From contig JACCXC010000020.1 in NCBI GenBank assembly GCA_013697275.1, positions 1-59,294 of the forward strand: DNA of 59,294 nucleotides. Reading direction: 5' to 3'. The notes under the pieces were generated by a model, which saw nothing but the letters and a program-made list of their open reading frames with translations, did not search any database and was not told where the DNA came from. Source of the DNA: Actinomycetota bacterium. Its GTDB lineage: Bacteria; Actinomycetota; Thermoleophilia; Gaiellales; Gaiellaceae. The translations under genes and the position numbers were made by a program. Shown here piece after piece: positions 1 through 59,294 of the stretch (positions within the stretch are counted from its first letter, which is position 1; every line of letters starts with the position of its first letter).

Positions 1-352
<352 letters not shown>

Positions 353-416
353 TTTGAACACTATGAGTCGCTATGGAGCTTTGAGGGTGCCGCCTGGGCG
401 CGCACGAACTCACAAT

Positions 417-533
<117 letters not shown>

Positions 534-539
534 ATCTTT

Positions 540-564
540 CGAAGGGCCGCGCTGCGGCCCTTCG
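540..564 (+). terminator. rRNA operon terminator hairpin
   Basis: A perfect inverted repeat, CGAAGGGCCGC / GCGGCCCTTCG with a 3-nt loop, sits just after the 5S gene and is followed by a short T-containing tract (CGTTTAAT). This fits intrinsic termination of the rRNA operon before the next gene at 581. Confidence 0.8.
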
Positions 565-580
565 ACGTTTAATCGTCCCG

Positions 581-2209
581 ATGGAGGTCACTCCGCTCGA
601 CAACGAGGCGCTCGCCGAACGCCTCGAGGCATTCGCGGTTCTCCTCGATCTCGCGGGCGCGAACCCGTACAGCGCCCGGGCATATCGTCGCGCCGCTGGC
701 CTGATCCGCGGGACGACGGTCGACGTTGCTGCGCTGGTTCGCAGCGGCCGGGCAACCGAGCTTCGGGGCATCGGCCCTGCGATCGAGGCGCGCCTGCGAG
801 AGCTCGTGGAAACAGGCCGGCTTGTCGAGTTGGAGGAGCTCGAACGAACCGTCTCGCCCGAGGTCGTCGGGTTCGGGCGGTATCTGGGCCTCACCTCGAA
901 GCGGGCCCTGGACATCGCGCGCGCGCTCGGCTTGACGAGCGCGGAAGAGTTTCGGGCGGCGGTCGGCGAGGGCCGCCTCCGCGAAGTGCCCGGCATCGGG
1001 CCGAAGACAGAGAGCACGATCCGCGCCCGCCTGGACAACGCTGCAGCCCGCCCTGCTGTCCGCCTCGACCTGCGTGGCACTCGCGAGCTCCTTGGCCGGA
1101 TCGCGGCCGCTCTCGGCGGCGAGATGGCCGGCGACGCGCGACGCTTTTCCGACGCTCCCGAGCGCCTCGCGGTGGTCTGCTCCGCGGACGATGCGACGGG
1201 CGCCGTCGACGCCTTCGCGCGTTTGCCCGCGGTGGTCGTGCTTGCCGAGCGCGGTGAGCGCCGTGCGGTCGGGCTGACGGTCGAGGGCGTGAGCGTCGAG
1301 CTCGTCGTCGCCGAGCCTGGCCGATTCGGGACGGAGCTCCTTCGTGTGACAGGGACGCCAGCCTACGTCGAAGCGCTCGGGGTGCTCCCCTGGGGCGCCT
1401 CCGAGGGTGCGGTCTATGCCGCTCTGCGCATCCCGCACTGCCCGCCTGAGCTCAGAGAAGCGCCTTTTTGCGGATTTCCTCCACGGCTCATTACGCGTTC
1501 CGACCTTCGCGGCGATCTCCACTGTCACTCCACCTGGTCCGACGGCCGCGGGAGCATCCTCGAGATGGGCGGCAGCGCGCGCGAGCTCGGCTACGACTAC
1601 CTGGCGATCTGCGACCACACGCCGAATGTCCGTGTTGTCCCGGGCGTCACGGCGGACGACCTGAGGCGCCAAGGCGAGGAGATCGCAGCCGCGAACGCTG
1701 AGCTGGCGCCCTTCCGCCTCCTGCGAGGCGCCGAGTGCGACATCCTGCCGGACGGCTCGCTCGACCTGCCAGACGACATCCTCGGAGAACTTGAATGGGT
1801 GACCGCCAGCCTGCACGCAGGCCAGCGGCGCCCGCGCCGGGAGCTGACAAAGCAAGTCCTCGAAGCAATTCGGCATCCCGCCGTCCGAGCCCTCAGCCAT
1901 CCGACGGGACGGTTGATCCACCACCGTCCGCCGAACGAGCTCGACCTCGAGGAGACGTTCGGCGCCGCTGCCGAGCTCGGCGTAGCGCTCGAGGTGAACG
2001 GTTTGCCTGACCGGCTCGACCTGAAGGGCGAGCACGTCCGTCTGGCGCTCGAGGCCGGCGCACGAATAGTCGTCAACACCGATGCGCATTCGAAGCACGG
2101 GCTCGCCAACATCGAGCTCGCCGTCGGCACCGCGCGCCGCGGGTGGGCAACGGCAGCGCACGTCGTGAACACCCGACCCCTGGCCGAGCTCCTGACGCCT
2201 CGCGCGTGA
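581..2209 (+). CDS. PolX-family protein with degenerate polymerase site and intact PHP domain
   Basis: A 542-residue protein with bacterial PolX architecture: N-terminal helix-hairpin-helix 8-kDa region (GIGPAIEARL near residue 65, GIGPKT near 146), a palm-like middle, and a C-terminal PHP phosphoesterase domain from about residue 308. The PHP metal motifs are all present (DLHCHSTWSDG, ICDHT, GAECD, SLHAG, LSHP, NTDAHS). In the palm region, where active PolX enzymes have GS.RRG...GDIDLL and a later VDL aspartate, this protein reads AGDARRF...ERLAVV and VELV, so the catalytic aspartates appear lost. I infer a nuclease or phosphoesterase with a structural remnant of the polymerase. The ATG follows the rRNA terminator by 16 nt. 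Confidence 0.85.
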   Translation: MEVTPLDNEALAERLEAFAVLLDLAGANPYSARAYRRAAGLIRGTTVDVAALVRSGRATELRGIGPAIEARLRELVETGRLVELEELERTVSPEVVGFGRYLGLTSKRALDIARALGLTSAEEFRAAVGEGRLREVPGIGPKTESTIRARLDNAAARPAVRLDLRGTRELLGRIAAALGGEMAGDARRFSDAPERLAVVCSADDATGAVDAFARLPAVVVLAERGERRAVGLTVEGVSVELVVAEPGRFGTELLRVTGTPAYVEALGVLPWGASEGAVYAALRIPHCPPELREAPFCGFPPRLITRSDLRGDLHCHSTWSDGRGSILEMGGSARELGYDYLAICDHTPNVRVVPGVTADDLRRQGEEIAAANAELAPFRLLRGAECDILPDGSLDLPDDILGELEWVTASLHAGQRRPRRELTKQVLEAIRHPAVRALSHPTGRLIHHRPPNELDLEETFGAAAELGVALEVNGLPDRLDLKGEHVRLALEAGARIVVNTDAHSKHGLANIELAVGTARRGWATAAHVVNTRPLAELLTPRA

Positions 2210-2214
2210 CCAAT

Positions 2215-2292
2215 CCCCCGGGGCCTTCGGCCCCTTGCCCCCGTGGCTCAGCGTATGTCTGATCGTCGCGCGAGTGGGTCACGCTTCGCGCC
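2215..2292. repeat. Dispersed intergenic repeat, copy A
   Basis: This lies between the convergent PolX-like and HtpX-like genes. It has a GGGGCCTTCGGCCCC tetraloop hairpin, a C-run, CAGCGTA and then CGCGCGAGTGGGTCACG. The same blocks in the same order and spacing recur on the opposite strand at 22170-22250. It may double as a terminator for one or both flanking genes. Confidence 0.6.
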
Positions 2293-2322
2293 AACGGTGT
2301 GCCGGAACTGCGTCGTCTCGCG

Positions 2323-3213
2323 CTAGGCCGCGCGAAGTCGCTCCCGCCACTCGGGGTCGAGGGCGCGCAACCGTTCGACTCGCCGGCCGATCGGCGGGTG
2401 AGTGGAGAAGAGCGCGGCGAGGCCGGCCTCTGCGAACGGGTTCACCGTGTAGAGAGGCTCCGTGACCGGGCTTGCCTGAAAGGAGATCAGCTCCTGCGCC
2501 TGCTCGATGCGGATCAGCCCGTCAGCGAGACCATGTGGCGAGCCGCAGATCCTGGCTGCGAGCGCGTCGGCGGCGAGCTCTCGGCGAGGTGACAGGAGCG
2601 CCTGCACGATGCTCGCGGCCACTGGGCCGAGCACGACGAGGAGCGCGCGCTCCAAGAACCCGCCTACGCGACTGACTTCGACGAGCCATCCCGCGATCAG
2701 GACGACAGGGGTCTGGACGACGACGTCCCGGTGACGGATGTGGGCAAGCTCATGTGCCAAGAGCCCCTCGAGCTCGGCCGGCGGGACGAGGCTGACGAGA
2801 CCCTGGCTGAGTGCGACGCCAGACGCAGAGGCGCCACGGCCCACCGCCAGGGCACGCGGGTGGCCGTCAGGCAACAGAAAGAGTCTCGGGCGCTCGACCC
2901 CGGCCGCGAGCGCGAGCCGCTCCACCGTCGAGTGCAGGAGCGGAGACTCGGACATGAGGAGCTCGCGTGCGCCCAGGGAGGCCAGCACGATGCGAGGCCC
3001 GTACCAAAAAACAGTGGCCGCCATCAGCAGGCCGACGACGAGGAAGAGGCTTGCAACTCGGAAGCCTGCGATCCACCACCCGAAAGCGCCGAGCAGCACG
3101 ACGAAGCCCCCGAGGAGGAGCCAGGCTTTCGCGATGTTCCGGGCCGCGTGAACCGCGGGTAGCACGTTTACCTGAACGAGCGGGTGCCGCCGGCGGTCAC
3201 GGCTCGTCGTCAT
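2323..3213 (-). CDS. htpX: HtpX-like M48 family membrane zinc metalloprotease
   Basis: A 296-residue membrane protease. Two hydrophobic segments lie near residues 30-75. The zinc site HELAH is near residue 153, followed by further hydrophobic segments (VVLIAGWLV, ALLVVLGPVAASIVQ) and the third-ligand motif RRELAADALAA. Substrate motif THPPIGRRVERLRAL is near the C-terminus. Family members degrade misfolded membrane proteins. The start overlaps the end of the small gene 3197-3454 by 17 nt, so the two are probably co-transcribed. The product also resembles generic M48 peptidases, so the HtpX name is by family only. Confidence 0.85.
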   Translation of the reverse strand: MTTSRDRRRHPLVQVNVLPAVHAARNIAKAWLLLGGFVVLLGAFGWWIAGFRVASLFLVVGLLMAATVFWYGPRIVLASLGARELLMSESPLLHSTVERLALAAGVERPRLFLLPDGHPRALAVGRGASASGVALSQGLVSLVPPAELEGLLAHELAHIRHRDVVVQTPVVLIAGWLVEVSRVGGFLERALLVVLGPVAASIVQALLSPRRELAADALAARICGSPHGLADGLIRIEQAQELISFQASPVTEPLYTVNPFAEAGLAALFSTHPPIGRRVERLRALDPEWRERLRAA

Positions 3214-3454
3214 CCGTCTCGGGCTCGACGTCCGTCAGTCCGCGCGGGGGCCAGTCGGGCTCTGGTGCGTCGCAGCGGCTCGAGCAGTGGAGCGAGGCGA
3301 CGTTCTGAAGCGGGACGAGGATGTGCCCATTCAGCTCGAGGTGCACGACGTCCTCAATCAGGCAGTAAGCCGTCAGCGTTCCTTCCTGGTATTCCCCGCC
3401 GAAGAGGGCAACCTCGACAGGCTCGCCCTTGTACTTCGCGCTGTAGTCCTCCAC
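3197..3454 (-). CDS. Small acidic hypothetical protein upstream of htpX-like gene
   Basis: An 85-residue protein of unknown function beginning GTG (MEDYSAKYKGEPVEVALF) and ending in an acidic tail (PETDDDEP). It has hydrophobic beta-type stretches (VVHLELNGHILVPLQNV) but no signal peptide or membrane segment. Two cysteines occur close together (LHCSSRC). A TAGACT -10 box lies exactly 6 nt before the GTG, suggesting a leaderless mRNA that starts the small gene and then htpX. I do not recognise the family. The overlap with the next gene and the promoter placement support it being real. Confidence 0.6.
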   Translation of the reverse strand: MEDYSAKYKGEPVEVALFGGEYQEGTLTAYCLIEDVVHLELNGHILVPLQNVASLHCSSRCDAPEPDWPPRGLTDVEPETDDDEP

Positions 3455-3460
3455 GTCCAG

Positions 3461-3466
3461 AGTCTA
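3461..3466 (-). promoter_or_regulatory. -10 box (TAGACT) of probable leaderless promoter
   Basis: On the minus strand, TAGACT is followed by 6 nt and the GTG start of the gene ending at 3454. The same spacing recurs before several genes in the window. No clear -35 is visible. Confidence 0.45.
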
Positions 3467-3476
3467 GTGGCGAGGA

Positions 3477-4142
3477 TCAGCCGGCCGGGGTCGGCGGGCG
3501 CCTCGCTGCCGCGAGCCGCTCGCGCTGGTCGCGTGCCACGAGTTCGTCGATGTCCCCGGTGCGGCAGAGCTCCGTGAGTCGACCGTCCTCGACGCACACG
3601 GCCGAGAGGCGAGCGTGCGGCTCGACGGGCCGCAGCCGGCGATACGTGTGGACGTCCAACCCGAGCGCGGCGGCATGAATCGCGCGGATGCAGCCGCCAT
3701 GGGATACGACGAGCACCGGGCGCTCGGCCTGCTCAAGGGCGATCCGACGGACTGCGCGCAGGACTCGCTCGCTCAGCTGCTCGTACGTCTCGCCGCCCGT
3801 CCACCCGACGTAGCCGGCCTTCCAGTGCGCGAAGGATTCTGGCGAGCGGACCTTCGCCTCCGACTTGGTCAGGCCCGACCACGAGCCGACGTCCACCTCG
3901 CGAAGCTCAGGAGTCGTCCGGAGGTCGATGCCCCGCCGCTTCGGAACGACGGCGGCGGTGTTACGGGCCCGGCGTAAATCGCTCGACCAGACAGCCTCCA
4001 GCTCGGTGCCGTCCAGCCGGCCGGCGAGCGCCTCCGCCTGCTCGCGCCCGCGCTCGTTGAGCGGGCGGTCCGTGTGTCCCTGCCAGCGGTGCTCGGCGTT
4101 CCAGTCCGTCTCGCCGTGGCGGGCGAGCAGGATCGTGGCCAT
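3477..4142 (-). CDS. Histidine phosphatase family protein (phosphoglycerate mutase-like)
   Basis: A 221-residue protein starting MATILLARHGETDWN, with the RHG catalytic motif at residues 8-10 and the second histidine in VVSHGG. SSDLRRARNTA and the REVDVGSWSG segment are typical of the branch that includes cobalamin-pathway phosphatases and broad-specificity phosphatases. The reading frame stays open far upstream, but the ATG at 4142 places the RHG motif in its usual position and the upstream extension overlaps a real gene. The L,D-transpeptidase gene ends 8 nt before this start. The substrate cannot be predicted. Confidence 0.85.
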   Translation of the reverse strand: MATILLARHGETDWNAEHRWQGHTDRPLNERGREQAEALAGRLDGTELEAVWSSDLRRARNTAAVVPKRRGIDLRTTPELREVDVGSWSGLTKSEAKVRSPESFAHWKAGYVGWTGGETYEQLSERVLRAVRRIALEQAERPVLVVSHGGCIRAIHAAALGLDVHTYRRLRPVEPHARLSAVCVEDGRLTELCRTGDIDELVARDQRERLAAARRPPTPAG

Positions 4143-4150
4143 GGTGAGTT

Positions 4151-4843
4151 CTACCGGCGGACGATGATCGCCGTGCCGGCCGGCGCGAGGCGCTTCAGCT
4201 GAAGGATGACGGCGTTCGGAACCCTGACGCAGCCATGCGAGACGGCGCCGGGAAGGATGCCCGGATTGAAGGTTCCGTGGATCCCGACCTTGCCGCCGCC
4301 GGGCCAGTCCGTGAGCGTCGGCGAGTAGGCGCTCGTTTCGAGCGCCCAGACCCCGTATCCCCGGCCGGGGAGCCGGTAGCCGGCGGCGACGTAGTAGTAG
4401 CCGAGAGGCGTCGGCGTTGCCCGCTTGCCGATTCCCACCTTCCGGGTGGAGACGAGGACGCGATTGCCGCGGAAGAGCTTCACCGAGTGCGAGCTCAGGT
4501 CGACGACGATTCTTTTCCGGATCGGGTACAGCGCAACCGAGTCGGCGAGCGCCCATCCCTTCGTGTTGTTCGGCAGCATCTGGAGCGCGACCCGTACCCA
4601 GGCGCGGCCCGCGGCGTCCGTGGTGCCGGTGGTCGCGTGAACGATCGTCAGACGCTGGTCAGACCGGACTGCCGGCAGGCGCTTGATCACGCGAGCATCG
4701 AGGGCCGGGCGGGCGCGCACGGTGAGTACGTTGTCGAGAATGTCGCCGGCTGCAGGGAAGGAGGCGGGGAGCTGGGCGTGGCCTGCCGGGGCCAGCGTCA
4801 GGCCGAGCGCCGCCGTCAACATGAGCAGGATGATCCGGCGCAC
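4151..4843 (-). CDS. Exported L,D-transpeptidase (YkuD domain)
   Basis: A 230-residue protein with an N-terminal signal peptide (MRRIILLMLTAALGLTLAPAGHAQ), an SH3-like stretch (about residues 40-105) and a C-terminal YkuD domain. The active-site signature is complete: HGTFNPGILPG then SHGCVRVPN, with the nucleophilic cysteine in SHGC. Such enzymes form or remodel 3-3 cross-links in peptidoglycan outside the membrane. It sits directly upstream of the histidine phosphatase gene with an 8-nt gap and downstream of an exported CAP protein, all on the minus strand. Confidence 0.9.
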   Translation of the reverse strand: MRRIILLMLTAALGLTLAPAGHAQLPASFPAAGDILDNVLTVRARPALDARVIKRLPAVRSDQRLTIVHATTGTTDAAGRAWVRVALQMLPNNTKGWALADSVALYPIRKRIVVDLSSHSVKLFRGNRVLVSTRKVGIGKRATPTPLGYYYVAAGYRLPGRGYGVWALETSAYSPTLTDWPGGGKVGIHGTFNPGILPGAVSHGCVRVPNAVILQLKRLAPAGTAIIVRR

Positions 4844-4897
4844 AACGGCGAAGGATGCCAGAGGTGTCAGACGCCCCCCGGGCGCCCGGCGGAGGGA

Positions 4898-5440
4898 CTA
4901 CTTCCGCTGCCCGTACTCGGCCGCGACGAGTGTCGGGGTCGGAATCCCGGCGTAGGCCCCGACCGGGTTCAGCATCTGCACCGCGCCGACACCGACGAAG
5001 CGCCAGGTGCGGTTCAGGAGGTTTCGGCGGTGGGGCGGGCTGTTCAGCCACGCCCTGACGACGAGCCCGGCCGTGATCGAAGGGCCCCGCCAGTAGAGGT
5101 TCTCACCGACCGACCATGAGCGATAGCGCCCCGGGCCGGGCCAGTAGCGCGTGATCCAGCGCCCGAAGTGCGCGCCGTTCGACCAGTCGTGGGTGAAGTA
5201 GCCGTGCTGCGCCATGTTCACGGAGTGATCCGTCGCCGCCCGCTTGAGGACGGGTACGACACGCAGGGCGCGCAGACCGTGAGAGCGCCGAACCTGGTTC
5301 ACCTTCCGGACGACGGCGCTCTCGATCGGATCCGCCGCCAGCAGCCGAACGCCGGCCTGTGCGGGCGCAGGGACGGCAAAGAGGACGAGGAGCGCCGAAA
5401 CGAGGGCGACCTTTCGTAGCGCAGCGACCTGAGCGTGCAT
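4898..5440 (-). CDS. Secreted CAP/SCP domain protein
   Basis: A 180-residue protein with a signal peptide (VALVSALLVLFAVPAPAQA) followed by a CAP domain: VNQVRRSHGLRAL, AATDHSVNMAQHGYFTH, VGENLYW and WLNSPPHRRNLLN, which together carry the CAP cavity histidine and glutamate residues. Family members are common secreted proteins of bacterial cell surfaces; their biochemical role is mostly unknown. A clear AGGAGG lies 3 nt before the ATG. It is a likely cell-envelope neighbour of the L,D-transpeptidase. Confidence 0.88.
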   Translation of the reverse strand: MHAQVAALRKVALVSALLVLFAVPAPAQAGVRLLAADPIESAVVRKVNQVRRSHGLRALRVVPVLKRAATDHSVNMAQHGYFTHDWSNGAHFGRWITRYWPGPGRYRSWSVGENLYWRGPSITAGLVVRAWLNSPPHRRNLLNRTWRFVGVGAVQMLNPVGAYAGIPTPTLVAAEYGQRK

Positions 5441-5502
5441 GCCTCCTATTTCGGGCCGCGCGCCCGCCGCCTTTACCCCATTTGGAGGGCTATCGTGCCG
5501 CC

Positions 5503-6288
5503 GTGCGCCTCGGCCTCGACCAGCGTATCTGCCTGGTGACCGGCTCGACCGCCGGCATCGGTCTCGAGACCGCGCGGCTGCTCGCGGAGGAGGGCGCGCG
5601 GGTCGTCGTGACCGGACGGCAGGAGGCAGGTGTGAAGCGCGCTCGGGAGGAAGTCGGTGCCGCTCTCGGGGTCGCCTGCGATCTAGCCGATTCGGCCGCG
5701 CCGGGCGAGCTCATCGCCCGGGTGGAGCGCGAACTCGGGCCCGTCGAATGCCTCGTCAACAACGTCGGGGTGGCGTACCAGCGCTCCTTCGAGGAGCTCG
5801 AGGACGCCGACTGGGACGAGCTCTGGCAGCTGAACGTCCTGAGCTACGTGCGGGCGATCCGGGCGGTCGTCCCCGCCATGCGGGAGCAGGGTTTCGGTCG
5901 GATCGTGAACGTCAGCTCGACCGCGGGGAAGCGCCCGTCCGGAGGCATGCCCGACTACAGCGTCACCAAGGCCGCCGTGCTCTCGCTCTCCCGGCTCGTC
6001 GCGGACCTGTACGCGGGCGAGGGGATCCTCTGCAACGCCGTCACCCCGGGGCCGACAGCCTCGCCCGCCTGGCTCGCGCCGGGCGGCCTCGCCGATCAGG
6101 CGGCCGCGCGCAGCGGGAAGAGCCGCGACGACGTGCTCGCCTCCGTCGGAAAGGGCAGGCCGTTGGGGAGGCTCGCCGAGCCCGAGGAGATCGCGGCGGT
6201 AATCGTCTTTCTGTGCTCGGATCGTGCCAGCTACGTCACGGGAGCCGCGTGGAGCGCGGATGGCGGGACCGTCCCGATCATCATCTAG
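5503..6288 (+). CDS. SDR family NAD(P)-dependent oxidoreductase
   Basis: A 261-residue short-chain dehydrogenase. The glycine-rich cofactor loop TGSTAGIG is at residues 13-20, NNVG near 86-89, the catalytic serine in NVSS near 138, and YSVTK gives Tyr152 and Lys156. The end SYVTGAAWSADGGT is typical of the 3-oxoacyl-ACP reductase-like branch. The frame is open upstream of 5503, but the GTG there puts the Rossmann loop at the usual distance from the N-terminus and has GGAGG 14 nt upstream. Substrate is unknown. It precedes the dGTPase-like gene by 9 nt, so the two may be co-transcribed. Confidence 0.87.
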   Translation: MRLGLDQRICLVTGSTAGIGLETARLLAEEGARVVVTGRQEAGVKRAREEVGAALGVACDLADSAAPGELIARVERELGPVECLVNNVGVAYQRSFEELEDADWDELWQLNVLSYVRAIRAVVPAMREQGFGRIVNVSSTAGKRPSGGMPDYSVTKAAVLSLSRLVADLYAGEGILCNAVTPGPTASPAWLAPGGLADQAAARSGKSRDDVLASVGKGRPLGRLAEPEEIAAVIVFLCSDRASYVTGAAWSADGGTVPIII

Positions 6289-6297
6289 TTTGGTTGT

Positions 6298-7290
6298 GTG
6301 CCGGAACTGACCGGATCGGTCGCCGAGGCTTTTGCGGAGAGCGTCCGCGAACGTGAGGACGCCTGGCTCGCCGAGACCGCCGTTCGCTCGTATGAAACGG
6401 CCGGTCGAGCCCTGCTCGAGGAGGAATCGCCCCTGCGGACTCCGTTCCAGCGCGACCGGGATCGGATCGTCCATTCAAAGGCGTTCCGCCGTCTCAAGCA
6501 CAAGACGCAGGTCTTCATCGATCCGCGTGGGGATCACCTCCGGACGCGGCTGACCCACACGCTCGAGACCGCGGGGATCTCCCGCACGGTCGCCCGCGCG
6601 CTGCGGCTGAACGAAGACCTGACCGAGGCGATCGCTCTTGGTCACGACCTCGGCCATGCGCCCTTCGGGCATACGGGCGAGGGCGCTCTCGACGGCATCG
6701 TTGCCGAGCGCTTCGGGCGCCGCTTCCGCCACAACGAGCAGTCGCTGCGTGTCGTCGACCTCCTCGAGCGGGAGGGACGAGGTCTCAACCTGACCTCCGA
6801 GGTGCGAGACGGGATCCTGCATCACACAGGCGACGGCGAGCCGGCGACTCTCGAAGGAAAGATCGTGCGCGTGGTCGACCGAGTCGCCTACATCAACCAC
6901 GACATCGACGACGCCGTCCGTGCGGGGATCCTGCGCCACGCCGAGCTCCCGCGCCAGGAGCTCGAGGTGCTCGGTGAGCGCGGCTCCGAGCGGATCGACA
7001 CCCTCGTCGGCGACCTCGTCGAGCACTCGGCGGTCGCAAGCGACATCGTCCAGGGCGAGGAGGTCGGGCGCGCGATGCTGAACCTCCGCGCCTTCATGTT
7101 CGAGCGGGTCTACCTGGGCGCCGTCACGTTCGAGCAGCGGGAGACCGCGGTCTCCACTGTCCGGCGGATCTTCGACCACCTCGTCGAGAATCCCGCCGAG
7201 CTTCCGGACGACCGGCCGGGCGACGTGCCGCAGCGGGCGACCGACTACGTGGCCGGAATGACCGACCGCTTCGCGCTCGCGTGGCGCTGA
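6298..7290 (+). CDS. dgt: Deoxyguanosinetriphosphate triphosphohydrolase-like HD protein
   Basis: A 330-residue HD-domain hydrolase: RLTHTLETAGI (His87), GHDLGHAPFGHTGE (His116-Asp117 and His120) and YINHDIDDA supply the metal ligands. SKAFRRLKHKTQVF near residue 60 is characteristic of dGTPase family proteins, which cleave dNTPs to nucleosides and triphosphate. It overlaps the primase gene by 10 nt; dgt followed by dnaG is a common actinobacterial arrangement. The start is GTG at 6298. Confidence 0.92.
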   Translation: MPELTGSVAEAFAESVREREDAWLAETAVRSYETAGRALLEEESPLRTPFQRDRDRIVHSKAFRRLKHKTQVFIDPRGDHLRTRLTHTLETAGISRTVARALRLNEDLTEAIALGHDLGHAPFGHTGEGALDGIVAERFGRRFRHNEQSLRVVDLLEREGRGLNLTSEVRDGILHHTGDGEPATLEGKIVRVVDRVAYINHDIDDAVRAGILRHAELPRQELEVLGERGSERIDTLVGDLVEHSAVASDIVQGEEVGRAMLNLRAFMFERVYLGAVTFEQRETAVSTVRRIFDHLVENPAELPDDRPGDVPQRATDYVAGMTDRFALAWR

Positions 7291-8927
7291 TCAAGAAGGA
7301 GTCGATCGAGCAGGTCCGCGCGGCCGCGGACATGGTCGACGTCGTCTCGGCGCGGACGCAGCTTCGCCGGGTGGGCGGGCGCTACGTCGGGCGCTGCCCC
7401 TTCCACGAGGAGCGAACGCCGAGCTTCTCCGTCAACGCGGTCGACAAGCTCTTCCACTGTTTCGGCTGCGGGAAGGGTGGCGACGTCTTCGGCTTCGTGC
7501 GCGAGACCGAGGCGCTCGAGTTCTCGGAAGCGGTCGAGTGGCTCGCCGAGCGTGCGGGCGTCGAGCTCGACTACGAGGAGAGCTCGCCGCAGGCCGACTC
7601 GGCGCGCCGACGCCGCGAGCGGCTCATCTTGCTCCTCGAGGATGCGGCCATCTTCTATTCGCGCAACCTCTGGGAGGGAGGGGCCGGCGAACGCGTCCGG
7701 GCCTACCTCGCCGAGCGCGGTCTGACCGAGGAGACCTGCCGCCGCTTCCGCCTCGGCCTGTCGCCGGGCCGGGGCCAGCTTCCGGCGAAGGCGCGAGCGA
7801 AAGGATTCGCGTCCCAGGAGCTCACCGCGGCCGGGCTCGTCAACCGCCGTGGCAACGACTACTTCGCAGGGCGGCTCGTATTCCCGCTCGCGGACGGGCG
7901 CGGACGGGTGCTCGGCTTCGGCGCGCGCCGCCTTTCCGAGGACGACCCGATTAGGGCGAAGTACGTCAACTCCCCGGAGGGCGAGCTCTTCCACAAGGTC
8001 TCGCTCGTCTACGGGCTCCACGAGGCGCGTGCTGCGATCGCGAAGGAAGATCGCGCAGTGGTCGTCGAGGGGTACACCGACGTTCTGGCGCTGAACCAAG
8101 CGGGACTCACGGCGGTCGTCGCCTCGATGGGGACGGCGCTCACGCCCGCGCAGCTGCGCGAGCTCGGCCGCCTGACCAAGCGCCTCTTCCTCTGCTTCGA
8201 TGCGGACGCTGCGGGAGAGGCGGCGACCCTGCGCGGGATGGACATGGCTTACCGTGACTTCGACGAGGTGCTGGTCGTGCCGCTTCCGCCCGGATCAGAC
8301 CCGGCCGAGAGCCCGGCCGAGTTCGAGGGCCTGCTCGCTGCTGCTGAGCCTTACCCACGCTACCGAGTGAAGCTCGAAATCGATCGGGCGCGCTCGAAGG
8401 AGGACGCGTATCGCCGCGTCCAGGCCCTCGTCTCGGGTTTTGAGCGAAACACCGAATGGATGGCCGCTGTGGAGTACGCGGCGGACCGCCTCGACCTCCC
8501 CGTCGAGCTGCAGCGGCGCCTGCCCGCGCTCGTCGCGGGTCGCCAGGGCGATGCTTCGGTACGAAAGGTTCTAGAAGCGGGCGACCGACTCGAGCGCGAC
8601 GCTCTCGCCGGGGTGCTCGCGCACCGCGGGCTCCTGGAGATCCTCCGGGAGGTCTCGCCCGAGCACTTCGACGTGGAGCTCCACCGCTCTCTTCGCGCGC
8701 ACCTGCTTGACGCGGAGCCGCTCGACCAGGAGCTGACCGTGCTCCTGGCCGAGCTGGACGCCCGCGCGGCAGCCGAGGGAATCGACGAGGCCACCTCCCG
8801 TGAGCTCCTCCTGCGCTTGCGCGAACGCCACCTACGCCGCGAGCTCGCCCACGCCGACGGCGAGCGGGTGAAGGAGCTCCAGGGCGAGCTGGAGCGCGTG
8901 CGCGAGGCCGCGAGCGCCCTGGTCTGA
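7281..8927 (+). CDS. dnaG: DNA primase
   Basis: A 548-residue primase that makes RNA primers at the replication fork. The CHC2 zinc finger has Cys39, His42, Cys60 and Cys63 (CPFHEERTPSF, HCFGCGKGGD). The TOPRIM core shows VVVEGYTDV and FDADAAG. The C-terminal helicase-interaction region is relatively short. The GTG start lies inside the end of dgt, indicating translational coupling. A tRNA-Asn gene follows after 31 nt. Confidence 0.96.
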   Translation: MALIKKESIEQVRAAADMVDVVSARTQLRRVGGRYVGRCPFHEERTPSFSVNAVDKLFHCFGCGKGGDVFGFVRETEALEFSEAVEWLAERAGVELDYEESSPQADSARRRRERLILLLEDAAIFYSRNLWEGGAGERVRAYLAERGLTEETCRRFRLGLSPGRGQLPAKARAKGFASQELTAAGLVNRRGNDYFAGRLVFPLADGRGRVLGFGARRLSEDDPIRAKYVNSPEGELFHKVSLVYGLHEARAAIAKEDRAVVVEGYTDVLALNQAGLTAVVASMGTALTPAQLRELGRLTKRLFLCFDADAAGEAATLRGMDMAYRDFDEVLVVPLPPGSDPAESPAEFEGLLAAAEPYPRYRVKLEIDRARSKEDAYRRVQALVSGFERNTEWMAAVEYAADRLDLPVELQRRLPALVAGRQGDASVRKVLEAGDRLERDALAGVLAHRGLLEILREVSPEHFDVELHRSLRAHLLDAEPLDQELTVLLAELDARAAAEGIDEATSRELLLRLRERHLRRELAHADGERVKELQGELERVREAASALV

Positions 8928-8958
8928 GGCCCGGCCGCCGCTAGACTGAGCCGGCCGT

Positions 8959-9031
8959 TCCCCGGTAGCTCAATTGGCAGAGCATCCGGCTGTTAACCGG
9001 AGGGTTGTTGGTTCGAGTCCAACCCGGGGAG
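8959..9031 (+). tRNA. tRNA-Asn (GTT)
   Basis: A 73-nt cloverleaf with acceptor TCCCCGG / CCGGGGA, D-loop AGCTCAATTGGCAGAGC, anticodon stem-loop CCGGCTGTTAACCGG giving anticodon GTT, and T-arm GGTTCGAGTCC. CCA is not encoded. A TAGACT box lies 11 nt upstream. The 3' half is the integration site of the element downstream. Confidence 0.97.
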
Positions 9032-9032
9032 T
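8988..9032 (+). repeat. Attachment-site direct repeat, tRNA-proximal copy
   Basis: These 45 bases run from the anticodon arm to one base past the tRNA 3' end. They recur without mismatch at 10741-10785. This is the expected core of tyrosine-recombinase integration into a tRNA 3' half, where the element restores an intact tRNA. Confidence 0.88.
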
Positions 9033-9035
9033 ACG

Positions 9036-9063
9036 AAAAAGCCCCGCAAGACGGGGCTTTTCC
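9036..9063 (+). terminator. Intrinsic terminator after tRNA-Asn
   Basis: AAAAAGCCCCG and CGGGGCTTTTT pair around a short AAGA loop, directly after the tRNA 3' end. The hairpin is strong and flanked by A- and T-runs, so it could work in both directions. A degenerate cousin (AAGCC...GGGCTTTT) follows the second attachment copy at 10786. Confidence 0.8.
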
Positions 9064-9088
9064 CTTTCGAGTAGGCGTTGGGTTCGAC

Positions 9089-9508
9089 CTAGTTGGTACC
9101 GGAACTGGTACCGGAAAGCCCGGCGAACGTCCGCGCCTCGCCCCGCTCGGCCGCTCCGGGGAAGAGCACCTGCGCGGCGTGGACGTAGCGCTCGGTGATC
9201 GACCCCTGCGAGTGGCCGGCGCGCATCTGCACGTAGACGGCCGGATTGCCGGCAGCGGCCTCGTGCGTCAGGGCCGTGTGGCGGAGGTCGTGCCAGCAGC
9301 GGAACGGCTTCACGATCCCGGCCTTCGCGAGCGCGGGTCGCATGAAGCAGCGCGCGACCTTCCCCGGGTCAAGCAGAACCGGGAACGGCTCCTCTCGCCC
9401 GCCAAGATGCGTTCCCTTGACCTCGCTGGGGACGCCAGGAACGAGGCGTTTCGGATGCCACAACCGGTAAAGAGATTGAGCGGGGCGGGAGAGGGTCGAC
9501 GCAGACAC
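9089..9508 (-). pseudogene. Tyrosine recombinase/integrase, C-terminal remnant
   Basis: The 139-residue frame carries only the end of a phage-type integrase catalytic domain: WHDLRHTALTHEAAAGN (the HxxR-type Arg-His pair), RAGHS (histidine) and ITERYVH (nucleophilic tyrosine). The first catalytic arginine region and the whole N-terminal DNA-binding part are missing. Upstream on the same strand the similarity fades within about 60 residues. It ends 58 nt from the tRNA, as integrase genes beside their attachment site usually do. I read it as a decayed integrase; the start is arbitrary. Confidence 0.8.
9093..9116 (+). repeat. Paired GGTACC repeat near tRNA-side attachment site
   Basis: TTGGTACCGGAAC and TGGTACCGGAA stand in tandem, with the two GGTACC cores 12 bp apart, about 60 bp from the attachment core. 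It overlaps the recombinase stop codon. A closely related pair is at 10638-10659, about 80 bp inside the other attachment copy. The two pairs may be recombinase arm-type binding sites, or both may be remnants of integrase 3' ends. Confidence 0.5.
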
Positions 9509-9607
9509 CTAGCCTGCGGCCTAGTAGCGCGCGCCAAGGGTTCTCAGCGGCAACCCTCCCCCTCCCGCCCCGCGTTTCTAGCGGTTCAACATGGGCATCG
9601 CGCGGGC

Positions 9608-9630
9608 AGTGCGCGGCGCAAAAACGCCGT
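9608..9630 (+). repeat. Short hairpin repeat, copy 1
   Basis: AGTGCGCGGCG, an A-run and CGCCGT form a small hairpin (CGGCG / CGCCG stem around a CAAAAA-type loop). A near-identical copy, one A shorter, lies at 10145-10166. Together they bracket the gene at 9670-10023. Confidence 0.5.
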
Positions 9631-9669
9631 ACGCTGCCGCTACATGATGGTTAGCTTCGCGGCAGACCG

Positions 9670-10023
9670 CTAGTCGATCTTGGTCTGCATGAAAGCGGGT
9701 TCGGAGCCGGAAGCCTCGAAGTGGCCAGTGTTGGTGTTGCTACACACGAACTTCCAGAATCGGACGTCGTTGCGCAGCACAGCACGAGTCTCTGCTGCGT
9801 CCGTTTCGTTCATCTGTTGCTTCACGACAGACGGTTCAGCATCGTTCACGGGACGATCCACCCACGCCGCTGAACCGGGTGGCATCCGGCCATACGTCGT
9901 TGGGTCGCCTGCTGCAACCGGAGATTTCCGAAATTGGATCGTTAGCGCGCCGCCCTCATATCCAGCCGTGACTCCCCGGCCTCCGCGAACGATTAGCGGA
10001 AAAAAGCCTGGAGGATCAGCCAT
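9670..10023 (-). CDS. Hypothetical protein inside the integrated element
   Basis: A 117-residue protein beginning MADPPGFFPLIVRGGRG. The frame extends further upstream, but this ATG has an excellent ribosome binding site (TGGAGG, 7 nt spacing), which decides the start. Composition is mixed, with charged and glycine-rich parts, no signal peptide or membrane segment and a single cysteine (FVCSNTNTGHFE). Codon use is slightly less GC-rich than that of the housekeeping genes. I do not recognise a family. Its position between short repeats inside the element suggests cargo. Confidence 0.6.
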   Translation of the reverse strand: MADPPGFFPLIVRGGRGVTAGYEGGALTIQFRKSPVAAGDPTTYGRMPPGSAAWVDRPVNDAEPSVVKQQMNETDAAETRAVLRNDVRFWKFVCSNTNTGHFEASGSEPAFMQTKID

Positions 10024-10144
10024 GTCTACACCTCCATTTCGCTTTGCTCTATTGAGCGGGCGGGATTCTATATCGAGGTCGGCGAAAGTCGAGAATGTAG
10101 TCCGTCCACACGCCGCGTCCGCCGTGGCCCTCGTGTCCTCGCCT

Positions 10145-10166
10145 AGTGCGCGGCGCAAAACGCCGT
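10145..10166 (+). repeat. Short hairpin repeat, copy 2
   Basis: AGTGCGCGGCGCAAAA followed by CGCCGT; CGGCG pairs with CGCCG around CAAAA. It matches copy 1 at 9608-9630 except for one A in the loop. Confidence 0.5.
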
Positions 10167-10238
10167 CGACCGTCGCGCCGCTCCGGCATGTAGAAAAGGC
10201 TCCTCTGCGCCTGCCCTTCATGCGAACATGCGTTCCCC

Positions 10239-10601
10239 ATGACCTCGCAGGGGACGCCGTATGGCCGGTTTCGCCGCGCGCTGGATCGCAGGCAGACGAC
10301 CGCGGCCCTCTCCGCGGCCTCGGAGCTCCCGCATGTCGGCCTGGCCGACGCGGCCGAGCTGCTGCTGTTGATCCTCGAAACCGATCCGGGTCGATACGAG
10401 CGGGCTGCGCTCCGCTTCCATGCCCGCTACTGCGCCGACACCCGAGCCGGACTGGGCGAAGGCGCCGCCGTCCTCGGGCTGCTCGCGGCTCTGAACGGCG
10501 AGCGCGGCGCTGTCGCGGCTCGAGCTCTGGCTGAGCTCTGCGAGCGGCGAGAGTTGCTCCCGCTCGCGAAAGTTCTTCTGAGCTGGGCCGACGACCACTG
10601 A
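10239..10601 (+). CDS. Hypothetical alanine/leucine-rich protein inside the integrated element
   Basis: A 120-residue helical protein starting MTSQGTPYGRFRRALDRRQ and continuing with amphipathic, Ala/Leu/Arg-rich segments (ADAAELLLLILETDPGRYERAAL across two helices). No export signal. I recognise the general pattern of small actinobacterial proteins that begin GTPYxRFRRAL and occur in accessory regions, but no function is known to me. No strong ribosome binding site precedes the ATG, so the start is less certain. It is the gene closest to the distal attachment copy. Confidence 0.6.
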   Translation: MTSQGTPYGRFRRALDRRQTTAALSAASELPHVGLADAAELLLLILETDPGRYERAALRFHARYCADTRAGLGEGAAVLGLLAALNGERGAVAARALAELCERRELLPLAKVLLSWADDH

Positions 10602-10637
10602 ACGGGCGGAAGGACCCGAACGGGTGTGAAGTCGTTT

Positions 10638-10659
10638 TTGGTACCGGATTGGTACCGAA
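10638..10659 (+). repeat. Paired GGTACC repeat near distal attachment site
   Basis: TTGGTACCGGAT and TGGTACCGAA in tandem, with GGTACC cores 11 bp apart, about 80 bp from the attachment copy at 10741. It is related to the pair at 9093-9116 in sequence, orientation and distance from the attachment core. Confidence 0.5.
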
Positions 10660-10740
10660 CTACGAGAACCTCAGCACACCTGAGGGCACCGTAAACCCGC
10701 ATGGATACGTGAGCGGACCTGAGCGCGTATCCCCCGATGC

Positions 10741-10785
10741 GGCTGTTAACCGGAGGGTTGTTGGTTCGAGTCCAACCCGGGGAGT
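10741..10785 (+). repeat. Attachment-site direct repeat, distal copy (tRNA-Asn 3' half)
   Basis: This is a perfect 45-bp copy of the tRNA-Asn 3' half (8988-9032). The 5' half of the tRNA is absent here, so it is not a second tRNA gene. A degenerate terminator-like hairpin (AAGCC...GGGCTTTT) follows. Confidence 0.88.
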
Positions 10786-11007
10786 CCGAAGAAGCCGGCA
10801 AAGCGGGCTTTTCATCTAGCAAGGCGTTTCCTGCTATGTCCAGGCGCAGCGCTTGGAGGAAGCGCTGATCGCTCGAAGGCGACGTGGTACCCTCCACGAC
10901 TTCGCCTGGCAAGCCACGCATCGCCGGCAGCGAGATCGGCATCTCAGTAGCGGCGCCTCTAGCCGCAATGGCTGATTCGCACCCGGTACTCGGCCAAGGA
11001 GGACCTG

Positions 11008-12189
11008 ATGCGCAGCGGAACCGACAACGTTCTTGAGCGTGCGAATCGCGATCTCGCTGCGGAGGAGCTCTGGCGCAGATCGCTCAGCCGGTCGCTCGAG
11101 CGACGTGCGCTTGTCGCCGCGCGTGAGCCCGCGCCGCGAAGTCTGCTCTCCGCGGCGATCCCCGACCTGGACGCGCCGCCCGAGTACCGGTCGCTCGCTT
11201 CCAGGGCAGACCGCGACCTTTCTGGCGTAGAGCTATGGGAACTCTCGCTCGGGCTTGCCCAGGCAAAGCGGCGCGCTGCCGAAAAAGGTGTCTTGCCCCA
11301 GGCGCGAGTGGCGAGCGCCTCCCTCGTCGTCGCGGCGGTCGCCGCCCTGGCGCCAATCCAGGTCGGCGCCCATCCTCGCGCCTCCTCAGCGGGCGCCGCG
11401 CAGAGCGCCACCAAGCTCCTGAAGCGGGGCAGTCGAGGATCCGCGGTAGAAGCCGTTCAGCGGGCGTTGGGTATTCCCGCCGACGGGATCTTCGGGGCGC
11501 AGACGCGCGCCGCAGTGCGGAGCTTCCAGGCGAAGAACGGCTTGGCGCCCGACGGCGTCGTCGGTCCACTTACGCGGGCTGCTCTCTTCGACCGAAGTGA
11601 TTCACGAGCCGGCGCCCCTGTGCGTGCCTGGTGGGTCGCACCGGTGCAGCGGGCACTCGGAGTCCCCGCGGATGCCGTGTATGGGCCGCAGACCCGCGCT
11701 GCCGTTCGCGGCTACCAGGCGCGGCACGGGCTGACCGCCGACGGCATCGCCGGACCGCAAACCTTGGGCCACCTCGGGATTCATCGAGGCGGGGGCGAAG
11801 GCGGCCATCATCAACATGGCGGCAGCGCGAGCGACGCCCGGGACGCCGATAGCGGGCCCCGATCGATTTCCCAATCACTTTGGGATGAGCTAGCGCTCGC
11901 GAAGAGGATGGGTCTCCACTTGATCTCGGGCTACCGTCCCGGGGCGTCCATCGGGGGTGGGGGAAGTCGCTCCGACCACTCCTACTACCCGAGCCGTGCG
12001 ATCGACGTCGCCGGCTCGTCGGTGGCGATGCACAGGTACGCGCTCGAGGTCGCGGGTCGCTCAGGAGTTAGGTACGTCATCTATTCGCCGCTCGGGATCT
12101 GGGGTAGCTGGAACGGGAGCTGGAAGGCGGTCACCGGCGGTACCCGGGCCTCGCACTTTTCCCACGTCCACGTGAGCGGCTCGGGGTAG
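11008..12189 (+). CDS. Peptidoglycan-binding protein with C-terminal metallopeptidase-like domain
   Basis: A 393-residue protein. Residues 11-33 and 66-89 are two copies of a motif RAxRDLxxxELWxxSL. One membrane or late signal segment lies at about 99-121. Two PG_binding_1 repeats follow (about 140-193 and 212-255: VQRALGIPADGIFGAQTRAAV, VQRALGVPADAVYGPQTR). A C-terminal domain keeps a possible zinc set, His324, Asp333 and HVH (386-388), reminiscent of M15-type or phage endolysin peptidases. AGGAGG stands 5 nt before the ATG. The likely place of action is the cell wall, with the N-terminal repeats in the cytoplasm. It lies just outside the integrated element. Confidence 0.75.
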   Translation: MRSGTDNVLERANRDLAAEELWRRSLSRSLERRALVAAREPAPRSLLSAAIPDLDAPPEYRSLASRADRDLSGVELWELSLGLAQAKRRAAEKGVLPQARVASASLVVAAVAALAPIQVGAHPRASSAGAAQSATKLLKRGSRGSAVEAVQRALGIPADGIFGAQTRAAVRSFQAKNGLAPDGVVGPLTRAALFDRSDSRAGAPVRAWWVAPVQRALGVPADAVYGPQTRAAVRGYQARHGLTADGIAGPQTLGHLGIHRGGGEGGHHQHGGSASDARDADSGPRSISQSLWDELALAKRMGLHLISGYRPGASIGGGGSRSDHSYYPSRAIDVAGSSVAMHRYALEVAGRSGVRYVIYSPLGIWGSWNGSWKAVTGGTRASHFSHVHVSGSG

Positions 12190-12192
12190 GGG

Positions 12193-12645
12193 ATGAGCCG
12201 TAGACCTCCTCCGAAGCGTCGTTCCTCCGTGAGTCGGGCACGAAAGCTCGTGCTGCTTCTCGCCGCGCTGCTCGCTTTCGCTTCGACGGTGGCGGCCGCG
12301 ACCGCTCTCCTTGGCAACGAGGAGGCGGGAGCACCGGATTCGACAGGTGGTGAACCGGCCTCCACCCCGATCACCTCCACTGCAGGAGGAGTGGACGCTG
12401 TGGCTCCCCCAGCGCCCGCCGGGGAGTCCGATCAAGGGGAGGGCGACCAGCCGTCGGAGACGACACGAGCAGCCGAAGCAGCGCCAGCGCCGCAGGTCAC
12501 GACGTCGCGGGGTGCAGGGAGGAAGCCGAAGCCGCGCAGAGGCAAGGTCACTCCGGCGCAAATGGAGGCGATCCTTCTGGAGCAGGGCGGGCCTGAGTTC
12601 CTGGAGGGTTCGAAGCCGCCTTGGCCGCCGAAGGTCGACGAGTAG
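12193..12645 (+). CDS. Single-pass membrane or secreted hypothetical protein
   Basis: A 150-residue protein starting 3 nt after the previous stop, so it is probably co-transcribed with the peptidoglycan-binding gene. A basic N-terminus (MSRRPPPKRRSSVSRARK) precedes a hydrophobic segment (about residues 19-41). A low-complexity Pro/Ala/Thr/Glu-rich extracytoplasmic region follows, then a short ordered end (VTPAQMEAILLEQGG...). No family is recognised. The topology (positive-inside signal anchor) suggests a wall-associated partner of its neighbour. Confidence 0.6.
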   Translation: MSRRPPPKRRSSVSRARKLVLLLAALLAFASTVAAATALLGNEEAGAPDSTGGEPASTPITSTAGGVDAVAPPAPAGESDQGEGDQPSETTRAAEAAPAPQVTTSRGAGRKPKPRRGKVTPAQMEAILLEQGGPEFLEGSKPPWPPKVDE

Positions 12646-13061
12646 AACTCTCTCGGCGGTCAAGTCGGCTCCGTTAGCGGTCACGTTTATCGCGGGTGTC
12701 GCGTTCGCCAAGGCTGGAAGCTGGCGGGGCGAGGAATGCGGCTCGCACTGAGAGTTCCGGCTCTGGCAAAGCTCCAAGCCAGCTCCGAGAGCTCAGCGGC
12801 TTTCCGGGGGGATCGAGTAACTCGGCAGAGGCGAGCAGGAGTCGTTGGCGCTACGACTGCGACACCGTACGCCGCTCGTACTGCTTGCGCTGCCCGTCCG
12901 GGGTCATGCCCGCGGCTTGTACACCGCCAGCGTCGTGGCCACGAGCGTCCAACGCGGTGAGCGACGAATCTGGGCCGCATTCGCGCGGGAGCGTCACGGT
13001 TTGTGTCGGAAGGCGCATCGGCGGCCTCGCGGGGGCCGACCGCCTCTCTACCGTGGACGCA
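12646..13061. other. Long intergenic region before uvrD2-like gene, nothing recognised
   Basis: About 415 nt. Frames running through it have no family-like features, and the helicase frame extends into it only by chance. I see no strong promoter, terminator or RNA fold. A decayed gene is possible but not demonstrable by eye. Confidence 0.5.
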
Positions 13062-14951
13062 ATGGATGCGACGCAGATCTTCGACGGGCTGAATCCTGAG
13101 CAGCGGCGCGCGGTTGAGGCCGTGCGCGGGCCGGTCTGCATTCTCGCGGGCGCTGGGTCGGGCAAGACGACGACGATCACCCGACGGATCGCGAACCAGG
13201 TCGCGACCGGGACGTTCGAGCCGGATGAGATCCTCGCGGTCACGTTCACCGACAAGGCCGCCGGCGAGATGAGAGAGCGCCTCGCCGCGCTTGGTGCCGG
13301 CGGCGTAGCGGCGCGGACATTCCATGCCGCCGCCCTCGCCCAGCTCCACGCCTACGGCGCCGCGCCGGAGCGCGGCATCGTCCCTTCGAAGGTCATCATC
13401 CTGACTAACATCGCGCGGGCGCTGCCCCGGCCGTTCCGCTTCCGTCCGGTCGGTGACCTCGCTACCGAGATCGAGTGGGCCAAGAACCGCCGCCTGACCG
13501 TCGAGAGCTATGCGGGGGGCCTGGGAGAGCACCGCCCGCCCCTTCCGGTCGACGTGATGGAACGCGTTTTCCGCGAGTACGAGCGACGCAAGGCGGCGCT
13601 CGGGAAGATCGACTTCGAGGACCTGCTCGAACGGGCGATCGGGCTCCTGGAGGCCGACGACCATGCGCGGGCCGACCTACGCGAGCGCTTCCGCGCGTTC
13701 ACCGTGGACGAGTACCAGGACGTGAACCTCCTCCAGCAGACGCTTCTCGAGCTCTGGCTGGGCGAGCGCGACGACCTCTGCGTCGTCGGCGACGACCACC
13801 AGGCGATCTACTCCTTCACCGGAGCGACGCCCGGATACCTGCTCGACACGCCGAGGCGGCTGCCGCACTCGACGGTCGTCCGCCTGGAGGAGAACTATCG
13901 CTCGACACCCGAGATCCTCGCGCTCGCCAACCGGCTCGTTCCGCGGATGGGGGGCACGGAAAAGCGTCTGCGTGCGGCGCGCCCGCCGGGGACCGAGCCG
14001 CTCATGCGCTCCTTCGACGGCCCCGAGGAGACGCGGTTCGTCGTCCAGCGTGTCCGCGCGCTCCACGGCGAGGGAGTCCCCTGGGACGAGCTGGCCGTCC
14101 TCTACCGCACGAATGCGCGCTCGGCGCAGTACGAGGAGGCGTTCGCGCTCGCGGAGATCCCGTTTCAGGTGCGAGAAGGAGGATTCCTCAAGCGCCAGGC
14201 TGCGCGGCGGACTCGCTCGCTGTTGCGTCGCTCCGACTCGACGGCGGTCGCCGGCTCCGTGGCGGAAGCCGCTCGGCGCGAGGGCCTCCTTCACGCGCCG
14301 ACGAAGAGGCTCGGCGAGCAGGAGCTCGTCCGCCAGGCCGACCTCGCCCGGCTGGTCGACCTCGCCCGCGCGTTCGACGACGGGCAGCGGACGGTCGCCG
14401 ACTTTCTCAGAGACCTCGACGAGCGCTTCGGCCCTCAGTCGCAGGTCGAGGGCGTCCAGCTCCTCACGTACCACCGTGCGAAAGGCCTCGAGTTCGACGC
14501 GGTGTTCCTGACGCGCCTCGAGGACAAGGAGCTTCCCATTCGGCAGGCGAAGACGCCCGCCGAGATCGAAGAGGAGCGTCGACTCCTCTACGTGGGCATA
14601 ACGCGCGCGAGGCGCCACCTGCACCTGACCTGGTGCAGCGGAGCATCGCCGAGCCCGTTCTTGCGTGAGCTCGGTCTCGCAGCGGAACCGCCGCGCCGGG
14701 AGCGTTCGCCCGGAGTCGAGGTGGAGGAGACGCCGATCCACACGGCGCTCCGGCGCTGGCGGCTCGAGCGCTCGAGGGCGGACGGCGTCCCCGCGTTCGT
14801 CGTCTTCCACGACACCACGCTGGCCGCCCTCGCGTCGCGGCGGCCCACCACGCGCGACGAGCTCGCGGCAGTGCCGGGCATCGGGCCGGCAAAGCTCGAG
14901 CGGTACGGTGAGGACGTCCTCTCGACCCTCGCCTCCGCCCTCGCCGCCTGA
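13062..14951 (+). CDS. uvrD2: ATP-dependent DNA helicase, UvrD2-type with HRDC domain
   Basis: A 629-residue superfamily 1A helicase. It shows LNPEQRRAVEAV, Walker A GAGSGKTTTITRRI, VTFTDKAAGEM, Walker B DEYQDVN, VGDDHQAIYSFTGA, LEENYRSTPEIL, TYHRAKGLEFDAVF and RRLLYVGITRARRHL. A C-terminal HRDC domain (about 560-629, GIGPAKLERYGEDVL) matches mycobacterial UvrD2 rather than PcrA. The 2B subdomain region after FQVREGGFL is short. The start is ATG 13062; GTG 13053 is an in-frame alternative, and neither has a clear ribosome binding site. It acts in DNA repair and is convergent with yjbQ. Confidence 0.9.
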   Translation: MDATQIFDGLNPEQRRAVEAVRGPVCILAGAGSGKTTTITRRIANQVATGTFEPDEILAVTFTDKAAGEMRERLAALGAGGVAARTFHAAALAQLHAYGAAPERGIVPSKVIILTNIARALPRPFRFRPVGDLATEIEWAKNRRLTVESYAGGLGEHRPPLPVDVMERVFREYERRKAALGKIDFEDLLERAIGLLEADDHARADLRERFRAFTVDEYQDVNLLQQTLLELWLGERDDLCVVGDDHQAIYSFTGATPGYLLDTPRRLPHSTVVRLEENYRSTPEILALANRLVPRMGGTEKRLRAARPPGTEPLMRSFDGPEETRFVVQRVRALHGEGVPWDELAVLYRTNARSAQYEEAFALAEIPFQVREGGFLKRQAARRTRSLLRRSDSTAVAGSVAEAARREGLLHAPTKRLGEQELVRQADLARLVDLARAFDDGQRTVADFLRDLDERFGPQSQVEGVQLLTYHRAKGLEFDAVFLTRLEDKELPIRQAKTPAEIEEERRLLYVGITRARRHLHLTWCSGASPSPFLRELGLAAEPPRRERSPGVEVEETPIHTALRRWRLERSRADGVPAFVVFHDTTLAALASRRPTTRDELAAVPGIGPAKLERYGEDVLSTLASALAA

Positions 14952-15107
14952 GCGCGGCGCCGGGTGAAGGAGGTGAACCGAGGCGGTCAAGCCCGCCTGG
15001 GGGAGGAGGTCAACTCCCTCTGAGGGGGGACAGGGGGCCGTTCGGAGGCGACACTGGATCTACACAGACCGGGGCCCCGATGCGGCGGGGGCTACGGTCA
15101 CCTCACC

Positions 15108-15136
15108 GAGACGGGGCTTGCGGCAAGCCCCGTCTC
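15108..15136. terminator. Bidirectional terminator hairpin between convergent genes
   Basis: A perfect 14-bp inverted repeat, GAGACGGGGCTTGC / GCAAGCCCCGTCTC, with a minimal loop lies between the helicase (+) and the YjbQ-like gene (-). No T-run follows, so termination may rely on the hairpin alone. Confidence 0.65.
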
Positions 15137-15165
15137 GCGTTAACGGCCCTATTCGGGCGACGCGT

Positions 15166-15618
15166 CTAGTCGCCGACGACCTGGACGATCCAGCGACGAT
15201 CTCGGGATCGGTCGAGCTCCATGAAGAGCACGCGCTGCCAGGTGCCGAGGCAGAGCTCGCCCTCGCGAACGGGAATCGACTCGCCGGCCGGGCCGAGGAG
15301 CATCGCCATGCAGTGTGAGTGGCCGTTCCCGACTTCCTGGTCTTCCGGGCAGACGTTCTCCGTCCGGCGGTCCCAATCGTCGTGGGCGTAGTACCGCTCG
15401 CTGGGTACCAGCCGGCGGAGCATCTCGACGAAGTCCTCTAGGAAGCCGGTTTCGAACTCGTTGACCCGGACGCAGCAGGTGGTGTGCGGCGAATACACGC
15501 ACGCAATCCCATCCCGAACGCCGCTTTCGACGACCGCTTCGCGGACATCCTCCGTGATGTCTCGAACCTCGAGGCCGCCGCTCGTTCGCAAGCTGCGCTC
15601 CTGCTGGAAGACCTTCAC
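15166..15618 (-). CDS. YjbQ/UPF0047 family protein
   Basis: A 150-residue protein of the YjbQ family (secondary thiamine-phosphate synthase annotation; physiological role unsettled). Family marks are VYSPHTTCCVRVNE, a GNGHSHCMAMLLGP segment with the conserved histidines, and the end GTWQRVLFMELD. The start is GTG with GGAGG 11 nt upstream. It is a soluble cytoplasmic trimer in known members. It is convergent with the helicase gene across a hairpin. Confidence 0.9.
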   Translation of the reverse strand: MKVFQQERSLRTSGGLEVRDITEDVREAVVESGVRDGIACVYSPHTTCCVRVNEFETGFLEDFVEMLRRLVPSERYYAHDDWDRRTENVCPEDQEVGNGHSHCMAMLLGPAGESIPVREGELCLGTWQRVLFMELDRSRDRRWIVQVVGD

Positions 15619-15726
15619 GGTGCGGCTACCTCCGGGATAGTGAGCGCGGGGCGTCCCGCGACGAGGTGCCTATTCTGGCAGTAGGGCGCCGTTCGTCGGC
15701 GGGAGAACCGGGAAAGGCGCCGGGAT

Positions 15727-16251
15727 CTAGTAGCTCGTGTCGTCGTCCGAGCCCGAGCCGCTCGAATCCTCGGTACTCGTCTCGCCGGAGTCCGTGTGCG
15801 TCTCGCTCTCGCCCTCGTGCTCGGTGTCGGTCTCGCCGGTCTGATCCACGTCGGGGCTCGTACCGCCTCCGGCGATCCCGACCGTGAGGGTGCCGACCAT
15901 CCCGCGGTCCTTGTGGTCGCCGACCGGACAGTAGATCTCATATGTCCCGCCCTCGAGGCTCACCTCGAACGTCGTGGAATCGCCGCCGTTGATCGTCTCG
16001 GATTCCTCGTCGACGCCGTTTCCTTCGATCGCGAGGGCGTGTGGAGCACCGCCGTCGTTCGTGAGCTCGAAGGTGAGGTTGCCGTCGGAGGCGGTGATGC
16101 TCGCCGGCTCGAAGGCGAAGTCCGTCGCGCTCACCTGAATCGTCTCGCCGGCCGCGGACGAACCTTCTTCCGTCCCGTCGCCGCCGCCGCCGCAGGCCGT
16201 CGCGGCGAGGGGAAGGGCGAGCACAGTGAGAAGGAGAGCGAAGCGCCTCAT
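15727..16251 (-). CDS. Cupredoxin-domain lipoprotein
   Basis: A 174-residue lipoprotein. The lipobox LPLAATAC places the acylated cysteine at residue 20. A plastocyanin-like domain (about 38-125) keeps a full type-1 copper set: His71 (GAPHAL), Cys108, His113 and Met118 (YCPVGDHKDRGM). The tail is long and rich in Thr/Ser/Asp/Glu. It should sit on the outer face of the membrane and carry single electrons. It lies 480 nt from, and divergent to, the mau-like locus, where it could serve as an electron acceptor as amicyanin does in classical mau systems; that link is inference. Confidence 0.85.
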   Translation of the reverse strand: MRRFALLLTVLALPLAATACGGGGDGTEEGSSAAGETIQVSATDFAFEPASITASDGNLTFELTNDGGAPHALAIEGNGVDEESETINGGDSTTFEVSLEGGTYEIYCPVGDHKDRGMVGTLTVGIAGGGTSPDVDQTGETDTEHEGESETHTDSGETSTEDSSGSGSDDDTSY

Positions 16252-16259
16252 GTCGGATC

Positions 16260-16265
16260 GTTATA
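16260..16265 (-). promoter_or_regulatory. -10 box (TATAAC) of cupredoxin gene
   Basis: On the minus strand TATAAC is followed by 8 nt and the ATG at 16251, consistent with a leaderless or nearly leaderless mRNA. Confidence 0.45.
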
Positions 16266-16329
16266 CCCCTACGGGCCCAGGTCGGCACCGGTTTGCCGGG
16301 TCGGCTCCGCGGTAGGCTCTCAACGCAGC

Positions 16330-16403
16330 GGGCCCGTAGCTCAGCTGGTCAGAGCAGCGGACTCATAATCCGTTGGTCCCAGGTTCGAATCCTGGCGGGC
16401 CCA
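16330..16403 (+). tRNA. tRNA with CAT anticodon (elongator Met or lysidine-type Ile)
   Basis: A 74-nt cloverleaf with acceptor GGGCCCG / CGGGCCC, D-arm AGCTCAGCTGGTCAGAGC, anticodon loop CTCATAA and T-arm GGTTCGAATCC. CCA is not encoded. The anticodon alone cannot separate elongator Met from Ile2, which is modified by TilS. It is not initiator tRNA, because the G-C stack of the anticodon stem and the C1-A72 mismatch are absent. Confidence 0.93.
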
Positions 16404-16428
16404 CATCCGGCGGCCGTAAGGTGCGCCC

Positions 16429-16695
16429 GTGGGGGCGGTCTCGATCGCGTTCGGGCTAGCTGGGGTCGGTGCCCTCGCCACGCTCATGGCCCTTGATACG
16501 GCGCGCGTCCCGCACGGCCAGGGAGCCGACGTCGCGCTTGTGCTCGGCTGGCTGAATGGCGGACTCGTCGCACTCGGACTCGGACTGGCGGCCCGGGATC
16601 GAAGAGCAGGCCGCGCGGGGATTGCGCTTGGTGTTCTCGCCCTTCCTCTCGGGCTTGTCGCGTTCGGCATTTTCGCGCTCACGCAAGCCCCTTGA
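16429..16695 (+). CDS. Small hypothetical membrane protein
   Basis: An 88-residue, almost entirely hydrophobic protein starting at GTG and predicted to have three membrane segments (about 3-22, 33-53 and 62-84), with a charged loop ARDRRAGRAG between the second and third. No family is recognised. It starts 25 nt after the tRNA and ends 42 nt before the MauE-MauD gene, so it may or may not belong to that locus. Confidence 0.6.
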   Translation: MGAVSIAFGLAGVGALATLMALDTARVPHGQGADVALVLGWLNGGLVALGLGLAARDRRAGRAGIALGVLALPLGLVAFGIFALTQAP

Positions 16696-16724
16696 GGCCT
16701 CCAGGCTCCCGCCTGGGCCTCCGA

Positions 16725-16730
16725 TACTCT
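16725..16730 (+). promoter_or_regulatory. -10 box (TACTCT) before the mau-like genes
   Basis: TACTCT is followed by 7 nt and the GTG at 16738, matching the leaderless layout seen elsewhere in the window. This suggests that the locus has its own promoter. Confidence 0.45.
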
Positions 16731-16737
16731 CGAACGA

Positions 16738-17607
16738 GTGGAGACCGCAGCCCGGGCCGTCCTCGCCATCCTTCTTCTGATCGCGGCAGCCGCCAAGCTG
16801 CGGTCGCGCGCCGAGCTGCCCGAGCTACTAGGCGCCTATGGGATCCCCGGCCTGGCTCGGCGCCCGGCGGCGATTGCGCTCATCCTGGTAGAGGCATTCG
16901 TCGCCGTGCTCCTCCTCGTCGGCGCGCCTGGCTCCGCCTTCGCCGCGCTCGCGCTTGGGGCCGTCTTCGTGCTGGCCGCGGCGACCGCGCGGCTGCGCGG
17001 TCACAGGCGCGTTCGCTGCGGCTGCTTCGGCGCCGCCGAGCGCCCGTGGAGCTGGATACTGGCACGCGCCCTCGGGTTCACAGTCTTAGCAGGGGTGGCT
17101 GCCTTCGGCGGCGAACTCGATCTCGCTTCCCCGACCCGAGACACGCTGGTGCTCGCAGCCCTCGCCATCCTCGCCTTCGCCGTCCTCGTTCTAGGGGTGC
17201 TCGTCCTCGCCCTCTACCGCCACGTGGGCGTCCTCTCTCTACGGATTGCGCCGAGCGCGGCTCTTGAACTGGAAGGAGAGGGCCCGCCGGTCGGAACCCC
17301 GGCGCCCGCGCTCGCGGGTCTCACCCGGCGTGGCGCGGAGCTCGTCGCCTTCTTCGCCGAGGACTGCCGTCTCTGCCGGGATCTCGCGCCCGGCGTTCGC
17401 GCGCTAGAACGGGAGGGCGTTGCCGTTCGCATCGCGTACGAGGCGCAGGAAGGGCCTGCGTTCTCACGCTGGAACGTCCCCGGGGCGCCTTTCGTCGTCC
17501 ACATCGTCGACGGTGTCGTGGCGGCGAAGGGGCTCGTGAACACGTTGGAGCAGCTGGACGGCCTCGTGGCTACCGGCCGCGCAAGGAAGGCGCATGCGGC
17601 GGCCTGA
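16738..17607 (+). CDS. MauE-MauD-like fusion: membrane domain plus thioredoxin-like domain
   Basis: A 289-residue protein. The N-terminal half (about 1-160) has MauE/DoxX-like membrane segments and the MauE signature CGCFG (Cys94, Cys96). The C-terminal half (about 180-289) is a thioredoxin-like domain with CxxC motif CRLC (Cys210, Cys213) and a cis-proline loop VPGAPFVV (Pro251). In methylamine-utilising bacteria MauE and MauD are separate proteins needed to fold the disulfide-rich light chain; here they are fused. The gene overlaps the MauA-like gene by 14 nt, which supports a dedicated role in making its disulfides. Confidence 0.8.
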   Translation: METAARAVLAILLLIAAAAKLRSRAELPELLGAYGIPGLARRPAAIALILVEAFVAVLLLVGAPGSAFAALALGAVFVLAAATARLRGHRRVRCGCFGAAERPWSWILARALGFTVLAGVAAFGGELDLASPTRDTLVLAALAILAFAVLVLGVLVLALYRHVGVLSLRIAPSAALELEGEGPPVGTPAPALAGLTRRGAELVAFFAEDCRLCRDLAPGVRALEREGVAVRIAYEAQEGPAFSRWNVPGAPFVVHIVDGVVAAKGLVNTLEQLDGLVATGRARKAHAAA

Positions 17608-18193
17608 CGAGGTCGTCGACGGTGCGGCGGAGGCGCTCGCGGCCGGCCTTGCGCGCGGCCATACGCGCCGCTCGTTCCTCGGACGGGTCGGCGTGACGCT
17701 CCTCGCCGTCATGGGCGGCTCCGCGGTCGCGGCGGCCGTGCGCCCGGACGAGGCGGAGAGCTTCCATTTCTGCGGGCACATCTGGACCACTGGCTCGTGC
17801 CCGAATCCATATTCGCTGCCGCGAATCGACCGCCGCGGCTTTCCGCTCCGGCCGCGAGACGGCCGCCCGATCGACAATCTGGGCCGCCTCGTGGACGCCG
17901 AGGGCTACCCCGCCGACGAGACGGGCGCGCGGCTCGCCGGGCCGGACGGTGAGCTGCTCGAACGCGGGCCGCGCACACGACTCTGCGAGGACTGGGTGCC
18001 GGAGCAATTCCGAATCGACGCGGTCACACAGGGTTCCTGGTACCGCTGCTGCAGCGGTCAGGTCCGCAAGCTGGTGGACTGCTGCTCGACGAGCACGAAG
18101 CGCGTGAACGGCGACAAGGCGCTCAGGGGCTACTGCTACACGGGCCGGCGGGTCTTCTGCGTCATGTACTACGACACCGGGCTCCCGTGCTGA
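17594..18193 (+). CDS. MauA-like cysteine-rich Tat-exported protein (methylamine dehydrogenase light-chain-like)
   Basis: A 199-residue protein with a twin-arginine signal (HTRRSFLGRVGVTLLAV, about 24-40) and ten cysteines after it (60, 69, 131, 152, 153, 163, 164, 181, 189, 199). The C-terminal pattern GSWYRCC...VDCCS...GYCYTG resembles the methylamine dehydrogenase light chain, where SWVASC holds Trp57 and IIWCFG holds Trp108 of the TTQ cofactor. By this hand alignment Trp149 matches Trp57, while Tyr180 stands where Trp108 would be. A standard TTQ therefore seems unlikely. The N-terminal arrangement (DEVVDG...RGHTRR) also recalls MauA precursors. Its substrate is unknown. It overlaps genes on both sides. 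Confidence 0.65.
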   Translation: MRRPDEVVDGAAEALAAGLARGHTRRSFLGRVGVTLLAVMGGSAVAAAVRPDEAESFHFCGHIWTTGSCPNPYSLPRIDRRGFPLRPRDGRPIDNLGRLVDAEGYPADETGARLAGPDGELLERGPRTRLCEDWVPEQFRIDAVTQGSWYRCCSGQVRKLVDCCSTSTKRVNGDKALRGYCYTGRRVFCVMYYDTGLPC

Positions 18194-19578
18194 TCGAGGC
18201 GACGGTCGCCGTCGCCGCGCTCGTCGCGGGGATTTCCGGCGCCTGGTCGCCCTGAGGCCTGTCGATGATCGAAACGATCACTCCTGCCGTGTGCGGGAAC
18301 CGTAGGCGCCGGCGGATCGCAGTTGCCCTCTTCGGATTGGCCGCGATCCTCGCGGCAGCGCTCGTGGGCGCCGCGCTGGGCGCGCTCGGTGCCGCCCTGG
18401 GCGCTCGGCAGGCGGTGATCGCGGTGGCCGTGCTGGCCGGGCTTGCTGCGGCCAGCGAGCTGGGTTTCCTGCGGCTCCCTCTGCCGCAACTTCGATTGCA
18501 GGTTCCCGATTGGTGGCGCTTCCAGCTGCCGCTCCCAGTCTGGGCTGCCGGGTATGGCGCCGGGCTCGGGGTCGGGGTGCTGACCTATCAGCCTTTCGCG
18601 ACCTTCTGGATCGCCTGCGTGGCCGCCGTAACCGTGGCGAGCCCCGGAGCCGCGGCCGCCTGTTTCGCGCTGTACGGCGCCGGACGGACTCTGATGGTCG
18701 CCTGGCCCGCGCGCGGAGGCCGGGACGCTCCCCTCGCGGTCGAGGGGCTCGTCAGCCGCCGCCCGGCGCTCGCGCGCGCCAATGGGCTCGTCCTCGCCGC
18801 CACCGCGCTCGCTCTCGGCCTTGCCGCTGTCCCCGCCGCCGCCGCCCAGCCCATTTACCTGGGCGGGGGGAATCAGCTCGACCCATCGGTCTCGAGCGGG
18901 ACGCTCGCCTACACCCAGCGTGACGGCACCGTCGCCGGGGTCGTCCTTCGCCCGTCGGGGAGCCACGATGTGACCTACACCGGGCGAACGCCCTCGCTCG
19001 ACGGCAACGTGCTGGCCTATGCCGCTGCGGACGGCATCCACGTGGTCCGCTGGCGCTCACGCGAGGAGCTCCAGCGCGCCCCGAACGCGTCGATGCCCGC
19101 ACTCGACTGGCCTTGGCTTGCCTATCGAATCGACACGTGGGATGGAGCCCGTGAGCTCTGGTTGACGAACCTCGCCAGCGGAGATCTACGGCTCCTGACC
19201 CGGGTCGGCGCAGGCCTCGACCTCGGTCGTGCAAGCGTCGCGGCCGGTCGTGTCGCTTGGACTGTCTCCGGCGTGCAGGGGTCACGCATCGGCCTCTACA
19301 CGATCGAGACAGAGAAGCGGCGGATCTTCGTCCGCAGCAAGATCTCCGTCCTCGCGAATCCGGCACTGAGCGATTCGCGGATCCTCTGGGTGGAGCAGAA
19401 ACGCGGGTTCTCGTACTTGCGCCTTCGGCCGCTCGAGAGCTCGAGGACGACGACTCTCGCGAGCTCGGGTGATCGCGACCTCGTCTTCTGGACGACCGCC
19501 CTCTCCGGCCGGGACGCCTACGTCACGGTCTGGCTCGTCTCGAGCGGGGTCGCCCAGTTGGAGCGCTACCGGTTCTAG
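18187..19578 (+). CDS. CcdA-like membrane domain plus beta-propeller-like domain, with in-frame TGA (possible selenocysteine)
   Basis: A GTG at 18187 overlaps the MauA-like stop by 7 nt and opens a frame reading MLIEATVAVAALVAGISGAW-SP, then TGA (18253-18255, codon 23), then GLSMIETI and on to 19578 (463 codons). CcdA/DsbD-type membrane proteins have a catalytic SPC at the end of the first helix; the TGA falls on that cysteine. About five to six hydrophobic segments fill residues 1-210. Residues 215-463 are repeated beta-rich units (SGTLAYTQRDGT, LDGNVLAYAAADG, DWPWLAYRIDTWDG, AAGRVAWTVSGVQG) like TolB or WD-type propellers. If there is no recoding, the ATG at 18265 gives a 437-residue protein without the SPC helix and without a good ribosome binding site. 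Confidence 0.6.
18266..18280 (+). promoter_or_regulatory. Candidate SECIS-like hairpin downstream of in-frame TGA
   Basis: TGATC GAAAC GATCA (stem up to 6 bp, TGATCG/CGATCA) starts 10 nt after the TGA. Bacterial SECIS elements lie just 3' of the UGA with a small apical loop that has a G among its first two bases; with a 5-bp stem the loop here is GAAAC. The hairpin is short and could be chance. Confidence 0.3.
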
Positions 19579-19689
19579 TGGTGGACGTGAAGACAGGGAA
19601 TGAGCACCTGCGCGGCTGTGGCTGATCCGCGGTTGCGCAATGCCGCCGAATCCACTAGCTTCGACCGTCCCCCGAGGGAAGGGGCGGCG

Positions 19690-20277
19690 GTGGACGAGCA
19701 ACTAGAAACGGACGCACCCGAGACGACGGCGAGGCTGTCGGCGCGCGACTACAGCGACATCGGCGCGCACATCGCTGCCATCCTGAATGCCGCGGAGCAA
19801 TCCGCGGAGAAGATCCGCGCGGAGGCTGAACGTGACGCAACCGAGTTGCGCCGCACCACGGAAGCAGACGTTGAGGGTCAAACGAGCATGACGCGCCGCG
19901 ATGCTCAAGCCGAGGCAGAGCGACTCATGGCAGGTGCCGCCGCCGACGCGCGGGCTATCAGGGACACGGCCAAGGCGGCCGCGACCAGGATCGCCGACGA
20001 GGGCGGTCGCCGGCTCGAGGAGCTCCGCCTCGAGGCGCGCGTGCTGGAGGGGCGCTTCGAGCGAGTAGTCGATGACCTCCGGAATCTGATCGCCCAGCTC
20101 GAGCATGTGGTCGTGGGGGCGGCCGACCGGAGCGATCTCCCGAGGCCGGCCGAACGGCCGCGTCTGGCCGCCGCGCCCGATCTGCGCGAGGACCTGCGCC
20201 CGCGCCGTACGCGTGACCCCGAGCTCGAAGCGGGTCCGGCAGACCTCGCAGACCACGCCGGATCGCCCCTTTCCTGA
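19690..20277 (+). CDS. DivIVA-like coiled-coil protein
   Basis: A 195-residue protein (GTG start at 19690; the frame is open to 19600). After SARDYSDIGAHIAAILNAAE it is a long Ala/Glu/Arg coiled coil (about 25-150: AEKIRAEAERDATELRRTTEA and similar heptads) and then a disordered Pro/Arg-rich tail. The pattern ILxAAExSAExIRAEAExxA is common in actinobacterial DivIVA/Wag31-like or ATPase-b-like scaffold proteins acting at the membrane or division site. I cannot tell which. It follows the mau-like locus by about 110 nt. Confidence 0.6.
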   Translation: MDEQLETDAPETTARLSARDYSDIGAHIAAILNAAEQSAEKIRAEAERDATELRRTTEADVEGQTSMTRRDAQAEAERLMAGAAADARAIRDTAKAAATRIADEGGRRLEELRLEARVLEGRFERVVDDLRNLIAQLEHVVVGAADRSDLPRPAERPRLAAAPDLREDLRPRRTRDPELEAGPADLADHAGSPLS

Positions 20278-20305
20278 ACCACCCTTCGGGGTCAGCCGGC
20301 GCGCC

Positions 20306-20311
20306 TAGACT
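20306..20311 (+). promoter_or_regulatory. -10 box (TAGACT) of probable leaderless promoter
   Basis: TAGACT plus 6 nt precedes the ATG at 20318. Confidence 0.45.
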
Positions 20312-20317
20312 GGGCCG

Positions 20318-22144
20318 ATGAGCCGATTCGTCGAGCGCCTTGGCGAGGGCCCGGTGATCGTTGCCGACGGGGGAACCGGGTCGCTCCTCTCGGGCCGCGT
20401 CCCTCGCCTACGCGTACCCGAGGAGGCCAACGTCGTCGCGCCGGAGGCGGTGATCGCGACGCACGTCGCCTTCATCCGGGCCGGCGCCGAGCTGATCGAG
20501 ACGAACACGTTCGGCGCCAACCGACACAAGCTTGCGGCACATCTGCTCGACGACCGGGTGGCCGAGCTCGTCGAGCGCGGCGTGAAGCTGGCGCGGGAGG
20601 CGCGGGAGGTCTCCGGCGAGGACGTCTTCATCGCAGGATCGATCGGGCCCTATGGCGACCTCGACGGCGGCCATTCGACCGACGAGGCCTACGGCGCCTT
20701 CAGGGAGCAGGCGCGCCTCCTCGAGGGGCGCGGCGTCGACCTCTTCATGGTCGAGACGTTCTTCGACCTGGCCGAGCTCGAGGCGGCAGTCGCCGCGGTG
20801 CGCGACGTGTCCTCCCTGCCGATCGTCGCTCAGCTCACCTTCGACGAGGACGCGGAGACTCTGGCCGGCGTGCCCGCGCGCGAGGCGGTCACCCGTCTGG
20901 AGGGCGGCGGAATTGCGGCGATCGGGGCGAACTGCGGGCTCGGCCCGCAGGCGGCCCTCGCGGCCCTCTCGGACATGGCCGAGCACTCGAACGGGCTCGC
21001 GCTCACAGCCCAGCCAAACGTGGGCCTCCCGAGCCGGTCGGGCGGGCGCCTGATCTACCCGCACGCGACCCCGGACTACTTCGGCGAGTTTGCCGCCCAG
21101 GCGCGCAATCTCGGCGCGCGCGTGATCGGTGGTTGCTGCGGGACGACCCCGGGCCAGATCGCCGCCATCCGCGCGGCCGTCGAGGAGGGGCGTGAGCCGC
21201 GCCCCTCGCTCCTGACCGTCGAGCGGGAGGTCGCCGAAGTCGAGGCGGCGCTGGCCGGGCCGGCGGGGACGACCCTGCTCCAGCGGAAGCTCGAGGCGGG
21301 CGAGTGGATCGTCTCGGTCGAGCTCGACCCGCCGAAGGGGACGAACATGCAGGCGATGCTGAGCGTGGCCGCGAGGCTGAAGGCCTCGGGGGCGGTCGAC
21401 GAGGTCGACATCAACGACAACCCGATGGCACGCGCGCGGCTCTCGGCGCTCGTCGCAGCTGCCGCGATCGAGCGGAAGGTCGGCCTCGAGACGATCCCGC
21501 ACGTGACGCCTCGCGATGCGTCGATCATGGGCCTCCAGTCCCAGCTCCTGGGGGCGCACGCGGAAGGCGTACGAAACGTCCTCGCGGTGACGGGCGACCC
21601 GCCGCACGTCGGTGACTATCCAGGCTCGAGCGGCGTCTATGACTTCGACTCGATCGGGCTGACCGCACTCCTCGGGCGTCTGAACGAAGGGGAGGACTAT
21701 TCGGGGAAGGCGATCGATGCGCCCACGTCCTTCTACGTGGGCGTTGCCGTCAACCCGTCGGCAGACGACTTGAAGACGGAGCTCGAGCGCTTTCGCCAGA
21801 AGCTCGACGCCGGGGCGCGCTTTGCCATGACCCAGGCGCTCTTCGACATTGAGTACCTAGATCGCTTCCTGGAGGTCTTCGGCGGCGAGTCGCCCATCCC
21901 GATCCTCGTCGGGATCTGGCCTGTCCGGAGCTTCCAGCTGGCGTTTCGCCTGCACAACGAGGTGCCCGGGATCACCATCCCCGATCCCGTGCTCCAGCGA
22001 CTCGAGGATGCGGGATCGGATGCGGCCCGCGTGGGGCTCGAGCTCGGGCGCGATCTGCTGGAGGCCTCGCGCTCCCGTGCGGGCGGGATCTACGTGATCC
22101 CTCCCTTCAAGGAGCCCGCCGCGGCGCTCGACCTTCTGCTCTGA
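20318..22144 (+). CDS. Bifunctional homocysteine S-methyltransferase / 5,10-methylenetetrahydrofolate reductase
   Basis: A 608-residue fusion. Residues 1-290 form a homocysteine methyltransferase barrel with zinc cysteines Cys206 (GANCG), Cys273 and Cys274 (GGCCGTTP). Residues about 315-608 form a MetF-type reductase (ELDPPKGTN, DINDNPMAR, LLGAHAEGVRNVLAVTGDPP, GVAVNPSADD, MTQALFD, GIWPV). The same fusion is known as YitJ in Bacillus. It couples reduction of methylene-THF to methionine synthesis. ATG start, with a TAGACT box 6 nt upstream. Confidence 0.92.
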   Translation: MSRFVERLGEGPVIVADGGTGSLLSGRVPRLRVPEEANVVAPEAVIATHVAFIRAGAELIETNTFGANRHKLAAHLLDDRVAELVERGVKLAREAREVSGEDVFIAGSIGPYGDLDGGHSTDEAYGAFREQARLLEGRGVDLFMVETFFDLAELEAAVAAVRDVSSLPIVAQLTFDEDAETLAGVPAREAVTRLEGGGIAAIGANCGLGPQAALAALSDMAEHSNGLALTAQPNVGLPSRSGGRLIYPHATPDYFGEFAAQARNLGARVIGGCCGTTPGQIAAIRAAVEEGREPRPSLLTVEREVAEVEAALAGPAGTTLLQRKLEAGEWIVSVELDPPKGTNMQAMLSVAARLKASGAVDEVDINDNPMARARLSALVAAAAIERKVGLETIPHVTPRDASIMGLQSQLLGAHAEGVRNVLAVTGDPPHVGDYPGSSGVYDFDSIGLTALLGRLNEGEDYSGKAIDAPTSFYVGVAVNPSADDLKTELERFRQKLDAGARFAMTQALFDIEYLDRFLEVFGGESPIPILVGIWPVRSFQLAFRLHNEVPGITIPDPVLQRLEDAGSDAARVGLELGRDLLEASRSRAGGIYVIPPFKEPAAALDLLL

Positions 22145-22169
22145 CTCGACGCGAATGCGTGCGGGTAAG

Positions 22170-22250
22170 GGCACGAGTCGTGACCCACTCGCGCGTGTTC
22201 CGGTCGTACGCTGTCCGCATGGGGGGAGGGGCCGAAGGCCCCCTGGGGGT
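22170..22250. repeat. Dispersed intergenic repeat, copy B
   Basis: Read on the minus strand this shows the same blocks as 2215-2292: GGGGGCCTTCGGCCCC, a C-run, CAGCGTA, a 12-nt variable part and CGCGCGAGTGGGTCACG. On the plus strand it presents CGTGACCCACTCGCG, then TACGCT (a -10-like box) 24 nt later, then a GGGGCCGAAGGCCCC hairpin. It fills most of the gap between the metF-type gene and pdxS. Confidence 0.6.
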
Positions 22251-22292
22251 CCAGCATCCCGCGCGTGAGGTCGGGCTTGGTGGCCGGCTCGG

Positions 22293-22298
22293 TAGAAT
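22293..22298 (+). promoter_or_regulatory. -10 box (TAGAAT) of pdxS
   Basis: TAGAAT is followed by 5 nt to GTG 22304 and 8 nt to ATG 22307, consistent with a leaderless pdxS mRNA. Confidence 0.5.
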
Positions 22299-22306
22299 CT
22301 CATGTG

Positions 22307-23191
22307 ATGGCCGAGCTCGGCACGATGCGCGTGAAGAGCGGCCTCGCCGAGATGCTCAAGGGCGGGGTGATCATGGACGTGACGACCGCCGACCAAGCGC
22401 GGATCGCCGAGGAGTCGGGTGCCGTCGCTGTCATGGCGCTCGAGCGCGTCCCGGCGGACATCCGCGCCGAAGGGGGCGTCGCTCGGATGGCCGACCCGGA
22501 GAAGATCCAAGAGATCCAGGAAGCCGTGACGATCCCCGTGATGGCGAAGGCCCGGATCGGCCATTTCGTGGAGGCGCAGGTGCTGGAGGCCCTCGAGGTC
22601 GACTACATCGACGAGAGCGAGGTCCTGACGCCGGCCGATGAGGAGCACCACATCGACAAGTGGAAGTTCCGCGTCCCGTTCGTCTGCGGGTGCCGTGACC
22701 TCGGGGAGGGTCTTCGACGGATCGGCGAGGGCGCCGCGATGATCCGCACGAAGGGCGAGGCGGGAACGGGCGACATCGTGAACGCGGTCCGGCATATGCG
22801 CGCGGTCTTCGGCACGATCAAGCGGCTCGGCTGCGTCGACGAGGACGAGCTCTACACGGAGGCCAAGAACCTGCGCGCCCCGCTCGACCTGGTGCGCTGG
22901 GTGGCCGAGAACGGCCGTCTGCCGGTCGTCACCTTCACCGCAGGCGGAATTGCGACACCGGCCGACGCGGCCCTCTGCATGCAGCTCGGTGCCGACGGCG
23001 TCTTCGTCGGCTCGGGGATCTACAAGAGTGACGACCCGGCCGCGCGCGCCAAGGCGATCGTCGAGGCGACCACGCACTTTCAGGATCCCGGGATCCTCGC
23101 CCGGGTCTCGTCCGGGATCGGCGACCCCATGCGCGGCCTCTCTGCCGCCGCCATTGCGCCCGAGGAGCTCCTCGAGGCGCGCGGCTGGTAG
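22307..23191 (+). CDS. pdxS: Pyridoxal 5'-phosphate synthase subunit PdxS
   Basis: A 294-residue protein, full length for the family. It opens [20 protein letters not shown] and has [33 protein letters not shown]-type loop TKGEAGTG and [11 protein letters not shown]. With PdxT it makes PLP from ribose 5-phosphate, glyceraldehyde 3-phosphate and glutamine-derived ammonia. Catalytic lysines are in MDVTTADQ-adjacent and RTKGEAG regions. The frame opens earlier, but the start at 22307 (or GTG 22304) matches family length. pdxT follows. Confidence 0.97.
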
Positions 23192-23313
23192 CGCAAAACG
23201 AAGAGCGTCCCGCAGGGCGCCCTCCCTCGCCTCTGAGCCGGTTTGTGGCCGCCCTCTGCGAAGACGCGTGCGGGGGCCGCTAGCAGTTGGGCGGTGGATA
23301 CGATTTCGACGGA

Positions 23314-23880
23314 ATGACGCGCGAGCCGACGATCGGCGTTCTGGCCGTCCAGGGCAACTTCCAGGAGCACATGGCGACCTTGCGCCGCCTGAACGTGCGT
23401 GCCGTGGAGGTGCGGAAGCCGGAGGAGCTCGAGGGCATCGACGCGCTCGTCATCCCCGGTGGCGAGTCGACCGCGATCGGGCGCCTGATCCGCCGCTACG
23501 GGCTCGAGGAGGCGATCCGGCGCTTCACCGGGCCGGTGCTCGGCACCTGCGCGGGCATGATCCTGCTCGACCGCGACCACCTCGGGCTCGTGGACGTCGC
23601 CGTGGAGCGAAACGCCTACGGGCGCCAGGTTTGGAGCTTCGAAGCCGATCTTGACCTCGTGGAGGGCGGCGAGCCGCTACGTGGGGTCTTCATCCGCGCA
23701 CCCCGGGTCACGGAGGCGGGCCCCGGCGTGGAGGTCCTCGCCGAGCATGACGGGACTCCGGTGCTGCTGCGCGACGGCCGCTTCCTCGTCGCCTCCTTCC
23801 ACCCGGAGTTGACCGACGACACGCGTGTCCACGCGAAGCTCCTGGAGCTGGTGCGGGAGGAGGGCCTTGTCCGGGCATAG
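23314..23880 (+). CDS. pdxT: Pyridoxal 5'-phosphate synthase glutaminase subunit PdxT
   Basis: A 188-residue class I glutamine amidotransferase: IGVLAVQGNFQEH, oxyanion GGESTAIGRL, nucleophile in GTCAGMILL, and the His-Glu pair in SFHPEL. It supplies ammonia to PdxS. The ATG at 23314 is chosen because TIGVLAVQG then sits at the usual distance from the N-terminus. It ends with a 14-nt overlap with the yebC gene. Confidence 0.96.
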   Translation: MTREPTIGVLAVQGNFQEHMATLRRLNVRAVEVRKPEELEGIDALVIPGGESTAIGRLIRRYGLEEAIRRFTGPVLGTCAGMILLDRDHLGLVDVAVERNAYGRQVWSFEADLDLVEGGEPLRGVFIRAPRVTEAGPGVEVLAEHDGTPVLLRDGRFLVASFHPELTDDTRVHAKLLELVREEGLVRA

Positions 23881-24622
23881 CAAGTGGTCGTCGATCAAGC
23901 ACAAGAAAGGCGTGGCCGACGCGCGCCGCGGGCAACTCTTCTCCAAGCTCGCGCGCGCGATCATCGTCGCGGCCCGCGAGGGCGGCCCCGATCCTGACAA
24001 CAACATCTCGCTTGCAAACGCGATCGAGAAGGCGCGCGAGAGCTCGATGCCGAAGGACAACATCGAGCGTGCGATCACGCGGGGAAGTGGGGCCGGGACG
24101 GATGGGCAGGCCTACGAGCAGATCACGTACGAGGGGTACGCGTCGGGCGGCGTCGCGCTCCTGGTCGAGGCGGTAACTGACAACCGCAACCGCACGGCCG
24201 CCGAGGTGCGCCACCTCTTCGCGAAGCACGCCGGGAGCCTGGGCGCTTCGGGCGCCGTCGCGTGGCTCTTCGAGCGCCGCGCGGTAGTCCTCGTGGACGG
24301 CGACCGGGTGGACGAGGACAGGCTGACGCTGGCGGCGGCCGAGGGCGATGCCGACGATGTCGAGCGCGAGGGCTCGAGCTTCCGCGTGACGGGCGAGCCG
24401 GAGGCGTTGCCGACCGTCCGTGCCGCGCTCGATGCCGCGGGGATCCCGTACGAGTCGGCCGGCCTGACGATGCTCCCGAAGACAACCGTGTCGATCGAGG
24501 ACGAGGCGACCGCGAAGAAGGTGCTCCGGCTCATCGACGCACTCGAAGGGAACGACGACGTGCAGGACGTCTATGCGAACTTCGACATCCCCGAGGGCGT
24601 GCTCGAGGCGGCTGTCAGCTAG
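23867..24622 (+). CDS. yebC: YebC/PmpR family protein
   Basis: A 251-residue YebC protein: SGHSKWSSIKHKKGVADARRG at the start, then LARAIIVAARE, MPKDNIERAI, YEGYASGGVALLVEA and GSLGASGAVAWLFE. Family members are annotated as DNA-binding regulators; recent work also links them to translation. The conserved N-terminus fixes the start at TTG 23867, an uncommon start codon inside the end of pdxT, so expression is probably coupled. In many bacteria yebC neighbours ruvCAB, as here. Confidence 0.95.
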   Translation: MSGHSKWSSIKHKKGVADARRGQLFSKLARAIIVAAREGGPDPDNNISLANAIEKARESSMPKDNIERAITRGSGAGTDGQAYEQITYEGYASGGVALLVEAVTDNRNRTAAEVRHLFAKHAGSLGASGAVAWLFERRAVVLVDGDRVDEDRLTLAAAEGDADDVEREGSSFRVTGEPEALPTVRAALDAAGIPYESAGLTMLPKTTVSIEDEATAKKVLRLIDALEGNDDVQDVYANFDIPEGVLEAAVS

Positions 24623-24632
24623 CGGAGCCTCC

Positions 24633-25352
24633 TCAGGTTCGGCGCCAGGGGCGACGCGCTGGCGTCGGATCCCTGTTGCCCCTCGCGTCCGTCGCGCGTG
24701 CCTGGAAGGTGTGCGCGCCCCGCCTGAGCCCATGGTAGGTCTTCTGGGCCCTGCACGGGGTCCAGGGCCCGCGGTCGAGCTTGCACTCAAACTTCGATCC
24801 GGCTTCGCTGGAGCGCAGGCGGAAGGTGGCGCGCGCTGCCCGTGTCCGTGCTGGGGGCCCGGAGGCGATCGTCGTCTGGGGCGCGGCGGTGTCCAGCGGG
24901 GGATGCGGTGGTGGTGGCGGCGGCAATGGTGGTGGTGGTGGTAGAGGTGGCGGAGGAGACGGTGGCGGAGGTGGCGGAGGTGGCGGTGGAGGTGAAGTCG
25001 GCGGTGACGGGCCAGCGGAGCCCACGGTGAACGACCCGTTGATGTACGAGTGGACGTCACAGCGGTACGTGTACTCCCCCGCGGCCAAGGTCACCGTGAA
25101 GTCGAACGTTCCTTCGCCGGTGACGGGCGTCACCGCCCCGGTGCCGAAGAGATTGAAGTTGTGCACGCTCGAGCTGTCGACCACGCGGAGCGAGTAGGTG
25201 CCCGGAGCAAGGTTCGTCACGGCGGTGCCGTCGGCGCGCACCAATCCGATCGCGCCGGCGTCGTCGATCGCGCCGAGAAGGTCCTGCCCGCTTGCAGGGC
25301 CAGCCCCGAGGAGCCAGGCGAACACGGCGAAGGCCGCGAGAACGGATCGCAC
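24633..25352 (-). CDS. Secreted cupredoxin-like protein with polyproline linker
   Basis: A 239-residue exported protein: signal peptide (LAAFAVFAWLLGAGPASGQ), a cupredoxin-like domain (about 30-115) with His64 (SVHNFNL), Cys98 and His101 (YRCDVHSY), a polyproline linker (about 117-150) and a C-terminal Ig-like module (APQTTIASGPP...FECKLDRGPWTPC...HTFQARATDARGN). The axial methionine expected shortly after His101 is not obvious (YINGS there), so copper binding is uncertain. The linker is encoded by a GGT/GGC-rich tract (about 24905-25000) prone to length change. It interrupts the plus-strand yebC-ruvC series. Confidence 0.78.
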   Translation of the reverse strand: MRSVLAAFAVFAWLLGAGPASGQDLLGAIDDAGAIGLVRADGTAVTNLAPGTYSLRVVDSSSVHNFNLFGTGAVTPVTGEGTFDFTVTLAAGEYTYRCDVHSYINGSFTVGSAGPSPPTSPPPPPPPPPPPSPPPPLPPPPPLPPPPPPHPPLDTAAPQTTIASGPPARTRAARATFRLRSSEAGSKFECKLDRGPWTPCRAQKTYHGLRRGAHTFQARATDARGNRDPTPARRPWRRT

Positions 25353-25410
25353 GCCTCTCTGTACGGGTCCCGGCCGGCGATCGGATTGGAGGAACGTCCG
25401 GGTTCGCCCC

Positions 25411-25416
25411 TAACCT
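25411..25416 (+). promoter_or_regulatory. -10 box (TAACCT) of ruvC
   Basis: TAACCT plus 6 nt precedes the GTG at 25423. Confidence 0.4.
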
Positions 25417-25422
25417 CGACCC

Positions 25423-25917
25423 GTGAAGGTCCTCGGTATCGACCCGGGCACAGCAGCATGCGGATACGGCATCGTCACTGCAAACGGCGGCCGCCTCAGC
25501 GCGGTCGATCATGGCTGGTGGAAGACACATGCGCGCGAGGCGCCCGAACGGCGGCTCAAGCAGATTCACGACGAGGTGGCGGCGTTGATCGCCGAGCACG
25601 ATCCGGACGCCGTCGTCCTCGAAGAGTCCTACGTGGGCGCAGACGCCCGCATCGCGCTCTTCGTCGGCCAGGCCCGCGGCGCCGTGCTCGTCGCCTGCGC
25701 GTCTGCTGAGGTGGCCTGTGCCGAGTATGCACCCGCGACGGTCAAGAAGACCGTCTGCGGTTACGGGCGCGCCGAGAAGGACCAGGTCGGGCGGATGGTG
25801 AAGGCGATTCTCGGCCTGCCCGAGGTGCCCGCGCCCGACCACGCCGCCGATGCCCTCGCGGTCGCGATCTGCCACGCACTCGCCTCGCCGCTCCAGCGCT
25901 TGGCGGTGGCACGGTGA
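25423..25917 (+). CDS. ruvC: Crossover junction endodeoxyribonuclease RuvC
   Basis: A 164-residue Holliday-junction resolvase. Acidic active-site residues are in VLGIDPGTAACGYG, VVLEESYVG, and PDHAADALAVAICH. It cuts junctions moved by RuvAB. The GTG start is preceded by a leaderless-type box. It overlaps ruvA by 4 nt, the first step of a tight ruvCAB operon. Confidence 0.95.
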   Translation: MKVLGIDPGTAACGYGIVTANGGRLSAVDHGWWKTHAREAPERRLKQIHDEVAALIAEHDPDAVVLEESYVGADARIALFVGQARGAVLVACASAEVACAEYAPATVKKTVCGYGRAEKDQVGRMVKAILGLPEVPAPDHAADALAVAICHALASPLQRLAVAR

Positions 25918-26483
25918 TCGCCAGGCTCCGCGGCCGTCCGGTCGTCTGGGATGCCGGCGGGCTCGTCCTCGACGTCGGCGGGGTCGGCTACCGCCTTCTT
26001 GCGACCCCGACCGCTGTGCGGAAGGCGGAGGGCCGCGACGAGGTCGCGCTCGAGACGCACCTCCACGTCCGCGAGGATGCGATGCAGCTCTTCGGCTTCG
26101 CCGACGGCAATGAGCGTGAGCTCTTCGAGCAGCTTCTGGCCGTGTCGGGCGTCGGCCCCAAGGTCGCGCTGGCAATCGTCTCCGGCTACTCACCGGCCGA
26201 GCTCCGGCGCGCGATCGTGCGTGAGGACGCTGCCCTCTTCGAGACGATCCCGGGCATCGGGCGAAAGACGGCGCAACGCGTCGTCCTCGAGCTGAAGGAG
26301 AAGATCACGCAGCTGGTCGCCGTCTCGGACTCGACGCCGGGCGAGCCGGACACGCACGTCGTCGCTCGTGACGCCCTGGTCGAGCTCGGCTACTCGGTCA
26401 GCGAGGCCGAGCAGCGTCTCGCCTCGACCGACCCGAACCTGCCGGCGGCTGAGCGAGTCCGTGAGGCTCTCAGGGCGGCATGA
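25914..26483 (+). CDS. ruvA: Holliday junction branch migration protein RuvA
   Basis: A 189-residue protein with N-terminal OB domain ([28 protein letters not shown] begins it), tandem helix-hairpin-helix motifs ([21 protein letters not shown]) and a C-terminal RuvB-binding domain ([16 protein letters not shown]). The GTG start overlaps ruvC by 4 nt; the end overlaps ruvB by 4 nt. Confidence 0.96.
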
Positions 26484-27496
26484 GCGCGCCGGAACATGTG
26501 ACCGCCCCCGTCCTCGCACCCGAGGACGACGAGCTCGAGCGCTCCCTCAGGCCGCGCCGCCTCGAAGATTTCGTCGGCCAAGAGCGGGTAAAGGAGCAGC
26601 TCTCGATCGCGCTTGACGCGGCCAAAGGCAGGGGGGAAGCGCTCGACCACGTGCTCCTCGCCGGCCCGCCCGGCCTGGGGAAGACGAGCCTCGCGTACAT
26701 CGTGCGAGAGGAGCTCGGCGTCGGGATCCGCACGGTCGCAGGCCCCGCGCTCGAGCGAAAGGGCGACATGGCCGCGATCCTCACCTCGCTCGAGGAGCGC
26801 GACGTCCTCTTCGTCGACGAGATCCACCGGTTGAACCGGGCTGTCGAGGAGATCCTCTACCCGGCGCTGGAGGATTTCCGGCTCGACATCATCGTCGGGC
26901 AGGGCCCCGCCGCGCGGACGCTGACGCTCGACCTCCCGCACTTCACGCTCGTGGGGGCGACGACGCGCACGGGTCTCCTGACGACGCCGCTTCGCGACCG
27001 CTTCGGAATCACCTACCGCCTCGACCTGTACACCGGGGAGGAGCTCGGGCGCATCGTGCGGCGCTCGGCCCGCATCCTGGGCGTCGAAACCGCCGAGAAG
27101 GCCGCGGAGGAGATCGCCCGCCGGGCCCGCGGAACGCCCCGCGTGGCGAACCGGATTCTGCGGCGGGTGCGGGACGTCGCTGAGGTGCGCTACGACGGCG
27201 TCGTCACGCTGGACGTGGCACGCGAGGCGCTCGCCCTCCTCGAAGTGGATGCCGAGGGGCTCGAGCGGATCGACCGCGAGCTGCTCGGCGCGATTGCGCA
27301 CAAGTTCGGCGGCGGGCCGGTCGGCCTCTCCACGCTCGCCGTCACGCTCGGCGAGGAGCCCGAGACGATCGAGGACGTCTACGAGCCGTACCTGCTGCAG
27401 CTCGGCCTGATCCAGCGCACGCCGCGCGGGCGTACGCTGACCGAGCGCGGCCGCGCCCGCGCGGGAGCCTTACGGCCGGACGCTGCGCTCTTCTAG
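26480..27496 (+). CDS. ruvB: Holliday junction ATP-dependent DNA helicase RuvB
   Basis: A 338-residue AAA+ motor: [19 protein letters not shown], Walker [11 protein letters not shown], Walker [13 protein letters not shown], sensor 1 [18 protein letters not shown], and a C-terminal winged helix ([14 protein letters not shown]). It drives branch migration with RuvA. The stop codon shares three bases with the stop of the opposite-strand DUF3096 gene. Confidence 0.97.
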
Positions 27497-27684
27497 TCGA
27501 GCGCGGCGATGATCCAGAGGGCCCCGACGACGATCAGGTACGCCGCGACGATGTAGTTCAGCAGCCGCGGGCGGACGAGGATCAGGATCCCGAGGCCGAG
27601 CGAGACGAGCCCGGCGATGAGCACGGGTGTGTCCCTTGGAGTGTCGGGCTGCGGTACCTGGCCAACGAGCGACGTGAGGTCCAT
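27493..27684 (-). CDS. Small DUF3096-like membrane protein
   Basis: A 63-residue protein with two membrane segments ([16 protein letters not shown] and [19 protein letters not shown]) separated by RPR, the pattern of DUF3096 proteins of unknown function. AAGGAG lies 6 nt before the ATG. It is convergent with ruvB (overlapping stops, CTAG). Confidence 0.75.
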
Positions 27685-27711
27685 CTGAACTCCTTCCGTG
27701 GTGGTTGGTGC

Positions 27712-28131
27712 CTAGCCGAGCTGCACCGAGCCGTCGGGCGCGAGATCCCAGTGCGGATTGTGGGCGACCTCCCACGGGTGCCCGTCCGGATCGTGGAAGA
27801 CGCCTGAGTAGCCGCCCCAGAAGGTCGGGGCGGGCTCGCGGGCGATCGACGCGCCCGCGGCACGCGCCTCCTCGATGACCGCGTCGACCGCGGCCGGCGA
27901 GCCGACGTTGTGCGCGAGCGTGACGCCGCCCCAGCCGCCCGAGTCGGAGACGGCGGAGTCCTCGGCGAGCTTGGTGCGTTCCCAGAGCGCGACGACCGCG
28001 CCGCCGGCCTGGAAGAAGACGACCTCGTCGCCGGGCTCTGCCCCCGTCTTCCACCCGAGCGACTGGTAGAAGGCACGGGAGCGAGCTAGGTCGCCGACCC
28101 CGAGCGTCACGAGGCTGAGGCGCTGCTCCAC
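27712..28131 (-). CDS. VOC family (glyoxalase/bleomycin resistance-like) protein
   Basis: A 139-residue vicinal-oxygen-chelate domain: LVTLGVGDLARSRAFYQSLGW, a GDEVVFFQAGGAVVALWE strand region, and YSGVFHDPDGHPWEVAHNP at the end. Members bind a divalent metal and act on varied small molecules; the substrate here is unknown. GTG start. It belongs to a minus-strand run with the GNAT gene, 9 nt apart. Confidence 0.88.
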   Translation of the reverse strand: MEQRLSLVTLGVGDLARSRAFYQSLGWKTGAEPGDEVVFFQAGGAVVALWERTKLAEDSAVSDSGGWGGVTLAHNVGSPAAVDAVIEEARAAGASIAREPAPTFWGGYSGVFHDPDGHPWEVAHNPHWDLAPDGSVQLG

Positions 28132-28140
28132 GGAGCGACT

Positions 28141-28701
28141 CTACGGATCGTCGCGCAGGCGGGCGTACATGAGTCCGTCGGCCCGGCGGCCCTTGAGCTC
28201 GAAGTAACTACGCAGTAGGCCTTCGCGCTGAAAGCCCGCCTTCGCAGCGACGCGTTGCGAAGCCTCGTTCTCCGGCTCGGCCAGGAGCTGAACCCGCGTG
28301 AGACCGAGGTCGTCGAACGCCCAGCCCGAGAGCAGCCGAAGCGCGCGGGTCGCCGCGCCTCGCCCGCGGGCGACGGGGAGCGTCCAGTACCAGATCTGTC
28401 CATTCCCGTCGACGAGGCGAAGCCCGATCGAGCCGAGGAGCTCGTTCGAGGCCGCGTCGGCCACGGCGAAGTTCGCGCGTGCTCCATCGCGCCAGAGCTC
28501 GGCGACCCGCTCGAGCCATGCGCGCACCCATTCCTCCGACTCGAGCTCGGGCAGGTTCGTCAGACGCGGGATGTCGCGGTCGCGCGCCGCGGCGAGGAGC
28601 GCGGGTACGTCGTGCTCTTCGAAGAGGCGCAGGACGATCTCACCATCCGTGAGCGGCGCGAGGGGCCGCTCGATCAGCGGCGGAACTGCAGCCGGTGCCA
28701 C
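28141..28701 (-). CDS. GNAT family N-acetyltransferase (RimJ/RimL-like)
   Basis: A 186-residue acetyltransferase. IERPLAPLTDGEIVLRLF opens the domain, NELLGSIGLRLVDGNGQIWYWTLPVARGRGAATRAL holds the acetyl-CoA loop (ARGRGAAT), and NEASQRVAAKAGFQREGLLRSY is the RimJ-type end. The frame runs on upstream, but GTG 28701 gives the family length and a 28-nt overlap with the upstream gene. The acceptor is unknown. Confidence 0.82.
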   Translation of the reverse strand: MAPAAVPPLIERPLAPLTDGEIVLRLFEEHDVPALLAAARDRDIPRLTNLPELESEEWVRAWLERVAELWRDGARANFAVADAASNELLGSIGLRLVDGNGQIWYWTLPVARGRGAATRALRLLSGWAFDDLGLTRVQLLAEPENEASQRVAAKAGFQREGLLRSYFELKGRRADGLMYARLRDDP

Positions 28702-29129
28702 GACGGCACGGGGGCGAGCTCGAGGAGGGCCCGGCCGCCGTTCGGATCGCGGTAGCCGAAGTCGCCAGTCCGCTCGTCGAAGTTGACCTCGAGCAAGTCC
28801 TCCTTCACGCGGTGATCGAGCCAGGCGCTGCGGAACACGAGCTTGCGGAGCCAGTAGACGAGCGACTCTCCGTTGACGAGCGCGACCCGCTCCCAGTGGC
28901 GGACGAGATAGTCCCCGAGCAGGCTCCGCGGCTCCAGGATGCGCCCCTCGGAAGCGAGCTCGACGAGGTCGTCGGCTTCCTCCTGGTGCACATCGCCCGC
29001 TTCGACCAAGCCGAGCTTCACCGCGGCTGCGCTTACGCGCTGCTCGAAGTCGAGCGTGTTGAACCCGAAGCGGTACCCGAGAAACTCGACGACGTACTCG
29101 TCGCCGGAGACGTAGTTCGTGTCGGGCAC
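28674..29129 (-). CDS. Hypothetical protein
   Basis: A 151-residue protein of unknown function beginning with GTG at 29129 (VPDTNYVSGDEYVVEFLGYRFGFNTLDFEQRVSAA split over the first 35 residues). It has several acidic helices and aromatic-rich segments (DYLVRHWERVALVNGESLVYWL) and ends SWHRLQFRR. No export signal or known motif. A longer frame starts at 29258 but its extra N-terminus looks non-coding. It overlaps the GNAT gene and is divergent from recJ. Confidence 0.6.
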   Translation of the reverse strand: MPDTNYVSGDEYVVEFLGYRFGFNTLDFEQRVSAAAVKLGLVEAGDVHQEEADDLVELASEGRILEPRSLLGDYLVRHWERVALVNGESLVYWLRKLVFRSAWLDHRVKEDLLEVNFDERTGDFGYRDPNGGRALLELAPVPSWHRLQFRR

Positions 29130-29244
29130 GCGTCGAGGATAGCCCGTCACAAGGCTGTGCCAGCTTGGTGTCAAGATCCGTCGGGACGAGTCCTGACCCG
29201 CCCACGAAGGCGACTCCGTCCGACGCGCTCGCCACCGTGAACGC

Positions 29245-31119
29245 ATGTTCGAGGGCACATGGACGATTCGTCCGTGCCCCCGCCAGGAGGTTCGGGCGCT
29301 CGCCCAGGCACTCGGCCTCAGCGAGACGACGGCAAGCGTCCTCGTCCGGCGGGGTCATGGCGACCCTGAGAAGGCACAGGCCTTCCTGGAAGCGGCGGAC
29401 CCCGCGCACGACCCGTTCCTCCTCGGCCAGGTCGAGGAGGCCTGCGCCGCGATCCGGCGGGCAATCGCCGAGCGCCGGCGGATCTGCGTCCACGGGGACT
29501 ACGACGTCGACGGGATCTGCGGCACGGCCCTGGCCGTCACGGTGCTTCGCGGGCTCGGGGCCGACGTGGACTGGCACCTTCCAAGCCGCTTCGAGGAAGG
29601 CTACGGCGTGAGCGGCGCGACTCTCGCCCGCCTCGCTGACGAGGGGTGCGGGCTCGTCCTGACCGTCGACTGCGGGATTACGGCGGTCGACGAGGTCGCC
29701 GAGGCGCGGTCGCGCGGCCTGGAGATCGTCGTCACGGATCACCACCGGCCGGGCGACGTGCTTCCTGCCTGTCCAGTCGTGGCCCCCCGGCCGTCCGCCT
29801 ATCCCTTCCCCGACCTCTGCGGAACGGGCGTCGTGTTCAAGCTCCTGCAGGCGCTCGGCGCAGATGGGCTCGACGAGCACCTCGACCTGGTCGCGCTCGC
29901 CACGGTCGGCGACGTCGTCCCGCTCCTCGACGAGAACCGAGCGCTCGTCACGGCCGGCCTGCGTCGACTTGCGCGCACTACGAAACCCGGGCTGCGCGCC
30001 CTCATGCGAACGGCAGGCGTCGACCCGGCGAGTGTCGACGCTGGGATGCTTGGCTTCCGCCTCGCTCCGCGGATCAACGCCGCAGGCCGCCTCTGCCACC
30101 CGAGGGCGGCGCTGGACTTGCTCCTGACCGATGAGGCCGTTGAGGCCGAGCGGCTCGCGGGCGAGCTCGAGCGGCTGAACCGTGACCGCCAGGCCGTCGA
30201 GGATCGGATTTTACGCGACGCCGTTCGCCAGGTCGCGGAGTGGCCCGAGGATGCCCGGAGCCGTCGCGGGTACGTGATCGCGGGCGAGGACTGGCACCGC
30301 GGAGTGATCGGCATCGTCGCCTCGCGGCTGGTGGAACGGTTCAACCGCCCCGTCGTCCTGCTCGCGCCGGCCGACGAGGGGTGGGTCGGATCGGGCCGTT
30401 CCGTTCCAGCCTTCGACCTGCACGCCGGCCTGGGCGCGTGCGCCGAGCACCTCACGCGCTGGGGTGGGCATCGCGCCGCCGCGGGTGTGTCGCTTCGCGC
30501 CGAGTCCGTCGAGGATTTCCGCGAAGCCTTCGCGGCGCACGCGGACGCCGCGCTCGAAGACGACGAGCTCGCGCCGGTCACGGTCGCGGATGCCCTGGTC
30601 GACGGCCGGGAGCTGACGCTCGATCTCTGCGAGGAGCTCGAGCGACTCGGCCCGTTCGGGCTCGGCAATCCGGGCGTGATCCTCCTGGCCGTGGCTTGCC
30701 AGCTCTCGGAACTCGGTGCGGTCGGCGACGGAAAGCACCTGAAGCTCGCCGTGACGGCGAACGGCGCGCGCTCCGGCGCGATCGCATTCGGACAGGGAGA
30801 GCGCCTCGACCGGTACCGGAGCTCCTCGCGCTTCGACGTCGCCTTTCGGCTCGACGCGAACCGGTGGAACGGCACCGTCGCGCCGCAGCTCGTCGTCAGG
30901 CGGATCTTCCCGACGCCAGGCCGCTACGACGAGCTGCGGAGTGCTTTGGCCTCAGAATGGAAGGCGGGCCCTGACGGCTGGTCGTCGCGCGGACGGCAGA
31001 TCTTCGAGGAGCTCGGCCTCGTCGACAACCCTTCGGGGCGCCGGAGCCTGGCCGAGTCAGCGACCTTCCGAGCGGCGCTCGCCGAGGCCCTTCCGGAGGC
31101 ACTTCCCGTGGCCGCGTAG
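29245..31119 (+). CDS. recJ: Single-stranded-DNA-specific exonuclease RecJ
   Basis: A 624-residue DHH-family 5'-3' exonuclease: CVHGDYDVDGICG, VLTVDCGIT, VVTDHHRPG (the DHH motif), LDLVALATVGDVVPL, then DHHA1 region with GGHRAAAGVSL and an OB-like C-terminal part (RWNGTVAPQLVVRRI). It works in recombination repair, like the ruv genes upstream. ATG at 29245. Confidence 0.94.
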   Translation: MFEGTWTIRPCPRQEVRALAQALGLSETTASVLVRRGHGDPEKAQAFLEAADPAHDPFLLGQVEEACAAIRRAIAERRRICVHGDYDVDGICGTALAVTVLRGLGADVDWHLPSRFEEGYGVSGATLARLADEGCGLVLTVDCGITAVDEVAEARSRGLEIVVTDHHRPGDVLPACPVVAPRPSAYPFPDLCGTGVVFKLLQALGADGLDEHLDLVALATVGDVVPLLDENRALVTAGLRRLARTTKPGLRALMRTAGVDPASVDAGMLGFRLAPRINAAGRLCHPRAALDLLLTDEAVEAERLAGELERLNRDRQAVEDRILRDAVRQVAEWPEDARSRRGYVIAGEDWHRGVIGIVASRLVERFNRPVVLLAPADEGWVGSGRSVPAFDLHAGLGACAEHLTRWGGHRAAAGVSLRAESVEDFREAFAAHADAALEDDELAPVTVADALVDGRELTLDLCEELERLGPFGLGNPGVILLAVACQLSELGAVGDGKHLKLAVTANGARSGAIAFGQGERLDRYRSSSRFDVAFRLDANRWNGTVAPQLVVRRIFPTPGRYDELRSALASEWKAGPDGWSSRGRQIFEELGLVDNPSGRRSLAESATFRAALAEALPEALPVAA

Positions 31120-31157
31120 CGCCTCGTCGCGGTCCGGGCGCCGCGGGGGGCCGGGGC

Positions 31158-31163
31158 TACAAT
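31158..31163 (+). promoter_or_regulatory. -10 box (TACAAT) of relA
   Basis: TACAAT plus 6 nt precedes the ATG at 31170; this is the closest match to the TATAAT consensus among the leaderless candidates here. Confidence 0.5.
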
Positions 31164-31169
31164 CAGAGC

Positions 31170-33383
31170 ATGAGCCAGGTGGTTCAGGCAGGACCGGCCG
31201 GGCGTCATCGCGACGATCTCGAGCGGCTGCTCGCCCTCGTCTCGGAGTACAACCCTGAGTTGGACCGCGAGTTGCTCGAGCGCGCGTTCGTCGTCTCGAG
31301 CGAGGCGCACGAAGGACAGCAGCGGCGGAGCGGGGAGGACTTCGTGCACCACCCGCTCGGGGTCGCACGGATCCTCGCCGAGCTTCGCCAGGACGACGAG
31401 ACGATCGCGGCCGCGCTCCTCCACGACGTCGTCGAGGACACGCGCGCGACGATCGAGGACGTCCGCGCCGAGTTCGGCGAGGAGATCGCGCAGCTCGTCG
31501 AAGGCGTCACGAAGCTGACGCGAATCCACTTCCAGAGCCGCGAGCACGCCCAGGCCGAGAACTACCGGAAGATGGTCATGGCGATGGCGCAGGACGAGCG
31601 CGTCATTGTGATCAAGCTCGCAGACCGCCTGCACAACATGCGGACGATCGAGTACCTGGGCAAGCAGAAGCAGCTGCAGAAGGCCCGGGAGACGCTCGAG
31701 GTCTACGCGCCGCTCGCGCACCGCCTGGGAATTCACGCGATCAAGTGGCAGCTCGAGGACCTCGCCTTCGCGACGCTCCACCCGCGCAAGTACGCGGAGA
31801 TCCAGGCGATGGTGAACCAGCGCCGCGCCGACCGCGAGACGTTCATCGCCGAGGCGGGGGAGACCCTCGCGCGCGAGCTCGACAAGGTCGGCATCCCCGC
31901 CGAGATCGCCGGGCGGGCGAAGCACTTCTACTCCATCTACGACAAAATGGCCAAGCGCGGGAAGGAGTTCAACGAGATCTACGACCTGACCGCGATGCGC
32001 GTCACCGTGGAGCGCGAGGGCAAGGAGGGTGAGCGCGATCTCTACGGCGCGCTCGGGATCATCCACTCGCTCTGGAAGCCGATGCCCGGCCGCTTCAAGG
32101 ACTACGTGGCGATGCCGCGGCTGAACCTCTACCGCTCGCTGCACACGACGGTGATCGGGTCCGAAGGTCGCCCGCTCGAGATCCAGCTCCGGACGCGCGA
32201 GATGCACGAGACCGCCGAGTACGGGATCGCTGCACACTGGCTCTACAAGGGGCGGAGCGGCAAGCCGAAGGAGGCCGAGCGGGTCGCGCTCCTCAAGCAG
32301 CTCGCCGACTGGCAGCAGGAGACGGACGAGGACCCGGGCGAGATGCGCCGGGCCTTCCCGGAGCTCGGCTCGGACGAGGTGTACGTCTACACACCGAAGG
32401 GCGAGGTGAAGAGCCTCCCGGCGAGCTCGACGCCGATCGACTTCGCCTACGCCGTCCACACGGACGTCGGCCACCGGACGGTCGGCGCCAAGGTGAACGG
32501 GAGGATCGTCCCCCTCCACTACCAGCTCCAGACCGGCGACTTCGTCGAGATCCTCACGTCACGCCAGGCTGGCCGCGGCCCGTCGCGCGACTGGCTCTCG
32601 CTCGCGAAATCTTCACGAGCGCGAAACAAGATCCGCCAGTGGATCTCGCGCGAGACGCGCGAGGAGACCGAGACGCGCGGCCGCGAGACGCTCGAGTCGG
32701 CGCTGAAGCAGCACAAGCTCCCGTACCGGAAGGTCGCCGGCTCGTCCCTGCTCGCCGAGGTCATCCGCGAGATGGGCTTCAAGAAGGCCGAGGACTTCTA
32801 CCTCGCGCTCGGCTCGGGGAAGCTCCAGGCCTCGCAGGTCGTGAACAAGGTGCTGCAGCGCCTGAAGACGGACGAGGTGGCCGAGGAAGAGCTCGTCCCC
32901 GCCCGACCGAAGGCGCGCCACGCGCTCGAGTCCCAGAACTTCGGGATCTCGGTGGAGGGGCTCGAGGGCGTCCTCGTCCGCCTCGCCAAGTGCTGCACAC
33001 CGGTGCCGGGCGACCCGATCGTCGGCTACATCTCGCTCGGGAAGGGCATCACGATCCACCGCGACGACTGCCCGAACGTCAAGGCGCTCATGAGGAACCC
33101 GGAACGCTTCACGGCGGTCGACTGGGACGGCGGCGCCTCGCAGAGCTTCCGCGTCCAGATCGCGGTCACCTCGTGGGACCGCCCGCGCCTCCTCGAGGAC
33201 GTCGCCCGGACGTTCGCCGAGCACGGCGCGAACATCGTCGAGTACGGCGGGCACGTCGAGGATCAGATGGCCAAGAACTGGTACGTCGTCGAGGTCGGCG
33301 ACGTGAAGGCACTGCGCGCGCTTCTGAACGCCCTTCGGGCGCTCGACTCCGTCTTCGACGCCTTCCGGGTCACGCCGTCCTGA
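31170..33383 (+). CDS. relA: RelA/SpoT-type (p)ppGpp synthetase/hydrolase
   Basis: A 737-residue long RSH protein. It contains the HD hydrolase domain (SGEDFVHHPLGVARIL, ALLHDVVEDT, RLHNMRTIEY), the synthetase domain (KHFYSIYDKM, YDLTAMRV, FKDYVAMPRLNLYRSLHT, EIQLRTREMHETAEYG), TGS (VYTPKGEVKSLP), a zinc-finger-like helical part (KCCTPVPGDPIVGY) and a C-terminal ACT domain. The HD motif is intact, so it is probably bifunctional. It controls the stringent response. Confidence 0.96.
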   Translation: MSQVVQAGPAGRHRDDLERLLALVSEYNPELDRELLERAFVVSSEAHEGQQRRSGEDFVHHPLGVARILAELRQDDETIAAALLHDVVEDTRATIEDVRAEFGEEIAQLVEGVTKLTRIHFQSREHAQAENYRKMVMAMAQDERVIVIKLADRLHNMRTIEYLGKQKQLQKARETLEVYAPLAHRLGIHAIKWQLEDLAFATLHPRKYAEIQAMVNQRRADRETFIAEAGETLARELDKVGIPAEIAGRAKHFYSIYDKMAKRGKEFNEIYDLTAMRVTVEREGKEGERDLYGALGIIHSLWKPMPGRFKDYVAMPRLNLYRSLHTTVIGSEGRPLEIQLRTREMHETAEYGIAAHWLYKGRSGKPKEAERVALLKQLADWQQETDEDPGEMRRAFPELGSDEVYVYTPKGEVKSLPASSTPIDFAYAVHTDVGHRTVGAKVNGRIVPLHYQLQTGDFVEILTSRQAGRGPSRDWLSLAKSSRARNKIRQWISRETREETETRGRETLESALKQHKLPYRKVAGSSLLAEVIREMGFKKAEDFYLALGSGKLQASQVVNKVLQRLKTDEVAEEELVPARPKARHALESQNFGISVEGLEGVLVRLAKCCTPVPGDPIVGYISLGKGITIHRDDCPNVKALMRNPERFTAVDWDGGASQSFRVQIAVTSWDRPRLLEDVARTFAEHGANIVEYGGHVEDQMAKNWYVVEVGDVKALRALLNALRALDSVFDAFRVTPS

Positions 33384-34066
33384 CGGACGAGCGGACGCTC
33401 GCGTTCCTCCGCGAGCTCGAGCGCGCGGACGAGGCCGCCGCCGCGGTGCTCGCTGAGCTGGACGAGCTTGCGCGCGAGGCCGAGCGGATCGGAACCCGGG
33501 CGGAAGAACTCGAAAGGGGCCGCCGTGAGCTACCCGCCCAGCTCGAAGCTGCGAAAGCGGCCTGCGAAGAGGCAGAGGCGGCGGCAGAGGACCGACAAGG
33601 GATCGTGAGTCGGGTCGAATCGACGCTCACCGAGGCGGAGCAGAGGGGCGACGGCGATCGGGTCGTGGCGATCCGCCGAGACGCAACGCGCGCCCATGAC
33701 CACGCCCGAATGGCGGAGCAACGCCTGAACGCCGCGCGGGCCGAGGAGCAGCGACTGTCGGACGAGGCGGACCGCGCGGAGCGGGATCGATCCGACCTCG
33801 TCGAGCGCGCGCGGGAGATCGCGAGAGCCCTCCGGGAGCGCCCCGGTCTCACCGACCAGGCGGGCCTGGAGCCGGCCGATGATCTCGCCGAGCTGGGCCG
33901 CTGGACGACCGAGGCCAGGGCGGCGCTGTTCGTGGCGCGGGGTCAACTCGCGACCCAGCGTGAGCAGCTGATCCGCCAGGCCAATGAGCTGGGAGCCGCA
34001 GTGCTCGGAGAGCCGCTCTCCGCTTCGAGCGCCGCGGTCGTCGCGCGTCGCGTCGAGTCCCGTTAG
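33380..34066 (+). CDS. Coiled-coil protein of unknown function, probable CTG start
   Basis: A 228-residue, almost wholly helical coiled-coil protein rich in Glu, Ala and Arg (ELERADEAAAAVLAELDELAREAERI and similar up to the end). No membrane segment. The most natural start is CTG 33380, which overlaps the relA stop as CTGA; no ATG is nearby, the frame runs open far upstream within relA, and the next GTG (33447) would cut into the coiled coil. I do not recognise a family. The relation to relA is positional only. Confidence 0.55.
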   Translation: MTDERTLAFLRELERADEAAAAVLAELDELAREAERIGTRAEELERGRRELPAQLEAAKAACEEAEAAAEDRQGIVSRVESTLTEAEQRGDGDRVVAIRRDATRAHDHARMAEQRLNAARAEEQRLSDEADRAERDRSDLVERAREIARALRERPGLTDQAGLEPADDLAELGRWTTEARAALFVARGQLATQREQLIRQANELGAAVLGEPLSASSAAVVARRVESR

Positions 34067-34560
34067 GCGTCGGCCCACGCCACGCCGCCGGTGTCCCAGG
34101 CGACGAGGCAGTACGGGCCGATCAGGGTCGCTACACGCTCGAGAAACTCACTGTCTCGCCGGTCGAAGGCCGCCGGGGCGTCCGAGTCGATGTCGATCTC
34201 GCCGACGACCCGTCCCTCGTAGGAGATCGGGACGACGATCTCCGAGCGCGTCGAGACGAAGCAGGCGAGGTAGCGCTCGTCCGCGTTCACGTCGTCGACG
34301 ATCTCCGTCCGCCCGCTCGCGGCCGCGGCGCCGCAGATCCCCTGTCCGATCGGGATCCGGACGTGCTCGGTTGCCTCGGGGCCCTTCCAGGGGCCGAGCA
34401 CGAGGTCGTCGCCTTCTACGAGGTAGACGCCCAGCCACGAGTAGTGCTCGAAGCGGTCGTGCAGCAGGCTGACGACCTGCCGGAGAATCTCGTCGGCGTC
34501 GCTCTCGCGGTTGACGATCCGGTCGACGGCCTCGAGGGCGCCGCGGAAATCGGCGCTCAC
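34063..34560 (-). CDS. GAF domain protein, free methionine-R-sulfoxide reductase-like
   Basis: A 165-residue single GAF domain. LGVYLVEGDDLVLGPWKG, IGQGICGAAAASGRTEIVDDV and YLACFVSTRSEIVVPI...GEIDIDSD follow the pattern of free Met-R-sulfoxide reductases, including two of their cysteines (in ICG and LAC). The usual HIACD reads YLACF here. It may reduce free methionine sulfoxide in the cytoplasm, or be a sensory GAF. The GTG start overlaps the thioesterase stop by 4 nt. Confidence 0.78.
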   Translation of the reverse strand: MSADFRGALEAVDRIVNRESDADEILRQVVSLLHDRFEHYSWLGVYLVEGDDLVLGPWKGPEATEHVRIPIGQGICGAAAASGRTEIVDDVNADERYLACFVSTRSEIVVPISYEGRVVGEIDIDSDAPAAFDRRDSEFLERVATLIGPYCLVAWDTGGVAWADA

Positions 34561-35027
34561 CGGGGAACCGCCAGCTCGAGGTCGGCGCCCTCGAAGCCCT
34601 CGACGGCCGTGCGAAACTCGGCCGGGACCGGAACCGGGCGCCGGTCGTCGAAGTCGACGAGGACGAGCGTCTGCTCGGCCGTGCACATGAGGACGTCGTC
34701 GGCGACGCGCACAGCGGCAAGCTCGAACGTCACGCTCGAGCGCCCGATCCGCTTCGTCCGCACGAACACCTCGAGAAGGTCGTCGAAGCGCGCCGGCGCC
34801 TCATAGAGGACGTTCGATGCGCGCATCACGAACTCGCAGTCGCCGAGTTCCAGGTCGAGCACGCGCAGGTGGCGGGAGTACTCGACCCTGGCGAGGTCGA
34901 AGTAGGGCAGGTAGCGCCCGTAGTAGACGATCCCCTGCGCGTCGGTGTCCGAGAAGCCGACGCGGGTGAACGCCGAGAACTTGAAGGGCGGGTTGCGTCC
35001 GGACGGGTGGCCGAGGTTGAACGACAC
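34557..35027 (-). CDS. Acyl-CoA thioesterase, YbgC/FadM-type hotdog fold
   Basis: A 156-residue hotdog-fold protein: TRVGFSDTDAQGIVYYGRYLPYFDLARVEY holds the catalytic aspartate and the typical YxxYxD segment; RTKRIGRSSVTFELAAVR is the central strand pair. Such enzymes hydrolyse acyl-CoA thioesters. It overlaps the GAF gene by 4 nt, so they form a small operon. Confidence 0.87.
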   Translation of the reverse strand: MSFNLGHPSGRNPPFKFSAFTRVGFSDTDAQGIVYYGRYLPYFDLARVEYSRHLRVLDLELGDCEFVMRASNVLYEAPARFDDLLEVFVRTKRIGRSSVTFELAAVRVADDVLMCTAEQTLVLVDFDDRRPVPVPAEFRTAVEGFEGADLELAVPR

Positions 35028-35036
35028 GCCTCGATG

Positions 35037-35510
35037 CTAGTCATGCTGGTGGTGAGCATGGACGACCGCGTGCCCCCGGCCGCGTGCGATCAGCGCGCGG
35101 TTCACGGGGAACGCGGCAACCCAGGCCACGGCCAGCGCGAACCCGAGCGAGGCCCAGAAGAGGAGCGTGTCGAGCCCGGCCTCCATGGCTCCGGGGACGA
35201 CCAGGAGGACGCCGTTGTCGACCAGCTCCATGACCGCGATCGAGAACGTGTCGGCCGCGAGCGCGAGCCCGACGACAGTCCCTAGAGCAAGCCCGGCGCG
35301 CAGGAGCGGCACCATCGTGAACGAGTAGCCGAAGAGGAACGCAAGCCCGATTGCGAGGACGATCGTCTGCCAGTTTCCCCAGCCGAGCGCGGTCCCGATC
35401 ACCACCCCGAGCACCTCGCCGATCGCGCAGCCCGTCAGGCAGTGCGTCGTCGCGCTCGCGGCGAGGCGGTTCAAGGACTGGGAATGCGTCGAATGGGCGT
35501 GGACGCTCAT
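35037..35510 (-). CDS. DUF4396-like membrane protein with histidine-rich ends
   Basis: A 157-residue protein with about four membrane segments. HCLTGCAIGEVLGVVIG is the DUF4396 signature with a Cys pair, the N-terminus has HAHSTHS and the C-terminus HAVVHAHHQHD, both possible metal-binding tails. The gene lies 12 nt after a CsoR-type copper sensor, so I infer a role in copper or other soft-metal handling at the membrane. Transport has not been shown for the family. Confidence 0.78.
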   Translation of the reverse strand: MSVHAHSTHSQSLNRLAASATTHCLTGCAIGEVLGVVIGTALGWGNWQTIVLAIGLAFLFGYSFTMVPLLRAGLALGTVVGLALAADTFSIAVMELVDNGVLLVVPGAMEAGLDTLLFWASLGFALAVAWVAAFPVNRALIARGRGHAVVHAHHQHD

Positions 35511-35522
35511 GGGTTTTCCTCC

Positions 35523-35813
35523 TCAGCTTGTCTTGAGCAGGCGGCCGACGGCTGCGACGAGCTCGGTCGCCTTCGCGTCGCGCTCGTCGCCCGCAGCAGA
35601 CGCCATGCATCGACGCACATGGCCGTCCACGAGCCCCAGGGCGACTTTCTCGACTGCTGCCTGGACGGCTGCGATCTGGTCAAGGACGTCGACGCAATAG
35701 CGCTCGTCCTCGACCATGCGAGCGATTCCTCGGACCTGGCCTTCGATCCGGCTCAACCTCGGCAGGAGGGCTTGCTTCTCGACGACGTATCCATGGACGG
35801 GGCGCTCGTTCAT
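35523..35813 (-). CDS. csoR: CsoR family copper-sensing repressor
   Basis: A 96-residue helical repressor. LLPRLSRIEGQVRGIARMV is the DNA-binding first helix, and YCVDVLDQIAAVQAAV...VDGHVRRCM supplies the Cys-His-Cys copper(I) ligands of CsoR (rather than the nickel set of RcnR). The longer frame begins at 35852, but ATG 35813 matches the family N-terminus and leaves the operator in front of it. It probably represses its own operon with the DUF4396 gene. Confidence 0.87.
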   Translation of the reverse strand: MNERPVHGYVVEKQALLPRLSRIEGQVRGIARMVEDERYCVDVLDQIAAVQAAVEKVALGLVDGHVRRCMASAAGDERDAKATELVAAVGRLLKTS

Positions 35814-35827
35814 GCGCCGGGGAGCAT

Positions 35828-35844
35828 ATACCCCAGGGGGGTAT
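35828..35844. promoter_or_regulatory. CsoR-type operator (ATACCCC...GGGGTAT)
   Basis: ATACCCC and GGGGTAT form an interrupted palindrome within ATATACCCCAGGGGGGTATG, 15 nt upstream of the csoR start. G/C-tract palindromes flanked by TA are the known operator form of CsoR proteins. It is probably an autoregulatory site. Confidence 0.7.
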
Positions 35845-36013
35845 GTTCGCAATGGTCACCGTTCTTTTGGTCGTTGGCTGGTGGGCCTTCGTACGAGCAG
35901 CGCCGGAGCGGCGCCGGATCGCCTGCTCTCCCCAGTCGATCGCGGAATGAGAAGAACGTCTGATTTCGAGCGCGAATTTCGGGCCGCACGCTGCGTGCCC
36001 TACGACAAAGGAC

Positions 36014-37363
36014 CTAGGTCCGGATGACTGCAAGCACCTCGTCGCGCTTTCGCTCCATCAGTGTGGGCTCGAGCGCCTCCAGGTTCAGCCGGAGCAGGGG
36101 TTCCGTGTTCGAGGGCCGTAGGTTCAGGTGCCAGTCGTCCGCCGTCACCTCGAGCCCGTCCACGTGCGAGACACGCCCCTCGGGGCCGAACCGCTCCTTC
36201 ACCTCCTGGAGCTTGAGCGCCACGTCCGAGACGGGTGTGTTGATCTCCCCCGTGATGAAGTAGCGCTCTCGGAACGGCCGCAGGAGCTCCGAGAGCGGCT
36301 GGCTGCGCTTCGAGAGGTGCTCCAGCATGAGGAGGGCGGGAACGGTGCCCGAGTCGGCCTGGCTGAAGTCCCGGAAGTAGTAGTGGCCCGAGACCTCGCC
36401 GGCGAAGAGCGCGCCTTCCTCGCGCATGCGGTGCTTGATGAAGGCGTGGCCCACGCGGTTCACGAGCGGCACCCCGCCCGCGCGTTCGATCGTGTGCGGG
36501 ACGGCCCAGCTTGCGCGCACGTCGTAGATCACTTTCGCGCCCGGTTCCTTCCCGAGCATGAGCTCCGCGAGCAAGGCCGTGACGAAGTCGCCCGGGACGA
36601 ACTCGCCCGTGTCGTCGACGAAGAAGCAGCGGTCGGCGTCGCCGTCGAAGGCAATCCCGAGGTCGGCCCTCTCTTCGCGAACCTTCGAGACGATGAACTC
36701 GCGATTCTCCGGCAGGAGCGGGTTCGGCTCGTGATTCGGGAACGTTCCGTCGGGCTCGAAGAAGCAGCAGACCGCGTCCACGGGCAGCCGGTCGAGCACC
36801 GGCGGGAGCATCGCGCCGGCCATCCCGTTCGCCGCGTCGATCACGACGCGAAGCGGGCGGACCGCCTCGACCGCGATGAACGACAGCACCTTCTCGACGA
36901 AGGCCGGGTAGATGTCGACCTTCTCGAGCTGGCCGAAGGTCTGAGCCGGGCCTTGCTCGGGCCCGCCGAGGGCGCGGTCGCGGATCTCCAGAAGGCCCGA
37001 GTCGCCGCCCACCGGGAGCGCGCCCCGGCGGACGATCTTCATGCCGGTGTACTGCTTGGGATTGTGGGAGGCGGTGACGGCGATGCCGCCGTCGAGCGCG
37101 TGCTCACCGACTGCGAAGTAGAGCATCTCGGTCCCGACCATTCCGACGTCGAGCACCTCGGCACCGGCCTCGAAGGCGCCGCGGATGACGGCTTCGGCCA
37201 TCGCAGGCGAGGAGACCCGCATGTCGTGGCCCACCGCGATGCGCCGCGGCTCGAAGATCTCGACGTAGGCGCGGCCGATCCGGTGGGCGCCGTCTTCGTC
37301 GAGCTCCTCCGGGTAGATGCCGCGGATGTCGTACGCCTTGAACACCTTCGGGTCGAGCGCCAT
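36014..37363 (-). CDS. manB: Phosphomannomutase/phosphoglucomutase
   Basis: A 449-residue alpha-D-phosphohexomutase: KAYDIRGIYPEEL at the start, phosphoserine loop TASHNPKQYTGMKIV, metal loop FDGDADRCF, sugar loop GEVSGHYYFRD and phosphate-binding loop RPSNTEPLLRL. It interconverts hexose 1- and 6-phosphates for cell-envelope sugars. The ATG is preceded by a TAGAGT box 8 nt away. The mannose/glucose preference is uncertain. Confidence 0.93.
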   Translation of the reverse strand: MALDPKVFKAYDIRGIYPEELDEDGAHRIGRAYVEIFEPRRIAVGHDMRVSSPAMAEAVIRGAFEAGAEVLDVGMVGTEMLYFAVGEHALDGGIAVTASHNPKQYTGMKIVRRGALPVGGDSGLLEIRDRALGGPEQGPAQTFGQLEKVDIYPAFVEKVLSFIAVEAVRPLRVVIDAANGMAGAMLPPVLDRLPVDAVCCFFEPDGTFPNHEPNPLLPENREFIVSKVREERADLGIAFDGDADRCFFVDDTGEFVPGDFVTALLAELMLGKEPGAKVIYDVRASWAVPHTIERAGGVPLVNRVGHAFIKHRMREEGALFAGEVSGHYYFRDFSQADSGTVPALLMLEHLSKRSQPLSELLRPFRERYFITGEINTPVSDVALKLQEVKERFGPEGRVSHVDGLEVTADDWHLNLRPSNTEPLLRLNLEALEPTLMERKRDEVLAVIRT

Positions 37364-37371
37364 GGCGCCCT

Positions 37372-37377
37372 ACTCTA
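37372..37377 (-). promoter_or_regulatory. -10 box (TAGAGT) of phosphohexomutase gene
   Basis: On the minus strand TAGAGT is followed by 8 nt and ATG 37363, again a short leaderless-type spacing. Confidence 0.4.
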
Positions 37378-37441
37378 CGGTGAGCCCCAGGCCGATTTGC
37401 CCGCAGCGGGGCCCGCAGCTGGCGCGTGCGCTAGAGGCTCG

Positions 37442-37930
37442 TCAGGCGACCGGCCAGGCGCTCACGAGGGTCGCACGGGTGGCCTCGAGCGACTCCGGGA
37501 TCACCTTGAGCCCTGCGAGAACCGGCATGAAATTCGTGTCGCCTGCCCAGCGCGGGACGACGTGCAGGTGTACGTGGTCGAGCACTCCGGCTCCCGCAAT
37601 CCGCCCGAGATTCCAGCCGACGTTGAAGCCCTGTGGACGCATGGTGTCCGTGAGCACCCCGAGAGCGAGTGCGGCGAGCCGGTGCGCCTCTAGAGCCTCC
37701 TCGCCCGAGAGCGACCCGAACTCGCCCTCGTGCCGAAGCGGCGCGACCAGCAGATGGCCGGACGCGTACGGGTACTTGTTCAGCAGGACGACCGCCGCCT
37801 CGCCCCGGTGGACGACCAGGCCCTCCTCGTCCGACCCGGCGACTGCCCGGCAGAAGACGCAGCCCTCCTGCTCGTCGGCCGACTGGATGTACTCGAGCCG
37901 CCAGGGCGCCCAGAGCTGCCGTCCCGTCAA
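37442..37930 (-). CDS. HIT family nucleotide hydrolase/phosphorylase
   Basis: A 162-residue HIT protein. CVFCRAVAGSDEEGLVVHRG begins the domain, LLNKYPYASGHLLVAPLRH is the nucleotide-binding part, and DHVHLHVVPRWAGDTNFMPV holds the histidine triad. This branch is usually annotated as AP4A hydrolase or phosphorylase in actinobacteria. It starts right at the end of the CorA-like gene (37931). Confidence 0.9.
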   Translation of the reverse strand: MTGRQLWAPWRLEYIQSADEQEGCVFCRAVAGSDEEGLVVHRGEAAVVLLNKYPYASGHLLVAPLRHEGEFGSLSGEEALEAHRLAALALGVLTDTMRPQGFNVGWNLGRIAGAGVLDHVHLHVVPRWAGDTNFMPVLAGLKVIPESLEATRATLVSAWPVA

Positions 37931-38893
37931 CTAGAACCAGCCCTGCCGCTTGAAGTACACGAGGAGGAGAACGACGGCGGCAGCCTGGAAGCCGATTCCG
38001 AGCGCGAAGAAGGCGAGAGCGGTGTCGACGTGGTCGACCATCCAGCCGAAGTTCTGACCGAAGAAGCCGGTGATGAAGGTGAGCGGCAGGAAGACCGACG
38101 CGATCAGAGTCAGCTGTTTTGTCACGTTGCCAAGCCGGTTCGAGGACGCGGAAAGGTAGACGTCGATCGTCCCGTTCATCAGTTCGCGTTGCGCGTCGAT
38201 CACCTCTGCGAGGCGGAAGAGGTGGTCGTAGACGTCGCGGAAGTACCGCTCCGCTTCCTGGGTCATCCCGGGCAGGGCCCCAACTCCCGCGGCGAAATGG
38301 CCGAACAGGTCGCGCTGCGGGCCGATCGCGCGGCGCAGGGTCGTGATGCGACGGCGCATGGTCATGATGTCCTGGAGGAGGCCGTCGCGGGGACTCGCGA
38401 GCATCTCCTCCTCGATCATCTCGATGCGCTCGTCGACTCTGGCGAGTGGCGCAGTGAAGCTGTCCACGAGCGAGTCGACCACCTGGTGCAGGACGAGGAT
38501 CGGCTCGGGGTCACGGGCCAGGGTCTCCTCGCAGCGCCCGCAGATCCTCGCGAGCGCGGGCGCCTCGTCGCGGTGAATCGAGATCAGGAACTGCGGCGAG
38601 TAGTAGAGGTGCACCTCGACGAGACCGTCCTCGTCGGGCGCCCAGCCGTAGACGACGAGGAAGACGAAATCGTCGTACTCCTCGAGCTTCGCCCGCTGCC
38701 CGAAATGGAGCGAGTCTTCGATCGCAAGAGGGTGGAAGCCGAAGGCGGTCTCGAGCTCGCGCAGATTCTCCTCCGACGGTTCGTGGAGGTCCAGCCAGAA
38801 GAACTCCTCCCGCTCGAGCCGCTCCCGCAGGCCGGCTGCCTCGAGGGGAAGCTCGGAGGTGCCGCTCCCCTCGACGAGGCGGGCTAGAGCCAC
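37931..38893 (-). CDS. CorA-like divalent cation transporter, GQN variant
   Basis: A 320-residue protein with a large N-terminal cytoplasmic domain (FFWLDLHEPSEENLRELE), a long helix, and two C-terminal membrane segments (LTLIASVFLPLTFITGFFG; ALAFFALGIGFQAAAVVLLLVYF). The pore motif reads GQNFGWM instead of the canonical GMN, as in some ZntB-like members, so ion preference may differ. It ends with KRQGWF. It overlaps the second CorA gene by 10 nt. Confidence 0.88.
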   Translation of the reverse strand: MALARLVEGSGTSELPLEAAGLRERLEREEFFWLDLHEPSEENLRELETAFGFHPLAIEDSLHFGQRAKLEEYDDFVFLVVYGWAPDEDGLVEVHLYYSPQFLISIHRDEAPALARICGRCEETLARDPEPILVLHQVVDSLVDSFTAPLARVDERIEMIEEEMLASPRDGLLQDIMTMRRRITTLRRAIGPQRDLFGHFAAGVGALPGMTQEAERYFRDVYDHLFRLAEVIDAQRELMNGTIDVYLSASSNRLGNVTKQLTLIASVFLPLTFITGFFGQNFGWMVDHVDTALAFFALGIGFQAAAVVLLLVYFKRQGWF

Positions 38894-39879
38894 CGCTTGA
38901 GGCGGAAGAAGGCGAGCATCCCGGCGAGGACGCCCACGAGTAGGCCGAGGATGAGCCAGAAGGCCTCCCGCGTCCCTTCACCGGGGAAGTCGACGTTCAT
39001 CCCGAAGATCGTCCCGATCAGCGTGAGGGGGAGGAGGGTCACGCTGATCACGGTCAGCAGCCGGAGGACGTCGTTCTGACGGTGAGAGATGACCGACTCG
39101 TTGGTCGACTCGAGTCCCTCGACCACGTCCTTGTAGTTGTCCAGGAGGTCCCAGATCCGCTCGGCCGCGTCGCCCAAGTCGTCGAAGTAGAGCTCGAGAT
39201 CCTCGGGGAGGAAGCGCTGCGTGTAGCGCTCGAGAGCGCGAAGGGTGGCGCGCTCGGGCTTGATGATCTTCCGGTACGCGATGATCTCCTGCTTCGCATT
39301 CGAGATGTCGCGGACGACCTCCGAGGACGCGCCCTCGTACATCTCGTCCTCGATCCGCTCGAGCTTGTGCGCGATCTTGTCGAGGATCGGAAAGCAGTAG
39401 TCGAAGAGATCGTCGAGCACGTGGTAGAGCAGGTAGCCCGATCCCTGCGAGAAGAGGTCCAGCCGCCGCTCCTCGTCCTCCTCGCAGCGGCGGAAGAGGT
39501 ACGTGACCGGGTGGAGCTCGACGTTCGGTAGCGTGATCAGGAAGTCCGGCCCGAGGAAGACATCGAGCTCGGCCGCGTTCAGGCGCTGTACGGCTTTGTC
39601 GTAGAACGGAAAGTGGAGGACGACGAACAGGTAGTCGGGGTACTCGTCGATCTTTGGACGCTGGCGCTTCGAGAGGACGTCCTCGACGTCCAGCTCATGG
39701 AAGCCGAAGCGCTCGGCGAGCATCGCCGCCTCGAGCGAGCTCGGCTCGTCGACGTGGATCCAGGTGAGGCCGCTAGCGGAAAGCTCGGAGATCTGCGGCT
39801 CGACCCGCGCGACGGCCTCGCCGCCCGCACTGCGGCGTCCGCGCCGAATCCGTGGGCGAGGAAGCGTGGGCCTTGCCAT
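38884..39879 (-). CDS. corA: CorA-family magnesium transporter
   Basis: A 331-residue CorA: LTWIHVDEPSSLEAAMLAERFGFHELDVEDVLSKRQRPKIDEY spread over the N-terminal domain, a long stalk helix, first membrane helix with LLPLTLIGTIFGMNVDFPGEG (canonical GMN) and the second helix near the C-terminus, ending FFRLKRWL. It forms a tandem pair with the GQN variant. Pentameric magnesium or cobalt uptake is the family role. Confidence 0.92.
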   Translation of the reverse strand: MARPTLPRPRIRRGRRSAGGEAVARVEPQISELSASGLTWIHVDEPSSLEAAMLAERFGFHELDVEDVLSKRQRPKIDEYPDYLFVVLHFPFYDKAVQRLNAAELDVFLGPDFLITLPNVELHPVTYLFRRCEEDEERRLDLFSQGSGYLLYHVLDDLFDYCFPILDKIAHKLERIEDEMYEGASSEVVRDISNAKQEIIAYRKIIKPERATLRALERYTQRFLPEDLELYFDDLGDAAERIWDLLDNYKDVVEGLESTNESVISHRQNDVLRLLTVISVTLLPLTLIGTIFGMNVDFPGEGTREAFWLILGLLVGVLAGMLAFFRLKRWL

Positions 39880-39977
39880 GGCTACTTAGGGGGTCGTCCA
39901 ACCAGCGTCTCCGAATTCTCGAGTCTAGCTTTCTCCGACGGGAATCTGGCTCCTCCCCTCGCGAATTCCGCCCTTGG

Positions 39978-40404
39978 CTAGGCGGAAATTGCCGTCGAGG
40001 CGCCGGCCTCTCGCTTCCAGGCGGAGTTGAGGCCGCTCTGAACGTAGGCGTGGTAGGCCGGGGAGATGACGATGAAGAGGATCAGCCCGAGCCAGCCGTT
40101 GATCACGGGGGGCTTCGCCTGCGAGCGACTGCGTCTTCTGCGCGCGCTTGAAGGTATTGATCGTGGTCATGACGCCAGGGACGATCACCAACCATCCGAG
40201 CGTCGCGGCGAGCACCGAGAGTCCGGGGCTCGTGCCGAGCTCGTCAGTCCCCTTGGCCCGGCCGTAGTCGGCCATCTCGCGGTTGACGAAGTACCACCAG
40301 AAGATCAGGTAGATCCCGAGGGTGATGATCCCGAAGATGGCCACGAGCCAGGGGTTCCTCATCTTCGCCGTCTTGCCGTCTCCGAGCTGGACTTCCTCAG
40401 CCAT
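39978..40404 (-). pseudogene. DUF4234-like membrane protein, frameshifted at a G6/C6 run
   Basis: The first 100 or so codons read MAEEVQLGDGKTAKMRNPWL and continue through two membrane segments (IFGIITLGIYLIFWWYFV, LSVLAATLGWLVIVPGVM) to KTQSLAGEAP. The frame then turns into Arg-rich nonsense. Removing one base from the G run at 40107-40112 restores VINGWLGLILFIVISPAYHAYVQSGL and a stop at 39978, giving about 141 residues with the expected third membrane helix. So this is either a homopolymer error in the sequence or a real frameshift. Start is supported by GGAGGGA 7 nt upstream. Confidence 0.75.
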
Positions 40405-40507
40405 GCCGCTCCCTCCATCCGTGAAACCTGGCGGCGGGAACCTAACCGACGCCGCCTCGGTGGGCTTGCCCGGCGCGGCTCACGGACATTCCTCGGAAGG
40501 AAGCGAT

Positions 40508-40558
40508 CCGACACGAATCGTCATGGCCCGCGCGAAGCGTGGGCCGGATTCGTGTCGG
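40508..40558. terminator. Long two-stem hairpin after tRNA-Arg
   Basis: CCGACACGAATC pairs with GATTCGTGTCGG, and inside it GGCCCGCGC pairs with GCGTGGGCC around GAA. That gives 12 plus 9 bp with one asymmetric bulge. It sits 3 nt downstream of the tRNA-Arg 3' end (minus strand), so a terminator or processing signal is likely. No T-run is seen. Confidence 0.6.
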
Positions 40559-40561
40559 GAG

Positions 40562-40634
40562 TGCGCCTGGCAGGATTCGAACCTGCGACCTCGCGCTCCG
40601 GAGGCGCGCGCTCTATCCCCTGAGCTACAGGCGC
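40562..40634 (-). tRNA. tRNA-Arg (CCG)
   Basis: On the minus strand a 73-nt cloverleaf: acceptor GCGCCTG / CAGGCGC, D-arm AGCTCAGGGGATAGAGC, anticodon loop CTCCGGA giving CCG, and T-arm GGTTCGAATCC. CCA is not encoded. The plus-strand epimerase frame that runs through it is not coding here. Confidence 0.95.
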
Positions 40635-40661
40635 TCGTGGAGGGCTAGTCTAGCCGCGGCC

Positions 40662-41687
40662 ATGGACCTCTCCCATCGCACGGCCACGCTGCATCTGGCC
40701 GAGCCGTTCACCATCTCCCGCGAGACGACCCGGGACGTCGACGTCGTCTGGGTCGAGCTTCGGTCGTCCGGCCACGTTGGCTACGGCGAGGCCGCGCCCG
40801 ACGAGCGCTACGACCAGACGGCGGCCTCAGCGTCCGCGTTCCTCGACGAGGCGGGAGATCTGCTCGGCGACGACCCCTTCGCCCTGGAGGAGATCTCGAT
40901 TCGGCTGGCCGACCGGCCGGGTGAGATGGCGGCCAAGGCCGCGCTCGACGCCGCCCTTCACGACCTCTGCGGCAAGCTCGCGAACCTGGCGGTTTGGCGG
41001 CTCCTCGGTCTCCGGCGGGGCGGCCCACCGACCTCGTACACCGTCTGGCTCGGCGATCCCGATGACATGGCCCGGCGCGCCCAGGGGGTCGATTCGAGCT
41101 TCCGCCGCCTGAAGCTGAAGCTGGGCGGGCGTGACGGGCTCGACGTGGAGCGCGTGCGCGCCGTGCGCTCCGTCACTGACCTCCCGCTGATGGTGGACGT
41201 AAACGAGTACTGGGAGCTCGAGGAGGCGATCGAGAACGTCCAGGCGCTCGAAGACCTCGGCGTCGAGTACGTCGAGCAGCCGCTTCCGGCCGGCGACCCG
41301 GGCGGTGCTCGATTGAGGCGCGAGGCCGCGCTCCCGATCTACCTGGACGAGGACTGCCACACGCTCGGGGACCTGAAGGCGTGTGCGGAGCGCGCCCACG
41401 GGATCAACATCAAGCTCGCCAAGAGCGGAGGCATTCGGGAGGCTGTCAAGATGGCCGCGGCGGCCAGGTCACTTGGTCTCGGCGTCATGCTCGGCTGCAT
41501 GCTCGAATCGGGCCTGGGGATCGCCGCGGGTGCCCAGGTTGCGAGCCTCTGCGACCACGTCGACCTGGACGGCAACCTGCTCCTCGCCGACGATCCTTGG
41601 CCGGGGGTCGCGTTCGACGGCGGCGTCCAGCTTCCGTCGGTGGAGCCGGGCCTCGGTGTCCGAGAAGCGGTACCTGATCCTCGCTGA
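40662..41687 (+). CDS. Enolase-superfamily epimerase (dipeptide epimerase / DgcA-like)
   Basis: A 341-residue muconate-lactonizing-type protein: GYGEAAPDERYDQT, the KxK acid/base motif RRLKLKLGG, metal ligands in MVDVNEYW, VEYVEQPL and YLDEDCH, and the second base in NIKLAKSGG. This is the L-Ala-D/L-Glu epimerase fold. Because the next gene is DUF1611, a racemase of N-acetyl-D-glutamate (DgcA) is an equally good guess. It overlaps the DUF1611 gene by 32 nt. Confidence 0.85.
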   Translation: MDLSHRTATLHLAEPFTISRETTRDVDVVWVELRSSGHVGYGEAAPDERYDQTAASASAFLDEAGDLLGDDPFALEEISIRLADRPGEMAAKAALDAALHDLCGKLANLAVWRLLGLRRGGPPTSYTVWLGDPDDMARRAQGVDSSFRRLKLKLGGRDGLDVERVRAVRSVTDLPLMVDVNEYWELEEAIENVQALEDLGVEYVEQPLPAGDPGGARLRREAALPIYLDEDCHTLGDLKACAERAHGINIKLAKSGGIREAVKMAAAARSLGLGVMLGCMLESGLGIAAGAQVASLCDHVDLDGNLLLADDPWPGVAFDGGVQLPSVEPGLGVREAVPDPR

Positions 41688-42720
41688 GGGTCGGTCGGCC
41701 GACCCTCACTACGGGAAGACGATGCGCGGCATCGTCCGCTTCCGACGCTCCGAGGTCGTCGCGATCGTCGACTCGGAGCGCGCCGGCGCTCGATACGAGG
41801 ACGTCCCGATCGTCGGCTCCGTCGCCGAGGCCGCGCCGTACGCGCCCACGACAGCCCTGGTCGGCGTCGCCGTGGCCGGCGGGCGGCTCGGCCCCGAGTG
41901 GCGCACGCTCCTGGTCGACTCGGTTCAGGCGGGCCTGGATGTCGAGGCCGGCATGCACGAGTTCCTCGCCGACGACGCGGAGCTCTCGGAGCTGGCCCGG
42001 GAGCGGGGGGTGGAGCTGCACGACGTCCGCCGCCCGCCGCCCGACCTGAGCGTCCCGACGGGCGAGAACCTCACCCACGACGCGCGCGTCGTGCTGACCG
42101 TTGGCTCCGACTGCGCGATCGGGAAGAAGACGATGGCGCTCGAGCTCCACATCGAAGCCGAGCGCCGCGGGGAGGCGTCCGTCTTCGTGCCGACGGGCCA
42201 GACCGGGATCATGATCGCGGGCTGGGGGATCGCCGTCGACGCAGTGGTCGCCGACTTCCTTGCGGGCGCGTCCGAGCGCCTGGTCGTCGAGGGAGCACGG
42301 CGCGGCGATCTCCTCTGGGTCGAGGGACAGGGCTCACTCATCCATCCGCAGTTCTCGGGCGTCACCCTCGGGCTCATGCACGGAAGCGCGCCGCACGCGC
42401 TCGTCCTCTGCCACCTCGCGGGAGCGACCGAGATCGAAGGGTGCCCGGGCCACCCGCTGCTCCCGCTCACCGAGCTCGTCGAACTGCACGAGCGGCTGTC
42501 GCTCCCGGCCCGTCCGGCCCGGGTCGCGGCGCTCGCCCTGAACACCAGCCTGCTGGAGAGTGACGACCAGGCACGGCAGGCGATCGAGGCCGCCGAGGAG
42601 GAAACGGGCCTCCTCGGCGACGACCCGGTCCGCTTCGGTGCGGGCCGCCTGGTGGACGCGGTTCTCGCCCACCTCGGCGAACGAGCAACGCTGGTGCCTC
42701 CTGGTATAAACGCCAAGTGA
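41656..42720 (+). CDS. DUF1611 family protein (D-glutamate N-acetyltransferase DgcN-like)
   Basis: A 354-residue protein: Rossmann-like N-terminus (RYLILAEGRSADPHYGKTMRG), then a P-loop-like core VLTVGSDCAIGKKTMALEL, FVPTGQTGIMIAGWGIAVDAVVADF and LLWVEGQGSLIHPQFSGVTLGLMHGSAP, all DUF1611 marks. A DUF1611 protein (DgcN) has been reported to acetylate D-glutamate before racemisation by an enolase-superfamily partner. GTG 41656 is chosen as start because KRYLIL then begins the fold. It overlaps both neighbours. Confidence 0.82.
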   Translation: MSEKRYLILAEGRSADPHYGKTMRGIVRFRRSEVVAIVDSERAGARYEDVPIVGSVAEAAPYAPTTALVGVAVAGGRLGPEWRTLLVDSVQAGLDVEAGMHEFLADDAELSELARERGVELHDVRRPPPDLSVPTGENLTHDARVVLTVGSDCAIGKKTMALELHIEAERRGEASVFVPTGQTGIMIAGWGIAVDAVVADFLAGASERLVVEGARRGDLLWVEGQGSLIHPQFSGVTLGLMHGSAPHALVLCHLAGATEIEGCPGHPLLPLTELVELHERLSLPARPARVAALALNTSLLESDDQARQAIEAAEEETGLLGDDPVRFGAGRLVDAVLAHLGERATLVPPGINAK

Positions 42721-43853
42721 CCGACCCTCGAATCGAGCGGCTCGCAGACCTCGTGGTCAACTACTCGCTCGAGCTCACCGAGGATCAGGTCTTCCGAATC
42801 GACGGGTTTGCGATCGCGGAGCCACTCGCCCTCGCGATCTACCGCGCCGCGCTGCGGGCCGGAGCCCGGCCGTACACGAACCTCTCGCTCGACGGGCTCG
42901 CAGAGATACTCGTCGCCGAGGGCTCGGACGACCAGATCACCTACTTGTCTCCCGTGCAGTGGGCCGAGATCGAGGAGCTGGACGCGCTCGTCACGATCTG
43001 GTCGGAGACGAACACGAAGTCGTTCACGCGCTCGGACGAGACGAAGCACGGTGCCCTGATCGCCGCCCAGCGGAAACTGTCGAACCGCCGCTGGGAGCGG
43101 ATTGCGAAGGGCGAGCTGCGCTGGTGCGGGACGCTCCATCCGACACACGCGCACGCCCAGGACGCCGCCATGTCGCTCGCCGACTACGAGGCCTTCTTCT
43201 TCGGCGCCTGCCACACGGACAAGGACGATCCCGCCTCCCACTGGCAGGAGGTCTCGCACACCCTCCAGGCGAGGGCGGACGACCTCGCGTCCGTTCAGGA
43301 GCTTCGCATCGTCGGCCCCGGGACGGATCTGCGCGTCGGTGTGGGCGGACGCACCTGGATCCCCGCGGACGGCCGCTACAACATGCCCGACGGCGAGGTC
43401 TTCACGAGCCCGGTCGAGACGGAGACCGAGGGTGAGATCCGCTACACGTTCCCGGCCATCTTCCAGGGACGCGAGGTCGAGGACGTCCGGCTGCGCTTCG
43501 CCGGCGGCTCAGTCGTGGCGGCCGAGTCTTCGCGCGGCCAGGCCTACCTGCGCCAGCTCCTCGATCTCGATGCCGGGGCCCGGATCTTGGGTGAGGTCGC
43601 CTTCGGCCTGAACTACGAGATCGATCGCTTCACCCGGAACATCCTCCTGGACGAGAAGATCGGCGGGACGATGCACCTCGCGCTCGGGGCCGCCTTCCAG
43701 CAGGCGGGCGGGAAGAACTCGTCCGCCTTGCACTGGGACATGATCTGCGACCTGCGCGAGGAGGGCGAGGTCTACGCCGACGGTGAGCTCGTGTGGAAGG
43801 CGGGCCAGTTCCTGGAGGCCGCGCCCGTCGCGGTCGCGGCGGCGCGTGGCTGA
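42717..43853 (+). CDS. M29 family aminopeptidase, first copy
   Basis: A 378-residue thermophilic-type M29 metallopeptidase: PRIERLADLVVNYSLEL at the start, the metal-binding region ADGRYNMPDGEVFTSPVE, DEKIGGTMHLALG and SSALHWDMI (Glu, His, and His-x-Asp ligands). It removes N-terminal amino acids in the cytoplasm. GTG start overlapping the DUF1611 stop by 4 nt. It is a paralogue of the next gene. Confidence 0.9.
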   Translation: MTDPRIERLADLVVNYSLELTEDQVFRIDGFAIAEPLALAIYRAALRAGARPYTNLSLDGLAEILVAEGSDDQITYLSPVQWAEIEELDALVTIWSETNTKSFTRSDETKHGALIAAQRKLSNRRWERIAKGELRWCGTLHPTHAHAQDAAMSLADYEAFFFGACHTDKDDPASHWQEVSHTLQARADDLASVQELRIVGPGTDLRVGVGGRTWIPADGRYNMPDGEVFTSPVETETEGEIRYTFPAIFQGREVEDVRLRFAGGSVVAAESSRGQAYLRQLLDLDAGARILGEVAFGLNYEIDRFTRNILLDEKIGGTMHLALGAAFQQAGGKNSSALHWDMICDLREEGEVYADGELVWKAGQFLEAAPVAVAAARG

Positions 43854-44955
43854 CCCCCGCCTCGAGCGGCTCGCCGATGTCGTCGTGAACTACTCGGCGG
43901 CCGTTCAGCCCGGCGACCTGGTCGTCCTCGAGGCGACGCCGCTCGCCGCGCCGCTCGTCCGCGAGACGTACCGCCGCGTTCTGGCCGCGGGTGGACATCC
44001 CGAGGTGCGCATTGCCGTCGACGGCGTCGCCGAGGCCCTCCTCGACGACGGGAACGACGCACAGCTCGGCTGGGTGAGCCCGGCTCGGATCGAGCAGATC
44101 GAGCACGCGGACGTCCGGATCGTTTTCGAGTCGGAGTACAACACGCGCTCGCTCTCGGACGCCGACCCTGCGAGACAGGCGCTCGTCCGGCGCGCGCGCA
44201 AGCGGCTCGGAGACCGGCTCTTCGAGCGCGCAGCGGCCGGCGAGCTCCGCTGGCTCGTGACCCTCTGGCCGACCCAGGCCGCCGCCCAGGAGGCCGGCAT
44301 GTCCCTCGGGGAGTACGAGGACTTCGTCTTCAGAGCGGGCTTCCTCGACCGCGACGACCCTGCCGCCGCCTGGCGGGAGTTCGGCGAGCGGCTCGACGGC
44401 CTCGCCGAGTGGCTCGGGCGGGCGCGCGAGCTGCGGGTCGTCGCGGACGGAACGGACCTCCGGCTCGGAGTCGGGGGCCGCACCTGGGTCGCGAGCAGCG
44501 GCCACGAGAACTTTCCGGACGGCGAGATCTTCACAGGGCCGGTGGAGACCAGCGTCAACGGAGAGATCGCCTTCAGCTTCCCGGCCGCCTTCGGCGGGCG
44601 CGTGATCGAGGGCGTGCGCCTTCGCTTCGAGGCCGGGGAGGTCGTGGAGGCGAGTGCGCGCCGCGGCGGCGACTTCCTCCAGGAGATGCTCGCCCTCGAT
44701 GACGGAGCTCGCCGCGTCGGCGAGTTCGCGTTCGGACTGAACGATGCGATCACCGAGTTCACGCTGAACACGCTCTTCGACGAGAAGATCGGCGGCACGG
44801 TGCACCTGGCGCTCGGCAAGTCGTATCCGGAGACGGGCGGCCAGAACACGTCCGCGCTCCACTGGGACCTCGTCACCGATCTCCGCGTGGGCAGCGAGGT
44901 CTACGCGGACGGCGAGGTCGTCTACCGCGACGGCCGCTTCCTCGACCTCCCCTGA
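43846..44955 (+). CDS. M29 family aminopeptidase, second copy
   Basis: A 369-residue paralogue of the previous gene: PRLERLADVVVNYSAAV, HENFPDGEIFTGPVE, DEKIGGTVHLALG and TSALHWDLV keep all metal-binding positions. The substrate-facing middle differs clearly, so specificity may have split after duplication. The GTG start (43846) overlaps the first copy by 8 nt. The stop overlaps the putative CTG start of the phosphoesterase. Confidence 0.9.
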   Translation: MADPRLERLADVVVNYSAAVQPGDLVVLEATPLAAPLVRETYRRVLAAGGHPEVRIAVDGVAEALLDDGNDAQLGWVSPARIEQIEHADVRIVFESEYNTRSLSDADPARQALVRRARKRLGDRLFERAAAGELRWLVTLWPTQAAAQEAGMSLGEYEDFVFRAGFLDRDDPAAAWREFGERLDGLAEWLGRARELRVVADGTDLRLGVGGRTWVASSGHENFPDGEIFTGPVETSVNGEIAFSFPAAFGGRVIEGVRLRFEAGEVVEASARRGGDFLQEMLALDDGARRVGEFAFGLNDAITEFTLNTLFDEKIGGTVHLALGKSYPETGGQNTSALHWDLVTDLRVGSEVYADGEVVYRDGRFLDLP

Positions 44956-45419
44956 TCGTCATCCTCGGCGACACGCACATGCCGCGCGGAGAGCGCCGGC
45001 TGCCGGCGGGAGCGCTCGACCTCCTCGCTGCCGCCGATCACATCCTGCACGTCGGCGACTTCACCTCCGCCTCGGTGCTCGATGACCTCCGTGCGTTCGC
45101 GCCCGTGACCGCGGTGCGCGGGAACATGGACGAGTGGCCGCTTCGCGAGGCGCTTCCGGAGCGCACGACCGCCGACCTCGGAGGCCTGCGGATCGGCCTC
45201 GTCCACGACCCCGGCCCGTCGACCGGTCGCCCTGAGCGGCTTCTCGGGTGGTTTTCGCGGTGCGACCTCGTCGCGTACGGCCATACCCACATCCCAGAGG
45301 TCACGCTCGAAGATCGGGTCTGGATCGTGAACCCGGGGAGCCCGACCGAGAGGCGGCGGGCCCCGGCGCACACCCTGGCCGTCATCCGCGACGGCCGGCC
45401 GGAGCTCGTCCGGCTCTAG
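44952..45419 (+). CDS. YfcE/MJ0936-type metallophosphoesterase, probable CTG start
   Basis: A 155-residue calcineurin-like phosphoesterase: VILGDTHMPRG (motif I), ILHVGDFTSA, VRGNMDEWPL, LVHDPG and YGHTHIPEV...NPGSPTERR. The only ATG (44979) comes after the GDTH metal motif, so it cannot be the true start. Upstream the frame holds no ATG, GTG or TTG, but CTG 44952 overlaps the aminopeptidase TGA as CTGA and gives LIVILGDTH, the normal family N-terminus. Acts on phosphodiesters; substrate unknown. Confidence 0.85.
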   Translation: MIVILGDTHMPRGERRLPAGALDLLAAADHILHVGDFTSASVLDDLRAFAPVTAVRGNMDEWPLREALPERTTADLGGLRIGLVHDPGPSTGRPERLLGWFSRCDLVAYGHTHIPEVTLEDRVWIVNPGSPTERRRAPAHTLAVIRDGRPELVRL

Positions 45420-45454
45420 CTCGCTCCCTCCGTCCGACGCGGTCGGCTACTCTA

Positions 45455-45468
45455 CGAACATATGTTCG
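45455..45468. promoter_or_regulatory. LexA (SOS) box overlapping the LysM start codon
   Basis: CGAAC ATAT GTTCG is a perfect palindrome matching the Gram-positive/actinobacterial SOS box (CGAAC-N4-GTTCG). The ATG of the next gene (45462-45464) lies inside it. A TACTCT -10-like box ends 8 nt before that ATG, so LexA bound here would cover the transcription start. Confidence 0.75.
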
Positions 45469-45719
45469 TGAAGAAGTCATCGGTGCTGCTCCTTGCGCTC
45501 ATCCTCCTGACAGGGTTCGCCCTCCTCGTCGCCCGGCCGACCAACGGCGCTGCGCCGGAAACGCGCCACGTCGTGCAGCCCGGGGACACGCTCTGGCAGA
45601 TCGTCGCCGAGCGCTATGCCGGCGATCCCCGCGAAGGGATCTGGCGCGTGAAGGAGCGGAACGGGCTCGCCACGTCCGCGCTGACGCCGGGGCTCGTCCT
45701 CACCCTGCCAGCGGGCTAA
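45462..45719 (+). CDS. Single-pass LysM protein, YneA-like SOS division-inhibitor candidate
   Basis: An 85-residue protein with a basic start (MFVKKSS), one membrane segment (VLLLALILLTGFALLVA, about 8-24) and a LysM domain (HVVQPGDTLWQIVAERYAGDP...RNGL...GLVLTLP). This is the architecture and size of Bacillus YneA, an SOS-induced cell-division suppressor; SOS-controlled LysM proteins also occur beside lexA in actinobacteria. The SOS box at its start supports the same role. If the mRNA is leaderless translation starts at ATG 45462; GTG 45468 is an alternative. Confidence 0.75.
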   Translation: MFVKKSSVLLLALILLTGFALLVARPTNGAAPETRHVVQPGDTLWQIVAERYAGDPREGIWRVKERNGLATSALTPGLVLTLPAG

Positions 45720-45750
45720 GCGCGAGGCGGGATGCGCGGTTCGGCCGTCG

Positions 45751-45756
45751 TACACT
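45751..45756 (+). promoter_or_regulatory. -10 box (TACACT) of RNase Z gene
   Basis: TACACT plus 6 nt precedes GTG 45763. Confidence 0.45.
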
Positions 45757-45762
45757 TGCCTC

Positions 45763-46833
45763 GTGGACCTCGACCTTGTGTTCCTCGGCACGTCCGGGTC
45801 CGTGCCGACCGGCCGGCGTGCGCCCGCGGCGACGCTCGTGCGGCGCGGGGGCGAGCGGCTGCTCGTCGACTGCGGGGAGGGCACCCAGCGGCAGCTGCTG
45901 CGTTCAGGGATCGGTCTCGTCGAGCTGCCCGAGGTCTTCCTGACGCACTACCACGCGGATCACTACCTCGGGCTCCCGGGGATGATGAAGACGTTCTCGC
46001 TGCGGGGCCGGACGCTGCCGCTCACCGTCTACGGGCCCCCGGGCCTCTCCGACCTCTTCGGAGCGCTGGCGCGCGTGTTCGGCAAGCTCACGTACCGGCT
46101 GCAGCTCGTCGAGCTTCACCCCGGAGACGTCCTCGATCGCGGCGAGTACCGGATCGAGGTCTTCCGCGTCCAGCATGGCATCGGAGCCGCGGGCTACGCG
46201 CTCGTCGAGGCCGAGCGCCCCGGGCGGTTCGACCTGGAGGCTGCCACCGGTCTCGGCGTGCCCAAGGGCCCTCTCTTCGGCGCGCTCCAGCGTGGCGAGA
46301 CCGTGCTGCTCGCGGACGGGCGCTCGGTCGCGCCCGGGCAAGTGCTCGGGCCTTCCCGCCCGGGCCGAAAGCTCGTCCTCACCGGCGACACGCGCCCGTC
46401 GGGCGAGGTCGGGGAGGTCGCGCGCAGTGCCGACGTGCTCGTTCACGACGGAACGTTCCTCGACGAGGAGCGCGAGCGCGCGGACGAGACCGGGCACACG
46501 ACGGCCCTCGCGGCGGCGGAGCTCGCGCGCGCCGCGGGAGTGCGCATGCTCGTACTCACGCACCTCTCGAACCGCTATTTCGGGCCCGAGATCGCTCGCG
46601 AGGCTCGGACTGTCTTTCCCGAGACGATCGTCCCGAAAGACTTCGATATGGTGGACGTTCCGTTTCCGGAGAGGGGCGCGCCGCGTCTCGTGAAGGGCGG
46701 CGCACTCGGACGCGAGGAGGGCCTCGGTGACCATGGTGCAGCTGGCGGTGACGCGGGACCTCGCGGAAGCGGAGGAGATGCAGACGATCCTCCAGTCGGC
46801 CGGGATCCAGTCGGAGCTTCAGCCGGCGGTTGA
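45763..46833 (+). CDS. rnz: Ribonuclease Z
   Basis: A 356-residue metallo-beta-lactamase fold tRNA 3' endonuclease: LVFLGTSGSVPTGRR, LLVDCGEGTQRQL, zinc motif THYHADHYLGLPG, LVLTGDTRPS and LVLTHLSNRY. The conserved enzyme is complete by about residue 318. The last 35-40 residues are low-complexity Gly/Asp/Pro and are encoded in the overlap with the DUF2007 gene in another frame (107 nt), so they may be a chance extension. GTG start. Confidence 0.93.
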   Translation: MDLDLVFLGTSGSVPTGRRAPAATLVRRGGERLLVDCGEGTQRQLLRSGIGLVELPEVFLTHYHADHYLGLPGMMKTFSLRGRTLPLTVYGPPGLSDLFGALARVFGKLTYRLQLVELHPGDVLDRGEYRIEVFRVQHGIGAAGYALVEAERPGRFDLEAATGLGVPKGPLFGALQRGETVLLADGRSVAPGQVLGPSRPGRKLVLTGDTRPSGEVGEVARSADVLVHDGTFLDEERERADETGHTTALAAAELARAAGVRMLVLTHLSNRYFGPEIAREARTVFPETIVPKDFDMVDVPFPERGAPRLVKGGALGREEGLGDHGAAGGDAGPRGSGGDADDPPVGRDPVGASAGG

Positions 46834-46954
46834 CCATCACCCGAGCGAGCTCGCGGACGGGCCCACGAAGGTGTTCGTCCCGGAGAGCACGCTCGAGGCC
46901 GCGCAGGACGCGATCGAAGCGCTGACCGACCCCGAGAACGTCATCGGGCCCTAG
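46727..46954 (+). CDS. DUF2007-like small protein (putative signal-transducing)
   Basis: A 75-residue protein: VQLAVTRDLAEAEEMQTILQSAGIQSEL...TKVFVPESTLEAAQDAIEAL, the fold of DUF2007 proteins of unknown role. Starts may be GTG 46727 or ATG 46733; GAGGAGG at about 46713-46720 would serve either. The long overlap with rnz suggests coupled translation. Confidence 0.8.
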   Translation: MTMVQLAVTRDLAEAEEMQTILQSAGIQSELQPAVDHHPSELADGPTKVFVPESTLEAAQDAIEALTDPENVIGP

Positions 46955-47000
46955 CGGCCGTCCCTGGCACTCCGTCCGACGAGTCTCGTAGCTTCCCAGT

Positions 47001-47039
47001 CGTCCCCTTTAAGCCGGTCCAGCGAGGCCGGGAAGGAGC
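47001..47039 (+). promoter_or_regulatory. PyrR-binding leader hairpin with sequestered ribosome binding site
   Basis: The leader CCCTTTAAGCCGG-TCCAGCGAGG-CCGGGAAGGAG contains the PyrR loop signature (TCCAGnGAGGCC) known from Bacillus and mycobacteria. The CCTT/AAGG and CCGG/CCGG arms fold so that the AAGGAG ribosome binding site of pyrR is in the 3' arm. PyrR with UMP would stabilise it and block translation. A TAGCTT box at 46989-46994 places the transcript start near 47001. Confidence 0.75.
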
Positions 47040-47621
47040 GTGCAGGTCGCTGCGTCCGTCCAGACAGCGAAGGTCGTCCTCGACGCGGACGCGATCGAGC
47101 GGAAGCTCGTCCGGATCGCCCACGAGATCATCGAGCGAAACAGTGACCTCACCTCGCTCGCCCTCGTCGGAATCCACACACGCGGCGTCCCGCTCGCCCA
47201 TCGCCTTCGCCGCCTGATCGCGTCGATCAAGGGGGCGAACGTCGCCCTCGGCACCATCGACATCACCTTCTACCGGGACGACGTGTACGTCCGGGACGGC
47301 GACGCGCCGCTCCACCCGCAACCGGTCGTGAAGGCGACCCGCCTCGAGTTTCCGCTCGAGGGGAAGACGTGCGTGCTCGTCGACGACGTCCTGCACACCG
47401 GCCGGACGATCCGCGCCGCCGTCGAGGCGCTCTTCGCCTACGGCCGGCCGGCTCGCGTCCAGCTCGCCTGCCTCGTCGACCGGGGCCACCGTGAGCTCCC
47501 GGTCCGTCCCGACTACATCGGCAAGAACCTCCCAACTGCCCGCGGCGAGCGCATCCAGGTGCAGCTCGTCGAGGTGGACGAGGTCGATGCCGTCCTCCTC
47601 GCATCCGCCCCAGAGAGGTAA
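47040..47621 (+). CDS. pyrR: Bifunctional pyr operon regulator / uracil phosphoribosyltransferase PyrR
   Basis: A 193-residue PRTase: KLVRIAHEIIERN, VGIHTRGVPLAHRL, TFYRDDV, and PRPP loop CVLVDDVLHTGRTIRAA, then PDYIGKNLPT, all PyrR marks. It binds the pyr leader RNA when UMP is abundant. The GTG start is preceded by the leader hairpin. It heads the pyrimidine operon; 4 nt separate it from pyrB. Confidence 0.96.
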   Translation: MQVAASVQTAKVVLDADAIERKLVRIAHEIIERNSDLTSLALVGIHTRGVPLAHRLRRLIASIKGANVALGTIDITFYRDDVYVRDGDAPLHPQPVVKATRLEFPLEGKTCVLVDDVLHTGRTIRAAVEALFAYGRPARVQLACLVDRGHRELPVRPDYIGKNLPTARGERIQVQLVEVDEVDAVLLASAPER

Positions 47622-47625
47622 CCGA

Positions 47626-48624
47626 ATGGCCGACGTCCACCCGCTGATCCGCGACGAGCTCCTCCCACCCGAGCGCCCCCCGCGGCGGCACCTGATCTCG
47701 ATCGCCGACCTGAGCCGCGAGGAGGTCGAGCGCCTCCTCGGGCTTGCTCGAGCCTTTGCGCGCTCGCTCGACCGTGACGTGAAGAAGCTCCCCACGCTGC
47801 GCGGGCGCACGGTCGTGAATCTCTTCTACGAGTCCTCCACGCGCACGTCGTCGAGCTTCGAGCTGGCCGCGAAGCGGCTCTCTGCCGACGTGATGTCGAT
47901 CAAGGCGGCCGGCTCCGCGGTCGACAAGGGCGAGTCCCTGAAGGACACGGCTCTGACGATCGGCTGCTACGACCCGGACGTCGTCGTAATCCGCCATCCG
48001 GAGATCGGGGCGCCGCATCTCGTCGCGCGCCACACCGGCGCGCACGTCGTGAACGCGGGCGACGGGAAGCATCAGCACCCGACACAGGCCCTCCTCGACC
48101 TCTACACGATCGACGAGGAGCTCGGCGGCGTCGAGAACCTCCACGTCGCGATCGTCGGCGACGTCCTCCACTCGCGCGTGGCGCGCTCGCTGATCCAGGG
48201 GCTTCGTCTCATGGGCGCGAGCGTGACGCTGGTCGGGCCGCCGCCGCTCATCCCCCGCGGAATCGAGGCGATGGGCTGCGAGGTCTCCCACGAGATCGAC
48301 GCCGTCCGCGAGGCCGACGTCGTCTACGTCCTGCGCATGCAGAAAGAGCGCATGCAGGCGGGGGCCAACTACGTCCCGAGCCTTCGTGAGTACACGGCGC
48401 GTTGGGGGGTCACTCCCGAGCGGATCCGCCCGGGACAGCGGGTGATGCACCCGGGCCCGATGAACCGCGGCGTCGAGATCGACGGGGAGGTTGCGGACGC
48501 GGCCAATGCTCTGATCGAGCGCCAGGTGCGAAGCGGCCTCGCCGTCCGGATGGCCGTCCTCTACGACCTGCTGACCCACGGCCCGGTCGCGGTCGCCGCG
48601 CCCGAGACGCTCGAGGTGGCGTGA
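47626..48624 (+). CDS. pyrB: Aspartate carbamoyltransferase catalytic subunit
   Basis: A 332-residue ATCase: RGRTVVNLFYESSTRTSSSFELAAKRL (carbamoyl-phosphate loop STRTS), GDGKHQHPTQALLDLYT, HPGPMNRGVEI. It condenses carbamoyl phosphate with aspartate. The ATG (47626) follows the pyrR stop; the frame is open further up but overlaps pyrR. No regulatory pyrI is present. Confidence 0.96.
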   Translation: MADVHPLIRDELLPPERPPRRHLISIADLSREEVERLLGLARAFARSLDRDVKKLPTLRGRTVVNLFYESSTRTSSSFELAAKRLSADVMSIKAAGSAVDKGESLKDTALTIGCYDPDVVVIRHPEIGAPHLVARHTGAHVVNAGDGKHQHPTQALLDLYTIDEELGGVENLHVAIVGDVLHSRVARSLIQGLRLMGASVTLVGPPPLIPRGIEAMGCEVSHEIDAVREADVVYVLRMQKERMQAGANYVPSLREYTARWGVTPERIRPGQRVMHPGPMNRGVEIDGEVADAANALIERQVRSGLAVRMAVLYDLLTHGPVAVAAPETLEVA

Positions 48625-49925
48625 TGCTCGTCGCGCCGAACAGGCCTCTGGATGACCTCGTCATCCGCGGCGCGCGGGTCCTCGACCCCGTCGAGGGCGT
48701 CGACGAGCGGCTCGACGTCCGCGTCGACGGCGGGGTGATCACGCAGCTCGGGGCGGCGGCCGACGCCAACGGCCATCGCGTGCTCGACGGGGACGGGCTC
48801 GTCCTCGCGCCGGCGTTCGTCGACCCGCACGTCCACCTCCGCACGCCGGGCCGCGAGGACGAGGAGGATCTGGTCTCCGGGACTCGGGCCGCAGCGGCCG
48901 GCGGCTACTGCGCCATCCTCGCGATGCCCAACACCGATCCGGTCGTCGATTCGGCCGCCGTGCTCGGCTCGCTCGTCGAGCGGGCCCGGCGCGAGGCGGA
49001 GATCCCGGTCGGCTTCCTCGCCGCGATCACGAAGGGACAGTCGGGCGAGGAGCTGACCGAGATGGGCGAGCTCGCCGAGGCCGGGGCGGCCGGGTTCACC
49101 GACGACGGAAAGCCGGTCCGGGAGCCGGGGCTCCTTCGGCGCGCGCTCCAGTACAGCGCCGTCGCCCGGCCGCCCGTTGCGCTCCACTGCGAGGAGCCGA
49201 CGCTCTCGCGCGGCGGCCAGATGCACGAGGGAGTCACATCGGCCGAGCTCGGGTTCGGTGGCTATCCCTCCGTGGCCGAGAGCCTGATGGTCGTGCGCGA
49301 CCTCGCGCTCGCCGAGTACGAGGGCCGGCCGCTTCACCTGCTCCACCTGTCGGCGCGCGAGTCCGTCGAGGCGCTTCGCCAGGCGCGCACGGCCGGCGTC
49401 GCCGCGACGGGGGAGGTCACCCCGCACCACCTGACCGAGACGGACGAGGCCGTCCGGAGTCTCGACCCGAACCTGAAGATGAACCCGCCGCTTCGCGCAG
49501 AGGGCGACCGCCTCGCGCTGATCGAGGCGCTCCGGGACGGGACGATCGCCGCGGTCGCCACCGACCACGCGCCCCACGCGCGCCACGAAAAGGAGGTTCC
49601 CTTCGAGTCGGCGCCCTTCGGGGTGACAGGGCTCGAGACCGCCTTCTCAGTCCTCCACACGCGCCTCGTCGAGCCGGGCGTTCTCCCGCTCGAGACGCTG
49701 CTCGAGCGGATGAGCGCGGGCCCGGCGGGTGTCTACGGTCTCGAGCGGCCGCGCGTCGCCGTCGGCGCCGAGGCAAACCTCGTCCTGCTTGACCTGAGCG
49801 CGACCTGGCGAGTGGAAGAGACCGGTTTTCGCTCCCGCTCGGTCAACTCGTGGCTCCTCGGCGCGACGCTGCGCGGCCGGCCGGTCGCGACAGTCGCCGC
49901 CGGGCGCCTGGTCTTCGCCGCATGA
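48624..49925 (+). CDS. pyrC: Dihydroorotase
   Basis: A 433-residue amidohydrolase: FVDPHVHLRTPGREDEED (metal HxH), AMPNTDPVVDS, LHCEEP, LLHLSARESVE, GEVTPHHL and ATDHAPHARHEKEVPFESAPFGVTGLETA. Cyclises carbamoyl aspartate. ATG 48624 overlaps the pyrB TGA by one base. This is the class I (PyrC-like, type with DHAPH) form. Confidence 0.95.
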   Translation: MLVAPNRPLDDLVIRGARVLDPVEGVDERLDVRVDGGVITQLGAAADANGHRVLDGDGLVLAPAFVDPHVHLRTPGREDEEDLVSGTRAAAAGGYCAILAMPNTDPVVDSAAVLGSLVERARREAEIPVGFLAAITKGQSGEELTEMGELAEAGAAGFTDDGKPVREPGLLRRALQYSAVARPPVALHCEEPTLSRGGQMHEGVTSAELGFGGYPSVAESLMVVRDLALAEYEGRPLHLLHLSARESVEALRQARTAGVAATGEVTPHHLTETDEAVRSLDPNLKMNPPLRAEGDRLALIEALRDGTIAAVATDHAPHARHEKEVPFESAPFGVTGLETAFSVLHTRLVEPGVLPLETLLERMSAGPAGVYGLERPRVAVGAEANLVLLDLSATWRVEETGFRSRSVNSWLLGATLRGRPVATVAAGRLVFAA

Positions 49926-50945
49926 GCTACCTCCTGCTGGAAGACGGGACCCGCTTCGCCGGTCGCTCGGTCGGCGCCGAGGCGATCGCGTTCGGCGAGG
50001 CGGTGTTCACGACCGCCATGTCCGGCTACCAGGAGGTGGTAACCGACCCGAGCTACGCCGAGCAGCTCGTCACCTTCACCGCGCCGATGGTGGGGAACTA
50101 CGGCGTGGCACCGGCCCGCTCGCAGTCCGAGCGCCCGCACGCCCGCGGCGTCGTCATGCGAAGCGTCGGGGATCCGGAGTGGCCGCGCTGGCTCGCTGCC
50201 CGCGGGACTGTCGCGCTCGCCGACGTGGACACTCGCTCGGTCGTGTTGCATCTGCGAGAGCGAGGCGCGATGCGCGCTGCTCTTGTCGCGGGCGAAGCGT
50301 CGGTCGGCCACGTGCTCGAGCAGATTCGCGCGGAACCCACCATGGAGGGCCGAAACCTCGTTGCCTCCGTCTCGACCCCGGAGCCCTACTCGCTCGGCAG
50401 GGGCACCGTGCGGGTCGCTGTCCTGGACTTCGGCTGCAAGCGCTCGATCGTCGAGCGGCTCCTGGCCGGCGGCGCGGCTGTGAGGGTCTACCCCCACTCG
50501 ACGCCGGCCTCCGAGATCCTGGCCGCCGCTCCCGACGGGGTCGTGCTCTCGAATGGCCCGGGCGACCCCGGGGCGCTCGACTGCGAGGTCGCGACCGTCT
50601 CGAAGCTTCTCGGGAACGTTCCGCTCCTCGGGATCTGCCTGGGGCACCAGCTCCTCGCGCGCGCGGGCGGCCTGCGCACGTTCAAGCTCCGTTTCGGGCA
50701 CCGCGGCTCGAATCACCCGGTGCTCGAGCTCGCCACGGGGCAGGTCCTCGTGACGGCGCAGAACCACGGGTTCGCCGTCGAGGGGAGCGGCCCGGCCGTC
50801 ACGCACGTGTCCCTTTACGACGGCACGGTCGAGGGGCTCTTGCTTCAGGGCGCGGACGCGCGCTCGGTGCAGTTCCATCCGGAGGCAACCCCGGGGCCGC
50901 ACGACGCTCGACCTTTGGTTGAGACTTGGCTCGCAGGGCTGCGGT

Positions 50946-50962
<17 letters not shown>
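49922..50962 (+). CDS. carA: Carbamoyl-phosphate synthase small (glutaminase) subunit
   Basis: A 346-residue protein: [40 protein letters not shown], glutaminase nucleophile [12 protein letters not shown] and [13 protein letters not shown]. It delivers ammonia to CarB. ATG 49922 overlaps the pyrC end by 4 nt; the stop overlaps the carB start by 17 nt. Confidence 0.96.
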
Positions 50963-54006
<3,044 letters not shown>

Positions 54007-54029
<23 letters not shown>

Positions 54030-54699
54030 TGTCGTCGCGGTAGAGCCCCTCGGGGCGTACTCGCTCCTACGCGTCGAGCGGGCCACGCTCGAGTGCGGCG
54101 ACCCGGGGCAGTTCTTCATGCTGACCCCGCCCGGCCGCACGCTCCCGCGCGCCTTCAGCCTCTGCCTTGCGCCGCCCGGTGAGCTTGCCTTCCTGGTCGA
54201 CCCGGTTGGGCTCGGAACACGCGCCCTGGTGGAGCTCCAACCCGGCGATCGCCTCCCGGTGCTCGGTCCCCTCGGCCGCGGTTTTCGCCTTGACGTACCA
54301 CGACCGCTCCTCGTCGGAGGCGGGATCGGGATCGCGCCGCTCGTCTACGCCGCGGAGCGTCTCGGGCGCGCGCCGGCCATCCTCGGCTTCCGCACACCTG
54401 AACATGCGAAGGCGGCCTCCCTCCTGCAGGGCGCCGAGGTGGTCATCGAGCCGACCTACGTGACCGAGCGGCTCTCGCCCGGCCGGGACGTCCTCGCGTG
54501 TGGACCCGAACCGATGCTCCATGCGGTTGCGTGCCTCGCCCCGTCGGCGCAGCTCGCGTGGGAGGCGCCGATGGCCTGCGGCTACGGCGCGTGCTTCGGC
54601 TGCGCGGTCGAGATCCGCGGCCGGCTTCGCCGCCTGTGCGTGGAGGGGCCGGTTCTCACGGCAGCGGACGTCGTTCCCGCGGAGCTCGAGGCGGCCTAG
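54007..54699 (+). CDS. pyrK: Dihydroorotate dehydrogenase electron transfer subunit PyrK
   Basis: A 230-residue flavoprotein: [18 protein letters not shown] (FAD part), [30 protein letters not shown] (NAD part), and a C-terminal [2Fe-2S] cluster CGYGACFGC...LCVEGPV. It passes electrons from PyrD to NAD+. The start is probably ATG 54007, within the end of carB. The stop overlaps pyrD by one base (TAGTG). A 1B-type dehydrogenase pair is less usual for actinobacteria, many of which use class 2. Confidence 0.9.
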
Positions 54700-55589
54700 T
54701 GCCCCCGCTTCTGAACGCCTCGGGCTGCCTCGACGCTCTCGCGGCCCCCGACGTTGCGCGCTCGCTCGACGCCTTCGTGACAAAAACCGTGACCCCGCTT
54801 CCTCGCGACGGCAATGCGCCCGTGCGGATCGCGGAGATCGACTGCGGGATGCTGAATACGATCGGCCTCGCCAACCCCGGGCTCGACGACTTCGTCTGCG
54901 ACACGCTGCCTCGCCTGCTCGAGCTCGGCGTGCCCGTTTGGGTCTCGGTGGGAGGGTTTCGCGCGGGCGACTACGCCGAGTCGTGCGCGCGTCTCGACGA
55001 CGAGGGTGTCGAGGCGATCGAGCTCAACGTGTCCTGCCCGAACGTCGAGTCCCCGGTCGAGGCGACAGAGGAGATCGTGGCTGCCGCCCGCGCGGCGACC
55101 GCGAAGCCGCTCTTCACGAAGCTCTCTCCCCAGCTGCCCGATGTCGCCGCCGTGGCGCTCGCGGCGGCGCGTGCCGGGACGGATGGCCTCTCGCTCGTCA
55201 ACACCCTGCGCGGGCTTGCCCTTGATCCTCGCACCCTCGCGCCTGTCCTCTCGACGGCGACGGGCGGGGTCTCGGGCCCCGTGCTCCGGCCCGTCGCGCT
55301 GGCGGCCGTCCATGCCTGCTACGCGGCCACGGGTCTGCCGATCGTCGGGATGGGAGGCGTCGAAACTGGTCGCCACGCGCTCGACCTGATCGCGGCCGGA
55401 GCTTCGGCCTGCGCGCTCGGCACGATTCTCTTCCGCGACCCCGATGCGCCCGCTCGCGTACGGGCGGAGCTGGCCCGAACCGCCTTCCGCCTGGGGCTCG
55501 AGGACCCCCTTGCCGCGCGAGGGCTTGCGCATCGCGAAGCGGAGATGCCGTTGCCAAGCGAGACAAAAATACCTGCAAAAGTGGACTAA
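54699..55589 (+). CDS. pyrD: Dihydroorotate dehydrogenase catalytic subunit, class 1B
   Basis: A 296-residue FMN barrel: LLNASGCLDALAAP, FVTKTVTPLPRDGN, ELNVSCPNVE (active-site cysteine), PLFTKLSPQLPDVAAVA, LVNTLRGLALD, GGVSGPVLRPVAL and IVGMGGVETGRHALD. Cysteine as base is the mark of class 1 enzymes, and pyrK next door makes it 1B. GTG start. No pyrF or pyrE follows in the window. Confidence 0.94.
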   Translation: MPPLLNASGCLDALAAPDVARSLDAFVTKTVTPLPRDGNAPVRIAEIDCGMLNTIGLANPGLDDFVCDTLPRLLELGVPVWVSVGGFRAGDYAESCARLDDEGVEAIELNVSCPNVESPVEATEEIVAAARAATAKPLFTKLSPQLPDVAAVALAAARAGTDGLSLVNTLRGLALDPRTLAPVLSTATGGVSGPVLRPVALAAVHACYAATGLPIVGMGGVETGRHALDLIAAGASACALGTILFRDPDAPARVRAELARTAFRLGLEDPLAARGLAHREAEMPLPSETKIPAKVD

Positions 55590-55598
55590 ACCTGCCAC

Positions 55599-55626
55599 TT
55601 GCGGTCGGCGCGCCTGGTGTTAGAAT
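55599..55626 (+). promoter_or_regulatory. Promoter of mihF (TTGCGG - 16 - TAGAAT)
   Basis: TTGCGG (55599-55604) and TAGAAT (55621-55626) are 16 nt apart, a good sigma-70-type pair, and the -10 is 8 nt from ATG 55635. The mihF-gmk-rpoZ-coaBC set is therefore probably transcribed separately from the pyr genes, with little or no leader. Confidence 0.6.
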
Positions 55627-55634
55627 CGCGCGCC

Positions 55635-55964
55635 ATGCAGGCGTCAAGAACCCAGGTGCAGGCTCCGCTTCGGTCGCTCGACCAGCGGATGGACGCCCTG
55701 CGGCGGGCGAACGAGATCCGCGTCAGGCGGGCCCAGCTGAAGAAAGACCTCAAGGCTGGAAGCATGCGGATCGAGCAGATTTTGAGCGACCCGCCCGAGT
55801 ACGTCGAGACCGCGAAGGTCGTCGACATCCTGATGGCCGTCCCGAAGTTCGGGCGCGTGAAGGCAGCCCGCTTCCTCAACCAGTGCCGGATCAGCCAGTC
55901 GAAGACCGTCGGCGGCCTATCGGAGCGCCAGCGCGCCGAGCTCGTGAGCCTGCTTCGCCGCTGA
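55635..55964 (+). CDS. mihF: Integration host factor, actinobacterial type (mIHF)
   Basis: A 109-residue nucleoid protein: RMDALRRANEIRVRRAQLKKDLK, ILMAVPKFGRVKAARFLNQCRIS and the end GLSERQRAELVSLLRR, which is the helix-two-turn-helix/S13-like fold of mIHF. Found only in actinobacteria, usually just before gmk as here. ATG 55635; the stop overlaps the CTG start of gmk. Confidence 0.95.
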   Translation: MQASRTQVQAPLRSLDQRMDALRRANEIRVRRAQLKKDLKAGSMRIEQILSDPPEYVETAKVVDILMAVPKFGRVKAARFLNQCRISQSKTVGGLSERQRAELVSLLRR

Positions 55965-56584
55965 CGGGTCTCGCGCAGACGGGGGGCTCGCGGGGCCGGC
56001 TCTTCGTGGTCACAGGGCCCTCCGGCGCGGGGAAGGGGACGCTCATCCGCCGGCTCGTCGAGCGGCGCCCCGATCTGGAGGTCGCTGTTTCGGCGACGAC
56101 GCGCGGCCGTCGAGCCGGAGAGGGGGACGGGCGCCACTACCACTTCCTGTCGGACGAGGAGTTTCGCCAGAGGGTCGAGGCGGACGAGTTCCTCGAGCAC
56201 GTCGCCTACGTGTCGGGCCACCGCTACGGAACGCTCCGCTCCGAGGTCGACCGCATCCTCGGGAACGGGCAAGGGTGCGTGCTCGAGCTCGAGACGGTCG
56301 GGGCGCGACGCGTCAAGGAGCTCCTGCCCGACACCGTGACGATCTTCGTGGCCGCTCCCTCCTTCGACGAGCTCGAACGGCGCCTCCGCGCGCGCGCAAC
56401 CGAGAGCACGGGGGAGATCGGAGAGCGGCTCGAGCTCGCGCGCCGGCAGACGGCCGAGGCCGGCGACTTCGACCACGTGATCGTGAACGACGACGTTGAG
56501 CGTGCGGTCGCCGAGCTCGAGGAGGTCGTCGGCGAGGCCCTCGCTTCGCCGCCCTCACCCGCCGCGAACGCCGCGTCGGGATAG
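55961..56584 (+). CDS. gmk: Guanylate kinase, probable CTG start
   Basis: A 207-residue kinase: RLFVVTGPSGAGKGTLIRRL (P-loop), VSATTRGRRAGEGDGRHYHFL, HRYGTLRSEVDRIL, FVAAPSFDELERRL. It phosphorylates GMP to GDP. CTG 55961 overlaps the mihF TGA as CTGA and gives the family-typical short N-terminus before the P-loop. The alternative ATG 55883 would add a 26-residue Arg/Pro-rich tail inside mihF. The first downstream GTG would truncate the P-loop strand. Confidence 0.92.
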   Translation: MTGLAQTGGSRGRLFVVTGPSGAGKGTLIRRLVERRPDLEVAVSATTRGRRAGEGDGRHYHFLSDEEFRQRVEADEFLEHVAYVSGHRYGTLRSEVDRILGNGQGCVLELETVGARRVKELLPDTVTIFVAAPSFDELERRLRARATESTGEIGERLELARRQTAEAGDFDHVIVNDDVERAVAELEEVVGEALASPPSPAANAASG

Positions 56585-56591
56585 CTGCCGC

Positions 56592-56597
56592 TACACT
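56592..56597 (+). promoter_or_regulatory. -10 box (TACACT) of rpoZ
   Basis: TACACT plus 7 nt precedes GTG 56605. Confidence 0.45.
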
Positions 56598-56604
56598 GGG
56601 TTGC

Positions 56605-56838
56605 GTGATTCATCCACGCATCGACGACCTGCTCGAGCGCACGGACTCCCGGTACAACCTGGTCATCATGGCGGCCAAGCGTGCTCGGCAGATCAACAAC
56701 TACCACCACCAACTCGGCGAAGGCACGTTCGAGGACGTCGCCCCGCCGCTCGTGGAGTCGCGCTCCAAGAACTATCTGACGCTCGCCCTCGAGGAGATCG
56801 CCGAGGGCAAGATCACGTACGAGTACCCGTCCCGCTAG
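56605..56838 (+). CDS. rpoZ: DNA-directed RNA polymerase omega subunit
   Basis: A 77-residue omega subunit: RIDDLLERTDSRYNLVIMAAKRARQINNY is the conserved core (shown here in part), followed by SRSKNYLTLALEEIAEGKITY. It assists assembly of RNA polymerase. GTG start. It stands in the usual order after gmk and before coaBC. Confidence 0.95.
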   Translation: MIHPRIDDLLERTDSRYNLVIMAAKRARQINNYHHQLGEGTFEDVAPPLVESRSKNYLTLALEEIAEGKITYEYPSR

Positions 56839-56844
56839 GGACAC

Positions 56845-58020
56845 GTGAGCGCGGAGCCGCGCAGGACCGTCCTCGTCGGCGTGACGGGGTCGATCGCCGC
56901 CTACAAGGCATGCGAGCTCGTTCGGCTGCTCGTGCAGGACGGCCGCCGGGTCGTTCCCGTCCTGACTCCGGGCGCGGAGCGTTTCGTCACGCGCGAGACC
57001 TTCGAGGCGTTGGCGCGAAACGAGGCGCCGCGGGACATCTACCCGCACCTGACGTCGGCCCACCTCCTCGTCGTCGCCCCGGCCTCGGCAAACACGCTGG
57101 CGAAGCTTGCGCACGGGCTCGCTGACAACGTCCTGACGGAGGCCGCGCTCGCCTTCGCCGGCCCGGTGCTCGTGGCGCCGGCGATGAACGTTCGCATGTG
57201 GGAGCACCCCGCGACCCGGGCGAATCTGGAGACGCTCCTCGCCCACGGCGTCCGGGTCATCGGCCCCGAGGCGGGGGAGCTCGCCGAGGGCGAGACGGGC
57301 CTCGGCCGGATGGCGGAGCCCCAGGCGATCGCGACGCTCTGCCGGGAGCTCCTCGGGCAGGCACCCGGCTCTCTCGCGGGCAAGCGCGTCCTCGTCACCG
57401 CGGGAGGGACACGCGAGCCCCTCGACGGCGTTCGCTTCGTGGGGAACCGATCGAGCGGCCGAATGGGCGTCGCGCTCGCGGAGGAGGCTCACCGACGCGG
57501 CGCGGAGGTCACGCTGGTCGCGTCGAACATCTCCGTTGCGCTACCGAGCGGTGTCGAGGTCGTGGAGGCGCCGACGGCTGCTGACGTCGGCCGCGAGACT
57601 CTCGCCCGTGCGGACGTGGACGTCATCCTCATGGCCGCAGCCGTCGCGGACTACCGGCCGGCCGAACCGAGGGACGGGAAGCGAACGAAGGACTCCGAGA
57701 TGTGGAGCGTGACCTTCGAGCCGACCGACGACGTCCTGGCCGAGCTCGGCCGCCGAAGGCGGAACGGGCAAATTCTCGTTGGGTTCGCGGCAGACGAGGG
57801 CGAACGAGGCGTTGACCGTGCGCGCGAGAAGCTCGCAGCGAAGAACGGAACCTTCTTCGTCTTCAACGACGTATCTCGAAGTGACATCGGGTTCGACGCT
57901 GACCAGAACGAGGTGACGCTCGTCTCAAGGGACGGAGAACGGACAATCTCGAAGCGCGACAAGCGCGAGGTGGCCGTGGCTATCCTCGATGAAGTCGCGT
58001 CCCTGCTCGGAGGAGGCTGA
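56845..58020 (+). CDS. coaBC: Bifunctional phosphopantothenoylcysteine decarboxylase/synthetase
   Basis: A 391-residue coenzyme A enzyme. The CoaC half has GVTGSIAAYKACELVRLL, APASANTLAKLAHGLADN and APAMNVRMWEHPAT. The CoaB half (from about 180) has VLVTAGGTREPLDGVRFVGNRSSGRMG, AAAVADYRP, and KRTKDSEMW. GTG start, 6 nt after rpoZ, so co-translated. Confidence 0.95.
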   Translation: MSAEPRRTVLVGVTGSIAAYKACELVRLLVQDGRRVVPVLTPGAERFVTRETFEALARNEAPRDIYPHLTSAHLLVVAPASANTLAKLAHGLADNVLTEAALAFAGPVLVAPAMNVRMWEHPATRANLETLLAHGVRVIGPEAGELAEGETGLGRMAEPQAIATLCRELLGQAPGSLAGKRVLVTAGGTREPLDGVRFVGNRSSGRMGVALAEEAHRRGAEVTLVASNISVALPSGVEVVEAPTAADVGRETLARADVDVILMAAAVADYRPAEPRDGKRTKDSEMWSVTFEPTDDVLAELGRRRRNGQILVGFAADEGERGVDRAREKLAAKNGTFFVFNDVSRSDIGFDADQNEVTLVSRDGERTISKRDKREVAVAILDEVASLLGGG

Positions 58021-58023
58021 TCG

Positions 58024-58998
58024 ATGGAAGAGCCGCTCGCCGGCGTCCAGGAAGCGGTCGAGACGCGCTACTCGGCGGACCTCGCGCGGCGGATCGTCGC
58101 CAACCTGCGCCGGGTCATGCACGCCCCTGACGAGACGCTCGAGCTCTGCGCCCTCTGCCTCTTCTCCGAGGGCCATCTGATCATCGAAGACCTCCCGGGC
58201 GTGGGGAAGACGACCCTCGCCAAGGCGCTTGCGCGGTCGGTCGACCTCTCCTTCTCGCGGCTCCAGTTCACGCCCGACCTGCTCCCGTCGGACGTGACCG
58301 GCGTGAACGTCTTCAACCAGCGAACCCAGGAGTTCGAGTTTCGCCCGGGGCCCGTTTTCGCGAACGTCCTTCTGGTCGACGAGGTGAACCGCACCTCACC
58401 CAAGACCCAGGCTGCGCTCCTCGAGGCCATGCAGGAGCGCCAGGTCACGATCGACGGTGTGACCTACCACCTCGCGCCTCCGTTCATGGTCATGGCCACG
58501 CAGAATCCGATCGAGTACGAGGGGACGTACCCTCTCCCCGAGGCGCAGCTCGACCGGTTCTCCATGCGGATCGCGATCGGGTACCCTCCGCTCGCCGCCG
58601 AGGCGCAGATGCTGACCGAGCAGACCACGACGGCCCCTCTCGAGGCGCTCACGCCGGTTGCGAGCGCGCAGGAGGTGCAGGGCGCGATCGAGGATGCCCG
58701 CAGGGTCTTCGTGGAGGAGAGCATCCAGCGCTACGTCGTCGGGCTCCTCCGGCAGACGCGCGGCGACAACCGGCTCCACCTGGGCGCGAGCCCGCGAGCC
58801 GGGATCAACCTGCTGCGCGTCGCCAAGGCGCGCGCACTCGTCGCCGGGCGCGACTACGTCGTTCCCGAGGACGTGAAGACGATCGCGCCCTCGGTCCTCG
58901 CGCACCGTTTGATTCTGGCACCCGAGGCGCGCTCGGCAGGACTCTCGGACGCGGACATCGTCCGCGACGCCGTCGAGCACACCCCGGTTCCGGTCTAG
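58024..58998 (+). CDS. MoxR family AAA+ ATPase
   Basis: A 324-residue MoxR ATPase: LIIEDLPGVGKTTLAKAL (Walker A), LQFTPDLLPSDVTGVNVF, VLLVDEVNRTSPKTQAALLEAMQE (Walker B), MVMATQNPIEYEGTYPLPEAQLDRF. MoxR proteins act as chaperone-like ATPases, usually with DUF58 and VWA partners. A DUF58 gene starts 18 nt later. In many actinobacteria metK and priA stand here instead. Confidence 0.93.
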   Translation: MEEPLAGVQEAVETRYSADLARRIVANLRRVMHAPDETLELCALCLFSEGHLIIEDLPGVGKTTLAKALARSVDLSFSRLQFTPDLLPSDVTGVNVFNQRTQEFEFRPGPVFANVLLVDEVNRTSPKTQAALLEAMQERQVTIDGVTYHLAPPFMVMATQNPIEYEGTYPLPEAQLDRFSMRIAIGYPPLAAEAQMLTEQTTTAPLEALTPVASAQEVQGAIEDARRVFVEESIQRYVVGLLRQTRGDNRLHLGASPRAGINLLRVAKARALVAGRDYVVPEDVKTIAPSVLAHRLILAPEARSAGLSDADIVRDAVEHTPVPV

Positions 58999-59016
58999 GT
59001 CGAGGCCGCCGCGCCC

Positions 59017-59294
59017 GTGCTGACCGACCGCGGCCGCGCCCTCCTCGCCCTCGGCGGCCTGACCTACCTCGGCGCCTGGGCCTTCGGCGCCCGACCGCTC
59101 TATCCCGTGGCGCTCGGCCTCGTGCTCGCGGTCGCGGCAGCTGCTATCTGGGTCCGCGTCCTCCGCCGCCCGATGGGGCTGCACCGGACGCTCGGCGCGG
59201 GGGAGCACCTCGCCGGCGACGACGTTCCCGTTCGCCTCGATCTAAGCGTCGAGGGGCGCTTGCCGCCGGCGACGCTCATCGTGCACGAGCGGAT
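59017..59294 (+). CDS. DUF58 family membrane protein (5' part only)
   Basis: From GTG 59017 the frame stays open to the window end (92 codons). It begins VLTDRGRALLALGGLTYLGAW, has two membrane segments (about 8-24 and 30-50) and then WVRVLRRPMGLHRTLGAGEHLAGDDVPVRLDL, the start of the extracytoplasmic or cytoplasmic Ig-like part seen in DUF58 proteins. The placement after moxR supports this. The 3' end lies outside the window. Confidence 0.78.
   Translation, partial: MLTDRGRALLALGGLTYLGAWAFGARPLYPVALGLVLAVAAAAIWVRVLRRPMGLHRTLGAGEHLAGDDVPVRLDLSVEGRLPPATLIVHER

What the first reader, a model, noticed from the sequence alone, without database searches (positions are those of the whole stretch)
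16738..19578. Compact methylamine-dehydrogenase-like locus with fused MauE-MauD and an altered MauA-like light chain
Three overlapping genes encode a MauE-MauD fusion (CGCFG, CRLC), a Tat-exported ten-cysteine MauA-like protein, and a CcdA-like membrane domain joined to a propeller-like domain. Classical MADH consists of a TTQ light chain and a propeller heavy chain, so the parts list is similar but rearranged and membrane-bound. By hand alignment the light chain keeps the Trp57 equivalent (Trp149) but has Tyr180 where Trp108 should be, so the cofactor, if any, would differ from TTQ. No MauG-like gene is seen in the window.
Basis: partly seen in the sequence, partly recalled or inferred. Interest (0 to 1): 0.78.

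Follow-up and report, generated by a model that had tools for sequence, protein, structure and literature searches.

The report
Selenocysteine-containing MauF in mau-like operon
Three overlapping genes in an actinobacterium form a compact relative of the methylamine-dehydrogenase maturation set, and the third gene appears to use the rare amino acid selenocysteine, written as a 'stop' codon, at the key redox position of its membrane domain, which would make it a selenoprotein family missing from the latest published inventory.

Summary
The three genes are real and conserved. Gene 1 (16738-17607) is a MauE-MauD fusion. Gene 2 (17594-18193) is a Tat-exported protein with ten invariant Cys plus invariant Trp149, Asp162 and Tyr180. 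Gene 3 is mis-started at ATG 18265: it begins at GTG 18187, overlapping gene 2's stop, and reads through an in-frame TGA (18253-18255) on the conserved Cys of the WSPCG motif shared with P. denitrificans MauF. In 50 loci the codon is TGA in 28 and Cys in 22. Between TGA and the next ATG, substitutions follow the codon frame. A covarying hairpin follows the TGA and is absent from Cys relatives. SelA is enriched in TGA genomes, and selA-selB lie directly upstream in two loci. I conclude that gene 3 encodes a selenocysteine-containing MauF-like membrane domain fused to a six-bladed propeller. A 2026 list of 119 prokaryotic selenoprotein families has no such entry. Homology of gene 2 to MADH light chains is likely but unproven (no Pfam match; best solved fold AADH light chain, Z 4.2). 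The heavy-chain reading of the propeller is not supported; MauG is mostly absent. An altered quinone cofactor remains a guess. Selenium incorporation itself is untested.

The parts
16738..17607 (+). Gene 1: MauE-MauD fusion (GTG start); MauE domain about 16747-17106 with CGCFG, MauD/thioredoxin half about 17152-17604 with CRLC
   Evidence: PF07291 E 1.2e-19; TIGR02661 33.7 bits, below its cut-off of 188.6; MauD homologue immediately upstream of gene 2 in nearly all loci
17594..18193 (+). Gene 2: Tat-exported MauA-like protein, 199 aa, Cys 60, 69, 131, 152, 153, 163, 164, 181, 189, 199; Trp149, Asp162, Tyr180
   Evidence: Conservation in 54 sequences; AF2 model with block pLDDT 89-98 from residue 71 on; VIA best match AADH light chain Z 4.2
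18187..19578 (+). Gene 3, corrected: GTG start overlapping the gene 2 stop; MauF-like membrane domain (18187 to about 18837) with selenocysteine at residue 23, fused to a six-bladed propeller (about 18838-19575)
   Evidence: Frame and homologues; MauF similarity; AF2 mean pLDDT 91.7
18253..18255 (+). In-frame TGA read as selenocysteine in the WSP-U-G motif; Cys in 22 relatives and in P. denitrificans MauF
18281..18299 (+). SECIS-like hairpin 28-46 nt downstream of the first base of the TGA
   Evidence: Compensatory changes in 6 of 8 pairs; mean 6.1 of 7 pairs in TGA loci against 2.8 in Cys loci
18265..18267 (+).

Best explanation
The locus is a compact mau-like operon: a mauED fusion, a Tat-exported ten-Cys MauA-like protein, and a mauF-propeller fusion whose MauF domain carries selenocysteine, encoded by TGA 18253-18255, at the conserved redox position of its first membrane helix. 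Proposed working: gene 2's product is exported by Tat; MauE (CxC), MauD (CxxC) and MauF (Sec) form a membrane thiol-disulfide relay that makes or corrects its disulfides on the outer face; the propeller domain binds or presents the product; the mature gene 2 protein is an exported redox protein related to amine dehydrogenase light chains. Shown by sequence: gene order, the frame through TGA, Cys/TGA exchange, the hairpin with covariation, and Sec-synthesis genes. Inferred: selenium insertion in the cell, the relay, and any enzyme activity. I put about 0.93 on selenocysteine, about 0.75 on homology of gene 2 with MADH light chains, and about 0.35 on amine or similar substrate oxidation by a Trp-derived quinone. 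The confidence given is for the anatomy with selenocysteine; the relay by itself I hold at about 0.6.
For: At the WSPxG motif the codon is TGA in 28 loci and TGC/TGT in 22, always in one open frame. Codon-position divergence before the TGA is 0.23, 0.17, 0.44. In the three codons between TGA and the next ATG, differences are 451 synonymous to 344 non-synonymous, against 62:517 and 0:578 in the other frames. The hairpin after TGA has 82.8% of cells paired, against 45-65% when slid, and 6 of 8 pairs have changes on both sides; 23 of 28 TGA loci but 0 of 22 Cys loci reach 6 of 7 pairs. A TGA clade nested in Cys relatives (L047, L053, L059, L064) departs from that hairpin; L053 and L059 fold other stems there. 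SelA occurs in 16 of 19 TGA genomes and 140 of 280 others, p 0.004. selA-selB lie directly upstream of the locus in L051 and L062. The own genome has selD (338 bits) and a selA cut off by a contig end. MauF homology: BLASTP E 7e-9, with an invariant P-C/U column including P. denitrificans. One MauF relative reaches Pfam DsbD_TM at E 6e-4.
Against: selB and tRNA-Sec were not found in the fragmented own genome; its candidate tRNAs are Ser and Leu. Three TGA genomes (78, 88 and 91% complete) show no SelA over the cut-off. Within the locus-bearing genomes alone, SelA does not separate TGA from Cys (p 0.32). A GAGG Shine-Dalgarno-like string arises at TGA+GG in 25 of 28 loci. Folding energies of the hairpin windows are not unusual against shuffles. 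No Rfam match. No protein or selenium data.
Confidence: 0.82

Rival explanations
1. The TGA is a real stop. A short leader peptide ends there and translation restarts at ATG 18265, giving a MauF lacking the first half of helix 1.
For: GAGG stands shortly before the ATG in 25 of 28 loci, and the Met codon is ATG in 27 of 28.
Against: The nine bases between TGA and ATG vary as codons of the same frame and mostly encode the same G-[LF]-[SA] as in Cys relatives. The downstream hairpin covaries and is found only in TGA loci. The Met is equally conserved in Cys relatives, where no restart is needed.
Confidence: 0.05
2. A compact methylamine-type dehydrogenase: gene 2 is the catalytic light chain with a Trp-Tyr-derived cofactor and the propeller is its heavy chain.
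For: MauE, MauD and MauF kin surround gene 2. Trp149, Asp162 and Tyr180 are invariant. AADH light chain is the best fold match at Z 4.2, next 3.1. A Thermomicrobium light chain with a PF02975 match shares SWYxCC and C-x7-C with it.
Against: No PF02975 match in gene 2 and no PF06433 in any of 37 genomes (without a positive control). The propeller is six-bladed TolB-like and is absent behind MauF in the distant clade. MauG is in only 5 of 37 genomes.
Confidence: 0.25
3. Gene 2 has no quinone; it is a disulfide-rich structural, binding or sensor protein, and MauE/MauD/MauF serve only its disulfides.
For: Ten invariant Cys, no second Trp at the TTQ place, mostly no MauG.
Against: Invariance of Trp149 and Asp162 at the positions that align with the TTQ Trp and the catalytic Asp is unexplained by disulfides alone.
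Confidence: 0.4
4. TGA codes for another residue, or the loci are pseudogenes or sequencing errors.
For: Many loci come from metagenome-assembled genomes.
Against: The same codon in 28 loci of several families, with intact downstream frames of about 200-490 codons where the contig is long enough, and Cys at the same site elsewhere.
Confidence: 0.02

Closest known systems
mauFBEDA genes of the methylamine utilisation cluster of Paracoccus denitrificans
   Same: MauE, MauD and MauF kin around a Tat-exported Cys-rich MauA-like protein; the WSPCG motif of MauF is shared
   Different: Order ED-A-F(propeller) instead of F-B-E-D-A, with fusions; no MADH heavy chain, amicyanin or MauG gene in the operon; Tyr where the second TTQ Trp would be; TGA for the MauF Cys
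Aromatic amine dehydrogenase (AADH) light chain
   Same: Top solved-structure match of the gene 2 model (2agy_H, Z 4.2, rmsd 3.4, 74 residues); Tat export
   Different: 16% identity over the match, only ten Cys in gene 2, a long polar insert 72-130, no second Trp
Thermomicrobium roseum plasmid light-chain cluster (NC_011961, L092)
   Same: SWYMCC...DCC...NWC-x7-C resembles SWYRCC...DCC...GYC-x7-C; MauE- and MauD-like genes and propellers adjacent
   Different: Both TTQ Trp kept; two light chains and several propellers; no WSPC motif seen in the small membrane protein beside them
DsbD/CcdA membrane thiol-disulfide carriers and the selenoprotein TsoB (rhodanese/DsbD fusion-like)
   Same: DsbD_TM-type membrane domain with a redox Cys/Sec
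   Different: TsoB has UxxxxU and a rhodanese part (PMC13188914); here there is a single conserved Cys/Sec in WSPxG, next to a MauA-like gene

Membership tests
Bacterial selenoprotein | In-frame TGA aligned with Cys in homologues | tested here: met
   28 TGA, 22 Cys
Bacterial selenoprotein | SECIS-like hairpin directly downstream of the TGA | tested here: met
   Covariation and absence from Cys loci; no Rfam match
Bacterial selenoprotein | selA, selB, selD, tRNA-Sec in the genome | tested here: inconclusive
   selD full and selA cut by a contig end in the own genome; selB and tRNA-Sec not found there; selA, selB and tRNA-Sec over cut-off in several TGA relatives
Bacterial selenoprotein | Selenium in the protein | not testable with these tools
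   Needs 75Se labelling or mass spectrometry
MauF | Sequence homology including WSPCG and the QVP/YG..LG..T motifs | tested here: met
   BLASTP E 7e-9 and alignment A7
MauE (PF07291) | Pfam match over cut-off | tested here: met
   71.3 bits, cut-off 27
MauD (TIGR02661) | Match over the equivalog cut-off | tested here: not met
   33.7 bits against 188.6; MauD-like only
MADH light chain (PF02975) | Pfam match over cut-off | tested here: not met
MADH light chain (PF02975) | Same fold | tested here: inconclusive
   AADH light chain top at Z 4.2; Foldseek nothing significant
MADH light chain (PF02975) | Both TTQ Trp (57 and 108) | tested here: not met
   Trp149 kept, Tyr180 at the second place, by motif alignment
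MADH light chain (PF02975) | Catalytic Asp before the Cys pair (Asp76) | tested here: met
   D162 invariant in D-C-C
MADH heavy chain (PF06433) | Pfam match and seven-bladed propeller | tested here: not met
   No PF06433 match in gene 3; best folds are six-bladed designs and TolB, Z 21-22

The most novel reading that the evidence does not exclude
A selenocysteine-dependent membrane maturation relay builds a new protein-derived cofactor, from Trp149 with Tyr180 in place of the second TTQ tryptophan, without MauG, in a widespread actinobacterial redox enzyme.
Probability: 0.2. Interest if true: 0.93.

Novelty: new variant of a known kind. Interest (0 to 1): 0.8.

Why it matters
The gene is cut short by standard ORF calling because its redox codon looks like a stop, so a selenoprotein present across Thermoleophilia and deeper Actinomycetota may have been overlooked. 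MauF has been a membrane protein of unclear role (general knowledge); selenocysteine at its one conserved Cys marks that residue as redox-active and makes its function testable. It ties selenium to the maturation of a MauA-like protein and gives natural Sec/Cys pairs for comparison.

Tried and rejected
PF02975 in 299 class genomes and 396 phylum genomes gave nothing over cut-off. hmmsearch of the gene 2 profile against PDB sequences found no MADH chain. Profile-profile comparison matched only the Tat region; mature parts alone gave P about 0.03 on the W..C..DCC motif. Foldseek gave no significant match for gene 2. Gene 2 C-termini against P. denitrificans or AADH light chains were not significant by shuffles; against the second Thermomicrobium chain p was about 0.02-0.03. 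Folding energies of the hairpin windows against mononucleotide shuffles were uninformative. T. roseum's small membrane protein does not align to the gene 3 membrane domain by BLASTP. Literature searches for selenoprotein with MauF, selenocysteine with Thermoleophilia, and methylamine dehydrogenase with selenocysteine gave nothing relevant. The tRNA-Sec covariance search over 37 genomes is noisy because Ser and Leu tRNAs also score. Pseudogene and sequencing-error readings of the TGA were rejected on recurrence.

Full report
What was checked. The three genes exist at the stated places. Gene 1 (16738-17607) carries a MauE domain (PF07291, 71.3 bits against a cut-off of 27) and a thioredoxin-like half that resembles MauD but does not reach the MauD equivalog cut-off; CGCFG is at residue 94 and CRLC at residue 210. 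Gene 2 (17594-18193) is a Tat-exported 199-residue protein with ten Cys. Gene 3 as listed from ATG 18265 is a membrane domain plus propeller.

How widespread it is. Gene 2 has relatives in 39 of 299 genomes sampled from the window's class, and a scan of genomes of 84,980 species gave 55 loci, nearly all labelled Actinomycetota, including named Solirubrobacter, Conexibacter and Miltoncostaea. In nearly all of them a MauD homologue stands directly before gene 2, and a relative of the gene 3 membrane domain and/or propeller stands behind it. In 54 aligned sequences all ten Cys, Trp149, Asp162 and Tyr180 are invariant. In a distant clade MauE is a separate, divergent gene or is fused to MauF, and no propeller is fused; in two genomes of another branch (L012, L013) the MauF part is missing behind gene 2 and the propeller has its own signal peptide. 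The conserved core is therefore MauE, MauD, the MauA-like protein and, in most, MauF.

The start of gene 3 and the TGA. The listed start is internal. Relatives read ...GAWSPCGFSMVET..., and P. denitrificans MauF reads ...STWSPCGYSS.... In the window the frame runs from GTG 18187, overlapping the gene 2 stop, to TGG TCG CCC TGA GGC CTG TCG ATG ATC, with TGA exactly on the Cys codon (18253-18255). Over 50 loci in which the site can be read, the codon is TGA in 28 and TGC or TGT in 22. This is the Cys/TGA exchange used to recognise selenoproteins (PMC12013277).

Evidence that the TGA is translated. First, before the TGA, codon-position divergence among seven close loci is 0.23, 0.17 and 0.44. Second, the nine bases between the TGA and the next ATG vary mainly at third positions: 451 synonymous to 344 non-synonymous pairwise codon differences, against 62 to 517 and 0 to 578 in the other two frames. 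If translation restarted at the ATG, there would be no reason for this.

Evidence for a selenocysteine insertion hairpin. A stem lies 28-46 bases downstream of the first base of the TGA, for example CTCCCGC-CGTGT-GCGGGAG in L033 and CCCCGTG-GTC-CACGGGG in the distant clade. Across 28 loci 82.8% of cells pair, against 45-65% when the partner is slid, and six of eight pairs have changes on both sides. Of the seven outer pairs, TGA loci form 6.1 on average and Cys loci 2.8; 23 of 28 TGA loci but none of 22 Cys loci reach six. One changed pair (columns 35 and 41) lies at second codon positions, so Ala/Val and Cys/His in the protein change together with the stem. A tree of gene 2 needs three Sec/Cys changes; one TGA clade (L047, L053, L059, L064) sits inside Cys relatives, does not form the common hairpin, and in L053 and L059 folds a differently placed stem, which fits a separate gain.

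Selenocysteine machinery. SelA is found over cut-off in 16 of 19 TGA genomes and 140 of the 280 other class genomes (Fisher p 0.004). Inside the set of locus-bearing genomes the contrast TGA against Cys is not significant (16/19 against 5/8, p 0.32). In L051 and L062 selA and selB lie immediately upstream of the mauED gene, and a tRNA-Sec match lies on the same contig in the second of these. The window's own assembly has selD (338 bits) and the first part of selA, which runs to base 3513 of a 3515-base contig. selB and tRNA-Sec were not found there; a gap after selA could hold them, which is an inference.

Rival: restart. The string GAGG, formed by TGA and the Gly codon, looks like a ribosome-binding site for ATG 18265 in 25 of 28 loci. 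I rate restart at about 5% because of the codon pattern between TGA and ATG, the covarying hairpin and the same Met in Cys relatives.

Nature of gene 3. The membrane domain matches P. denitrificans MauF (BLASTP E 7e-9 over 84 residues) and aligns through the WSPCG motif, with Pro-Cys/Sec invariant. A distant member reaches Pfam DsbD_TM at E 6e-4, below its curated cut-off. The model of the whole protein has mean pLDDT 91.7; residues 219-463 match six-bladed propellers (Pizza6, TolB) at Z 21-22 (Foldseek). The MADH heavy-chain family PF06433 does not match and was not found in 37 genomes with the locus, although that search had no positive control.

Nature of gene 2. No Pfam match. Profile comparison with eight MADH/AADH light chains aligns only the Tat region, at 95.7% probability; the mature parts give P about 0.03. 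The model is confident from residue 71 on (block means 89-98). Foldseek finds nothing significant, while VIA-align ranks the AADH light chain 2agy_H first at Z 4.2 over 74 residues, next entry 3.1; by the tool's own guidance such a Z can be a common arrangement. A Thermomicrobium roseum plasmid holds an unannotated light chain with PF02975 E 9.8e-11 that reads SWYMCC...DCC...NNWCGTGSVVC, close to SWYRCC...DCC...RGYCYTGRRVFC here; shuffles give p about 0.02-0.03. Taken with MauE, MauD and MauF around it, I put homology at about 0.75. On that alignment Trp149 stands at TTQ Trp57, Asp162 at catalytic Asp76 and Tyr180 at Trp108. MauG is in only 5 of 37 locus-bearing genomes and not in this one.

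How it probably works. From established knowledge, MauE and MauD serve folding of the MADH light chain, and DsbD/CcdA-type proteins carry thiol redox equivalents through the membrane on Cys residues, one of them in a proline-Cys motif of helix 1. A Sec in MauF at that place suggests a selenol-based relay, with MauE CxC and MauD CxxC, that sets the disulfides of gene 2's product. That is inference. Whether the product carries a Trp-derived quinone, with Tyr180 replacing the second Trp, is open.

Known or new. A May 2026 review lists 119 prokaryotic selenoprotein families and subfamilies (PMC13188914); none is MauF or has a WSPUG motif, the nearest being the rhodanese/DsbD fusion-like TsoB. NCBIfam and Pfam have no model that matches gene 3 over its cut-off. 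Unpublished or unlisted candidates, such as those from groundwater genomes mentioned in that review, could not be checked. I call it a new variant: a new selenoprotein family within a rearranged mau-like system.

Noticed in passing
window 15727-16251 (-): Secreted cupredoxin (PF13473, PF00127) close to the locus but on the other strand; could be an electron acceptor. A hit near the locus was seen in only one relative (L033).
   Followed up: partly
window 24633-25352 (-): Second secreted cupredoxin-like protein (YRCDVHSYINGSF) with a long proline-rich stretch; seen in the ORF list only.
   Followed up: no
window 16330-16404 (+): tRNA-Met gene just upstream of the locus; the mechanical ORF 15796-16368 runs into it.
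   Followed up: yes
L092 about 7995-8312 (Thermomicrobium roseum plasmid NC_011961): Unannotated MADH light-chain gene (PF02975 E 9.8e-11), in a cluster with a second light chain, several propeller-like proteins, a propeller-MauE fusion and a MauD-like protein.
   Followed up: partly
L012, L013: MauF part absent behind gene 2; the propeller follows directly with its own signal peptide.
   Followed up: partly
L043, L044, L049: In some Solirubrobacter the MauF gene (Cys form) lies about 3.7 kb downstream of gene 2 instead of adjacent.
   Followed up: partly
L086:6510-8305: MauF (TGA form) fused to MauE in the MAG KatS3mg013.
   Followed up: partly
L079:4163-4933 (-) and kin in L076, L077, L081-L084: The distant clade carries a conserved secreted protein of about 200 residues without Pfam match upstream of the mau genes.
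   Followed up: no
window gene 2, residues 77-130: Repeated D-x-x-G-x-P-x-D-like motifs in the insert between Cys69 and Cys131; shortened in the distant clade; role unknown.
   Followed up: no

Follow-up and report, generated by a model that had tools for sequence, protein, structure and literature searches.

CcdA and DsbD move electrons across the membrane through a pair of cysteines, and within the mau cluster MauE and MauD are required for the light chain. To our knowledge, no selenocysteine (Sec) membrane protein has been placed among the mau components. Among the 119 families or subfamilies of prokaryotic selenoproteins in a 2026 review (PMC13188914), we found neither an SPUG motif nor a CcdA-like membrane protein with a single Sec. 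The families that the deep-Sep paper leaves unnamed originate in Desulfo- bacteria. The window analyzed here, a 59,294-nucleotide stretch of an actinomycetotal genome of the class Thermoleophilia, contains a 463-codon gene (18187-19578; like all features of the window given below, on the + strand) whose in-frame UGA very likely encodes selenocysteine, a rare amino acid and the 21st of the genetic code, a conclusion that rests on comparative sequence evidence and not on any protein or selenium measurement.

The reading frame of this gene opens with a GTG at 18187-18189, in overlap with the TGA stop (18191-18193) of an upstream Cys-rich gene. Its first 22 codons lead to a TGA at 18253-18255, which is codon 23, and a further 440 sense codons follow before the TAG stop at 19576-19578. 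A check of the sequence confirmed that this TGA is the sole interruption of the frame. The peptide encoded before it is MLIEATVAVAALVAGISGAWSP and the one after it begins GLSMIETI, and with the UGA read as Sec the motif at the site is SPUGLSM. A preliminary description of this stretch, made from the sequence alone, had claimed an uninterrupted frame across the TGA, which held, and 441 codons after it, which is slightly off.

Homologues of the gene were found in 18 of the 61 genomes of a first search (relatives and the genome itself), in 76 of 399 genomes when the search was extended to the class and in 71 of 396 genomes sampled from the phylum. The matches of the first search mostly had a single internal TGA, and a codon-by-codon reading found it always at one SP-x-G site, with TGC in one genome. 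The matches of the phylum search were read codon by codon only in part, the remainder having mostly one TGA whose position was left unchecked. Across 86 distinct homologous loci from Thermoleophilia and other Actinomycetota, the codon at the site is TGA in 60, TGC in 23 and TGT in 3, and no other codon occurs; an extra row, L146 with ACG, was left out of this tally as a spurious second match. The comparison thus shows a site occupied by Sec or Cys, as the preliminary description had proposed for codon 23 (60 TGA, 26 Cys, 0 other), and on the tree the two forms have switched at least three times.

These counts bear on the possibility, also raised in the preliminary description, that the TGA of this genome arose from a Cys codon through a nonsense mutation or an error of sequencing or assembly. 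In its favor, TGC or TGT and TGA differ by only one base. However, the same TGA is present in 60 distinct loci of genomes that were assembled separately, and the TGA copies carry a SECIS-like hairpin that the Cys copies lack, so that this explanation is all but excluded.

Some variation was observed among the homologues. In a clade formed by L106, L131 and L143 (and in L020) the UGA is followed by Ser, not Gly, and the SECIS-like hairpin has moved to +20 nt with the loop CGUGC. Divergent paralogues (L026, L146, L150 and L151) have SG, ST or SL in place of SP before the UGA, and some genomes contain several copies, three in the case of G035. One locus (L138, G344:C210) has two copies on opposite strands, and another (L141, G376:C271) has two overlapping frames that resemble a frameshift or a broken copy.

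A second alternative is that the UGA is a true stop and the gene begins at the ATG at 18265-18267, giving a protein of 437 amino acids without the first helix, in which case the frame upstream would be spurious or a short leader. In its support, the ATG is the start that standard gene calling would pick, which yields exactly this 437-aa ORF, and most relatives also have an ATG after the TGA. The segment 5′ of the Sec codon (18187-18252) encodes the first hydrophobic helix of the protein, which an annotation starting at 18265 would drop. Among eight long-form homologues, the differences in codons -14 to -1 relative to the TGA were 124 synonymous and 75 non-synonymous when read in frame, as against synonymous to non-synonymous ratios of 11:203 and 17:197 when the same 14 codons were read in the two shifted frames. 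The 14 codons 5′ of the TGA are therefore under protein-level selection in this frame. In addition, the Cys homologues read straight across the site, the equivalent of the ATG is a GTG in homologue L018 and encodes a residue other than Met in L025, and the hairpin described below accompanies TGA and not Cys. We consider a true stop very unlikely. The claim that a downstream start would delete the redox helix holds, the helix being coding in frame. Most homologues have TGA. Since gene callers would start after it, the redox residue and the first helix are probably absent from existing annotations.

A hairpin of the bacterial SECIS (bSECIS) type occupies 18281-18299, with a stem formed by 18282-18287 and 18293-18298 and the loop CGUGU at 18288-18292, 32 nt after the UGA. 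The stem has 6 bp in the window and 7 bp (18281-18287 with 18293-18299) in most relatives. Its minimum free energy is -8.2 kcal/mol with flanking bases, the simple stem energy being -7.2 kcal/mol. In the loop, the second position is a G and the next a U, and both this arrangement and the 32-nt spacing agree with the published bSECIS model (PMC13188914). Distinct loci of both kinds, 46 with Sec and 26 with Cys, were scored by an energy rule, which called for a hairpin within the published bSECIS constraints at -7.5 kcal/mol or below. The rule was satisfied in 39 of 46 Sec loci versus 3 of 26 Cys loci (Fisher p 9e-10); shuffling synonymous codons in the Sec set gave a null rate of 27%. When the helix at 18281-18299 itself was required, with at least five of its six pairs, it was present in 35 of the 46 Sec loci versus none of the 26 Cys loci, counted over the full sets.

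The helix is also supported by covariation. At alignment columns 29-35 and 41-47, 93% of the cells were paired and five pairs had changed on both sides in a compensatory manner. The covariation score was equalled by 0 of 500 shuffles and by no slide of the helix, and RNAalifold recovered the same helix unprompted. The alignment used consisted of 30 sequences picked for having a hairpin at the standard place, and hence the percentage of paired cells is biased upward. Comparative sequence evidence thus shows a covarying bacterial SECIS 32 nt 3′ of the UGA that tracks TGA and not Cys. A different hairpin, at 18266-18280, had been proposed earlier as the SECIS; it is present (-5.1 kcal/mol), and we rejected it in this role, at least five of its six pairs being formed in 17 of 26 Cys loci versus 15 of 46 Sec loci. 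Since it is no commoner in Sec than in Cys loci, it is not linked to Sec. The earlier expectation of a bacterial SECIS just after the TGA held in part, the conserved element lying 15 nt further downstream.

The genome's own assembly, 93.6% complete and in 226 contigs, contains a complete selD (338 bits) and the first half of selA (270 bits), which is cut at the edge of contig C63. Neither selB nor selC was found in this draft assembly. Three selB candidates were rejected, those on C57 (L032) and C1 (L030) being EF-Tu fragments at contig ends and the one on C7 being IF-2, as were sub-threshold matches to tRNA-Sec, which are Ser, Leu, Arg and Gly tRNAs. The EF-Tu fragments, at the end of G000:C57 and the start of G000:C1, show that contig breaks in this assembly can split genes or remove them. 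In the relative G006, selB directly follows selA (364.7 bits) and a tRNA-Sec comes next at the end of the contig, and in other relatives selA and selC are 2-3 kb apart. Because relatives have both genes beside selA, the missing selB and selC fall where the assembly of the window's genome breaks. The same genome has a further Sec gene that is independent of this one, a formate dehydrogenase alpha subunit on the minus strand (L170, G000:C217) with TGA at about locus position 1157, in the canonical UHAP motif.

Among 72 genomes, comparison shows that selA, a part of the Sec machinery, is commoner with the TGA: it is present in 39 of 46 genomes with TGA versus 12 of 26 with Cys only (Fisher p = 0.001), and in genomes at least 95% complete the corresponding counts are 11 of 11 versus 9 of 14. 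The p value can serve only as a guide because the genomes share ancestry. The seven TGA genomes (of 46) in which selA was not detected are all at most 91% complete. The earlier proposal that selA, selB, selC and selD be looked for in the genome was thus met by selA (partial) and selD, with selB and selC absent from the assembly and adjoining selA in relatives. With the named checks either favorable or explained, the selenocysteine reading put forward in the preliminary description is supported.

In principle, a variant tRNA, for example one derived from tRNA-Sec or a tRNA-Cys with a UCA anticodon, could instead insert Cys or some other amino acid at the UGA. This would be consistent with Cys being the sole alternative residue at the site and with selC not having been found in the genome's own assembly. 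However, the relatives have an ordinary tRNA-Sec with the anticodon UCA together with selA and selB, the genome itself has selD and the UHAP formate dehydrogenase, and the hairpin is of the bacterial SECIS type, so that decoding by a variant tRNA is very unlikely.

An AlphaFold2 model of the full protein (mean pLDDT 89.7) consists of helices up to residue 214 and a beta-propeller past residue 229. The propeller (residues about 227-463, encoded by 18865-19575, pLDDT mostly >90) is present only in the long form of the protein, and its top Foldseek matches are to TolB (E 3e-8). In the fold search with the full model the propeller outweighed the rest, so that this search says nothing of the fold of the membrane domain. 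When the membrane domain was compared by hhalign with the CcdA proteins of the same relatives, the two aligned over 197 columns with 92.4% probability, and Sec23 fell on the first redox Cys of CcdA in the (S/T)PC motif, a position at which every member of the family has Sec or Cys. No conserved Cys that could correspond to the second redox Cys of CcdA (PCxGP) was found in the aligned region in any part of the family. Because this second Cys is absent, an intramolecular relay of the CcdA type is impossible. Direct matches to known families were weak and confined to a minority of members (DsbD_2 at 4-6e-5, DsbD_TM at 2e-4); most members, including the protein of the window, have no significant Pfam match, and searching the PDB with a profile of the membrane domain gave no match. 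The profile homology supports regarding the membrane domain as a distant relative of CcdA/DsbD; the test for the second Cys failed, and the domain is not a member of that family. The original suggestion of a CcdA-like protein with its TGA at the redox Cys after SP holds as distant homology (92%), only the first redox position having been kept.

The gene that overlaps the start of the selenoprotein gene (17594-18193) encodes a Tat-signal (RRSFLGR), Cys-rich, MauA-like exported protein. In the product of the gene before it (16738-17607), a MauE membrane domain is joined to a thioredoxin-like (MauD-like) domain that contains the motif CRLC; this product matches Pfam MauE (PF07291) at 1.2e-19 with 71 bits (cut-off 27) and NCBIfam MauD at 2.4e-8. 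The comparison shows that this linkage is conserved: at the 77 loci with enough upstream sequence, the Sec/Cys gene is near a thioredoxin gene in 70, a gene for the MauA-like Tat protein in 65 and MauE in 59. At five loci (L155, L160, L162, L164 and L168) the Sec domain and the MauE domain are fused in one protein. In the Tat protein, Cys residues (a conserved C and CC) and one Trp (W149) are invariant, the Trp being the feature that bears on a possible tryptophan tryptophylquinone cofactor as in MauA. Its identity as MauA is unproven, there being no Pfam match, no fold match and only one hint from PDB profiles, a match of E 0.058 to the light chain of methylamine dehydrogenase that runs mostly through the signal region. 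The Tat Cys-rich proteins are a family without a Pfam model that is tightly linked to the Sec gene phylum-wide.

We propose that ribosomes read the UGA at 18253-18255 as Sec, guided by the bSECIS at 18281-18299 with SelB, tRNA-Sec, SelA and SelD. The predicted product is a membrane protein that has Ser-Pro-Sec at the end of its first helix and in this lineage carries a beta-propeller. It may act with MauE and the thioredoxin-like protein in moving electrons across or within the membrane, its single Sec being joined for a time to a Cys of one or the other by a selenenyl-sulfide, and the chain would serve disulfide formation or repair in the Cys-rich MauA-like protein, which is exported by Tat and whose gene lies just upstream. 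The two parts of this explanation, a selenoprotein and a Sec-based relay with MauE and thioredoxin, are not equally secure. That the protein is a selenoprotein is very likely. Electron transfer as such, its direction and the Cys that partners the Sec are all inferred, and for the relay to an exported partner we regard the case for and against as balanced.

It is possible that the protein is a selenoprotein with another role, for example a peroxidase or a membrane protein that handles a metal or selenium. The presence of only one redox residue and of a beta-propeller with no known binding partner would fit such a role. Against it stand the homology to CcdA/DsbD, the fact that the gene is strongly linked to those of thioredoxin, MauE and the Tat protein rich in Cys, and the fusion to MauE, and we retain the relay as our working proposal. 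A bolder reading is that of a selenoprotein family, phylum-wide in Actinomycetota and so far uncatalogued, whose single intramembrane Sec takes the place of the two-Cys relay of CcdA and forms, with MauE and thioredoxin, a split redox channel that matures an exported Cys-rich (possibly quinone-cofactor) protein, building selenium dependence into the maturation of envelope proteins. We put it forward with reservation, judging it slightly more likely to be wrong than right.

Neither NCBIfam (June 2026) nor Pfam has a model for the Sec membrane family, and the literature we searched contained no description of it; preprints and most subscription papers were outside that search, so an account that we did not see is possible. 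We conclude that a widespread family of membrane proteins in Actinomycetota, very likely selenoproteins and inferred to have a redox role, is missing from current catalogues. If this is correct, many Actinomycetota gain a reason to retain the Sec machinery, and the family would represent an unusual redox design, with one intramembrane Sec versus the two Cys of CcdA. Given the conserved set of Sec protein, MauE, thioredoxin and Tat Cys-rich protein, it can be tested directly what the system matures.

The family can be compared with four known systems. It shares in-frame UGA decoding with the bacterial Sec-formate dehydrogenase (UHxP), an example of which is present in the same genome; that enzyme, however, is an unrelated molybdoenzyme whose Sec is a metal ligand. 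Like TsoB (NF045694, rhodanese/DsbD fusion-like), it is a selenoprotein with a DsbD-like part (PMC13188914), whereas the motif listed for TsoB is UxxxxU with two Sec and the new family has no NCBIfam match to it. The locus resembles the mau cluster (MauE, MauD, MauA) in having a MauE domain, a MauD-like thioredoxin and a small Tat-exported Cys-rich protein, and differs from it in that the small protein has no Pfam match to the light chain. With the transmembrane domain of CcdA/DsbD (PF02683, PF13386) the alignment extends over the 197 columns and places SP-U/C on the first redox Cys of CcdA (SPC/TPC). Unlike CcdA/DsbD, the new family dispenses with the second redox Cys, has mostly Sec in place of the first and adds a beta-propeller or a fusion to MauE.
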